Origin: Sipunculus nudus
Lineage: Eukaryota; Annelida; Sipuncula; Golfingiida; Sipunculidae
DNA length: 64,000 bases
NCBI GenBank assembly: GCA_026874595.1
Contig: CM049313.1
Location: 68,812,659-68,876,658 of the forward strand
Direction: 5' to 3'
The notes below the pieces were generated by a model that did not search any database, had not been told where the DNA came from, and saw only the letters and a program-made list of their open reading frames with translations. Positions within the stretch are counted from its first letter, which is position 1, and every line of letters begins with the position of its first letter. Both the position numbers and the translations under genes were made by a program. Shown in pieces: positions 1 through 64,000 of this stretch.

Positions 1-980
1 TTTGGGCATGAAATATTCACCGAAAGAAAGGAACAAATGGTTTTATATCGATAAAGCAAAAGGAGTAACTGTTGTTCATCAGTCTCCATGTATATATAGC
101 TTATCAATATAAATTGACCGCAAGGATGGGAGACAATTTAGCACTTTATGTATCTTAGGAGAGGAATTAATACAGGGCTATGCCCTGTTTTCCGATCCTT
201 ATTGATGATTCAATAAATTACTGTTTACACCAATTTAGCACTTTCACCAAATACCATTCTTGGTTTTCAGTGGAGGCATGTGACCCCACAGTTGTTGAAA
301 AAAAGAATAAAAAAATTGGTGATCAACCATATTTTGTTAATTAGACAAAGCTTATGTCCTATAAGTACTTTGCCTCTTAAAATAAACTCTACAGGTCAAC
401 ACATAGATTTGTCTGAGTACTCTCTAACAATAAATACCATGTGCGTACAAGATTCCATTATATCTTATATATATTTGAAAATCTTCAGAAGTGCATATTT
501 GTTAAATTACTGACGCGGTAAGAGAGGTGCCCAATACAGTGCAATTTTCTCTATGACTTGCGCTCGACTCGAAGTAGGCCCTTGCATTCCAATATAAACG
601 CCTGCACTGAGTATTGTATGTCGGGCCAAATGCTGCACGAATACTCAAATTTCTTTTATAATTGACGGTGATGGTTCTCGACCTTTATGAGGTATTTCCT
701 ATGTGACCCATCCTCGGAAGTGCCCGTTTTGGGTTTCGAACTGTGCCAAGTATCTTCTAATCGGGACATTCTACATATTTTCTACTAAATCTTGAGAAAT
801 TTGACAATATGTGTCCAAGGGGTATCGCAGTGTCATCTACCAGCAACTACTTGAACTACGCAAAACCCAGGCTCTATGCTGGTGTCATTAAATCTCAAAT
901 ATATATGTCCTCATATAGATACATATTTCCTAATGTGGCCGAAGAAATATTGAAAAGATATGTTAATGAATCATTCACAG
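1..980. other. AT-rich sequence upstream of the first recognised exon
   Basis: No exon that fits the expected N-terminus of the GGT-like protein and no repeat of the window's families was seen. Short open frames here are AT-rich and look random. It may be intron or 5' flank. Confidence 0.4.
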
Positions 981-1134
981 ATATCTTAAAGCAAGGAGGA
1001 AATGCCGCTGATGCGGCGGTGGCGGTGGCGGCGGCCATGGCCCTCACACAGCCAACATCCAACGGGATCGGAGGAGATGGTTTTGTCCTGTACTATGACG
1101 CCAGCCAGAAGATTGTCAGGGGGCTGAATGGCAG
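981..1134 (+). CDS. GGT-like gene, exon A (first recognised)
   Basis: Encodes [19 protein letters not shown] followed by [12 protein letters not shown] and ends GLNG plus AG of a split Ser codon; the donor is CAG|GTAGGC. An acceptor TTCACAG at 974-980 gives the D-I start and suits the family, where about 20 residues (a M-V-x-S-x-P-L-A type segment) precede this motif. The frame stays open upstream to 809, but those residues do not match the family. A preceding exon ending in phase 1 was not recognised in 1-980. Confidence 0.85.
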
Positions 1135-4100
1135 GTAGGCGGAGATTACGGTGACACCAATGAAGAGGGTTATATCTATATATCTCGGCTAGGTGGCATG
1201 GAACTGTTTTCATTGTAGCAACAATATTTAAAGTTGTGGGCTGATTTTTTTAATGTTTGTTAAATAGAAAATCACAACCAAAGGAAGAATCTATTAAATT
1301 CTGGATATAATCTGGATCACAATGTTTATGTTTTTTTAATCTAAATGACTCCATAGAATTGTGTTTATTTCGACATTTTAAAGGGAAAGGTAATCACTGG
1401 CCTCTGGCCGCTTCTTTGAGTTCATCTGTGACCCATACATGGAGTGGATAACACATTTATATGTGTAGCTCACAGAGTCACAGCCAAGTCTCATACGGCT
1501 GCTCGCTGTGGTATGCATGTATATAGTCACATACCACTGTTCTTGGAGCTGCATGTATTGCAGCCTGTTCAATTTTATGTTTGCGATATCCCCACGTTTA
1601 TGGCGCAAGATCAAGCTTAAGAGGGTATGAATTCTGTCGGATGTTCCTAGAGGTCGGTAGAAGCCTCTTCACTTACGTACCATGTTTATATAATAGAACT
1701 GTTTAAAGCTGTGGTATCTGAGACTGACGGACCCGGGACATCCTTAATGGTAAGCCTTGCGGACGAAATGAAGCCGGAGGTAGAAACATTATAATATCAC
1801 GTGCTGTCCACCCATCATTTAATCTCACACCGTTTCTCATTTAATCAACGGCCTTAATGACAATGTGTGTCTACGATCACATATCATGCTATATGGATAT
1901 TTTGTCGGTTCTGTATATTACTAATTGTACCAAAACGTATCATCCCCCCCCCCAAAAAAAAAAAAATGTGCATAGGAAAAAATCAGAATATTTGGCTTGC
2001 CTTTCGATTTCAGGCATAATCGTCAATCAGCTTGCAGATCGAGTATTCATGTTTTAAGATTCGAATTGCTTATTATATCATTATATGCTTATTTTATCAA
2101 TATACTTTTGACATTTCTAGCCGGAACATTAATTATGCGTTTTAAAAACAATTAGTTTTTATAATTCCGTTTCTTATACTGGTATATTTTTTTTTCAGTG
2201 GTCGTTGCCCAGCGGCCTTGACATTGCAGCGTGTTAATGATGACGGCTTTAATGAGTTGAACCCGATCCCGCGAGATCACGGGCACGCCGTGAGCGTGCC
2301 GGGAGCAGCAGCCACGTGGGTGGATACACATGCCAACTTTGGAAGTGGAACTGTAAGTTATACCTGAGAGCTGATGTGAAGAAAAAATTCTTCAGTTTAG
2401 AGGGTTTCAGGAAACATCTCAAAAGAGAAAATGCTAGAAACGTCAAATTTTTAAAAAATTATACACTATGAAAATGTTACATTGTCATTTTGAAAAATTG
2501 CCACAGAATTACATGTCAGACTTGGTTCACTTTTGCCAAACGTGTACTCTGTCTTAGACGCCTATCATTTGGCGGTTTCTGATAGATATATCCAGAAATT
2601 GGGAACAAAATTTAGCCTAGGAGATGCAAGTTAACATGCCTTGATATGGGTAAGATGTCTATACGTAAATATTATGAACTTAGAGTTTACTATAAATAAC
2701 AGGAAGGACGAAATCAAATCAAGTTTCAAATCCTGGGAATCCCTACCAGTGTAATATTTATCTTTTTTGACAGTTTTTGTATCTTAAATTGTAATATCTA
2801 ATTCATCTGTACAATTATGTAAGTGGAAATTACTTTTGGTCCAGGTAACTGTAATGTGGCGAGATCTGGCATATTGTTATTATTGTGAAATTAACTGTGC
2901 AACACTTCTGATGAAAAATTCAGTTCATGGAAAATTACTGGAATAAAATATCTATGGCCATATTATCTCCTCATGACAACATGTGACTGGTTGTCTCCTC
3001 CGTTTAAATCTGCTTCCATTCTGGGAAAGAATACAATAGTTTTGTTAACAACATTTTCTTGTTGGGTTAAGAATGCAACAAATTCCTTATCATGTATTAA
3101 TATAGTCAAATTATTCCTGTGCAGCTGACTTTGGCAAACCTCCTCCAACCCGCAATCGACCTGGCAGAGAACGGATATCCGGTGAGCCAGCTGACGTCAC
3201 GAGCATGGGAGCTCAGTAAGTGGATCCTTGAACTGGTATCTTCTCAGAAACGGGTTCTGTACATAGACAAACAACTGTGAAATAAATATAGGGGGAAATG
3301 TTCGACACTATTGAAAGCTCCGATTTAAACACGCAGTCATTTGTTTAGAGCTCAATATCCTATATCGTGTTAATATTTTTCCCGTTCTGTTAATCATATT
3401 ACACGTGTATGGTATTCCAAGTTTCCCACAGTCGCCCTCTTAAAAGCAAATGATTTAACAGGAAGCTAGAATGATATATATATGTATTTGTAAAATTTAT
3501 TGCAGGATGGTACAGGAACATCATCCGAATATTTAGATACGTTGATATGTCTTGTGTTTCCAGGCGAGTATTTGTTTCTTGATCCGAGAAACATCCACGG
3601 TGGTGACATGCTAATCAACGGTCGGGCGCCCAAGTGGGGGGAGGTCTTCAAGAACCCGCGCCTAGCCGAGACTTTCAGGGTCGGTTCGTCATTCCACATC
3701 AGCGTATTTTAACGTATTATTAAGAAATCCACGATTTTTATTTTTTTTTCTAATGAATTATGAGGTTTCACGATTTAATGTTATTCTATATCTTAGTGCC
3801 CATTCCTTTTCAATATAGGCTACAACGCTTTTATTTATGATGGTTTCATGGACACAGTTAAAAATGTATTTGATGTAAAAAAAAAAAAAAAAGAAATATA
3901 GTCACTTCCGATCAAGTGTAAAACTGTTGAAGGTCTACTACTGGAGGTAAAATTCTACAGGTACAATTTTGCAAGAAAATAAATTTAGTTTGGTCTGTAG
4001 AAATGAAAATTGGAGCAGATATCCAATTTATTGGAAGAATAAACCACAGTTGAGATTATTGTACACTGTAAGATAAAACCGCTGTCTGTCTGCCAGTCAT

Positions 4101-7100
4101 CAGTTAACAAGGCCCTTATTGTAACCGTTTAAACTAGAACCTGTTAACGTAAATTGAATGGGGATATACTGGAATAATATGCTTTGTACCCCGAAACCAG
4201 GCCATGTTGGCCTATATTCTGCGACCTACTGGGCAAAAACATGATACTAAACACTCTGAAAGTAAGCCTTTTTTTTCTAGGCGGGCGGAAATGCTGAACA
4301 AATAATTGTTCTGGTTTATAGAATTGAAAAAAATGTGCTCCATGAAACCTTTAAGACTATCAGTATATAAAGTTTGAACAGAAATGGAAATGTATTCTTC
4401 AAGGTACTAGGCAGAATCGCACGTTTCAGCTAAATTTTGAATTTCTTTACGCTCCCGAGTCAGCGGATATCTTGCCGCGCTTAAGAAGCTACTTATTTTA
4501 CCGCTGCTTGGAATGACCAGTTATGATGGAATTAGACAGCGAGTCTGTGTCTGCTACAACACATAGGCTTATGATGAGACAAGCAGCCAATCAAATGCCA
4601 TTTAAGAGACACTCGACAGGCAGCATGGCTGCGCCGATGGCTGCGCTTTAAACGCAGCTTGATGGCAGTTTATGGTATGTTTCTATACTGTGCAACCGTC
4701 TGTGGCATTATTGGCTAATATTAACTGGCAAACATGGTATGTTATCAGGACCACTTATGAACACGTCCCGATTAAATTATAGATTCCTTGTCCCATTAGT
4801 TGTTTCAGCCAATCATGGAGGATGTAACTGCCAAACCCGGGTCTCATCTGAAAATCAGGCCAAAACAAACAGCGCCTGAGGTATAGGTAGTAGGCCTATA
4901 GGTAAAGCGCTATGAAAAGAGCTTAGATTTCTCAAGAGCGGTTTAAGCCGTCACCACAAACTGTATTTTCTCACGATCAAATATTTCGCCTTGGACGATC
5001 AAGTTATGTCCTACTGCAAAATTTGTAAAATTGGCAATTAAGTTAATAAAAATGTTACTAAGCCGGAGTTGTAAATTTTACCTCGTTAAAACATAATGTC
5101 ATGCAGGTCAGCTGAGCTCAACGACCCATTGTTATTAATTTGTTATTAAACAGAGAAAAAATTGTATTGACAAATATATAGTCTATACACTGGTAATGAA
5201 AAGCTAAATTTAAATAATATATGTGTCATAATTTTAAAAGGTGCGAATGGGATGAAAACGGCAATAGATAAAACTCGGAAGTCGGAAGCCTTCGGAAGTC
5301 GGAAGCCGTTTTAATTTTTAGTATAATTAAAAAAATAACTAACAAATCGACAACTTTTTGTGTTAAAACGGAAGATATATACCACCTTTATCATACAAGA
5401 AAGTTTTAAAGATATATATTAACATATATGAAAATTAAAGCATAATTAATCCGTCGGAAGCCTCTCGGAAGTCATCCGAGAGTGACAGATGATGTTCTAA
5501 TGCATAAAACTCGGAAGTCAAACCCATAGCACCAAACAGCAATGACACAGATAAGGTCTTGCATGAACCCATATTTAAATAAAAGTAATATTAGTGTATT
5601 TGAATAAAATAATAATGTATATAACTAACAAAATATTATATATAAATTAATATTAAAATACAAAACATATGATATGAATGTAAAATACTATAATAACAAA
5701 TAACAAAACTAGTATAATACAAAACAGGTTTATTTTCGTATTCGCTGATTTTTTTTCATTGAACAGATATAAACATGATGCAAAAATATAATTACATAAT
5801 AACAGGTATAATAAAATGTATACACAATGTGTTTAATATCATTATATGACAATATAATTATATATTCATTCAACAGCGATATAATTATATCATATATTAT
5901 CATATATTATAAAATTATATTATAATCAATATTCCTAAAATAATATATTAACTATTAAAAGATATTAAATATAGAATATAACAATGTACAGGATATTATG
6001 TAGAATATGTTACATATGACAAAGTGATATAAGTTAATATAAATTAAAATATGAAATTTTAAATTGTATATGATATAATTTTTTATATATCCATTCATGT
6101 AAGGGATTATTTATCTTCTCCACCGAGCGAGAAATATCTACAAATAAAATAGGTAACAGCTGGCAGAACAGATTTAAGGTGGCGATTCCTCCCTTTACCA
6201 CTTGTTATTTAATAAGTTGTAATTGATAACAATCTAAAGATATTTTTTGTCGTTACCTTAAACAGTATATGGCATTGAATTGTTTAAAAAAATTAAAAAA
6301 TGTTCTCTGGAATCTTTTCATATGTTATCCTGCTATAACTGTCAGAAGATAAATTCAGATATATCTAATATATATTTCATTTAACTGTTACATTTTTAAA
6401 ATAAAACATTATCTCCTTATAAAGTAATAGAAATATTTACTTCGAACATAAATTATTTTGATGGGGCTAAAATTAAAATTTAAAGATGATGTTATAATTT
6501 ATATTGATGATTTTGCATTTGCCTTTTTTTTAATCTTTCACAGTTTTGCAGTTTTATATTTATTTTTAAATTTACGAAATATTATGGAAGTGTTTTTTAA
6601 TGTATTAGAAAAAATGTCTGTGCAATGTTCTAAAAATGTTTTCTGATAGGTTGGGTGATCAGTATTTAGCAAGCCTTACAGAGTTATGCGTGCCATGTAT
6701 ACCACCCTAATTCATGGATAAAAACAATTAGTTTCATTAATACTGTATATAGCACCCTAATGGAAAAAATAGTTTTATTAATTCAGTAACTGATTGGACT
6801 TTTCTTAGGGTTTTTACCAGTACCTGCAAGGATGCGCCAGTTTGATACTTTGTGTTTACAGCATTATATACAAATTTGTGTATTTCAAAAATATTTGAAT
6901 AGTATTATGTAAAACTATCATTATACAAATGAATGTTGTTTAATTAAGTTATATTTAATTTTTTATATGATATAATATTCTATTTTTTTTTTGTTAAATA
7001 AGGAAAAAGTTATTACACTATTTAGATAAAATTACGAAATTTTAAATGCTTTTATATATTATTTCTACAATAACATTCCTTTTTAAAATATTACATTGCG

Positions 7101-10100
7101 AAAAGATATATAATGTATTACATTTGAATGTATATTTCAACATTTTTAATTTTTTTATTTGATATTTCATTATGTTAGTAATATACATTATGATTTTATT
7201 TAAATAAATTAAAATTACTTAAATTCAAATAAGGAATGATGCGTTGGTGCTATGGGCTTGACTTCCGAATTTTATGCATTTTAAACATGATCTGTCACTT
7301 CCGGATGACTTGCAAGAGGCTTCCGACGCATTAAATATGCTTTAATTTTCATATACGGGAATATATATCCTTGAAACTTTCTTGTATGACAAAGGTGTCT
7401 ATATCTTCCATTTTAATACAAAAAAGTGATGGTATGATCGTTATTTTATAAAATTATACTAAAAAATAAAAAGGCTTCCGACTTCCGAAGGCTTCCGAGT
7501 TTTATTAATTGCCGATGAAAACTTATTTATTTGTTATGTATCTAATCACTCAGGCTGTGGCCCAGCAGGGTAAGGCAGGCTTCTATGAGGGCCGTATCGC
7601 CCAGGCCATCGTTGACGCCGTGGGTCGTTACGGGGGAGTCATGTCGGTGGATGACCTTAGAAACCACACCAGCACACTGGTCGACCCCGTCTTCACGGAC
7701 TTCAAGGGACATCGGATGTACGAGATCCCGCCAAATGGCCAGGGAATCATCGCGCTCATGATCCTTAACATACTTGAGGCGTATGACCTTCAAGGTAAGG
7801 ATATTCATGACCCTCATTATACTAGAGGGGTTCGAGCTTCAAGATAAAAACCTCCCATGATCCTCACCATATTTCAGGTGTATATGATCTTCAAAGTAAA
7901 AACATTCATCATCCTCAATATACTTGAGGCGTACGATCTTCATATTGAACGCACCCATCTTCCTCAATATAAAAGAGGAGTACGATCCTCAAGGTAACGC
8001 CCCCATCTTCCTCAATATACTAGAGGCACATGATCTTCAAGGTAAACGCACCCATCTTCCTCAATATACTAGAGGCACATGATCTTCAAGGTATCGCACC
8101 CATCTTCCTCTATATACTAGAGGCACATGATCTTCAAGGTATCGCACCCATCTTCCTCTATATACTAGAGGCACATGATCTTCAAGGTAAACGCACCCAT
8201 CTTCCTCAATATACTAGAGGCACATGATCTTCAAGGTAAACGCACCCATCTTCCTCAATATACTAGAGGCACATGATCTTCAAGGTAAACGCACCCATCT
8301 TCCTCAATATACTAGAGGCACATGATCTTCAAGGTAAACGCACCCATCTTCCTCAATATACTAGAGGCACATGATCTTCAAGGTAAACGCACCCATCTTC
8401 CTCAATATACTAGAGGCACATGATCTTCAAGGTAAACGCACCCATCTTACATAATATATAAAAGAGGCGTACGATCTTCAAGGTAAACGCACCCATCTTA
8501 CATAATATATAAAAGAGGCGTACGATCTTCAAGGTAAACGCACCCATCTTACATAATATATAAAAGAGGCGTACGATCTTCAAGGTAAACGCACCCATCT
8601 TACATAATATATAAAAGAGGCGTACGATCTTCAAGGTAAACGCACCCATCTTCCTCAATATACTAGAGGCACATGATCTTCAAGGTAAACGCACCCATCT
8701 TCCTCAATATACTAGAGGCACATGATCTTCAAGGTAAACGCACCCATCTTCCTCAATATACTAGAGGCACATGATCTTCAAGGTAAACGCACCCATCTTC
8801 CTCAATATACTAGAGGCACATGATCTTCAAGGTAAACGCACCCATCTTCCTCAATATACTAGAGGCACATGATCTTCAAGGTAAACGCACCCATCTTCCT
8901 CAATATACTAGAGGCACATGATCTTCAAGGTAAACGCACCCATCTTCCTCAATATACTAGAGGCACATGATCTTCAAGGTAAACGCACCCATCTTCCTCA
9001 ATATACTAGAGGCACATGATCTTCAAGGTAAACGCACCCATCTTCCTCAATATACTAGAGGCACATGATCTTCAAGGTAAACGCACCCATCTTCCTCAAT
9101 ATACTAGAGGCACATGATCTTCAAGGTAAACGCACCCATCTTCCTCAATATACTAGAGGCACATGATCTTCAAGGTAAACGCACCCATCTTCCTCAATAT
9201 ACTAGAGGCACATGATCTTCAAGGTAAACGCACCCATCTTCCTCAATATACTAGAGGCACATGATCTTCAAGGTAAACGCACCCATCTTCCTCAATATAC
9301 TAGAGGCACATGATCTTCAAGGTAAACGCACCCATCTTCCTCAATATACTAGAGGCACATGATCTTCAAGGTAAACGCACCCATCTTCCTCAATATACTA
9401 GAGGCACATGATCTTCAAGGTAAACGCACCCATCTTCCTCAATATACTAGAGGCACATGATCTTCAAGGTAAACGCACCCATCTTCCTCAATATACTAGA
9501 GGCACATGATCTTCAAGGTAAACGCACCCATCTTCCTCAATATACTAGAGGCACATGATCTTCAAGGTAAACGCACCCATCTTCCTCAATATACTAGAGG
9601 CACATGATCTTCAAGGTAAACGCACCCATCTTCCTCAATATACTAGAGGCACATGATCTTCAAGGTAAACGCACCCATCTTCCTCAATATACTAGAGGCA
9701 CATGATCTTCAAGGTAAACGCACCCATCTTCCTCAATATACTAGAGGCACATGATCTTCAAGGTAAACGCACCCATCTTCCTCAATATACTAGAGGCACA
9801 TGATCTTCAAGGTAAACGCACCCATCTTACATAATATATAAAAGAGGCGTACGATCTTCAAGGTAAACGCACCCATCTTACATAATATATAAAAGAGGCG
9901 TACGATCTTCAAGGTAAACGCACCCATCTTACATAATATATAAAAGAGGCGTACGATCTTCAAGGTAAACGCACCCATCTTACATAATATATAAAAGAGG
10001 CGTACGATCTTCAAGGTAAACGCACCCATCTTACATAATATATAAAAGAGGCGTACGATCTTCAAGGTAAACGCACCCATCTTACATAATATATAAAAGA

Positions 10101-13100
10101 GGCGTACGATCTTCAAGGTAAACGCACCCATCTTACATAATATATAAAAGAGGCGTACGATCTTCAAGGTAAACGCACCCATCTTACATAATATATAAAA
10201 GAGGCGTACGATCTTCAAGGTAAACGCACCCATCTTACATAATATATAAAAGAGGCGTACGATCTTCAAGGTAAACGCACCCATCTTACATAATATATAA
10301 AAGAGGCGTACGATCTTCAAGGTAAACGCACCCATCTTACATAATATATAAAAGAGGCGTACGATCTTCAAGGTAAACGCACCCATCTTACATAATATAT
10401 AAAAGAGGCGTACGATCTTCAAGGTAAACGCACCCATCTTACATAATATATAAAAGAGGCGTACGATCTTCAAGGTAAACGCACCCATCTTACATAATAT
10501 ATAAAAGAGGCGTACGATCTTCAAGGTAAACGCACCCATCTTACATAATATATAAAAGAGGCGTACGATCTTCAAGGTAAACGCACCCATCTTACATAAT
10601 ATATAAAAGAGGCGTACGATCTTCAAGGTAAACGCACCCATCTTACATAATATATAAAAGAGGCGTACGATCTTCAAGGTAAACGCACCCATCTTACATA
10701 ATATATAAAAGAGGCGTACGATCTTCAAGGTAAACGCACCCATCTTACATAATATATAAAAGAGGCGTACGATCTTCAAGGTAAACGCACCCATCTTACA
10801 TAATATATAAAAGAAGCTTACGATCTTCAAGGTAAACGCACCCATCTTACATAATATATAAAAGAGGCGTACGATCTTCAAGGTAAACGCACCCATCTTA
10901 CATAATATATAAAAGAGGCGTACGATCTTCAAGGTAAACGCACCCATCTTACATAATATATAAAAGAGGCGTACGATCTTCAAGGTAAACGCACCCATCT
11001 TACATAATATATAAAAGAGGCGTACGATCTTCAAGGTAAACGCACCCATCTTACATAATATATAAAAGAGGCGTACGATCTTCAAGGTAAACGCACCCAT
11101 CTTACATAATATATAAAAGAGGCGTACGATCTTCAAGGTAAACGCACCCATCTTACATAATATATAAAAGAGGCGTACGATCTTCAAGGTAAACGCACCC
11201 ATCTTACATAATATATAAAAGAGGCGTACGATCTTCAAGGTAAACGCACCCATCTTACATAATATATAAAAGAGGCGTACGATCTTCAAGGTAAACGCAC
11301 CCATCTTACATAATATATAAAAGAGGCGTACGATCTTCAAGGTAAACGCACCCATCTTACATAATATATAAAAGAGGCGTACGATCTTCAAGGTAAACGC
11401 ACCCATCTTACATAATATATAAAAGAGGCGTACGATCTTCAAGGTAAACACTCATCATCCTTCTTAATATATAAAATAGACGTACGACCTCAAGGTAAAC
11501 GTGCGATCTTCAAGGAAATCGTACGTTATTCAAGGTAAACGCACGCACGATCTCTGCCGATTATGGAGCTGATGGAGGCGATAATAATAATGGTGACTAT
11601 GGTGATGATAATAATGATGATGATGCTAATGCTGATTATGATAATGATTAAGACGATGAAGATGATGGCAGCAACCATAGGTTGAGATAATGATGATTAC
11701 AATAATGATCACTGCTATTCTCAGCATTGATGTTGTAGCCCTTGGCCACAATACCGGGGAATACCTACACCGCCTGATCGAGGCGACTCGTCTGTCGTTC
11801 GCCGACGGTCTCTACTACATCGCCGACCCTGATCACGTGAGTGTGCCGATAGCTGGCATGCTGGACAAAAACTATGCCGCTCAGAGGAGGGGTCTTATCA
11901 ATCCTGACCTGTAAGTAACTTAGTTAAGAATGCAAGCAATACCAAACTTGTAATTAATAAAAAAAGGGAAATTTCTACAGGGGGCGTTTTTGTTAAGTTT
12001 TACAGTACTTTTACTATACACAGGAGACGTGTCAAAGTCTTTTCAACCCACTTATTTTAAATTGTTGCTATAAAAATTAATTTAAAACAGTACGGACACC
12101 TAAAACATGTGAAATTGACTTCGCCGTAAATTATCTTGGATTCTGAGCGTATGAACTTTATTAGTAACCTGTAATTCTTACAGTTCTTTCAGGAAACTGA
12201 ACAATTATATCCAGTTGAATAGCTAGGCTTTCATATGTACAACTTTTATCAAATAGAATACGGGTAGTCGACAAGCGACTACGTGTATCCGCCTAAATCA
12301 GAGTGGAACGGGTGAAGTGAGGCATGGATTGAATGGCAAGGGGAAATAGAGTGAAGTGTTGCATATTAGCATGGATGTCTGCAGCCAAATGGTGTATGTA
12401 GGTTGTCTGCTGCATAAACTAGAATGCAGGTGGCGCCACCTGTCATAAAATCAAGAGAGCTGTCGGGGATGTTTAAACCTGCAAAATTTTAGGCAGATAT
12501 GTAAAACCACTGCCGAGATATGAGTGATTTTATCCCATGGCAGACAAACAGACGGGAGCTGTGCAAAAATGGCTGCAAGTGGCGCCACCAGTTTTGCGTA
12601 TGATGAAGAGCTATGTGAGATCTATACACATGCAAAATTTTGGCCCAATAGGTCAAACGGTTCCCGAGATATGAGCTTGGATGTCTGCAGCGTAAACGTG
12701 AATGTAGGTGGCGCCACCTGTCATAAAATCAGAAAAGCTATCCAGGATGTATACGCATGCCGAATTTCAGGTGAATTAGTCAAGTCACTGCAGAGATATG
12801 AGTGATTTTATCCCATGGCAAACTAACAGACGGGAGCTGTGCAAAAATGGCTGCAGGTGGCGCCACCAGTTTTGCGTATGATGAAGAGCTATGTGAGATC
12901 TATACACATGCAAAATTTTGGCCCAATCGGTCAAACGATTCCCGAGATATGAGCTTGGATGTCTGCAGCGTAAACGTGAATGTAGGTGGCGCCACCTGTC
13001 TTAAAATCAGAAAAGCTATCCAGGATGTATACGCATGCCGAATTTCAGGTGAATTAGTCAAATCACCGCAGAGATATGAGTGATTTTAACCCAAGGCAGA

Positions 13101-14421
13101 CGAACAGATGGACACTGTGCAAACATGGTTGCAGGTAGTGCCACCATTTCTTGTGTATGTTATAAAGCTCTCCTAGGGCTACATTTGTGCAAAAAAATTT
13201 TCCTGATCGGTCAAACGGTTCCCGAGATATGAGCTTGGATGTCTGCAGCGTAAACGTGAATGTAGGTGGCGCCACCTGTCATAAAATCAGAAAAGCTATC
13301 CAGGATGTATACGCATGCCGAATTTCAGGTGAATTAGTCAAATCAGTGCAGAGATATGAGTGATTTTAACCCAAGGCAGACGAACAGATGGACACTGTGC
13401 AAACATGGTTGCAGGTGGCGCCACCATTTTTTGTGTATGTTATAAAGCTCTCCAAGGGCTACATTTGTGCAAAAAAATTTTCCTGATCGGTCAAACGGTT
13501 CCCGAGATATGAGCTTGGATGTCTGCAGCGTAAACGTGAATGTAGGTGGCGCCACCTGTCATAAAATCAGAAAAGCTATCCAGGATGTATACGCATGCCG
13601 AATTTCAGGTGAATTAGTCAAATCACTGCAGAGATATGAGTGATTTTAACCCAAGGCAGACGAACAGATGGACACTGTGCAAACATGGTTGCAGGTGGCG
13701 CCACCATTTCTTGTGTATGTTATGAAGCTCTCCAAGGGCTACATTTGTGCAAAAAAATTTCCTGATCCGTCAAACGGTTCCCGAGATATGTGGGTTTATG
13801 TGTGAAAACAGACGCACAAACGGACGCAGAGCGCAGAGGAAAGGTCAGAGGTCAAAACAAAATCGGGGCGCAGCAGTTCACATGTGACCCGAACATAATC
13901 TCGGGTTTCGTAAAATTCCGCCCAGCGGTTACGGAGGAGTTCTCCGGACACCTACGCGGCGGCGGCGGCGGCGGCGTGCAGCTGAAAACATAGTATCCGG
14001 AAAACTCTGTTTTGGCGGATACAATTATATTATACATTATGTAAGAAAGGGCTGTTAAAGCCGGGACCGCTGCTGAACCACGTGACCGATGATGGCATTC
14101 ACAGATACACACTGAATAATTTAAGATTATTTTAATTATAGGGCTATGGACGAGGTTCCTCGTGGTACCCCACCTGGGGCGTCTGACCCCCTGCCCGTGG
14201 GTGACACCCCGGAGGGTAAGGACACCGTGTACTTCACCGTGACAGACCGCACGGGTAACGCCTGCTCGTTCATTCAGAGGTAAACAGATGTAAACAGGGT
14301 TATAAATTTTGAAAAGGGGAGCTTTTAAAGTTTTATTCAAATAAAAAACACCATATATATAAATAAAAATTGTTTCATATATAACCTTTTTCATGTTTAA
14401 CCTTATATAACTGGATCATAT

Positions 14422-14493
<72 letters not shown>

Positions 14494-16407
14494 CTTTCGT
14501 TTTGAATTAACACATAGACACAAGGTTACGTTGAATTATTTTTGTTTTATGAAAATATGGCCTCATGCACAATAATAATATGCGAGAGAGATGACATACA
14601 ATGTATATATATATGACATGGTGCATATACTGATGATCTAAAATCCCGTGGAAGTGGTATACATACATCACGCGCTTACAAGTGACATGGCTATGAAAGT
14701 GTACTGTCAACGTGTGAAGACAGACGAAGAAGAAACTCATTTAATTGGAGAGATTCATCTATTGGCATGCGCACTAGCAAGTATGCACTTTGCACAGAGT
14801 GCATAATAAATTAGTCTGTTCAAAAGGCGGTAAGGAAAATCTCATATACTATATTTGCCCAATGTTTCGTAGTACCAAAAGTACCAAAACTTTTTTTATT
14901 GGCCGCGCGATAATCGGACCTGGCGCAACTACCAATATAAAAGGCGACAGTAAGATGACCGACATATCCGACAAATTTCTTCCCGTGTTCATAATAGGCC
15001 GACGCTGATTATTTCGCACGCTTTTTGGGAAATTCATGCAAGCGTCAGAAACTCTCATATTTACCCGACAAACCCCACCAGTTTTTTTTGTCAAAAGCCC
15101 AAATGTTCCGAGCTTTAGGTTAAACGTTTATTTGTAATATAATTGCATTTTGAACTCGGTAACTTGTTAACATCTATTATAAAGAATTCAACAATAAACA
15201 ATGCACAAAATATAGCCTGTGTTTGTATACAAATTTTTGTGCAAGGAAACCTGTGTGGTTCAGTCACGAGCAGCAATGCATGATCGTTGATTATATACTT
15301 AACCGAGGAGCAAAAACACTCGTAGCATGAAAATGCAGGGTCGTAGCCTGAATTTATTCTGAGAGGGTGGGTGGGTGGGGATAGTAAACTCTTTGTCAGT
15401 TCGAAAAATAACGAGGGGTCGTAGCCCCCGACGGGGGAGGGGTTGGGAGGGGGAAAGCCCCCTTCCACGTTGTGCAATGTTTTTTTAAATACATGCTTTA
15501 CATTGGCATTTCTGTGGGTATTGTTCTTATAATATAAGCTCTAAACACAGACACTTTATTTTTATTCACAGGGTGCTTTTTATCCTGCTTTCTTTTTTAA
15601 CTTTCTTTCAGAAACTGTCATCATTTTTCTGCCCCTTAGAATGCCCATATTTCGGGGGGGGGGGGGGGCAGCCAGGGAGGCTACGGTACTGAAGTGCCTT
15701 TTCAATGTAAATTCCTAATACATTATTATTACAGCTATCTTAATTTTTTATACTGTGAGTACATAGACTTATTTTTGTGCAGTAATTACATGGGATTTTA
15801 TTTTTATACAGCTATACACTGGATTTTATTTTTTATATATAGTAACGGCATGGCATTTTTTTCTATGCCAGTTATAACTATACATTTGATTTCATTGTTT
15901 ATATCTAGTAACTATGCGGGATTCGGAACCGGGATAGTGCCGGAGGGCTGCGGATTTACTCTACAAAACAGAGCTAACAACTTCTCCCTGGAGCCAAATC
16001 ACCCCAACGTGCTGGCGCCTAACAAGAGGCCGTACCATACCATCATTCCCTGCATGGTCACCAACACACAAACGGGTGTGTGTATAACAGATACATTTCC
16101 TAATTGATAGTTCATACTCTTACAATAAGTTTCTCCAGTGGATGTCCATTGACATTTCATGATTAGTCTCTCAAATTTAAATATTATCACACAGTGTACC
16201 ACTTGCTTTGATAATTATATTTTATAGAAAATTAACGAAACTCACCAACCAATAGGCAGATACTTTTTAATTGTTCATTCCTTTTATAACTTAGTTGTAA
16301 CTTACATTTTATACCAGGTAAGCCAATTTATACATAAATAATATGTGCCAGCATCTCTTTCTGGAACAGACTATAGTTCTAACATAATCTCTGAACCAGA
16401 CACATAT

Positions 16408-16439
<32 letters not shown>

Positions 16440-18695
16440 GACAGACATACAGACAGACACAGACAGAGAGAGGGGAGAGGGAGAATGTGTGTGTGCGTGT
16501 GTGTGTGTGTGAGAGAGAGCGAGAGAGAGAGAGAGAGAGAGAGAGAAGATACCAAACCCAGGAGAATACGTCCTTAAAAGTTGCTTTCAATGAATATTAA
16601 TTTTTCAGCTTTTAAAGTGGTATAGATATTACTCGAACTCCTCATAAAAAAGGTTGTTAATTATCAGACCACTAAAAGGTTGGCCAACAACACACTTCTT
16701 CATGTTGTAGCCGATGGAAAGATACCTGAAAATTGTGCAAACGGAAATCTCGTCTCCATAGGGTTACTGATGGTTAATTCAGCGTGTGATCTTATTTTGA
16801 AGTATTTTATTCTATATCATATTGTCTTAATTATCTGCCTGTGTCCTTTTAGGTGACCTTGAGGCGTCGTACGGCGTGATGGGAGGTTTCATGCAGCCGC
16901 AGGGTCACGTGCAGGTTTTCCTCAACATGGCGGTGTTCGGCATGACGCCACAGGAAGCGCTGGATAAACCTCGTTATCGAGTCACGTCTGCTGGAGCGTA
17001 CGTATTGTAATTTTGTCTTTAAACAAAAGTTCTTCCTTTTTCGCATGAAAGATAATCAAAGAACAAAGAACGGATGAACGTCCAGTGTTGTCCACCCCAA
17101 AAGGCCTGGGTCGATCTATATTTAATACACAAGAGCAATAATGGAAAAGGGGACGTTTGCCACAAGATGGCACCCCTATCGTCTCTCTGTATAATCAGGT
17201 CACGTACAGTATAAAAACGTTAATTAATAAAATCCATTTGGGCAGCTTTATAACTAATTTATGATGTAAAATGTTCTTCCTCTGGCAGTCTGCTACCCAC
17301 ACAAGGTAACCAGAGCGAGAAAAGTGTTGGTCTAAATGCAGAGAAGCCGAAATGTTCCCTACCAGCATTAAAAAAAAACAAGCATTTGGACACCATGCCT
17401 TTGATCGGCCATAAATGATAAATAAATGTCGATTTTGTTTGAGATAGATTCAACGAAACATTATACAAATCAAACAATGGGGTCTTTTTAATGCCACCTG
17501 GGATAATAGCTAGAGCCAATTAGAGCAAGCCAGACTATTCTGTTGTCGCCCTTTGGCTCATTGAACAGACTCATTAAAAATTAACAGAACTAAATATAGT
17601 GACTGTCACTCATTTGGAGATATACCACATGATGTTTGCCTATGTAAATTTCATTGATTAGAAATTAGGCAACGACGTAGATTATTCTTGTGAGACGAAG
17701 ATTTTTTTAAATCCATTTCAAATCGTTGTACCCCAGGCCGTGAAGGGCATGCTTGTTTCTCTCATATTCTTGGCCCGAACAAAACCCTTTATAAATATAA
17801 TATTAAATAGGAATTATTGTACACACGTCAGTCTACGGAAAAAAAGAAATGATCTATCCGTGCAGCCGTATTAAACCAACATTTTCATTGCCCAGTTGGA
17901 CTTTGTACATACAATAGCCATGCCGAACATCCTTAATATTTATAATAATAATAAAAATAAAAATAACAATAATAATATAGAAATAGAGTGGGTTGTAAAG
18001 TGGCCCGTCTGAGACCGGTGGTTTTATTTTCGGGTCTACCGGTTTCCTCCTATCGGGCGCCAACATCCGATATCTATTTAAAATAAATTAAGTTTAACTA
18101 ATAATAATTATATGGAATCCTGTCACGGATACGGGCAATGATACGTAATTAGCGTAAACTTATACAGTGCCGCGATGCTTGATTTGAGGCGTAATTTGTG
18201 AAATCACGATTGAAAAAGTTCTTAAAAATATACAGTATATTTTCTTATATTTGATATTTAACAATCTTGGAGGCAAAAATATCATTCGAAATCTTCATAT
18301 TTGGCGCCAGATACATCTTCCCACACGTGGAAATAGTTCTATTAAAGATATGCATTTTCATATCTGTTTCCGGACAAATGGAAACACAATTTATATCCCT
18401 ATTTCTGTATATTATCAGATTTCTAAGTTGCATTCCTGCTTTCTGTAGTAACCCTGTGGGTGCAGTAACAATTGAAGAGGGAGTGGCCCAGGAGGCTGTC
18501 GATGCACTCGTCCAGAAGGGTCACAGTGTCTCCTTCCCGGCCACTGGGCATTCGCGTGGTGGATTTGGACGTGGTCATGTGATCACAAAAGGGGCATGGT
18601 GGTTACCAGAGAACCGAGTTGACACAGTCAATGACCCGCAAGTGTGGTGGGCAGGAAGTGATGCAAGAGCAGACGGACTGGCCGTTGGGTATTGA
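981..18695 (+). CDS. Gamma-glutamyltransferase family protein, YwrD-like glutathione hydrolase proenzyme (10 exons, N-terminal exon missing)
   Basis: Join of 981-1134, 2199-2352, 3125-3215, 3564-3679, 7554-7794, 11739-11910, 14142-14279, 15909-16075, 16853-16997 and 18449-18695. All introns are GT-AG and every phase matches, giving about 540 residues and a TGA stop, close to the usual 520-600 of the family. Seen in order: [18 protein letters not shown] and GIGGDGF (large-subunit N-terminal signature), [55 protein letters not shown], the small-subunit start [36 protein letters not shown] and [15 protein letters not shown]. Family knowledge: the proenzyme cleaves itself before a Thr that becomes the nucleophile for gamma-glutamyl bond hydrolysis or transfer; here that Thr is codon 14224-14226. 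The C-terminus ([20 protein letters not shown]) fits the YwrD-like branch rather than classical GGT1. The reading frame has no breaks, so the gene is probably functional. True substrate and location are unknown; no signal peptide can be judged without the first exon. Confidence 0.93.
2199..2352 (+). CDS. GGT-like gene, exon B
   Basis: The acceptor is a T-run followed by CAG (2191-2198). The first base completes a Ser codon; then [25 protein letters not shown] and NFGSGT, the family's substrate-pocket strand and 'VPGxxxG/AW' region. The donor is ACT|GTAAGT and the exon ends on a whole codon. It keeps frame with exon A (LNGSGRCPAA). Confidence 0.92.
3125..3215 (+). CDS. GGT-like gene, exon C
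   Basis: The acceptor is TGTGCAG. The exon encodes [20 protein letters not shown] and then [10 protein letters not shown], matching the conserved 'PAIxLAExGFPVS' segment. The donor is CTCA|GTAAGT, leaving one base of a Ser codon completed by exon D. Confidence 0.92.
3564..3679 (+). CDS. GGT-like gene, exon D
   Basis: The acceptor is TTTCCAG. The exon encodes [20 protein letters not shown] and then [18 protein letters not shown], matching the family's 'P..G....NP.LA.TL' block. The donor is AGG|GTCGGT, weaker than the others (GTCGGT) but the only one joining in phase to exon E. Confidence 0.88.
5251..5259. repeat. Target-site duplication, left copy (GATGAAAAC)
   Basis: Nine bases identical to 7514-7522, directly abutting the terminal inverted repeat at 5260. 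Confidence 0.85.
5260..7513. mobile_element. Mutator-like (MULE-type) non-autonomous element in intron 4
   Basis: A 2.25-kb element has terminal inverted repeats of about 275 bp: the left arm 5260-5537 (starting GGCAATAGATAAAACTCGG) is matched in reverse at about 7237-7513 (ending CCGAGTTTTATTAATTGCC). Each arm carries subrepeats of CGGAAGTCGGAAGCC. It is flanked by a perfect 9-bp direct repeat GATGAAAAC at 5251-5259 and 7514-7522. Long arms plus a 9-bp duplication are the hallmark of Mutator-like elements. The interior (5540-7230) is extremely AT-rich with no transposase frame (the 62-aa frame at 6458 is low complexity), so it is non-autonomous. The left arm has an extra CGGAAG block relative to the right. 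Confidence 0.85.
7514..7522. repeat. Target-site duplication, right copy (GATGAAAAC)
   Basis: Directly abuts the right inverted repeat at 7513. Only 31 bp remain between this copy and exon E, so the insertion sits just upstream of the branch-site region. Confidence 0.85.
7554..7794 (+). CDS. GGT-like gene, exon E (donor end is the source of the minisatellite)
   Basis: The acceptor is ATCACTCAG with a branch-site-like TCTAATC at 7541-7547. The exon encodes [52 protein letters not shown] and AYDLQ. The donor is CAAG|GTAAGG, phase 1. A Mutator-like element ends 40 bp upstream, and the tandem array that follows is made of copies of this exon's last 33-36 bp plus donor. Confidence 0.93.
7795..11535 (+). 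repeat. Minisatellite derived from the exon E / intron 5 boundary
   Basis: Two unit types. Type A (49 bp, some 48) carries CCTCAATATACTAGAGGCAC and CATGATCTTCAAGGTAAACG. Type B (51 bp) carries TACATAATATATAAAAGAGG and CGTACGATCTTCAAGGTAAA. Block layout: degenerate units 7795-7994, about 9 A to 8433, exactly 4 B (8434-8637), exactly 24 A (8638-9813), exactly 32 B (9814-11445), degenerate units to about 11535. Inside blocks the units are almost identical; one B unit near 10811 differs. In the exon's frame the A unit reads [10 protein letters not shown], matching the exon's [11 protein letters not shown], and the following GGTAA is the donor. Confidence 0.95.
11575..11705 (+). repeat. GAT/AAT trinucleotide-rich stretch
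   Basis: Imperfect GATGAT, AATAAT and GATTAT runs lie between the minisatellite and exon F. No coding signal. Confidence 0.7.
11739..11910 (+). CDS. GGT-like gene, exon F
   Basis: The acceptor is TGTTGTAG at 11731-11738. The first two bases complete an Ala codon; then [37 protein letters not shown] and YAAQRRGLI, the conserved 'HrliEAxRLaFAD...DP' helix of the large subunit. The donor is CCT|GTAAGT, leaving CT. The neighbouring CAG at 11722-11724 was rejected because it gives a stop in frame. Confidence 0.92.
12254..14022 (+). mobile_element. F1 array element (hairpin-ended, Helitron/HINE-like) in intron 6
   Basis: The 5' end TAGAATACGGG is followed by a hairpin GTAGTCG-ACAAG-CGACTAC and GTATCCGCC (about 12283). 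The 3' end is a hairpin ending GGCGGATAC (14022), the reverse complement of the 5' GTATCCGCC, so the ends carry subterminal inverted repeats. Inside is a tandem array with a period of about 280 bp, each period holding two GGTGGCGCCACC palindromes at alternating 152/128-bp spacing (about 12428, 12579, 12704, 12856, 12984, 13135, 13264, 13416, 13545, 13697). A GACGCACAAACGGACGCAG tract precedes the 3' end. No transposase is encoded; the open frames of 70-93 aa restart every 278 bp out of frame. Confidence 0.75.
14142..14279 (+). CDS. GGT-like gene, exon G (autoprocessing site and nucleophile)
   Basis: The acceptor is TTAATTATAG. The exon holds the variable, Pro/Gly-rich linker ([20 protein letters not shown]) and then [20 protein letters not shown]. 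By comparison with the family (TTHYSVVD in the bacterial enzyme), self-cleavage should fall before the Thr encoded at 14224-14226, which becomes the N-terminal nucleophile of the small subunit. The donor is CAGAG|GTAAAC, phase 2. Confidence 0.92.
14418..14491. repeat. (AT)n microsatellite
   Basis: A nearly pure AT dinucleotide run of about 74 bp in intron 7, broken once by TAAATA. Confidence 0.95.
15361..15475 (+). other. G-quadruplex-prone stretch in intron 7
   Basis: GGGTGGGTGGGTGGGG at 15365-15380 is a perfect short-loop quadruplex motif. A second G-rich block with runs of 5, 4, 3 and 5 G lies at about 15433-15453 beside C5/G5 inverted runs. It is on the transcribed gene's coding strand. 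Confidence 0.6.
15909..16075 (+). CDS. GGT-like gene, exon H
   Basis: The acceptor is TATATCTAG. The exon encodes [40 protein letters not shown] and [10 protein letters not shown]: the family's 'GFGSGi...G..LqNR' and 'P.KRPyHTiiP' blocks that form the small-subunit active-site wall. The donor is ACGG|GTGTGT. Other GT positions in this GTGTGT run are possible, but 16075 restores T-G-D with exon I. Confidence 0.9.
16408..16547. repeat. Compound (GA)n/(GT)n microsatellite
   Basis: GA runs, a GACA-rich middle, a GTGTGT run and a second GA run in intron 8. The 64- and 93-aa frames across it on both strands are low-complexity artefacts. Confidence 0.95.
16853..16997 (+). CDS. GGT-like gene, exon I
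   Basis: The acceptor is TCCTTTTAG. The exon encodes [40 protein letters not shown] and YRVTS. The MGG within [14 protein letters not shown] is the expected oxyanion Gly-Gly motif, and QALD-PR-like residues follow as in the family. The donor is GGAGC|GTACGT, phase 2. Confidence 0.93.
17936..17982. repeat. TAA/AAT-rich microsatellite
   Basis: Imperfect AATAATAAT and AAAAATAAC run within intron 9. The rest of intron 9 (16998-18448) shows no repeat family or exon. Confidence 0.6.
18449..18695 (+). CDS. GGT-like gene, last exon
   Basis: The acceptor is CTTTCTGTAG. The exon encodes [60 protein letters not shown] and LAVGY with stop TGA at 18693-18695. The 'FGRGH-I...W.GSD.RaDG.AvG' ending is typical of YwrD-like members. 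The longer open frame upstream to 18267 is intron read-through. Confidence 0.93.
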
Positions 18696-20220
18696 TCATT
18701 GATCAAAAACTTATAATCCAAGCGTGAAATAAGGGGCAACGATACCCGTATCTTCCCCTTCTGGACACTGAAAAAGTAGATGTGGGCAGTGCCCATCTTA
18801 TGCATGAACAATTTTCCAATATTTACTCAATATTAACATTGAATTATTTAATCTATATTTTGTGCAGACACATGTAAATCATATTCCTATCATCTAAGTA
18901 TTTTGTGGAATTAACTTTCATTATATTTTGTTCTTCGCTGCATTTTTCAAATACCGAAGGACTGGAAAAGTCTTCAGCCGGTGGTACTTTGATTCGGGTG
19001 ACAGACTTTCATAGACCGGGTGTTTTTTTTTTTTTTTTTTTTTCATATAACTTTCTAGACCGTTGCTTTGGGTACACAGATAGTATAAATAGGTAAAAAT
19101 GTATTGCATATTATTCAAAGTTCTGTGCCACACTGACCGCCTTATGGTTTTGTGGCACGCGGTATCATTTCTCCAACCCTTTGCACGGTATGCGCAGTAT
19201 AACTTCCCTCCCCATTCACTAGCGTCACCTAGTGGCGATGACTGGCACTGAGCTCGGATCCATAAAAAGACATGCAAGAGATTTTGCCACATCTTAAAGA
19301 ATAAAAAAATTAAATATAAATATATAAAAAAAGAAAATATATAAAGTGGTCCAATAGTCAGGACGCTCAGTTGTTAAGTATTATCTGTATCAATAAGGGC
19401 TAACATTAGTAACTGTTACTCATTTTTTCAGATCTAGCACATTTGTTCAAATTTTTACAGATTACAGAAAAATATGTTTGCATGGTTAAAGTACAGATTC
19501 TTAAGGGAAAATATATGATGGAATCACTGGTATCATATATAGGATAAAGTTATCTAAGATCAACATGTATGGAGAATTTCAAGGTAATTAATGTGTGAAT
19601 TTTCGGGATATTGATGCCAATGGTAGCATCAACAGTCTTATGCAACTCTTAAATTATCAATTATCAATATGCACACAAAGTTTAAGATAATACATGAGCA
19701 AAGATTGTAGAAAATGACACAAGTGCAATATATTTGCAATTTCAACATGCAAGCAAAATTACATAAACGACTAATAGGAGACACATCTATTCTAATTCAG
19801 CAGATATAACCATCCATGGTCGTAACAAAACCGTTTTAAGGCATTACATGAATCCACAGCTGTTTAATTGAAACACCTGTGAATTCAATATCATTTGGAA
19901 ATTAGATGATACGAAAACAATGCGTTAATAAATGTTTAACCAGAAAGCACTCACAGCGCGCACACCGCGGCAAACACCTGATCCGCATTCAGGCCCGCCT
20001 CAATATTTTACAAGCCCATATCTAGACATTCCACATTAATTCCTTGAATGAATCGAAATCATTATTTGATATCGACTGTCATCATAATTTGAACCAAATG
20101 CCATCTTGTCATTTAATCCTTCAACTAAAGTTCAGTGAAAACCATTAAGAACATTTGAAGATTTTGTGTTGTGAAAAACTAATAAAGATGTATAATTCCT
20201 GTTGTTTTGTGTAAGCTGTG
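18696..20220. other. 3' flank of the GGT-like gene
   Basis: Probable 3' UTR and intergenic DNA. A candidate poly(A) signal AATAAA lies at 19300-19305, about 600 bp after the stop. A T23 run is at about 19022-19043. No further exon or known repeat was seen. Confidence 0.4.
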
Positions 20221-20878
20221 TGTTACATGTATCTGTTAATAATGCGCAGGCATTCTGATTTGTGTTAGGCGCTAACTCTGTTCGTTGCTATGGGAGCAGC
20301 GCGAGTTTGGCTCTGGCTTGCGTGTGAAGTGTGAAACGTGGAGACACAGCGTTCTTTGTGTTGTAGATGATTCGGGTCTGTTCAGGCGCTGTAGGCGCAC
20401 GTGTATCGTTGTTCTTTGGAATGTTCGTGAATATGGAAGTTTCTTGGGTTCTATAAAGCTATAAATAGGGGCTGTGTTTAGAGCCGGGAGAGAGAAAAAA
20501 ATCCAGCGGACACGGAAGAGTGTTAGGGTTTTTTTGGACCTTTCCGATAATGGCAGAACTTACAGATCTTCAAAGAATTTATGCAGACTTTATACACGGA
20601 TTGTCTTCAGTAAGCCATTGAGATTATTCCCAGAACTTCACTTTGGATTACAACAGATTGTTTTTGCGATTGAATCGGACTATTCTCTGAGAAGATTTAC
20701 GTGAACTGTTCATCTGGATTATTTGTGTTAAAGGACTCTTGTTGAGCTGTGACAGTGGTGGTATCCAGAAATCAGAGCCGGACACTCTGTTACTGTACAT
20801 GTTTTTTGTTGTTATACTGTGTAATTGTTTTGATTTAGTGTATTGTAATGTTAGGTTTGTTCAAAGAATAAATTATAA
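20221..20878 (+). mobile_element. LTR-like unit (TATA box, short ATG frame, AATAAA)
   Basis: The block opens TGTTACATGTATC, carries a strong TATA box (CTATAAATAGGGG at about 20458) and ends with AATAAA near 20868. About 410 bp separate TATA and poly(A) signal, as in U3-R of a long terminal repeat. After TATA an ATG at 20550 reads MAELTDLQRIYADFIHGLSS and then a GTAAGC donor-like site. No second LTR, primer-binding site or polymerase was found, so it would be solo or truncated. It could instead be an orphan promoter and first exon. Confidence 0.35.
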
Positions 20879-21576
20879 CTAGAATACGGGTAGTCGACAT
20901 GCGACTACATGTATCCGTCAAAATCGTCGGACGGGTGAAGTGAGGCATGGATTGAGTGGCAAGGGGAAATATAGTTAGATGTGTTACATATTAGCATGGA
21001 TGTCTGCCACGTAAACATGATTGTAGGTGGCGCCACCTGTTATTTGAACGAGAAACCATCCAAGATGTATACACATGCAAAATTTCAGGTTAAAAAGTCA
21101 AAACACTGCCGAGATATGAGATTTTATCCCACAGCAGACAAACAGATGGACGCTTTGCAAAAATGGTTGCAGGTAGCGCCACCATTTTTTGTGTATGATA
21201 AAGAGCTATGTGAGATCCAAACACATGGGAAACTTCAGGAAAATACGTCAAACCAGTCCAAAGATATTAGCATGGATATCTGCAGCATGAACTTGAATGT
21301 AGGTGGCGCCACCTGTCACAAAATTAGAAAAGCTTTCCATGATGTATAAGCATGCCAAATATCAGGTGTATAAGTCAAACCACTGCCGAGATATGAATGA
21401 TTTTAAACCAAGTCAAACTAACAGATGAACGCTGTGCAAAAATGGTTGCAGGTGGCGCCATCAGTTTCTAGTATGATAAAGAGCTATGTGAGGTCTAAAC
21501 ACATGCAAATTTTCAGGAAGATACGTCAAACCAGTCCGGAGATATAGGCATGGATGTCTTCAGCGTGAACGTGATT
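20879..21576 (+). mobile_element. F1 array element, truncated copy
   Basis: It starts CTAGAATACGGGTAGTCGAC with the family hairpin, followed by about five GGTGGCGCCACC-type cores (one GGTAGCGCCACC, one ending CCATCA). It breaks off around 21576 without the GGCGGATAC end and joins F2'-type sequence. Confidence 0.7.
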
Positions 21577-22888
21577 AAAAATGCCACAACATGGCATCTA
21601 CAAGATTATTCCTTGAATCACTATTTAAAAGTTTTGCACATTGGAGATTTCAGTACACGCCTAATTTTATTCACTGAAATGAAATAAAAGTTTCAGTAAA
21701 TTTGATAAAATAAAAACATCTATTTAAATAAAGTATACACACTGTTGGTTGAATGAGGGACAAACAATATCATCATGCTAATTACTATCTCAGCTATAAT
21801 TTATTACTGGAATTAATAGTCAATTTCACACCTGGTGAAGTTTTTACTCTTCTGAAGTAAGGAATTACTTATCTGATGAACATCCACACTTTCATACCAA
21901 TACACCACTTTGTGGACACAATTCCATATTCACTTTAATCATTGTAACCCTGGTTGTACAATACAAAATCTAAAATGTAGCATAGCCAAGAATAAAATAA
22001 AATACAGAAAATTATAACATTCATCTAGTTAATGCACCATCTGGGGGACGGGGGAGTGCAGGGGAGTGGGGAAGCCTGCTAGTAGTGGCCAAGCTGAGCA
22101 AAGGCAAGCTGCCTGGGGTCAGTTACATAATGCAAATGAAGGCTGTACTACCAGGTGGGCTAGATGTAAACAACACTTGACATGGTTTATGGAAACAGGA
22201 ATTAAAGATACTCCTTTCAATCAATTCCTTTGAAATTTCAGATTTTAAAAGATTATATCCTTATGTATATATGTTGTGAAAATTAAATCAAGAGTGCTTA
22301 CAGGGAAAAAACGTGCCATTGCAAAAGTTGGACAAAATTTAAGGTATTGATTTTTTATTTATGCTAATAACTTGACAAATTTGCAAAATTCAGATCTAAT
22401 TTTGGGTAACAATTGAATCTTAATTAAATAAAGTTATATTCCTGAAAAAAGTCTCTAGCTTCAGCAATTCTCATGTCAGGTGAGTAAATATATTTCCTGA
22501 TTTAAAAAAAAATGTATTATATTTGGGCCCATAACTTCAAAATAATACCAAATACTGACCTAATTTTTTGGTTTGTTCATAGAAAATGTATGGAAGAATA
22601 TGAATACTAAATATGATCAAAAACAGATCAGTGGTTTTGATATAAGGCAGCCTTGAAATGGTTTTTTTAATGGAAAACGGAGGTTTTTCCTTAATATCTC
22701 GAAGGAACAAAGTCCTAATGACCCAATTTTCGGTATGGTAGGAGATTTTGGGGACATCTAATGGTATGCAAAGTTTTGGATTCGTAGGTCCAACGGTTTT
22801 AAAACGTGCCCTGTTAACGGACGGACGGCCGGACGACGGACAAAGGACCATGACAATAGCTCAGATGACTTATAGTCAGCTGAGCTAA
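21577..22888 (+). mobile_element. F2' element, 5'-truncated copy (uninterrupted paralogue)
   Basis: Matches 43205-43641 plus 45530-46260 closely but lacks the F4 insertion found there, and lacks the 51114-53004 insertion found in the third copy; the uninterrupted site is at about 21990-22030. It ends in the family 3' terminus: GACGGACGGCCGGACGACGG at about 22820, then the hairpin TAGCTCAG-A-TGAC ... GTCA-G-CTGAGCTA and AAAA (22859-22890). Confidence 0.75.
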
Positions 22889-24120
22889 AAAGGGCACCTG
22901 TAACAGACACCCTGAGTATGCAATCCACCATCATCCCTCAAATCCACAAAATAATTGAGTAAAACGATTGAGGTTAGCAAGGTCACCCCGAGAGCATCAC
23001 TGCCATCCACCAGCATGGTATATAGCCAAGGAGGGGCGGGGGGGGGGGGGGGGGGGGGGCGACGTATACGACCACTTTGCAATTACCTCGTCAACAATTC
23101 TTGAAACATTTGTATAACGTAAACTATCCGAGGAAGCACGTGTATTAGTTTCAGACAATTCTGTTTATATTTACTATACCGCGTCACGGATATTACACCG
23201 CACAATTGATCAACAGGTTTATCAATATGTAGAATGTTTCACGGAAAAATACCTTCTGTTAGTTATATTTGGCATGGATGCTGTCGACGCATACTCTACA
23301 TTAGCTCCATTTACTTAATTTTTTTAATTTACACTTCTGAGGCGCAATGGCTCTATCTGGCCTAAAAACGTGCAGTGCGAATGAATGTGTGCACGAGATC
23401 TGTCCCAGACATTCATAGACAGATCTCATGTGAAGAGAATGTAAAAGTAAATTGGCATACCCAGCTGAGGAAGCATAATTAACAAGAACACAGCAAGAGT
23501 GCATAATACGCCCGTCGAATCTTGTGACCTCTGTTAATATGCGGTAATTTCGGGCATATTGAATACAGGTGAATAACAATTTGCAGACAAGTCATAGCGA
23601 GTTTCAGGGAAATCCAACCAATACGCGAAAGTCATCGTCTGTCCCCTAGGCTTACAATGCGTGGATTTTCCCAAAATTAAACTCTCGAGAGACAATGCGT
23701 TGGTAAATAGTTGTGAAAATGTGAAAATCCATTTGACCTCTAGACAGTTATCGAAGTTACACAAGCAAAAAAAATCATTTTGAGAATTGTGGACGGACGC
23801 CGCATTTCCATGGCAAAGCTTGGGGCCAAGGCCGGACGAAAACAAGTGTACTTAAAACATGCCAGTTTCTACAACAATTATTGACACACTCGGGTTCTGA
23901 TCAGGCAAGCTGTCATCCACAATTTTATATAAGACTAATAGGGAAATAAATATAAACAATGCCCAGATATTGCGATTCAAGGCAATGTAGGGGATTACAG
24001 GGATGAAAGTTAATTGAAGGCATTCGTTTAATTACGTCTAACAAGTCCAAGAGCACCACATATCAGTAAATCAATTTCGTCGTTACTGAGAAATCAATTC
24101 TTACAAATTTCGAGAACAAG
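22889..24120. other. Unassigned sequence with a poly-G tract
   Basis: G22 run at 23038-23059. No repeat family or recognisable exon. Minus-strand frames of 92 aa (23301-23579) and 103 aa (23534-23845) resemble nothing I know and lack clear splice context. Confidence 0.4.
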
Positions 24121-25708
24121 ACCGAACCATGGCAGGTGGCCAGTTCGGTAAACGTCACAGCCAGTAGGTTTATCACTCATATAGGAAGATACAGCAAACT
24201 GGCTAAGTTCAGCTTCACGTAACTCAGCCAAAAAGCACTGAACCAAAACCATTTGAACAAACTTGAATTATCAACATCTGAGGATAATTAATGTGTTAGA
24301 TTTAAGAATTTGGCCCAGTGGTTTCTGAGATCTTTGTAGCCACAGAGCTAAAATGGTCTGTTATGGCATATGACTAAATTCAGCTTCCCATAACTCTGCC
24401 ATAAGTCACTAAACAGTGACCATTTGAACAAACATCAGATGACCAAGTTCAACTTCCTGTAACTATGCCAAAAATCACCGAACTGGAACCATTCGAACAA
24501 ATTTGAGAGAGATGGTATAAGAGATTATTTCTGTAAAATATTGAACAATTTGGCTGGACCGTTTCGAAGATTTTGAAAGTTTTTTTTTAGCCTTTTCTCT
24601 ATAAAATCTAAGAAAATGCAGTTAACCAAACAAGGGACCCATGGGTCACGGCGCTCAGCTCGTGCCATGGTCAAAGTTGGGCAAAATTTAAGGTACTCAT
24701 TTTAAATTTATACTAATAACTTATAAAATTTAAAAATTCATAACTAATTTTGGGTATTCAATTGAATCTTGATTAAATAATGTTACATCCCTGACAAAAA
24801 ATCTATAGCTTCAGCAATCCTCTTGTTAAGGGACTAAATATATTTCTTAATTTTTTAAAAAGTGCATTATGTTTGGGCCTATAACTTAAAACAATTACGC
24901 AATACTGACATCATTTCTGGCATGTGCATAGCGAATGTATAGAAAATATGTATATTATATATGATCAAAGTCTGATCAGTGGTTTTGATATTAGGCAGTC
25001 TTAAGTGTAACAATGGGTTTTTAATGGACAAATGAAGTTTTTCATTAATATTTCGAAGGATTTAAGTCCTAGTGACCAAAATCTTTGCATGGTAGGTGAT
25101 TTTGGAGATATCTAACTGTATGCCAAATTTAAGGAACTTAGAGCTGAAGCTGGGCAGCAGAGCTCTAGCAAACTGCATAACACTAGCTTGATGTAAACAA
25201 TATGTGACATTGTGCTTGGAAACTTGAATAAAATCTACAGTTTTTGATCAACTGGTTTCAAATTTTTCAAACAGTTGAAATGCTAACAAAAACATGCTTT
25301 GAAAATTAAATCCACAGCAGTTACTGAAAAAAAATGCTTTAAAAATTAAATCCACAGCGGTTTCAGGTAAAAAACGTGCCATGGTCAAAGTTGGGCAATA
25401 TTTAAGGTACCAATTTTTTATTTTTGCTAATATTTTAAAAAATTTAAAAGATTTTTATCTAATTTTGGGTATACAATTTAACTTTGATAAATAAAAGTTA
25501 TATTACTGGAAAAAATTGCTTAGCTTTAAACAGTTTTGTGTTAAGTGATCAAATTTCTTTCCTGATTATTTACAAAATGCATTATGTTTTGGCCCATAAC
25601 ATTTTTAATTATATAATACAGACCTAATTTCTGGCATGTACATAGGATCTATATAGAGGATCATTTATGGTAAATATGAGGAAAAACAGAGGAGTGGTTT
25701 TGCTATTA

Positions 25709-28126
25709 CGGGGTTCATGCATTTCCAGCAGATCAAAATTTCATGACTTTTTCAGGACCTGCGACAAAAAAAAAAATCATGACTTTTTCTTCGTCAATTT
25801 GACATGAAAATGATACGAAGGAAACTTGATACGGATCATCCTTGCTCATTAAGATATGATGAATATAGCTTAAAGAATACATATATAGTTAAATATTTTT
25901 AAGAGTCAATATTTAAAAATGTAGATTTTTTTATTTTCCTCTCATTGTTAAAACAAATATTTGCATGGGCATTAGATCATTAAACCATTAAATTGAACAC
26001 AGAGAATGATTAAGTAAAAACAATCTGGTTTAACAGATCAGTCTTGCATTTTTTTATTTTAAGATTTAATGTTTTAATAAAAAAATTCAATATTGAGTAT
26101 GAAATATAACACCTGACAAGCTTTCAAACTGTCAATTAAATTACTTTCAAACACAGAGATGCAACAACCAAAGAATCAATCAGGGTGGTATGGTATCAGA
26201 GAACAAACACTGTTTAATTCGAGATAGCAAGACTGTGACTGCACCATTTATACTTTGATGTATTACTATTTTAAATTAATCAATGTAATGTCATCAGTTT
26301 GATATATGGAAGAAAAAGAAAGATTTTGATTAAGGTAATAAATTTAACTTTCTTAAAGAGGTCCAGTGACATTAGCTACTAATACTGTAGGAGTGTGAAC
26401 CTGTCACTTTAATCTGAGCTCACATCAGCATTTAATTCCCCTATTATCGCTCATATCACGCTTCTGCGTACCAAAGAAATGTTTTGAATTATCATGTTCC
26501 TATCTACATAATCATGGAATATAATATGTTCTCAATTATCGTTTCATAAAAATAAGTAAAACTACACCTTTATAAGTGTTTAGCTGGTTCCAAAGCAGTC
26601 TAGTCCTATCATAATTTTCCTTGCCGTCAGCCATGAGGCATGCACGGTTGCACTGACCGGTCCGCACATTAACACGCTGTGTACAGGACATGGCGTTGAA
26701 ATAAGACCAGTTGTAGGAAGATTTATTTTCGAAAAAATATTGGATATTACAGTTAGTTTTAACCACCGCGCAAATTTAAGCTATTTAAATAATACATATA
26801 ATTGAGAAGCATACAACAATTTTTGCACCGGAAAACACCATCAAAGTTACCAGGGAGTAATAAGGCGGGAAAACTTTGGCGCCCACGGTGTCGTTTACTC
26901 ATTCCATTGAAATAGACTGCGTCTCTTTTTCTGCTTAATCTGTCTGGACAATTTTTTCGTCAATCTTCAATTTTTTATCTTTAAAACTTAAATATTTTAA
27001 CTCTTGGTTTTTGCGATTTTTTATCAGACCGTTATGTGTATTCATAACGTCCCGTCAGTTCTACTACCAACAGTGAAAACAGGTGTAGGCGGGAACGGTT
27101 TCCCGCCAAACCATCTGGAATGCACAGGCTATGAAATGCTACACGTGCATGCATACACCAGGCCTCATTGGTATTTTGGACAAGACTTTCCCACATGACA
27201 GTATATATATTATTAATCAGTTTTGGTTTAGTTATGATCTTAAAGGGATACACATATGCTTGAGGTATGTGCATTATAAATTCGCTATGCATCAGAAGGC
27301 CTGGGAGGGCAGGGATAAGGCATTAAAACTCGGTAGACTCCCGGAAAACGGGAGTGTTGGAATCTCTAACTGGACAATAATTATGCCATCGTAATGACTA
27401 TAAAGGCAATTAACACTTATTTATACCTTTCTGAAAATCGCAGCATATTATACTTTTCTTTCATTTTAAAAACTTAAGTTTTTAAATTGCAATTCTCAAT
27501 ACACAACAGTCTTTCATCAAAAGAATTTTTATTTATGATTTAACAAATTGAACTCATAGGCTTAATTATTTTTTATTGCAAACGACAGTGAAATACCTAC
27601 CATTTTTATTCGTCTCATATAGGCCTACGTACCATTTTTAGCTTCTCCCCTGTGATGTCAAACTATATTTGCACAAAACGCCACTGCCGTGACCACTCCA
27701 TTACAGAAAGCGTAGAATTTGGTTTGCTTGGTATCCTACGAACAACACTCAATTCTTGAAATTGTGCATCTTGAATGCATGTTTAGCTGAATGAAGACTG
27801 CCCTGGCATTTTTTTTAACGAAAGTATTCATAAGAATGGCATGACGGCAATGGGGCGGGATTGACCGCCCAGATAGGGAAAAGCGGATGCCAACCTAAGT
27901 TGGAACGGCACTATATGGGGAGAAATGTCCAGGTGTAGTCTGGTTAAGGTGGTTTTCATGATCACGTACGTTCAACCTTTGACAAATATAAAGTTGATAC
28001 AAAATATTTTTAAACAGTCAGAAAAATGAAAAATTATGACTTTTGAGAATTTTCTAAAAAATGACTTTTAAGTACTGATTTTTTAAATCTCAAAAATCAT
28101 GACTTTTTAAGGACGTACGAACCCTG
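25709..28126. mobile_element. hAT-like TIR element with 5-bp target duplication
   Basis: The left end CGGGGTTCATGC and the right end reading inward CAGGGTTCGTACGTCC share imperfect terminal inverted repeats; both continue into AAAAGTCATGA-type sequence. Direct repeats TATTA at 25704-25708 and 28127-28131 flank it, and relatives (for example 24975-24990) have the uninterrupted GATATTAGGCAG. No transposase was recognised. A minus-strand frame at 26536-26766 has a protein-like stretch (CTQRVNVRTGQCNRACLMAD) but no known family. The superfamily is uncertain: the CAGGG-type end suggests hAT, but 5 bp is short for it. Confidence 0.6.
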
Positions 28127-28166
28127 TATTAGGCAGTCCTGAAGTGTAAAAATAGGTTTTTAATAA

Positions 28167-30927
28167 CAAGGCCTACAGGCCTAATGCGAACCTGTGCATT
28201 GAGAATACACCAGGTATAATGCTTCAATGCTGGACAACTACTTTTCATGTATATGGACAATGCAAGTACTAACTTTTTTGAATATGAAACAATTACACAA
28301 AGATCACTGCTGAAATTCTGGCATGGGTGCACACAACACAAAAATGATTGTAGCTGGCATCACCAGTCTTGTATACAACAAAGCTATCAGAGATATATAC
28401 ATATGCCCAATTTCAGACTGATATATCAAACCCCTCCTGAGAAAACGCAGGGACACAAACTGTGCAAAAGTCATTGTAGGTGGTGACACCTGACTTGTGA
28501 GCGAGACAGCCATCAAAGACACATAGACAGGTCATTATATTAGGCAAATACATCAAACTTACCTCGAGTCTGATGCATGGGGCTGACCAGGCTTAGGTGA
28601 GAAAGGCAGTTGCCCCGAGTGAACTGTGACAAATTGCTTGCTCAGGCTACTGCACTGAGTGAACTCATGACCTGCACCTAGCTAGACTGAGTAAACTTTT
28701 GACCTGTACCTGGCTGCACTGAGTGAACTCTTGACCTGTTGCATAATCTGACACAGTTGGCAGTCTGCCAAAGCTATTAATAGATCCAGGCTGAACTTTG
28801 GTGCCAAATCTGATGCAGAGGGCAGTCTACCACTGCTATAAATAGAATGCAGCTACTGCACAGAGTGAACTCCTGACCTATACCTGGCTGCACCGAGTGA
28901 ACTCTTGACCTGTTGCCTAATCTGAAATAGTAGCGACACCACTGCATAAGCTCTCAGATTGGTTCCACATGCAGCCCTGAGGGGCATGACACACATGAGG
29001 TGATCACATCATACTCATGAGTTGATCACATGCTACCTATGAGGTTATCACATGGTGCCCATAAGGTGTTCACATGTCACCCATGAGGTGATCACATGCC
29101 TTGTGCTTGGCTGCACTGATTGAACTCTTGACCTATATCTGGCTGCACTGAATGAACTCTTGATCTGTTGCCTAATCTGAAACAGTTGGCAGTTTCTCAA
29201 CCTATTTAAAATTACAGACACAATCTTGGCCTGTTTGTAAATCTGTTTACACATACTGAAAGACTTTGGCTAAAATACTTTTAAATCTTTTATATCATAC
29301 TTGAACCATTCGAACAAACTTGTAAGGTATGATATAAAAGATTATTTCTGTGAAATACTGAACAATTTGGCTTGACCGTTTCGTCGGAGAAGATTTTTAA
29401 ATTTTTTTTCTCATTAAAATCTAAGAAAATGCAGAGTTTTTCAGATGGCTTATTTTTTACATTATATTTCATGATGCTAGCTCCAGTCGTTTTCGAATAG
29501 TATGGGTTAACTTACAGAAGATGGACTATGGACGCCGCCACAACATCAAATTAGCTCACAGGCTCACTAAAAATTACTACAGATGCATATTGACTGCAAA
29601 ATTATAATACAGATATATCTCACTGATGGCAAAATCTTGAATTAAGTTGAGTATGGATACCAATTATTTATAATCTATGTATAGCCGTCTTTATATACCC
29701 ACAGAGAGCTGTATACCTGTGATTGTTAACATTGCCTGGTATGAAGTATATCTAAAATCATAAATCTACATTTTTTAAAAGCTTTTAAAAAACATTCTTG
29801 TCAATATTAACCATAGATAACCTGAAATCTGAAAGTCTAGAGGCATGATGTAAGGGATGCTGATAAACTGGTGCAAGGCTAGATGAATCTGCTTTACACA
29901 GCTACCATATATGGTAAAATGACTTAATTCAATCTATATAATTCAGCCATAATTCCATCTTTGGAACCATAAAAGATAATCATTATAAGAATTATTCAGG
30001 GGACTATTCTTGTAAAATATTAAACAAGTTGGCCTCAGTCTAAAAATGTTTCCCAGGTTTATAACTCATATGGGAAAATACTACAAAATGGCTAAATTAA
30101 GCTACCCATAACTCAGCCAAAAATCACTGAACCAAAACCATTTGAACAAACTTGAATTATCAACATCTAAGGATAATTAATGTGTGAGATTTAAGACTTT
30201 GGCCCAGTGGTTTTTGAGATTTTTGTAGCCACTTAGCTAAAATGGGCTGTTAATATGGTATGTGACTAAATTCAGCTTCCCATAACTAAGCCAAAAGTCA
30301 CTGAACTGAGACCATTTGAACATACTTCAGATAGCACTACCCTAGGATCATTTCTGTGCGACATTAAACAATTTGGCCATACCGTTTCAGAGAAGAAGTT
30401 ATTTGTAGCTGTCAGTATGATAAGGGCACTGATGACCCCCGTACAAAAAAGGCCGATGCAGGTGGCGCCACCAATACCTCAATTTAAGATATGACTCATG
30501 TGACCAACATTGGCATAAAATTTGGTGATGATAGCTCATGCTGTTTCTAAGATTGTAATTTTAGTATGCTTTTTTGGACAGATGACCAAGTTCAACTAGC
30601 TGTAACTCAGCCAAAAATCACCGAACTTAAACCATTCGAACATACTTGAGAGAGATTGTTCCAGGGATCATTTCTGTGAAATATTGGACAATTTGGCTTA
30701 ACAGTTTCGGAGAAGAAGATTTTTAAAGCTTTTTTAGCTTCTTCCCTATAAAATCTAAGAAAATGCAGTGAGCCAAAAAATAAGCAAAATCCGATAGAGT
30801 TTTTCAGATGACTAATTTTTTGCATAAAATTTTGTGATGCTAACTCTTGCCGTTTTCAAGTTAGTATGGGTTAACGTACAGACGACGGACGACGCCACAC
30901 CATCGCATAAGCTCACAGGTTCGCTAA
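28167..30927 (+). mobile_element. F3 element, full-length copy
   Basis: Starts CAAGGCCTACAGGCCTAATG (palindromic AGGCCT-AC-AGGCCT) and ends ACGGACGACGCCACACCATC, then GCATAAGCTCACAGGTTCGC and TAAAAA (30927). It is inserted in F2'-like sequence: the flanks GGTTTTTAATA and AATTTGAGGTTTTTCC match the uninterrupted site at about 46850-46875. It includes diverged palindrome cores at about 28342, 28476 and 30458, repeated CTGCACTGAGTGAACTCTTG segments and several GTGATCACATG segments. No target duplication is obvious. Confidence 0.7.
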
Positions 30928-31471
30928 AAATTTGAGGTTTTTCCTTAGTTTCTCAAAGGAACGAAGTCGCAAAGACCCAGTTTTCGGCTTGGTAGGAGAT
31001 CTAACATTATGCCAAATTTTGGATACTTAGGTCTTACGGTTTAAAAACGTGCCACAATTACGGACAGACAGATAGAAGACGGACCACGACTATAGCTCAG
31101 ATGATTTAGAGTCAGCTGAGCTAAACATAAGCAAAATCCGATGGAGTTTTCCAGATGTCTTATTTTTTGCATAAAATTTCCTGATGCTAGCTCGATATTT
31201 TCGAAAAAGTATGGGTTAACGTACAGACGACGGCACACCATCGCATTAGCGAATGTGTAGATTTGAAGTGGGTCCGCAAGGGTCATATTTCGGGAAGAGC
31301 AGCCTGGTTTCTAATGGTTATCATCAATGCAAACACGCCTCAGTTGAGGTAACAGATCTTAACTGATGCCAAATGTTCTGGTATATGGATGGTCATTTTC
31401 AAGATTTCCTTGGTCCATTACTTCATGTCAGAGTTGCTTTTCTTCAAGAAGATCAGATTTTTTAGGAACAA

Positions 31472-31495
31472 CCCCCCCCCCCCCCCCCCCCCCCC
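31472..31495. repeat. Poly-C run (C24)
   Basis: Twenty-four consecutive C. The proline-rich frames across it on the + strand are artefacts. Confidence 0.95.
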
Positions 31496-31639
31496 TCGAG
31501 CTAGAACAAATATTTATGCCCCTCCCCCCAGCTTCTGGTTATTTCAGCATAAATTGTTGCAGCAATTCATGAAATCAATTAACTGACAGAGCAATTGGAT
31601 GAAAGAGAGACCTTTTCGCTTGCAACTTTTCAATTACTG

Positions 31640-31679
31640 AATTTTAAAATGTCAAAATCATGACCTTTTCAGGACAAAG
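31640..31679. mobile_element. Isolated terminus similar to the hAT-like element
   Basis: Read on the minus strand it starts CAGTGTTCCTTTGTCC and continues AAGGTCATGATTTTGA, parallel to the right end at 28126. A matching left end was not found. Confidence 0.35.
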
Positions 31680-34391
31680 GAACACTGCATATTATAACAC
31701 CATATCCCTCCAATATGTACAACAAAAAGTTTCAGTACAAATGAACTTTAATGAATAGTCAAAACAAACAGGCTTTGCAATAAACAGGTCCTCTTGGCAT
31801 TTGAATATTCAATAACCTTTGCCCTTTGGACGAAAACTGTTAAACAAAAATTAAATATCAACGCAAACCAAATTTCAAAATCCCAAAATATAACATCAAT
31901 ATAGCAGCATCCTCAGGGACACAGGTCTGCTCTAAACAAATCAATGATTAAGGTCTATATAAAATGAAAAGTTAATTGATTCTGCTTAAAACGATTGTAA
32001 AAAAAATCAATAAAACAAATCAAAATTAACTGGATACTATACATTAAAAGCTCAAGATTTTCAAAACAATTTTTTTCAAGTATGTAAATTACAACTTGTG
32101 ATGTCCATATTGAAGAAGCAGCTCTGAAAACAAACTTACCCACTGCAACCTTACAGCTTTACAATTCACAAAATTACAAACAGTGCATAGGTCTTAACCA
32201 CCTGGCTTTCCGGTATAAAATCTTATGCAAACTAAAGTAAATCACATACTTGTTAAACTAACCTATATTTCAGCACTTTTTGTAACCTATATTTTAGAGG
32301 TTTTTGATTATCTGAAGTATCTAACTAATAATCCAGTCTAATAGCCTGCATCTAGCAAAAAGAAAAATATGAATTAATTACACTTGGTCATATGAATAAC
32401 CTTGCAACTTAAATGTCAAGAAAAAAGTTCATGGTAATAGTGAAGAAGCCTGTTATGTACTTCATAATGTCTGTGTACAATAACGGTCTGGCTTTTTACG
32501 GGTCAAATCCTAACATTAACACAAACCTATCTGTCTTAATACAGTAACCAGTCAAAGACTAACTTTTACCATTACTGCCAGCAAATATTACATAAAAAAG
32601 TCGCCTGAAAATGGGAAAAACATGTATTTTTCACAAAGTACTGGATTTCCCAGATTGTTAAAGTCTCTTATTCACACAATCATAATTATGATAGCAATAA
32701 AACATTTTCCTTTTATGCGATATTCACAAACAGGACTCCTATATTCCTTATTTGAACAACCTATCAGAAGTAATGAAGCCTGAATAAAAATTTGCAGCAG
32801 ATTTCAAATATTTAATAATGAATGAACTGCCCTGATCAATATTGAAATTCATCCCGTGATATAACCTACTGAGGATACAAAAGGCAATGCATATCTGACA
32901 ATTTTAGGAAAGGTCCCTTCAAATCTGACAACTATTTATATAAATATCAGCTGGCTTTAAAGTGACCTGCGAAGTAGAATTGGTTCAAAGGACTTGCATC
33001 AAAATCTGGCAGGAACAATTGAATTTATTAATTTAATGGCATCAACCCTGATATCACTTACAGGGTTTCAAAATTAACGATTCATAATTAAACTGATTTT
33101 ACGAGAGACCCCATGGACACTGATGTTTGGATATTACCATATGGGGAGCACCAAAATTTGTCTTATGCTAAGACGAGACTTGTGTGGTTTACATGTAGCT
33201 TGGCTTAACAATGTGGGATCATACACAGGGTAACTAACTGTAGCAATCTTATATTATATTGCACAGCATTCTTATTCAGGCTTTAACAATATTTTGCTAT
33301 AAATTCTTGATATATTTGTAAAAAAGTCTATAGAGGGTACAGACCCTATTGCTATCTTCAGCTAGAGTATAAAAATCCTTTATAGAAAATGGGTTCTTGT
33401 GTTACTAGTGGGGGATTCTAAGCTATGCTGGTTCCTTCGTCTAAATAAAATCGGGTCTTCTGTGTAGGATACCTTAATCATTCTATCATAAAATCATCAT
33501 CATCCTTGGATATATCACAGAGGGAAGACTGTCAGATACAAACTGCAGGCCAGTCTTGAAAATGTTCATATATTGTCACAAAAATAGTGAATAGATCCTG
33601 TACAAGATAATGTTCACGGAACACGTTTTGATAACGGTAATTGATTCTTCAGTGATCACTAATACACAAGAGCCCCAACAAACACTTGTTAAACTTGCAA
33701 CCTTTAACAATTTTAATACCCAATAGCATTCTGGTATGTTTCCTGTGATTTAGAGGGACAGTCCCCTTTCAGAAAAAAATTATCTTTATTATGTGACAGT
33801 GACCAGCTTGGCTGGAATTCAACCAAGATAAGTAATTCGCTTTTCAAAATCAACATTCACGTTTCTTCCCAATATACATTTTCTGTTCATCACACCTGCA
33901 ACCAATAAATGAGGAAAAAAAATTAATTAATTTTTTAAACATTAGTTGTAAATTCCATTGGGGTGGGTCACTCAAATTCTTTTTAATAAAGTACATTGAC
34001 AGGATCTACACAACCAAATAACGATGCGTACTTGTAAGGTTCCACTCTGTACTTCCATTTTCCATGTATCTGAACCAACTACAAGTTTCAAGCAGTGCTC
34101 CCTACAACATATGGATTCTTTCTAGCTGCAAGTAAACACTAGTAGATATAAATTTAGCCAAATTTGAAATATTAACATATTATTCCAACATGTAATATAG
34201 AACCTGCTAATGGCGGTGTATAACTGATAAACAGAACTCGTCAACATGTAAATTCAAGAAATGTCAAATACAAACAGTGTACAAAAATATATAATAAAAC
34301 AATCAAAAACAAACTGTAATCTCTCACAAGAGTTCAAATTCTCTCATCAACATTCCTATGTCATTTCACACTCAGTCTGGAAAAAAAAGTT
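31680..34391. other. AT-rich non-repetitive stretch, possible 3' UTR of the minus-strand gene
   Basis: No repeat family of the window and no exon recognised. It lies directly downstream (minus strand) of the putative terminal exon, so it may include its 3' UTR. Several TTTATT motifs (AATAAA on the minus strand, for example near 33786) could be poly(A) signals. Confidence 0.3.
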
Positions 34392-34528
34392 TCAGAGTGT
34401 ACTTGATATTAAGAAGATAGGATCCAGTCCACATCTGTCCTTCGAAGCTCTTCTTCTAAACCCTGGAGCTCTGGCCTTCTGTCTTGGTCTTGATTTTGGC
34501 TTTACTTCCGGCGGTAAGGGTGAAAGCT
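34392..34528 (-). CDS. Alternative last exon of the same minus-strand gene
   Basis: If the 59-bp stretch 34529-34587 is spliced out, the phase-1 G from 34588 plus AG gives Glu and the frame continues ELSPLPPEVKPKSRPRQKAR, APGFRRRASKDRCGLDPIFL, ISSTL and stop. The tail is basic and Pro-rich. The very short intron is the weak point. Confidence 0.3.
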
Positions 34529-34662
34529 CTGAATTGTGAGTGGAGCCCCTCGTATGAATGCAGCAGCACCATTGGTCATGCACTCACCAGCAGCCCCTGC
34601 ATGTCCATTCATCATGGAGGAATGTAACAGTCCATTATTGTACACGTGGCCCCCTCCATACA
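34502..34662 (-). CDS. Putative terminal exon of an unidentified minus-strand gene
   Basis: On the minus strand the acceptor TTGACCAG precedes 34662. The open frame reads MYGGGHVYNNGLLHSSMMNG, HAGAAGECMTNGAAAFIRGA, PLTIQSFHPYRRK and stops at 34502-34504. The phase matches the donor of the exon at 60048-60182. An internal donor CTG|GTGAGT (34587/34588) and acceptor AATTCAG (34529) would remove 59 bp and continue, again in phase, into ELSPLPPEVKPKSRPRQKAR and on to a stop at 34392. Either ending is open. I do not recognise the protein. Confidence 0.4.
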
Positions 34663-35242
34663 CTGGTCAAGGAGAAGATTATGAAAGTATCAGTGTAAAC
34701 TAAAATTACAAGTGTGAAACTGATATGATTCAATTTTTTTTTTCAATTTTTTTTTTATTTTCAATTATTTCTTCCATATCTATATGTACTTCCATTGGTA
34801 TTCCCAAATAAATGTGGCGTCCAATCAAGCAGAAATCTCAGGAGTACCCCACATGCTACTTCTATAGCCAGCACATAATGGATGAAGTTTGTGACAAGAC
34901 ATGATAGCAAAGGGGAAAGGAACCAATTACAGGTGATGCAAGTATGAACAAGCAAATTCGTGGACTTTTAATGTCCTCTGCTTCCGTTGTTGTCCTTCAT
35001 GCTTGCCCTATCAATATGTTTTAGTTTTTAATTTAGACTGAAGATGTCTTCACATGTCACAGTGGCTGTGTTTTAGTTTTCATTGCCCCTGAAGATGTCT
35101 CCACGTTATAAATTTTGGTGGTTAATTTTGAACAAAATTTTTGTTTTGTTTTTGTGCTGATAGGAATAAATTTTTAGACAGACACTACAAAACCAATCCC
35201 AACCAAGGTTTGCATAAGAGCAATCACTGACCCAAATTTGAA
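34663..35242. other. Native intron remnant left of F5 (minus-strand gene)
   Basis: About 580 bp without repeat families, with T-runs at 34734-34760. With 59965-60047 on the other side it makes up nearly all of the intron that is not transposon-derived. Confidence 0.35.
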
Positions 35243-36506
35243 CTAGATATTTCTTGGCACCGCAGGTGCCATAGGATCCCCAGACAATTAACCCCCCCCC
35301 CCCCCAAGCCCTTCATAAGATGAATGAATCTAACCTGTAAGTTTGATGACTGTACCAACAATTTTTTTTTTAGTTATTTCCGTAATTTAATTTTAACATG
35401 ATCCCTGCTGTGACCTTGAAAAAATGTATCAAGGTCATCCATGTACAAATTTGATGTAGCCGTTGATAAGCAGCATCAAACTTGTGGGTTCGGTGACTGT
35501 ACCTCAAATTCTTACAAATTTATTGCGTTAACATCATTTTAACAAGAAAACAACACAAGGTGGCATCACCTGTCTTCTGCAAAAGACAAAGCTATCCAAG
35601 ATCTTCGGTCAATTTGATATTTGGATCATTTCATGTGTCCCGAGATATTACTGAGATTAATAAAGATTTTGTGTGAATTTCACCAAATATGGGAATATTC
35701 AAAATCAAGGCCACACTCATAGGAAAGGTCATGACCCCAATTTAAATAAACATCATCCCATAACCCATATCTATGTATATGCATAATATAAAAGAAATCT
35801 GTCCATTAGTTTTTGACTTATAATGCTCACAGTACTGTCAAGTGGCAGTTTTGAGGGTATCTAAGGGCCCAAAAACAAGTGAAGAATAATAGGTGGTGCC
35901 ACCAGTTTCTGGAACATGACAACCCTATCCATGATCTTTGATCAACTTGAATTAGGGATCAATCCATGCAAGATTTCTTGAGATATATAAGAATTTGTGT
36001 GATTTTCCCCAAAATTGGACCTGTTCAAGGTGAAAGACACTCTCCTCGTAAAGGTCATGACCTCATTTTGAATAGGCATCGTCCTCTCACCCATATCTAT
36101 ACATATACCAAGTTTGGTAAAGATCTGCGAAATATTTTTTGAGTTATCGCACCAACAAGATTTATATGCAGTGGGGGACCGTCATGAAAACATATATACC
36201 GTAAAATCTGTGAAATTTCGTACCTCGATGAATTTTGTACACGGTCTTTCTTCAGTAACCATAATTATTAAAATGACATGTTAAATTTCGAACTGCCGAT
36301 GGTCTGTTACGCCACATTTGACGTTAGCAGGACTGCCGTGAATGTAACACTGACGTAACCTCACCCTTTTATCTGGTTTTGAACAAGCCTACCGGTCCGA
36401 TCAATGTGATTGCCATGCTATTGACAATTAAGATGAATTATATCTACATCATATAGAATGTAATTTGACTGAAAACTAAGATTTTTGTTTCCGCGACAAT
36501 AAATAA

Positions 36507-39500
36507 CAAGTGACCCATGGGTCATGACGCTCAGCTGACTGGGAAGAGATTCGCAAAAGGAAATTTTATCATCAGAATGGTAGTATATACCCATTCAACT
36601 GAAGCATCAAACAGATTAACCAACAGGCCAAGATTTAGTCTGTATTTTTATATCTCAAAAATAGAGAAAAATGTGTAAACTTTTAAATCTAGAATACGGG
36701 TAACCGACAATTGACTTCATGTATCTGCCAAAATCGGATAGTGAGGCATGGATTGAGTGGCAAGGGGAAATAGAGTGAGGAATGTTGCATATTAGCATGG
36801 ATGTCTGCAGCCTAAATGTGTATGTAGGTTGTGCCACCTACCACAAATCCAGAAAGCTGTCCAAGTTGTATACACCTGCAGAAAAGTCAAACCACTACAT
36901 GTATATGAGCGATTTTTGCCCATGGCAGACAAACAGACAAACACTGTGCAAAAATCTTTGCAGGTAACCCCTCCAGTTTTGTGTATGATAAAGATCTGTG
37001 TGAGATCTAAACACATGCACAATTTTGGCCCAATCGGTCAAATGGTTCCTGAGATATGAGCTTGGATGTGTGCAGCGTTAACTAGAATATAGGTGGCGCA
37101 ACCTGTCATAAAATCAAGAAAGCTGTCCACGATGTATAAACCTGCAAAATTTTAGGCAGTTATGTCGAACCACTACAGAGAAATGAGTGATTTTAGGCCA
37201 CGGCAGACTAACAGACAGACGCTGTGCAAACATTGTTACAGGTGGCGCCACCATTTTTTGTGTATGTTACAGAGCTATCAAAGGGCTACATTTGTATAAA
37301 TTTTATTTCCTGATCGGTCAAACGGTTCCCGAGATATAAGCTTGGATGTCATCAGCGTGAACGTGAACGTAGGTGGCGCCATCTGTCATAAAATCAAGAA
37401 AGCTATCCTGGATGTATACGCATGACGAATTTCAGGTGAATTAGTCAATTCACTGCAGAGATATGAGTGATTTTAACCCAAGGCAGATGAACAGATGGAC
37501 ACTGTGCAAACATGACTACAGGTGGCGCCACCATTTTTGTGTATGTTATAAAGAAATCCAAGGGCTACATTTGTATCAATTTTATTTCCTGATCGGTCAA
37601 ACGGTTCCCGAGATATGAGGGTTTATGAGTGGAAACAGACCCACAAATGGACACTGGATAGAGAGGAAAGGTCAGAGGTCAACACACATTGGTTAGGCAC
37701 CAGTTCACATGTGACCCGATAATAGGTATAAGTTTGGGAAAAAATCGGTCCATTAGTCTCCGAGGAGCTCTCTGGAAACGAACGCTGCGGCGGCGGAGGA
37801 ACTCAGTCAAAAACATAGTATCCGCAAAACTTCGTTTTGGCGGATACAAAAATACAGGTGGCTCCACCAGTCTGCAGAAACTAATAAAAACACTTAATGG
37901 TCAATATCCATGCAAAAAATCATGGTGATCTCTGCATTAGTTGTTCAGATACTTCAGTTTTTGTATCAAATTGTCCATTATTCTGAGGGATACTTCGGAG
38001 TCCTATAGCTTGAAGGATATGGGTAACAGAGACCTAATTTCAAGTTTCCACAGGCACCTTTCATGGGCCTCCTTGCATGACAAGAATGAAGATTCTAGGT
38101 CCAGTTGTTGCGATTTGTACCCTGTTGACAGATAACCACATCTTTAAAGGTCTCAAAAAAAAGAAAAAAATTCATAAAAATTTGAAAAAAAATAGAGGTG
38201 GCACACCCAGTCTGCAGAAACTGATGGAACAGCTCATGATCAATATGTATGCCGAAAATCATGACCATCAGTGTTGTAGTTATTAAAATACTGCAGTTTT
38301 TGTATCAAATTTTCCATTATTTGGGGGGGGGGGGGGTATTTTGGACCCATACAGCTTAAAGAATATGGGTAACAGAGACCTAATTTCAAGTTTCCATGGA
38401 GACTTTTCATGGGTCTCCCTGTGTGTCAAGAATGAAGATTCTTGGTCCAGTTTTTATGATTTGTGCCCTGTTAACAGATGTTCATATCTTTAAAGGTCTA
38501 AAAAATACAGAAAAATTTCGTAAAAACCGAACAAATACAGGTGGTGCCACCAGTCTGCAGAAACTTATGAAACACTCCATGATCAATATCCATGCAAACA
38601 ATTATGGTTATCTCTGCATTAGTTGTTCAGATACTTTAGCTTTTGTATCAAATTTTCCATTATTCTGAGCTGTACTTTGGAGTGCCATAGCTCAAAGGAT
38701 ATGGGTAACAGAGACCAAATTTCAGGTTTCCATGGAGATTTATCATGGGTCTCCCTGTGTGTCAAGAACGAAGATTCTAGGTCCAGTCGTTACGATTTGT
38801 ACCCTGTTGACAGATAACTACATCCTTAAAGGTCTCAAAAATGGAGAAAACAATTCGTGAACATTGAAAAATACAGGTGGCGCCACCAGTCTGCACAAAC
38901 TGATGAAACATCTCATGATCAATATGTATGTCGAAAATCATGACCATCAGTGATGTAGTTAATGAGATATTGCAGTTTTTGTATGGAATTTTTGACTATT
39001 CTGGGGGGTAATTTTGGGCCCCATAGCTCGAAGGATATGGGTAACAGAGACCTAATTTCAAGTTTCCATGGAGACTTTTCATGGGTCTCCCTGTGTGTCA
39101 AGAATGAAGATTCTTGGTCCAGTTTTTTATGATTTGTGCCCTGTTAACAGATGTTCATATCTTTAAAGGTCTAAAAAATACAGAAAAATTTCGTAAAAAA
39201 AACCGAACAAATACAGGTGGTGCCACCAGTCTGCAGAAACTTATGAAACACTCCATGATCAATATCCATGCAAACAATTATGGTTATCTCTGCATTAGTT
39301 GTTCAGATACTTTAGCTTTTGTATCAAATTTTCCATTATTCTGAGCTGTACTTTGGAGTGCCATAGCTCAAAGGATATGGGTAACAGAGACCAAATTTCA
39401 GGTTTCCATGGAGACTTATCATGGGTCTCCCTGTGTGTCAAGAACGAAGATTCTAGGTCCAGTCGTTATGATTTGTACCCTGTTGACAGATAACTACATC

Positions 39501-40569
39501 CTTAAAGGTCTCAAAAATGGAGAAAACAATTCGTGAACATTGAAAAATACAGGTGGCGCCACCAGTCTGCACAAACTGATGAAACATCTCATGATCAATA
39601 TGTATGTCGAAAATCATGACCATCAGTGATGTAGTTAATGAGATATTGAAGTTTTTGTATGAAATTTTTGACTATTCTGGGGGGTAATTTTGGGCCCCAT
39701 AGCTCGAAGGATATGGGTAACAGAGACCTAATTTCTGGTTTCCATGGAGACTTTTCATAGGTCTCTCAGTGTGTCGAAAATGAAGATTCTAGGTCCAGTC
39801 GTTACGATTTGTGCCACGCTAACAGATGACAGCATCCTCAAAGGTCTCAAAAATAGAGGAAAAAATCGTAAAAAATCAAACAGTACAGGTGGCGCCACCA
39901 GTCTGCAGGAACTGATCGAACATCTGATGATCAATATGTATGCCAAAAATGAAGACCATCAGTGATGTAGTTATTGAGATATTGAAGTTTTTGTATGAAA
40001 TTTTTTACTATTCTGGGGGGTACTTTGGGGCCCCATAGCTCGAAGGATATGGGTAACAGAGACCTAATTTCTGGTTTCCAAGGAGATTTTTCATGGACCT
40101 CTCAGTGTGTCAAGAATTAAGATTCTAAGTCCAGTCTTTATGATTTGTGCCTTGTTAACAGATGTTCACATTTTTAAAGGTCTAAAAAATAGAGAAAAAA
40201 AATTCATAAAAAATCGAAAAATACAGGTGGCGCCACCAGTCTGCAGGAAGTGATGTAACATCTCATGATCAATATGTATGCCAAAAATCATGACCATCAG
40301 TCAAGTAGTTAATGAGATATTGAAGTTTTTGTATGAAATTTTTGACTTTTCTGGGGGGTACTTTGGGGCCACATAGCTCGAAGGATATGGGTAACAGAGA
40401 CCTAATTTCTGGTTTCCAAGGAGATTTTTTATGGACCTCTCAGAATCCCAAGTTACAAGGTTCTAGGACCAGCGGTTACGATTTATGCCTGGTTAACGGA
40501 CGGACAGACGGACGACGGACAAAGAGTGATCGCTATAGCTCAGATGACTTTCAGTCAGCCGAGCTAAAA
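36507..40569 (+). mobile_element. F2 element with about eight tandem units of 338 bp
   Basis: Starts CAAGTGACCCATGGGTCATG and ends GACGGACGACGGACAAAGAG, then the hairpin TAGCTCAG ... GTCAGCCGAGCTAAAAA (40532-40570). Inside is a tandem array (37857-40480) with cores at about 38198, 38539, 38877, 39217, 39553, 39886 and 40227. Two adjacent units form a 676-bp dimer that is nearly identical at 38396-38900 and 39072-39580. An F1 element (36689-37848) is inserted near its 5' end; the copy at 41945-41985 shows the uninterrupted site. Confidence 0.75.
36689..37848 (+). mobile_element. F1 array element, complete copy inside F2
   Basis: Starts CTAGAATACGGGTAACCGAC and ends in a hairpin: GTATCCGCAAAAC at 37819-37831 pairs with GTTTTGGCGGATAC at 37834-37847. 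Palindrome cores lie at about 36828 (degenerate), 37094, 37243, 37373 and 37523. The flanks TAAACTTTTAAAT and AAAAATACAGGTGGC join as in the uninterrupted copy at 41960-41985, without a clear target duplication. Confidence 0.75.
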
Positions 40570-42009
40570 ACTTAAAATATCTCGAATGTGAGTTGCTTAA
40601 TTGTCCGGAATGCGAGCGACACGCTGTGAATAACTGACAGACGTCCATGAAGTTTGACGGAGGTTGGAAATTGGATAATCTGGATAAACTCCGTAAATGA
40701 TCTCAAGACCACTAGCTTTACATGCACCGTAAAGGGGGATTTCCGTGTGTAAGCCTGGTTCAAATTGGTCTCTTTCAAGCAAGCTCGGCGTTCTGGTGTA
40801 TGTATTGCCAATGTTAATAAATTTGAAAATTAATGCTTATTTCCATTAAAACATTTAAAATAAATATCTTGGATGTCACATCAGAAAGACTCAGTTTCGA
40901 GTACCCGGGTACCGTATCACCCAACAATCAAGTCACACGAGATCAAACGGTACATCAAAGTGCTGGCAGACATTCATGAAGTTTATCAGAGTTTTGATAT
41001 TTGATACTGGAAAATCAGGGCCGATCAACTCTTTAAGTGATCTCAAGACCTCTAGCTTTTTGTGCACCATCAGTGGGGATTTCCATGCGTTAGCCACCTG
41101 AAAAACGTTCTTTCCGGGCAAAGCCCCGGATATCACGCAAGCATGTACGGGTGTCGAGCTTCATGACAGGATTAAATCCTTCAGATATACTTTTCAGATT
41201 CCTTTTCCAAACTGATTTAATATAAAATAAACAACACAAGTATAGAAAATAATGTTTTTATTCATGAAACTTCATGGTTCACACGGATGAATGCAAAATC
41301 GGCGAGTGAATACTTGAGGCTCCTATTATCGCCCACTGCCGACGAGGCATCTTAACTTGTCAAGACCATAATTTTAAAACTGCTGAAATTGATTGTAAAT
41401 TTCAGACTTCCACAAATTTAATTATTTTTTTTCTGTATGAAATTTCACAGATTTTACGGTAGTATCCCCCAGAGTTTGTTGTGACAGAACCCTTATCAGC
41501 TCTGGAGACCAATAAGATGCACCTGCTATATAATTATAAGTAGATCCCAGTAAAACTTTTTGAGAAATAGTGTCCCATATGAAATGTAAAATATTTTATA
41601 AGAAATTCATAAAACAAGGCCTACAGGCCTAATGCAAACCAGGGCAATGAGATTACACCAGCTTCAATGCTGGACCATTACTTTTCAAGAACATGTGTAA
41701 TATGTATATGAACAATGCAGGTACTAAATACTTAGAACAAGAAACAATTAACCACACATCACTGCTGGCATGGGTGCACACAACACAAAAAGTGACCCAT
41801 GGGTCATGACGCTCAGCTGACTTGGAAGAGATTTGCAAACGGAAATTTTATCATCTGAATGGTAGTATTCAACCATTCAACTGAAGCATCAAACAGATTA
41901 ACCAACAGACTGAGATTGTGTCTGAATTAATATATCTCAAAAATAGAGAAAAAGTGCGTAAACTTTAAAAAAATTCCAGGTGGCTCCACCAGTCTGCAGA
42001 AACTAATAT

Positions 42010-45000
42010 CAAGGGACCCATGGGTCACGGCGCTGAGCTGATCGTGATTGGACTATAAATGTTTCTCCACTGTGATACTATATCGAGTCAATAAAGCTTA
42101 TGAATGTCATGGAAATGTTGGGCTATTATAAAGGAATGTAATGTAATATGTGAGTAAATGATAAATGAAATTACCTGACTGATGGATTAATAGAGTCAAA
42201 TATAGTGGTTTATTTTTTATTTATTTAGGAGGGGTTGAAAATTGTGATATATTTGAGCAAATATGAATGCAATGACAGCAGTAATAAGCAGTAGTAGAAT
42301 GATGATAAGGCTATTTGTTGAAGGATCTAAAGTGTATGGTAGTCTGCAAGCTTTCAATTTGACAGATATGATGTTATGATTAACTATGCTGATGAAGTGA
42401 TTTATGAATTTGTGACTGTATGACACAATATCTCTTTAGTCTTGACAAGGTACATTATTGTGATGCCCACTATGTCTACACAATATTGACATAACTTCTG
42501 GCATGTACAGAGGTACCTATGGACGAATACAAAATATTAAAGTATGAATATATCTGATTCATCTTGTTCTTGCTTACTGAGGCTGACTTTGGGATGGGGT
42601 TCGGAGAAGGGAAAAGTGAGGGCAGCACGAAGGTGGATGTAGAAATATTCTATTGTAATGTTTTTCATTTATATAAGAATATGAAAAGCTAAGAGGAAAG
42701 GGGCCCTCCTACTTGGTTATAGTAAAGTTCTAAATATATGATTGCAAACTAATACTCTGACAAGACTGTCATGAAGAAAAACAGTAAAAGTTTTGAGATA
42801 CTGTGATGCATATGAAAATTTACAGATGGACAGGCAAGTGGACAGAATGGACTAATACCTTTATTTCACTTTCAAGGGAATAATGCATTTAAGTTTATAT
42901 ATAATCCTATTTTTTTCAGCATATCCACTTTTTCCATTAAGAAGTTTTTATCTTAATCATTTTTTTATTTACAGGTTTTATAAATTTTTAATAAAAAAAC
43001 ATGAAAATGTAAGTTAAAATATTAGAATTGTTGCAATCATTATATATACAGAGTAAAAAACTGAAACTATAAGTTAAAATATTAGAATTGTTGCAAAAGT
43101 TGCAATCATCATATATCCAGAGTGTAGCTCATATTGGGTCATATAATGCATACACATATATTTTATTATTTTTAAATCATAAATTTTAAACTGAATTTAA
43201 AAGAAAATAATGCCACAACATGGCATCTACAAGAATATTCCTTGAATCACTATTAAAAAGTTTTGCACATTGGAGTTTTCAGTACATGCTTAATTTTATT
43301 CACCAAAATAAAATAAAAGATTCAGTATATTTGATAAAATAAAACACCTTTTCAAATAAAGTATACACACTGTTGGTTGAATGAGGGACAAACAATATCA
43401 TTGTGCTAATTACTATCCCAGTTTTAATTTATTACTGGAATTAATAGTCAATTTCACACCTGGTGAAGTTTTTACTCTCCTGAAGTAAGGAATTACTTAT
43501 CTGATGAACATCAACACTTTCATAGCAATACACCACTTTGTGGACACAATTAAATGTACACTTTAATCATTGTAACCCTGGTGGTACAATACAAAATCTA
43601 AAATGTAGCATAGCCTAGAATAAGAATGAATCAAATACAGACTAGATGTGTCGGAACGACACGAATGCCCCCGCCTTGGGCAAATTAGAAACATTTGTAA
43701 AATTTTGAAAATATTTTTAAGTTCAGGAGGTGTCTTATGGTCAAAATAGGTCAACAAGGGCAAAATGCAAACTCGATCTGTAACGGGTCATTATCAAGCA
43801 ACACACCAAAAATCATGCCAGTATATGCAGGCATTGTGAAAAAAAGTCCATACATGTGCATTTTCCATAAAAATTTCTGTCTTTCATGAAATTTTCTATG
43901 TTTAGGAGCCGTAAAACAATCAAAAGTAGGTCAACCGGGATGAAACGCGAACTCAATCTGTAACTGTCATTATCTGCCCACACATAAAAAATCAGGGTGG
44001 TATCTGCAGGCATTGAGGAAAAAAAGTAAGTACATATGCATTTGTTATGAAAATTTATATTTTTCATGAAACTTTCTATGTTCAGGAGCAGTCAAATGGT
44101 CAAAAGTAGGTCAACTGAGAGAAAACAAGAACTCGATCTGTAACTGGTCATTATCTGCCTACACAACAAAAATCAGGCCCGTATCTGCAGGCACTGTGAA
44201 AAAAAGTCCATACATATGCACCTTTTTATGAAATTTTCTTTGTTAGAGCACCGTCAAACGGTCAAAAATAGGTCAACTGGGACAAAACGTGAACTTGATC
44301 TGTAACTGGTCATTATCTGCCCACACACCAAATATCAGGCCAATATCTGCAGGTATTGTGAAGAAAAGTCTGTACAAGTGTATTTGTCATGAAAATTTAT
44401 GTTTTACATGAAATTTTCTATGTTCAGGAGCCGTAAAACAGTCAAAAGTAGGTCAACCAGGACGAAATGCGAACTCAATCTGTAACTGGTCAATATCTGG
44501 CCACACACCAAAAATCAGGCCAATATCTGCAGGCATTGCGAAAAAAAGTCCGTACATGTGTATTTGTCATGATATTTCATATTTTTCATGAAATTTTCTA
44601 TGTTCAGGAGCCGTTAAACGGTCAAAAGTAGGTCAACCAGGACGAAACGCGAACTCGATCTGTAACAGGTCTATATCTGCCCACACACCAAAAATCAGGC
44701 CAATATCTGCAGGCATTGCGAAAAAAAGTCTGTACATGTGTATCTTTGATGAATATTTCTATTTTTCATGAAATTTTCTATGTTTGTACAACGGTCAAAA
44801 GTAGGTCAACCGGGACGAAACGCGAACTTGATCTGTAACTGGTCTATATTTGCCCACACACCAAAATCAGGCCAATATCTGCAGGCATTGCGAAAAAAAG
44901 TCCGTACATGTGTATCTGTCATGAATATTTCTATTTTTCATTAAATTTTCTAAGTTAAGGAGCCGTAAAACAGTCAAAAGTAGGTCAACCGGGACGAAAC

Positions 45001-47100
45001 ACAAACTCAATCTGTAACTGGTCTATATCTGTCCACACACCAAAAATCAGGCCAATATCTGCAGGCACTGCGAAAAAAAGTCCGTACATGTGTATTTGTC
45101 ATGAAATTTCATATTTTTCATGAAATTTTCTATGTTCAGGAGCCGTAAAACGGTCAAAAGTAGGTCAACCAGGACGAAACGCGAACTCGATCTGTAACTG
45201 GTCTATATCTGCTCACACACCAAAAATCAGGCCAATATCTGCAGGCATTGCGAAAAAAAGTCCGTACATGTGTATCTGTCATGAATATTTCTATTTTTCA
45301 TGAAATTTTCTAAGTTTAGGAGCCATAAAACGGTCAAAAGTAGGTCAACCGGGACGAAACGCGAACTCGATCTGTAAATGGTCTATATCTGCCCACACAC
45401 CAAAAATTAGGCCAATTTCTGCAGGCATTGCTAAAAAAAGTCCGTACAACTGTTTGATTTCGGAATGACGGAAGGACAGAATGACGGAATGACGGACATG
45501 CATGGGTAAAACTTTTTGGCGGGGGCATAAAAATAAAAACATTCATCTAGTTTATGCACTATCTGGGGGGGGGGGGAGTGCAGGGCAGAGGGGAAGCCTG
45601 CTGGTAGTGGCCAAGCTGACCCAAGGCAAGCTGCCTGGGGTGGGTTACATAATGCAAGTGAAGGCTGTACTACTAGGTGGGCTAGATGTAAACAACACTT
45701 GACATGGTGTATGAAAACATGAATAAAAGCTATTCTTTCCAATCAATTTCTTTGAAATTTCAGATTTTAAAAGATTAAATCCTTATGTATATATGCTGTG
45801 AAAATTAAATCAACAGTGCCAAAGTTGGACAAAATTTAAGGTATTGATTTTTTATTTATGCTAATAACTCGAAAAATTTGCAAAATTCAGATCTAATTTT
45901 GGGTAAACAATTGAATCTTGATTAAATAAAGTTATATTCCTGAAAAAAAGTCTCTAGGTTCAGCAATTCTCATGTTAGGTGAGTAAATATATTTCCTGAT
46001 TTTTTTAAAAATTGCATTATGTTTTGGCCCATAGCTTCAAAATAATACCCAATACTGACCTAATTTTTGGTATGTTCATAGAAAATGTATGAAAGAATGT
46101 GAATACTAAATACGATCAAAAACAGATCAGTGGTTTATATTAGGCAGCCTTGAAGTGTAACAATGGGTTTTTTTATGTAAAACGGAGTTTTTTTCCTTAA
46201 TATCTCGAAGGAAGGAAGTCCTAATGACCCAATTTTCGGTATGGTAGGAGATTTTGGGACATCTAAAATTATGCCAACAGCCTGGGGAGCATAGAGATGT
46301 GCACTGAATGACCTACAGTCATCAAAGTGGACTGCTTGACAATGTAAGGGAATACAACAAGAGCCTCCAAAAAATTTAATAACTAGCCTAATTTTGCAGC
46401 TTTTATTTTCAAATTTCAGATTTTAACAGATTAAATCCTTATGTATACATGCTGTGAAAATTAAATCCACAGTACTTACAGGAAAAAAACGTGCCGTGGC
46501 CAAAGTTGGGCAAAATTTAAGGTACCAATTTTATATTTTAGCCAATATTTAAAAAAATTTAACAGATTTTGATCTAATTTTTGGTATACAATTAAATTTT
46601 GATTAATTAAAGTTGTATTACTGGAAAAAAGTCCCTACCTTTAACACTTTTGGTCTTAAGTGACAAAATATCTTCCTGATTTTTTTTACAAAGTCCATTA
46701 TGTATGGGCCCATAACATTTTTAAATTATATAATACTGACTTAATATGTGGCATGTACACAGGAACTATATAGAGGAATATTTATGGTAAATATGAAGAA
46801 AACCAGATGAATGGTTTTGATATTAGGCAGTCCTGAAGAGTGAAAATAGATTTCTAATAAAAAATTGAGGTTTTTCCTTAATATCTCGAAGGAACGAAGT
46901 CCTATTGAGCCAATTTTCGGCATGGAAGTAGATTTTGGGGACATCTAACTGTATGCCGAATTTCAGATTGTAGGTCCAACGGTGTCAAAAAGCCAGTCTT
47001 ACGGACGGACATCCAGATGGACGGACGGACGGACAGACAGATGGAAGACGGACAATGGACCACGACTATAGCTCAGATGACTTATAGTCAGCTGAGCTAA
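42010..47100 (+). mobile_element. F2' element, complete copy carrying F4
   Basis: Starts CAAGGGACCCATGGGTCACG and ends at 47100 with the hairpin and GAGCTAA, after GGACGGACGGACGGACAGAC-type repeats (46994-47050). The flanks GCAGAAACTAAT and AAAAACACTTAATGG are contiguous at 37876-37900, which defines the insertion to within 2-3 bp. It has no coding frame worth noting; the 60-100-aa frames are repeat translation. Confidence 0.75.
43642..45529 (+). mobile_element. F4 element with about ten tandem 180-bp units
   Basis: Starts CTAGATGTGTCGGAACGACA, which contains the hairpin GTGTCG-GAA-CGACAC, followed by ATGCCCCCGCC. It ends TTTTTGGCGGGGGCAT, the inverted partner. The array has a GCAGGCA landmark at about 43828, 44007, 44187, 44351, 44529, 44709, 44881, 45061, 45241 and 45421. 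A GACGGAAGGACAGAATGACG tract sits before the 3' end. The uninterrupted site is seen in the copy at 21990-22030. Confidence 0.8.
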
Positions 47101-50100
47101 AAACACTTAATGGTCAATATCCATGCAAAGAAGCATGGTGGTCTCAGGATAAGTTGTTCAGATACTTCAGCTTTTGTATCAAATTTTCTTTTATTCTGAG
47201 GGATACTTTGGAGTCCTATAGCTAAGGATATGGGTAACAGAGACCTAATTTCAGGTTTTCACAGACACTTTTCATGGGCCTCCTTGCATGACAAGAATGA
47301 AGATTCTAGGTCGAGTTGTTACAATTTGTACCCTGTTGACAGATAACCACATCTTTAAGGTCTCAAAAATAGAGAAAATAATTCGTAAAAATTTGAAAAA
47401 AAAAATAGAGGTGGCGCACCCAGTCTGCTGAAACTGATGGAACATCTCATGATCAATATCCATACAAACAATTATCGGATCTCCGCTTTAGTTGTTCAGA
47501 TATTTCAGCTTTTTTATCAAATTTTTCATTATTCTGAGCTGTACTTTGGAGTGCAATAGCTCAAAGGTATTGGTAACAGAGACCTAATTTCAGGTTTCCA
47601 TGGAGACTTTTCATAGGTCTTCCTGTGTGTCAAGAATGAAGATTCTATGTCCAATTTGAACCATGTTGACAGATAACTACATCCTTAAAGGTCTCAAAAA
47701 TAGAGGAGAAAAAATTGTAAAAATTTGAAAAATACAGGTGGCGCCACCAGTCTGCAGAAACTGATGAAACATCTCATGATCAATATGTATGCCAAAAATC
47801 ATGACCATCAGTGATGTAGTTAATCAGATATTGAAGTTTTTCTATGAAATTTTTTATTATTCTGGGGGGGGAGCTTTTGGGGCCCCATAGCTCCAAGGAT
47901 ATGGGTAACAGAGACCTAATTTCTAGTTTCCATGGAGACTTTTTCATAGGTCTCTCAGAATGTCAAGAATGAAGATTCTAGGTTCAGTCTTTACGATTTG
48001 TGCCCTGTCAACAGATGTTCACTTTTTTAAAGGTCTCAAAAATAGAGAAAACAATTCATAAAAAATCTCAGCTTTAGTTGTTCAGATATTTCAGCTTTTT
48101 TATCAAATTTTTCATTATTCTGAGCTGTACTTTGGAGTGCAATAGCTCAAAGGTATTGGTAACAGAGACCTAATTTCAGGTTTCCATGGAGACTTTTCAT
48201 AGGTCTTCCTGTGTGTCAAGAATGAAGATTCTATGTCCAATTTGAACCATGTTGACAGATAACTACATCCTTAAAGGTCTCAAAAATAGAGGAGAAAAAA
48301 TTGTAAAAATTTGAAAAATACAGGTGGCGCCACCAGTCTGCAGAAACTGATGAAACATCTCATGATGTTCACTTTTTTAAAGGTCTCAAAAATAGAGAAA
48401 ACAATTCATAAAAAATCGAAAAATATAGGTGGCGCCACCAGTCTGCAAAAAACTGATAAAACATCTCATGATCAATATCCATGCAAACATTTATGGTGAT
48501 CTCTGCATTAGTTGTTCAAATACTTCAGCTTTTGTATCAAAATTTCCTTTATTATCAGCTGTACTTTGGAGTGCCACAGCTAAAAGGATATGGGTAACAG
48601 AGACCTAATTTCAGGTTTCCATGGAGACTTTTCATGGGTCACCCTCTGTGTCAAGAAGGAAGATTCTAGATCCAGTTGTTACATTTTGAACCCTGTTGAC
48701 AGATAACTACATCCTTAAAGGTCTCAAAAATAGAGAAACAAGGGACCCATGGGTCACGGCACTCAGCTGATTGTGACTGGACTATATATGTTTCTCCACT
48801 GTGATACTATATCAAGTCGATAAAGCTTATGAATATCATGTACATGTTGGGCTATTATTAGGGAATGTAATGTAATATGTGAGTAAATGATAAATGAAAT
48901 TACCTGACTGATGGATTAATAGAGTCAAATAAAGTGGTTTATTTTTTATTTATTGAGAAGGGGTTGAAAATTGTGATATATTTGAGCAAATATGAATGCA
49001 ATGACAGCAGTAATAAGCAGTAGTAGAATGATGATAAGGCTATTTGTTGAAGGATCTAAAGTGTATGGTAGTCTGCAAGCGTTCAATTTGACAGATATGA
49101 TGTTATGATTAACTATGCTGATGAAGTGATTTATGAATATGTGACTGTATGACACAATATCTCTTTAGTCTTGACAAGGTACATAATTGTGATGCCCACT
49201 ATGTCTACATATTACACAATATTGACATAATTTCTGGCATGTACATAGGTACCTATGGACAAATAGTTATACAAAATGTTAAAGTATGAATATATATGAT
49301 TCATCTTGTTTTTGCTTACTGAGGCTGACTTTGGGATGGGGTTCGGAGAAGGGAAAAGTGAGGGCAGCATGAAGGTGGATGTAGAAATATACTATTGTAA
49401 TGTTTTTTATTTATATAAGAATATGAAAAGCTAAGAGGAAAGGGGCCCTCCTACTTGGTTATAGTAAAGTTCTAAATATATGATTGCAAACTAATACTCT
49501 GACAAGACTGTCATGAAGAAAAACAGTAAAAGTTTTGAGATACTGTGTTGCATACGAAAATTTACAGATGGACAGGCAAGTGGACAGAATGGACTAATAC
49601 CTTTATTTCACTTTCAAGGGAATAATGCATTTAAGTTTATATATAATCCTATTTTTTTCAGCAGATCCACTTTTTCCATTAAGAAGTTTTTATCTGAATA
49701 ATTTTTTTATTTACAGGTTTATAAATTTTTAATTAAAAAACTTGAAAATATAAGTTAAAATATTAGAATTGTTGCAATCATTATATATACAGAGTAAAAA
49801 ACATTGGGTCATATTATGCATACACATATATTTTATCATTTTTAAATCATAAATGTTTAAACTGATTTTAAAAGAAAATAATGCCACAACATGCCATCTA
49901 CAAGAATATTCCTTGAATCACTATTAAAAAGTTTTGCACATTGGAGTTTTCAGTACATGCTTAATTTTATTCACCAAAATAAAATAAAAGTAAATTTGAT
50001 AAAATAAAACATCTTTTCAAATAAAGTATACACTGTTGGTTGAATGAGGGACAAACAATATCATTGTGCTAATTACTATCCCAGTTTTAATTAATTACTG

Positions 50101-51113
50101 GAATTAATAGTCAATTTCACACCTGGTGAAGTTTTTACTCTTCTGAAGTAAGGAATTACTTATCTCATGAACATCCACACTTTCACAGCAATACACCACT
50201 TTGTGGACACAATTAAATGTACACTTTAATCATTGTAACCCTGGTGGTTCAATACAAAATCTAAAATGTAGCATAGCCTAGAATAAGAATGAATCAAATA
50301 CAGACTAGATATGTCGGAACGACACGAATGCCCCCGCCTTGGGCAAATTAGAAACATTTGTAAAATTTTGAAAATATTTTTAAGTTCAGGAGGTGTCTTA
50401 TGGTCAAAATAGGTCAACAAGGGCAAAATGCAAACTCTATCTGTAACGGGTCATTATCAAGCAACACACCAAAAATCATGCCAGTATATGCAGGCATTGT
50501 GAAAAAAAGTCCATACATGTGCATTTTCCATAAAAATTTCTGTCTTTCATGAAATTTTCTATGTTTAGGAGCCGTAAAACAATCAAAAGTAGGTCAACCG
50601 GGATGAAACGCGAACTCAATCTGTAACTGTCATTATCTGCCCACACATAAAAAATCAGGGTGGTATCTGCAGGCATTGAGGAAAAAAAGTAAGTACATAT
50701 GCATTTGTTATGAAAATTTATATTTTTCATGAAACTTTCTATGTTCAGGAGCAGTCAAATGGTCAAAAGTAGGTCAACTGAGAGAAAACAAGAACTCGAT
50801 CTGTAACTGGTCATTATCTGCCTACACAACAAAAATCAGGCCCGTATCTGCAGGCACTGTGAAAAAAAGTCCATACATATGCACCTTTTTATGAAATTTT
50901 CTTTGTTAGAGCACCGTCAAACGGTCAAAAATAGGTCAACTGGGACAAAACGTGAACTTGATCTGTAACTGGTCATTATCTGCCCACACACCAAATATCA
51001 GGCCAATATCTGCAGGTATTGTGAAGAAAAGTCTGTACAAGTGTATTTGTCATGAAAATTAATGTTTATGTATGTAAAATGTAGCATGTCCAAAAATAAA
51101 ATAAAATACAGAA

Positions 51114-52089
51114 CAAGGGACCTATGGGTCACTGTGCTCAGCTGACGTTAACCGTAAAAATCTAAAATAATATCAAATGGAGATAAAGTGTAAGAGGAAG
51201 AGGTAATAAAGGCCATGGTTGGTTTATATGATTGGTTTGTATTGATGAGCAAGAAATTGTTGCAAATAATAATTTGTGACCTGACCATGTGTTTCCTAAT
51301 GTTGAAACTGAAGCATGTGAGCAGTTTGTGAACAAATGATCTGTAAAATTACCATGATCATTAGTTGGTTTTTCGATTAACTGTTGACATTTCAGTAGTT
51401 TACACATTTGTTCAATTGAATCTATTTTTTTGTATAATATAAATTATTAAATATGTTTTTTTTTTATGAAATGTATACAGTTGAAATATAACTAATTAAC
51501 AACATAAAACATGGCAAACAAGGCCTGATCTCAAATTCTGCTGATGCAGGAAAATAATGAACAAATGTTTGTAACAAATCCTCATTTTTTTTATCACATC
51601 AATTTTTTTTAAATTTAAGTTTATATTTCTATACATTTTCATCTGAATATAAAAGTTGATTCATAATTCTCAATTGCATTATCATAAATCTCAATCTTGT
51701 CAGATAACACCACATCATGCATACAAATGTTTATTTATTTTTTACCACAAAAATATATCTTTTAAATCTGCAAAACAATAAATGTCTAAAAAAAATACTT
51801 GATTTAGATTTCACAATTTTGAATTTTGTCTTTTTTTATCCATAATGTGCTTCATATTTTATCATAATTTAAGCATACTGATGGGTTCCATTATGATTGG
51901 TAAAATCATTTAAAAGAAAAATGATTTCTTTAAAAATGCTACATTACACAACATTGCATCTTCTGGATTACACCTTGAATTACTTTTTTAAGGAAAGTTT
52001 TTGCATATCAGAGTGGAAACAGCATTACAATTAAGGAGATACAGTGAAAACAATAACAATACTGCATAACACTTGGTGGGTTGGGTTTG

Positions 52090-52122
<33 letters not shown>

Positions 52123-53004
52123 GATATCAGAAAAACTGTACACCTGTCACAGCAGGGGATCTCCCCCAGTGACTGTAACAAATCAGAAACCCTGGCATAG
52201 CTGACTTCCAGTGACCTGGAGTGGGACCCTGCATTTGTAATCTGTAATCAAAGCAAATGACTACAATAGAGCCTCAAGAAAAAAATCAATAACTAGCTTA
52301 ATTTTCAAGCTTTTACTTCCAAATTTCAGATTTAAACAAATTAAATATTTATGTTTACATGCTGTGAAAATTAAATCAATAGTACTTACAGGAAAAAAAA
52401 GGTGCCATGGTCAAAGTTGGGCAAAATTTAAGGTACTGATTTTATTTTTATGCTAATTACTTAAAAAATTTACAAAATTCAGATCTAATTTTGGGTAAAC
52501 AATTGAATCTTAATTAAACATAGTTATATACTTGGGAAAATAGACTCTAGTTTCAAAATTTTTCATGTTAAGTGAGTAAATATTTTTCCTGATTTTTTAC
52601 AAAGTCCATTATGTTTGGGCCCATAACTTAAAGAATTTATACTTAACAGACTTAATTTCTGGCATGTACATAGGAACTATATAGAAAAATATTTATGGTT
52701 AATATGAGGAAAAACAGATGAGTGGTTTTGAAATTAGGCAGTCCTGAAGTGTGAAAATAGGATTTAAATAAAAAATTGAGGTTTTTCCTTAATTTCTCAA
52801 AGGAACGAAGTCGCAAAGACCCAGTTTTCGGCTTGGTAGGAGATCTTGGGGACATCTAACATTATGCTGAATTTCGGATTCCTAGGTCTTACGGTTTCAA
52901 AACGTGCCACATCTATGGACGGACGGACGGACGGACAGACGGACGGACGACGGACAATGGACCACGACTATAGCTCAGATGACTTATAGTCAGCTGAGCT
53001 AAAA
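51114..53004 (+). mobile_element. F2-class element at a defined, uninterrupted target
   Basis: Starts CAAGGGACCTATGGGTCACT and ends with GGACGGACGGACGGACAGAC (52918), then the hairpin TAGCTCAGATGAC ... GTCAGCTGAGCTAAAA (52970-53004). The flanks AATAAAATACAGAA and AATTATAACATTCATC are contiguous in the copy at 21995-22030. No target duplication beyond an A is possible. It includes G31 at 52091-52121. Confidence 0.8.
52091..52121. repeat. Poly-G run (G31)
   Basis: Thirty-one consecutive G inside the F2-class element; the longest homopolymer of the window. Confidence 0.95.
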
Positions 53005-55059
53005 ATTATAACATTCATCTAGTTTATGCACCAGCTGGGGAGGGGGGGGGGGGGATGAGTGCAAGGCAGAGGGGAAGCCTGCTAGTTGTGGCCAAGCTGG
53101 GCCAAGGTAATCTGCATGGGGTTGGTTACATAATGCAAGTGAAGGCTGTACTACTAGGTGGGCTAGATGTAAACAACACTTGACATGGTGTATGAAATAA
53201 TAAATAAAAGCTATTCATTCCAATCAATTTCTTTTGAAAGTTCAGATTTTAAAAGATTAAATCCTTATGCATACAGCTGGGAAAATTAAATCAACAGTGC
53301 CAAAGTTGGACAAAATTTTAGGTATTGATTTTTTATTTATGCTTATAACTTGAAAAATTTACAAAATTCAGATCTAATTTTGGGTAAACAATTGAATCTT
53401 GATTAAATGAAGTTATATTCCTGAAAAAAAGTCTCTAGGTTCAGCAATTCTCATGTTAGGTGAGTAAATATATTTCCTGATTTTTAAAAAAATAGCATTA
53501 TGTTTTGGCCCATAACTTCAAAATAATACCCAATACTGACCTAATTTTTGGTATGTTCATAGAAAATGTATAAAAGAATGTGAATACTAAATACGATCAA
53601 AAACAGATCAGTGGTTTTGATATGAGGCAGCCTTGAAGTGTAACAATGGCTTTTTTTTATGGAAAACAGAGTTTTTTTTCCTTAATATCTCGAAGGAACA
53701 AAGTCCTAATGACCCAATTTTCGGTATGGTAGGAGATTTTGGGGACATCTAAAATTATGTCAACAGCCTGGGGAGCATAGAGATGTGCACTGAATGACCT
53801 ACAGTCATCAAAGTGGACTGCTTGACAATGTAAGGGAATACAACAAGAGCCTCCAAAAAAATTCAATAACTAGCCTAATTTTGCAGCTTTTATTTTCAAA
53901 TATCAGATTTTAACAGATTAAATCCTTATGTATACATGCTGTGAAAATTAAATCCACAGACAGATAACTACATCCTTAAAGGTCTCAAAAATTGAGAAAA
54001 AAATTGTAAAATTTTGAAAAATACAGGTGGCGCCACCAGTCTGCAGAAACTGATGAAACATCTCATGATCAATATGTATGCCAAAAATCATGACCATCAG
54101 TGATGTAGTTAATCAGATATTGAAGTTTTTTTATGAAATTTTTTACTATTCTGGGGGCTACTTTGGGGCTCCATAGCTCAAAGGATATGGGTAACAGAGA
54201 CCTAATTTCTGGTTTCCATGGAGACTTTTCATAGGTCTCTCAGAATGTTAAGAATAAAGATTCTAGGTCCAGTCTTTACGATTTGTGCCCTGTTAACAGA
54301 TGTCCACATTTTTAAAGGTCTCAAAAATAGAGAAAACAATTCGTAAAAAATAAAAAAATACAGGTGGCACCATCAGTCTCCAGAAACTGATGAAACATCT
54401 CATGATCAATATGTATGCCAAAAATCATGACTATCAGTGATGTAGTTAATCAAATATTGAAGTTTTTGTATGAAATTTTTCACTATTCTGGGGGGGTACT
54501 TTGGGGCCCCATAGCTGGAAGGATATGGGTAACAGAGACCTAATTTCTGGTTTCCATGGAGACTTTTCATAGGCCTCTCAGAATGTCAAGAATGAAGATT
54601 CTAGGTCCTGTTTTAACAATTTGTGCCCTGTTAACAGATGTCCACATTTTTAAAGGTCTCAAAAATAGAGAAAAATATTCGTAAAAAAAAAAAAAAATAC
54701 AGGTGGCGCCACCAGTCTGCAGAAACTGATGGAACATCTAATGATCAATACGTATGCCAAAAATCATGACCATCAGTGATGTAGTTAATGAGATATTAAA
54801 GTTTTTGTATGAAATTTTTTACTATTCTGGGGGTTACTTTGGGGCCCCATAGCTCCAAGGATATGGGTAACAGAGACCTAATTCCAGGTTTCCAAGGAGA
54901 TTTTTCATGGACCTCTCTGGATGTAAAGTAAGAAGATTCCAGGTCCAGCGGTTACGATTTGTGCCTTGTTAACGGACAGACGGCCGGATGGCTGGACGGA
55001 CGATGAGACAAAGAGTGATCGCTATAGCTCAGATGACTTACAGTCAGCTGAGCTAAAAA

Positions 55060-57550
55060 CTAGAAATTGGTAATCAACAAGCGACTATGTGTATCTGCCA
55101 AAAAAAGTGGGTAAGGTGAACTGAGGCATGGATTGAGTGGCAAGGGGAAAAAGAGTGAGGTGTGTTGCATAATACCCTGGATGTCTGCAGCCGAAATGTT
55201 TGTAGGTTGCGCCACCTACCACAAAATTCAGAAAGCTATCCAAGATGTATTAACATGCAAAATTTAAGGCAGATAAGTCAAACCACTACTGAGATATGAG
55301 TGATTTTAGCCCACGGGAGACAAAGAGACACTGTGCAAAAATGGTGGCAGGTGACACCACCAATTTTGTGTATGTTTAAGAGCTATGTGAGATCTATACA
55401 CATTCAAAATTTCAGGGGGATATGTCAAACCAGTTCTGAGACATAAGCCTGAATGTCTGCAGCGTAAACATAAATGTAGGTGGCGCTACCTGCCAAAAAA
55501 ATCCAGAAAGTTATCCAAGATGTATAAACATGCATAATTTTAGGCAGTTAAGACCACTACTAACATATGAGTGATTTTAGCCCACGGCAGACAAACAGAC
55601 GGATGCTGTGCAAAAATGGTGGCAGGTGGCACCACAAATTTTGTGTATGATTAAGAGCTATGTGAGATCTATAACATGCAAAATTTAAGGAGGATATGTC
55701 AAACCAGTCTTGAGATATAAGCCTGAATGTCTGCAGAGTATACATAAATGTAGGTGGCGCCACCTGCCACAAAATCCAGAAAGCTATCCAAGATGTATAA
55801 ACTTGCAAAATTTTCGGCAGATAAGTCAAACCACTGCCGAGATATAAATGATTTTATCCCACAGCAAACAAACAGACGGATGCTTAAACGTGAAAGTATG
55901 TGGCTTCACCTCTCATAAAACAATAAAAATGTCAAAGATGTATAAAACCTGCAAAATATCAGGTGGATAAGTCAAACAACTGCGGAGATAGGAGTGATTT
56001 TATCCAACCGCAAACAAACAGAAGATTGCTGTGCAAAAATGGTTGCAGGTGGCACCACCAGTTTTGCGTATGATAAAGAGCTATCGTAGATCTATACACA
56101 TGCAAAATTTTGGCCCAACTGGTCAAATGGTTCCCGAGATATGAGCTTGGATGTCTGCAGCTTAAACGTGAAAGTAGGTGGCGTCACCTGTCATAAAATC
56201 AAGAAAGCTGTCCAGGATGTATACACATGCAAAATTTTACGTTGATAAGTCCAACCAATGCAGAGATATATGTGTTTTTATCCCAAGGCAGATGAACAGA
56301 TGACGCTGTGCAAAAATGGTGGCAGGTGGCGCCACCAATTTTGTGCATGATTAAGAGATATGCGAGATCTTTACACATGCAAAATTTCAGGGGGATATGT
56401 CAAAGCAGTCCTGAGATATAAGCCTGAATGTCTGCAGCATATACATAAATGTAGGTGGCGCCACCTGCCACAAAATCAAGCAAGCTATCCAAGATGTATA
56501 AACATGCAAAATTTTAGGCAGATAAGTCAAACCACTACTGAGATATGAGTGATTTTAGCCCACGGCAGACAAACAGACAGACGCTGTGCAAAAATGGTGG
56601 CAGGTGGCACCACCAATTTTGTGTATGATTAAGAGCTATGTGAGATCTATACACATGCAAAATTTCAGGGGGATATGTCCTGAGATACAAGCTTGAATGT
56701 CTGCAGAGTATACATAAATGTAGGTGGCTATGCGAGATCTATAAACATGCAAAATTTTTGCCCAAAACGGTCAAACAGTTCCTGAGATATGAGCTTGGAT
56801 GTCTGCAGCGTAAATTTGAATGTAGGTGGCGCCACCTGTCATAAAATCAAGAAAGCTGTCGAGGATGTATAAACCTGCAAAATATCAGGTGGATAAGTCA
56901 AACCACTGCTGAGATATGAGTGATTTTATCCCAAGGCAGACGAACAGATGGACATTGTGCAAAAATGGTTGCAGGTGGCGCCACCAGTTTTGCATATGAT
57001 GAAAAGCTATGGGAGATCTATACACATGCAAAATTTTGGCCCAACTGGTTTAGGTTCCCGAGATATGAGCTTGGATCTTTGCTGCTTAAAAGTGAATGTA
57101 GGTGGCGCCTCCTGTCATAAAATCAAGAAAGCTGTCCAGGATGTATACACATGCAAAATTTCAGGTGGATAAGTCCAACCAATGCAGAGATATGAATGTT
57201 TTTATCCCAAGGCAGATGAACAGATTGCTGCTGTGCAAAAATGGTTGCAGGTGGTGCCACCATTTTTAGTGTATGTTATAAAGCTTTCCAACAGCTACAT
57301 TTGTGCAAAATCTTTAGCCTTATCGGTCAAACGGTTCCCGAGATATGTGGGTTTATGTGTGGAAACAGATGCACAAATGGAAGCTGGTCAGAGAGGAAAT
57401 GTCAGAGGTCAACCAAAAATGCAGGCGCAGCAGTTCACACGCGACCGATCATTATTCCGAATTTTTTAAAAATTCTGCCCAGTGGTTATGGAGGAGTTCT
57501 CCAGAAACCTATGCGGCAATGGCGGCAGCGTCAGCGTCCGACTGAAAACA
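55060..57550 (+). mobile_element. F1 array element, long copy lacking its 3' hairpin
   Basis: Starts CTAGAAATTGGTAATCAACA, a decayed form of the family start. It has about fifteen palindrome cores, for example at about 55481, 55757, 56322, 56455, 56826, 56974 and 57106, and ends at GACTGAAAACA where intact copies continue TAGTATCCG. It lies directly between the end of F2 and the resumed F3. Confidence 0.7.
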
Positions 57551-60047
57551 ATGATTGTAGCTGGCACCACCAGTCTTATATAAAACGAAGAGATATATAC
57601 ATATGCCCAATGTCAGACTGATATGTCAAACCCCTCCTGTGAAATAAACAGGGACATACACTGTGCAAAAATTATTGTAGGTGGCGCCACCAGTCTTGTA
57701 CACTATGAAGCTACCAGATATGTATAAAAGTGCCCAATTTTAGGCTGATGTATCAAATAACTCTGTAGAAATAAGCAGACGCATACACTGCAAAAGTCAA
57801 TGTAGGTGGTAACACCTGTCTTGTGAATGAGAATACCATCTAAGACCTATAGACAGGTAAAAATATCAGTCCAATACATCAAACTTTCCCAGAGTTTGAT
57901 GCACTATGCTGACAAGGCTTAGGTGAGTGATTTAAAGGCAGTTGCCCCTGAGTGACCTATGACAAATTGCTGCCTCAAGCTACTGCACTGAGTGGCTAAA
58001 CTTTTGACCTGTACCTAGTTGCACTGAGTGGACTCTTGACCTGTTGCATAATCTGACACAGTTTGCAGTCCGCCAAAGCTATAAATAGATTCAGGCTGAA
58101 CTTTGGTGCCAAATATGATGCAGTGAGCAGTCTGCCAAAGCTATATAGAATGCAGCTACCGCACTGAGTGAACTCTTGACCTTTACCTGGCTGCACATCT
58201 TCCAATCCTGGCACTGTGCCGAAACTATTTATAGAGCTGACATCATCTTGGCTAATGGCCAACATCAAGGCACTGGCAATCTGCCAATAGTAAACCAAGT
58301 GCTGCATCTGTACACAAAGTGGTCCCTACTTGAAATAACTTTGAAATTTATTTTCCCAATACAAAATGCTTTTCAGCTGACTTTTTATAAAAAAGAAATC
58401 AGGAATATATGTAAAATTATTACGGATGCATACTGAATGCAAAATCAGAATACAGATATATCTCATTGATAGCAAATTCTTGAATTAAGTTGAGTAGGGA
58501 TACCAATAATTTATAATCCACGTACAGTTGTCTTTATATAGCCACAGAGAGATGAATATCCATTATTGTAACATTTCCTGGTATGATGAATAACTTAAAT
58601 CATAAATCTTAATTTTTTAAAAGCTTTTAAAAAAACTTTGTCTGTATTAACCAAAGATAACCTGAAATCTTAAAAGTCTAGTGGCATGATGTAATAGATG
58701 CTGATAAACTGGTGCCAGGCTAGATGTAACAGCATCACACAGCTAACATATATGGTAAAATGACTCAATTCAATCTCCATTATTCAGCAAAAATCATTCA
58801 TGTGGAACCATTAATGACAATGATTATAAGAATTATTGTAGGGATTATTCTTGTAAAATATTTAACAAACTGGCTTCAGTGGCATCAGTCGAAAAACGTT
58901 TCGCAGGTTTATAACTCATACAGGAAGATACAGCTTCACGTAACTCAGCCAAAAAGCACTGAACCAAGACCATTTGAACAAACTTGAATTATCAACATCT
59001 GAGGATAATTAATGTGAGAGATTTAAAAATTTGGCCCAGTGGTTTTTGAGAAGATCTTTGTAGCCACTGAGCTAAAATGGGCTGTTATGGCATATGATTA
59101 AATAATTCAGCTTCCCATAACTTAGCCAAAAGTAACTGAAAAGAGTCCATTTGAACAAACTTTAGAAAGCACTACCCTAGGATCATTTCTGTGCAATATT
59201 AAACATTTTGGCCATATGGTTTCAGAGAAGAAGTTTTTTGTAGCCCTCAGTGTGATACAGGCATTGATGACCCCGTACAAAAAAAGCTGCAGGTGGTGCC
59301 ACCAATACCTCAATTTCAGATATGACTTATTTGACAAACATTGGCATAAATTTGGTGATGATAGCTCTAGCTGTTTTTGAGATTTTAATTTCAGTGTGCT
59401 TTTTTGGACAGATGATTTTAATATCAGTGTGCTTTTTTGGACAGATGACCAAGTTCAACCTCCTGTAACTCGGCCAAAAATCTCTGAACTGGAACCATTC
59501 AAATAAACTTGAGATTGTTCCAGGGATCATTTCTGTGAAATATTGGAAAATTTGGCTGGAAAGTTTCGGAGAAGAAGATTTTTAAAGCTTTTTCCCTATA
59601 AAATCAAAGAAAATGCAGTTAGAAAAAACATAAACAATATCCAAGTTTTTTTAGATGACTGATGATGCAAAAAATTTGGTGATGCTAGCTCTTGCCGTTT
59701 TTTAGATAGCTATGGTTAACGTACAGATGCCGCACGACGCCACACCATTGCATAAGCTCACAGGTTCAGGAAAAATCATTCAGGTGTGATCAAAACCTTA
59801 TCAGCTCTAGAGACCCACAAGATGCACCTGCTAGTACAATTAAAAGTACTTAGATTCCAGTAAAACGTTTAAAGAAATTGCTTTAATAATTTTTTACAGA
59901 CATACTAACAGACAGATGGACAGAACTAATCAATATATCCCCCGCTCCACTGAGGTGGGGATAATTACGACACTCACTTGATTGTCCTTTATTCTCATAA
60001 CAAAGGCTTTCTTCTAAGATTAGTTCTGATATGAATTTACAACTTAC

Positions 60048-60182
60048 TTGAGTTTAACACTGGGAATGTTGGAATGATGTCTGAGAGACCATTGTGTGGC
60101 CCATCACCGCCCACCGTGATGAGGAATGGAACCATCCCACCGAGAAGGCCAACAGAATGGGCCCCTTGAACATCAGCTCCAC
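60048..60182 (-). CDS. Putative internal exon of the same minus-strand gene
   Basis: 135 bp, minus strand. The acceptor TTTTGACTTCAAG ends at 60183 with an in-frame stop just before it; the donor is CTCAA|GTAAGTT (60047/60048). It encodes GADVQGAHSVGLLGGMVPFL, ITVGGDGPHNGLSDIIPTFP and VLN. Its end phase (1) matches the exon at 34662, giving VLNSMYGGGHVYNNG. It is the only GC-richer, stop-free segment with both splice sites in this area. The product is not recognised. Confidence 0.45.
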
Positions 60183-62560
60183 CTTGAAGTCAAAAGCAAA
60201 CCTCATTACCTAAAGAGTTTGTTAGTGAAGTCCAACCTAGATATGTAGAGATCATTTAATACTAATACCTCAGGGGCTTGTTACCCAATTCCATCTGGAA
60301 AAGCAAAGATTAAACATTAATTTCTAAACAGCCTGCAACACACCCTTTACTGTTTACATTTATTTTAGAATCCCGACAAATTCTGACCCTATTTAAATTT
60401 ACACTAACAGCAATATCTTTTCAAGCTTTTTATGTATCTTTATTAAATTTTAAACAGTTTCAACTAAGAGGGTTTGCTGAAGATTATTGAAAATCATTGA
60501 AAGTTAAAAATAATAATATGCAATATTTTTGTCCTGAAAGAATCTCTACATTTCTTGGCATCCTTGGTGCCCATTTTGAGTGCTCTTTAGTGGCCTTTAA
60601 ACAGTAAAGGGTTAATTAATCTGGAAAAGCAAAGATCAAACATTAATATCTCGACAGTCTGCAACACAACTTAAATCTGGATAAGTAAAGATCAAACCAA
60701 TGCCTCAGGAGCATGCAACTAAAATTAACTGGCTAATAATAGTCTAATACTAAACAGGGAACATCTATATTTTTTGAAAATGACTGCATCTATGCATTAT
60801 TATATTTCATATTGGTAAATTCTTCCTAGCCTCATGCATTTTCAGGCAAAATGATATTCACACATCCCACTCAAAACTATTTATTGCAAATAGTATAGAA
60901 CTCGATAACAGCAATACTTGTTAGATAGGTCAAAACAGGGCAAACCATGTTTATGAAAAAAAAATTTAATATGTTTTGTATATCAAGGGTTTACAGGTGC
61001 ACACATTTATACCATTTTAAATCAAAATATGGCTCATTTATATAAATGGGCACAGTCAACACTGTCAATATCAGTCAACTTCTGCATTATACAATATATC
61101 AAAACATGTAATATGAAGAAATTAACAAATTACTGCAACAGCCATTTCCAGGTCTACATTACAATATAGTATGCCAGCATTATCTTGTGCGTTTGCCTTT
61201 GAAATTACAAAAGGGGCAAGTTTTATCAAAGGTGGGGTTAGCAATCAAATATGTAATTAAATCTAATAACAATGGAATAGTTTGGTCAAATTGACACTGA
61301 TCCCAATACAGGAGTGTAAAGCATATACTTTTTGTCAATTCAAAAGCAAATCTTCACCTGATTAATTTAGGGTCCATTTCCCAGTCCTGCACTTGTGAAG
61401 ATGGTTCAGTTCAATATAAAATAAAAGACACCAAACAGCCTGGCTTGACATTAACATTTAACCTCTTTTCCGGGGCAAGTTAAATTGTGGTAGGATATCC
61501 AGTACGCTCTGAACACAGCGCGTGACCTCCCGGCCTAGTGACCTTCCACTCACACGCTGTGAGAAATAGGAGTTTTAAGGTTTGGCAAAACCCAGCCAGT
61601 TAGTGCTGGATAAAGTAAAATCTGATTGGCTCTGCGTTTAAAAAAATCTGCAGAACTGGTAGAAGAAATCTGATTGGCTAAGCGCACATGTAAACAAACA
61701 TAGCTATGCGGGGAAAGCCTGTGCGGCACGCAATCCAGGAAACAGCAGACAGTGGGGGATAACTGACCTCACGCAAGTCAGTAGAGAGACTCTTAAAAGC
61801 TGACGATTGCAGAGTATGCGAAATCCATCGGTCCTGCGGACCTGACCAGCTAGATATATGAGGGTCCGATAGGATCTCTAATTCAGCCGGACCTATTGTC
61901 CGCCTGAGAAAAATGTTTGGTTTTGCACAGCTGGGTCCACTGGCCTTCTGTTTTCTAACAATATCGTTTGATTTAGAGACCTATTTTCTTAGATTATGAT
62001 ACAGCATGTGTAAAAATCTCTGCGTAAACACTTCCACGTGCATTTTCGTGTTGCTTGTTGCATTTGATCAGCAGACGGGCACAGAATAAAAATAGTCTTG
62101 ATACACTAGTCCAGTTACGATATTTCTGTAAAAGAGGAATTCGCCGAGAAGCACACTAATTGTTGTTAGCACTGACAATTATTTGTGTGGCAATCGTGGT
62201 GGCATATTAACCAGAGGTGTCAGGACCAAATAATTTGGTTCCCAAACCATTCACAAGATTTTCACAAATTAGCCACGCGGACAAAACACTGCAAAACCAG
62301 AAGTTTTCCCGTTGGTTTGATGAAATTAGAGATAATAATAGGCGCACACTGCACTAAAAATTAGGCAAGTAGCGGTTAAACATCAACAAGAAGAAATCCT
62401 TTTCATTTGCTCATATATAATGTGAATGTTCATCGCCTTTCGACATAAACAGAGTTCTTTTTGTTATCCAGATTTGTCAACCAGCGATGTCAGATTCTAT
62501 TTCAACACCCAGACAGACCTCGGTGACTGACTGGTGATTTGCCATGCCTACTTTCCTGTG
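60183..62560. other. Unassigned sequence upstream of the minus-strand exon
   Basis: No exon could be joined in phase to 60182. AT-rich to about 61480, then closer to balanced composition with ATTGG boxes near 61625 and 61673. Upstream exons of the minus-strand gene may lie here or beyond the window. Confidence 0.3.
61806..61920 (+). repeat. Inverted repeat, left arm
   Basis: Starts CGATTGCAGAGTATGCGAAA and resembles the reverse complement of about 63466-63560 (CAATCGCAGAGTTTGCGAAA). The arms are diverged and enclose the promoter-like cluster. Possible termini of an old element. Confidence 0.35.
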
Positions 62561-62657
62561 ATTGGCTAAGTGACGACTCCCAGTAGCAGAGAGCCAATCA
62601 GATATTCATAGTAAGAAACTGCTCACGTGACTTCATTCATAAAATTTTTGGCGGGAA
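62561..62657. promoter_or_regulatory. Promoter-like cluster: inverted CCAAT boxes, CACGTG, E2F-type site
   Basis: ATTGG at 62561-62565 and CCAAT at 62594-62598 form an inverted pair (GATTGGCTAA / GAGCCAATC). CACGTG lies at 62624-62629 and TTTTTGGCGGGAA at 62645-62657. These match NF-Y, USF/Myc and E2F consensus sites and sit within 100 bp, as in TATA-less promoters. Direction and target gene are not clear. Confidence 0.35.
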
Positions 62658-63465
62658 CGAGTGTGGGGATATCGGTCACGCTGTTCGGAAAAAACTCACA
62701 GTGTCCATGAAACTAATTTTTCAACAAAGACCATAAGCCCTTGGTAAAATTGGGCAAATAAAGTATAATTAAATATTGATCCTGGCACTGATGAAGTCTA
62801 GGACGTGATCATAATCATAAGGTTAAATGTCCGATAAGATAAGAATTACGTGATTTCATGTTAATTTAGTGCCAGGGTTCCACTCGCTTGAGATTGTTTC
62901 TATTCAGAATTGATTCTGAGTATGATTCTGCGCTAAGTGCAAGTCTGGCCTGGGTATAAGAGTTAAATTTTGACTTGCTCATAAATAAAATCAGATAGAT
63001 CTGTAATTGTGACACATGAGAATTATAATATGCTAATATTTTCATCGCTGATTGTTATTTATATGTCAATAGACATTGAATAATATTCAAGTTCATTGAT
63101 TTTATTGAGAAAGGTAAAAAATATTAGTAATAATAAAATTATTTTTGGAAAAGTCAGTTTATGTCACTATCAACCGCAACATATAAAATATAAACATGTT
63201 TACAAATTTGAGAGGATATTCAGTATGGTTATATATCATAGGTGTAGTTAACAGGTAAAATAATGCAGTTTAAGTTCCAAGTCAGGAGAAAACTAACTAG
63301 TGCACGGAAGTCTTGCATACAACAAAATATCTCCGAATATGTTAAAAGAGGTTTGTTTTATTGATATTCATAAATTCACAATAAAACTATTGACACTTAG
63401 GCCTATTGTTACATATGCTTTCTGTTTGTTATCGTTCACTGAATTAACATACTTCACGGCAGGTC
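62658..63465. other. Sequence between the promoter-like cluster and the right inverted repeat
   Basis: Nothing coding seen; AT-rich. Confidence 0.3.
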
Positions 63466-63560
63466 CTACAGAGATCTGACAGGACCGGCAATAAGTCTTC
63501 TGCAGCAGGATCCACTGTCCTGCTGAGGACTGGAAGATTTCGCAAACTCTGCGATTGCAT
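63466..63560 (-). repeat. Inverted repeat, right arm
   Basis: Partner of 61806-61920 in reverse orientation. It contains the internal inverted repeat CAGCAGGA ... TCCTGCTG. Confidence 0.35.
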
Positions 63561-64000
63561 CGTGTGTATTAATTCCAATGGGGGTGAAAGAAGGATGTGC
63601 TACCAAGCGCTTTCCACGGCAGTGTGAAGTGACCAGTACCTCAGCAACATCCGTTTGTGATGGTGATACCTGCTATGTGTTTGGTAAAATTTAACGCAGG
63701 GGGAATTCCACAGAGACAGCGACGCCTGGTGGCCGAACCTGACCGGCAACTTTGGTTTAATGCAGTGGTAAGTGTAGCTAATAGTTGAGCATAGCGTAGC
63801 CGCTGCTAATGGAGCGTAGATATCCAGAAGCTGGCTCCTACTTGCCTGACTGGGCAAGTGGGTCCAACACAAATATTTACACCAAGGCCTGAATCTTAAC
63901 TGATCCCAAGTTAGCCATTTTCTTTCTCGGAGAAATGACATCACATTGTAATACCTCTATTTTAAAATTATACCTGTAAAGTTTTCTGTGCAAATATAAA
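63561..64000. other. Unassigned right end of the window
   Basis: A 114-aa minus-strand frame (63600-63944) has no recognised motif and no clear splice sites; I do not call it a gene. Confidence 0.3.

Follow-up and report, generated by a model that had tools for sequence, protein, structure and literature searches.

An exon end and its splice donor multiplied within an intron of a gamma-glutamyltranspeptidase-family gene

The host gene and the array in its intron

The stretch of DNA analysed (64,000 nt, hereafter the window) holds, between positions 977 and 16992, nine exon-level stretches that match a paralogue (C3) in order (tblastn). Profile matches to PF01019 (gamma-glutamyltranspeptidase family) on the host-gene stretch cover positions 2 to 452 of 512, and the host gene was identified by exons E and F, which together match this family at 3.6e-38 in a profile search; the predicted product is a gamma-glutamyltransferase-like enzyme. 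Exon E is 59% identical to the C3 paralogue over a 96-column tblastn alignment that reaches slightly into the intron, and it joins exon F in phase 1 across an intron of 3,944 nt (Table 1). By homology, the next exon but one ends at 14279 with GAG/GTAAAC as its donor at 14280, and it joins the following exon in frame (FIQ-S-NYAGFG, against FIN-S-NYMGFG in the paralogue). The C3 paralogue lacks the intron at 14280-15908, the stretches on either side of it lying there in a single open frame; by this comparison it may have been either lost in the paralogue or gained in the window gene.

Table 1. Exons, splice donor and repeat blocks at the array locus (window positions).
Feature	Positions	Strand	Basis or remark
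Exon E, gamma-glutamyltranspeptidase-family gene	7554..7794	+	241-nt open frame; ends ...NILEAYDLQ, phase 1
Founder stretch (exon E, final 38 nt; intron, first 11 nt)	7757..7805	+	Sequence reading; unit alignment
Native donor AAG/GTAAGG (CAAG/GTAAGG)	7792..7800	+	8.81 bits; U1 duplex -10.0 kcal/mol
Intron E-F, 3,944 nt, almost wholly array	7795..11738	+	Boundaries from frame and homology
Units 2-5, degenerate proximal edge	7812..8009	+	Dead donors in 2 and 4, weak ones in 3 and 5
First A block, units 6-14 (9 units; 7-9 variant)	8010..8448	+	Unit parse
First B block, 4 units	8449..8652	+	Unit parse
Second A block, 24 identical units	8653..9828	+	Unit parse
Second B block, 31 units, 30 identical	9829..11409	+	Unit parse
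Degenerate distal edge	11410..11560	+	Parse end; last overlapping TRF row stops at 11545
Exon F	11739..11910	+	Frame, PF01019 profile, paralogue homology

From the end of exon E to about position 11550, a unit of 49-51 nt is repeated head to tail. The founder stretch is bounded by CATGAT (7757), which comes back as CATGAC (7806), and the unit begins 38 nt inside the exon. The parse gave 75 units, a figure that includes the one in the exon and a composite final unit; 30 of them are exact copies of type A (49 nt) and 34 of type B (51 nt). Within 7741-11600, GGTAAAC was counted 69 times, CAAGGTAAACG 68 times and AAGGTA 73 times, confirming the extent and the figure of about 69 donor copies given by a sequence-only reading of this DNA. 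The same reading placed CAAG/GTAAAC in every unit; most units do carry it, but it is altered in unit 2 (AAG/ATAAAA), unit 3 (AAA/GTAAAA), unit 4 (ATA/TTGAAC), unit 5 (GTAACG), units 7 and 8 (GTATCG) and one distal unit (GGAAATC). Unit 6 is the first with a full decoy donor, its GT at 8042 lying 247 nt downstream of the native GT at 7795.

Two further repeat features were seen in the window. Each B unit (8449-8652, 9829-11409) carries TATATAAAAG, which we take to resemble a TATA box and which is present in about 35 tandem copies in the intron. Arrays with longer units, of ~277-338 nt, lie at 12404-13790, 20988-21574, 37033-37616, 37848-40434, 53976-54973 and 55882-56679; several of these show GGTGGCGCCACC or close forms of it, dispersed through the window.

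Origin of the units and known repeats of this kind

The unit at the exon end (7763-7811) is identical to an A unit at 34 of 49 positions, ungapped, and to a B unit in 32 of 51 columns, and the alignment score was reached by none of 20,000 single-letter shuffles for either type. The array units are homologous to the terminal part of exon E with its donor, as had been proposed from the letters alone, and aligning unit to exon puts their similarity beyond chance. The proposal that exon and units both read NILEA-DLQG is correct for A units, but in B units EAYDLQG follows a TAA in that frame. Chance similarity, or the arrival of an unrelated satellite next to exon E, might be argued from the shortness of the exon segment and from nothing else. 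Besides the shuffles, the head-to-tail register runs unbroken from the exon, and a search of the whole assembly with a 27-nt unit pattern (at most three mismatches) returned 66 forward matches, every one in the array, and a single reverse match, with three mismatches, on contig C14 (0 and 0 for the backwards control). On these grounds such an origin was rejected, its probability being negligible.

In the C3 paralogue, the one paralogue compared, an intron of 541 nt stands at the same position and in the same phase and contains no array. If the duplication had created the intron, relatives without the duplication should lack it; since the paralogue holds the intron without the array, the array was discarded as its creator and had no part in its origin. 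Tandem duplication across an intron-exon boundary is described for potato RdRp and for human paralogues with variable tandem repeats in the accessible portions of two reports (PMC4974935, PMC2812944); unlike those cases, no new intron is seen here, the array-free paralogue sharing the one that holds the array. Unit homology and the paralogue comparison together support the exon-intron boundary as the source of the array, as the sequence-only reading had held.

Along the intron, the diverged units 2-5 give way to a block of A units, then to 4 B, 24 A and 31 B units, and finally to diverged units again, the interior being homogenised and the edges worn. We infer that the process began with a tandem duplication, possibly between CATGAT and CATGAC, of a stretch that holds the exon E terminus with its donor; the copies would then have diverged, and blocks of types A and B may have grown through unequal exchange or slippage, leaving the array edges behind during homogenisation.

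Unit 4 differs from the exon at five of 30 nt. Four of these differences fall at third positions and are synonymous; the remaining one, nt 30, changes Gln to His at the point where the donor of unit 4 has decayed. In the first 29 nt, four of four differences are thus synonymous, for which the chance without constraint is about 0.002-0.006, an illustrative figure because unit 4 was picked for being closest to the exon and nt 30 was excluded. Over the same ten codons, an A unit compared by eye shows five synonymous differences plus a Tyr-to-His change. Of the four synonymous sites in unit 4, three have the unit's letter in the paralogue exon (CTC, AAT, GAT) and one has that of exon E, which may be no more than chance would give. 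These differences hint at changes in the exon after the first duplication and at a young age of the identical blocks; as a means of dating the first duplication, the synonymous changes are suggestive only.

The marks of a mirage minisatellite were taken to be repeats that span an exon-intron boundary, splice signals in part of the units, a uniform interior with worn edges, undisturbed splicing, and length instability between alleles or cells. Here the stretch at 7757-7805 spans the donor with the array in register, many of the units but not all keep the splice signal (the 68 copies of CAAGGTAAACG, against the altered units 2-5, 7, 8 and one distal unit), and exact A and B blocks lie between degenerate units 2-5 and 74-75. 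Amphioxus mirages are described in Adh3, TnC and the globins BflGb6 and BflGb9, with imperfect ones in PGBD5, and the accessible text of these reports presents them as leaving splicing undisturbed (PMC3087553, PMC3902484). As given there, the Adh3 units measure 10-72 bp, a range that includes the 49-51 nt found here, and two BflGb6 haplotypes hold 6 and 3 copies, against about 75 units in the present array. The assembly gave five matches to mir-2, four of which lie within 2.2 kb (a match in one prokaryote control stayed below the cut-off), and one match to bantam. We take mir-2 and bantam to be protostome markers; with both present, the array's host is probably a protostome rather than a cephalochordate like amphioxus. 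Searches for hemocyanin (PF14830) and GFP (PF01353) gave no match, and their controls were silent too, which makes them uninformative. No protostome mirage was found in the open-licence literature, in searches that were not aimed at protostomes.

The 31-bp repeat of human CBS, named c.1444_1467+7 and present in 16-21 copies according to the part of the source available (PMC2630376), also lies in an enzyme gene and has the same layout, its unit comprising, by its name, 24 exonic nt and the first 7 nt of the intron; the gene, however, is unrelated, and the CBS units are fewer and shorter. The minisatellite of human IFI6 (6-16) is similar in that its units supply splice donors; it differs in lying in an unrelated gene and in the reported use of decoys, two downstream donors being used (Turri 1995, as excerpted through PMC4526556). 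Because mirages have been described in amphioxus and the CBS repeat has the same layout, the kind is not new, and the array is an unusually large example of it.

Donor strength and splice choice

Donors were scored with a matrix built from 49 donors inferred in related family genes, the native one included; the matrix is partly circular, since these were chosen from homologous exon ends rather than from cDNA. The unit donor (CAAG/GTAAAC) scored 5.79 bits against 8.81 for the native donor, and 18 of the 49 inferred donors score no higher than the unit donor. Two of the 49 are GTAAAC and nine lack G at +5. Pairing with U1 followed the same order, at -10.0 kcal/mol for the native donor and -6.8 for the units, with the exon F donor at -7.0. 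The proximal donors scored -1.4 (unit 2), 3.67 (unit 3), -6.13 (unit 4) and 4.09 bits (unit 5), and those of units 7 and 8 scored 1.53 bits. The suggestion that the intron sets decoys beside the real donor therefore stands in part: the units carry plausible donors by the genome's own standard, but the nearest ones are dead or weak. The idea that the decoys are altogether dead found no support, given the two GTAAAC donors among the 49 and another at 14280 in the host gene. Elsewhere in the window, 174 of the 3,169 GT dinucleotides on the + strand equal or exceed the score of the unit donor and 14 equal or exceed that of the native donor, so sites of unit grade are common. Masking of the decoys by RNA structure received no support from folding against 200 shuffles each (z of -1.54 for the exon unit, 0.07 for two A units and -1.82 for two B units).

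Reading on from exon E into the intron meets an in-frame stop at 7845-7847, and array donors that extend exon E therefore yield a truncated frame; from this sequence, use of a decoy would mostly destroy the message. The native donor is presumably used as the first in line and the best-scoring of exon E's options, the closest decoys being broken or weak, and a message in which exon E was extended to a decoy would carry the stop and be lost. The array is a mirage-type minisatellite and probably mostly passive in splicing.

The main rival, by analogy with what has been proposed for CBS, is that copy number tunes the enzyme: some seventy decoys would compete for U1 and divert some transcripts into stop-containing or retained forms, so that a longer array would mean less enzyme. 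Several observations that favour this rival also weigh against passivity, namely that the array donors are not unusually weak here but fall inside the range of inferred real donors and that the host gene itself appears to use GAG/GTAAAC after the exon ending at 14279. The stop at 7845 would give such diversion its effect. The 31-bp repeat of human CBS reportedly goes with reduced enzyme activity, going by the title of a paper by Lievers et al. from 2001. The exon F donor, which pairs with U1 about as weakly as the units do, also speaks against passivity, as do the downstream IFI6 units reported as used donors, as far as the excerpted source goes (PMC4526556). Against tuning stand the broken or weak state of the nearest decoys, the abundance of chance GT sites of unit grade, and the undisturbed splicing reported for amphioxus mirages in the accessible text (PMC3087553, PMC3902484), and we regard it as unlikely.

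The units might also form a reservoir of micro-exons. A and B units could each provide an 18-nt exon in phase 1-1 (AG/AGGCRYAYGATCTTCAAG/GT), running from the internal AG to the donor and adding EAHDLQ (A) or EAYDLQ (B), a repeat of exon E's own last residues. The frame stays open with either insertion between E and F, and 16-nt alternatives shift it and run into a stop; however, just 31-33 nt of intron would separate adjacent units, the acceptors are putative, and the phase is explained by homology with no need for selection. Such a role is very improbable. Recursive splicing, in which the intron would be removed stepwise at AG/GT junctions, could draw on AAG/GTAAAC in the intact units, but AAG is a poor acceptor, no strong pyrimidine tract is seen before it by eye, and the 541-nt paralogue intron has no such array; its likelihood is slighter still.

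Boundary self-copies elsewhere in the genome

Self-copies at exon boundaries were found at 6 of 131 sampled exons, one of them weak, in two small samples from chosen families. In the first sample, 83 of 84 gamma-glutamyltranspeptidase-family exons were tested (one was cut by a locus end), and four had a nearby self-copy at an exon end, the same four appearing with shorter flanks: the window array, a pair at a donor on C12, a pair at an acceptor on C7, and a weak case at the acceptor at 15909. The C12 pair (C12:29507590-29507819; L003 591-820) is a 114-bp tandem duplication, 99% identical, that spans the exon end and the donor AAAAC/GTAAGT of another family gene. It shows that a two-copy stage exists and may represent the beginning of such an array. 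On C7, a 63-bp tandem pair, 92% identical, spans the acceptor and exon start at the exon match 72976987-72977160 (L008). In the window, 28-nt AT-rich repeats (TRF 15769-15833) occupy 15769-15908 together with less regular copies that end in AG, before the exon at 15909. This acceptor lead is weak: its score was reached by 1 of 2,000 shuffles when the intron part was included and by 328 of 2,000 when only the exon part was used, the latter being not beyond chance.

The second sample comprised 49 of 63 PF00118 (chaperonin) matches, of which 48 were tested; nine identical-score matches, two more on small contigs and three in long open frames were omitted. The nine (C61, C62, C66, C72, C73, C75, C89 with two, and C99) lie in 547-aa open frames and are perhaps of bacterial origin. 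Acceptor copies were found at 2 of the 48. On C1, units of ~30 nt (CAG/GTATAACCTCTT-like) precede a PF00118 exon (exon match 13059699-13059860, - strand; L055), a run that by its sequence is an acceptor-side mirage. The other, on C12, was detected by BLAST only (85% over 40 nt) and not by TRF.

By one common measure, tandem duplications cross 5 of 254 boundary points (4 of 124 at acceptors, 1 of 130 at donors), 44 of 1,106 points inside introns and none of the 131 exon midpoints. The exon ends in this count are profile ends rather than exact boundaries, and the window donor scored as a miss because the profile match extends past it. The 44 intronic crossings come from 21 exons and are therefore not independent; ten of these fall next to exons E and F, largely in this array, and without those points the count is 34/1,096. 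A special hot spot at boundaries received no support, and the duplication process looks ordinary, since intronic points are crossed at least as often; the array event fits a general tandem-duplication process that is mostly excluded by coding sequence.

A bolder combination, in which the array is a length-variable governor of splicing that also supplies in-frame EAYDLQ micro-exons, and mirages are widespread in the lineage on both sides of introns, chaperonin genes included, is a long shot; if it were true, copy number would set the amount and form of the enzyme, the decoys draining U1 from the native site. Whichever reading applies, some seventy near-identical decoys behind one donor are a natural test of whether the spliceosome chooses the first or the strongest site, and the same series tests whether copy number alters output. 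The sampled exons suggest that mirages extend beyond amphioxus and may be frequent in this genome, and a genome-wide count would reveal how often they feed new splice forms.
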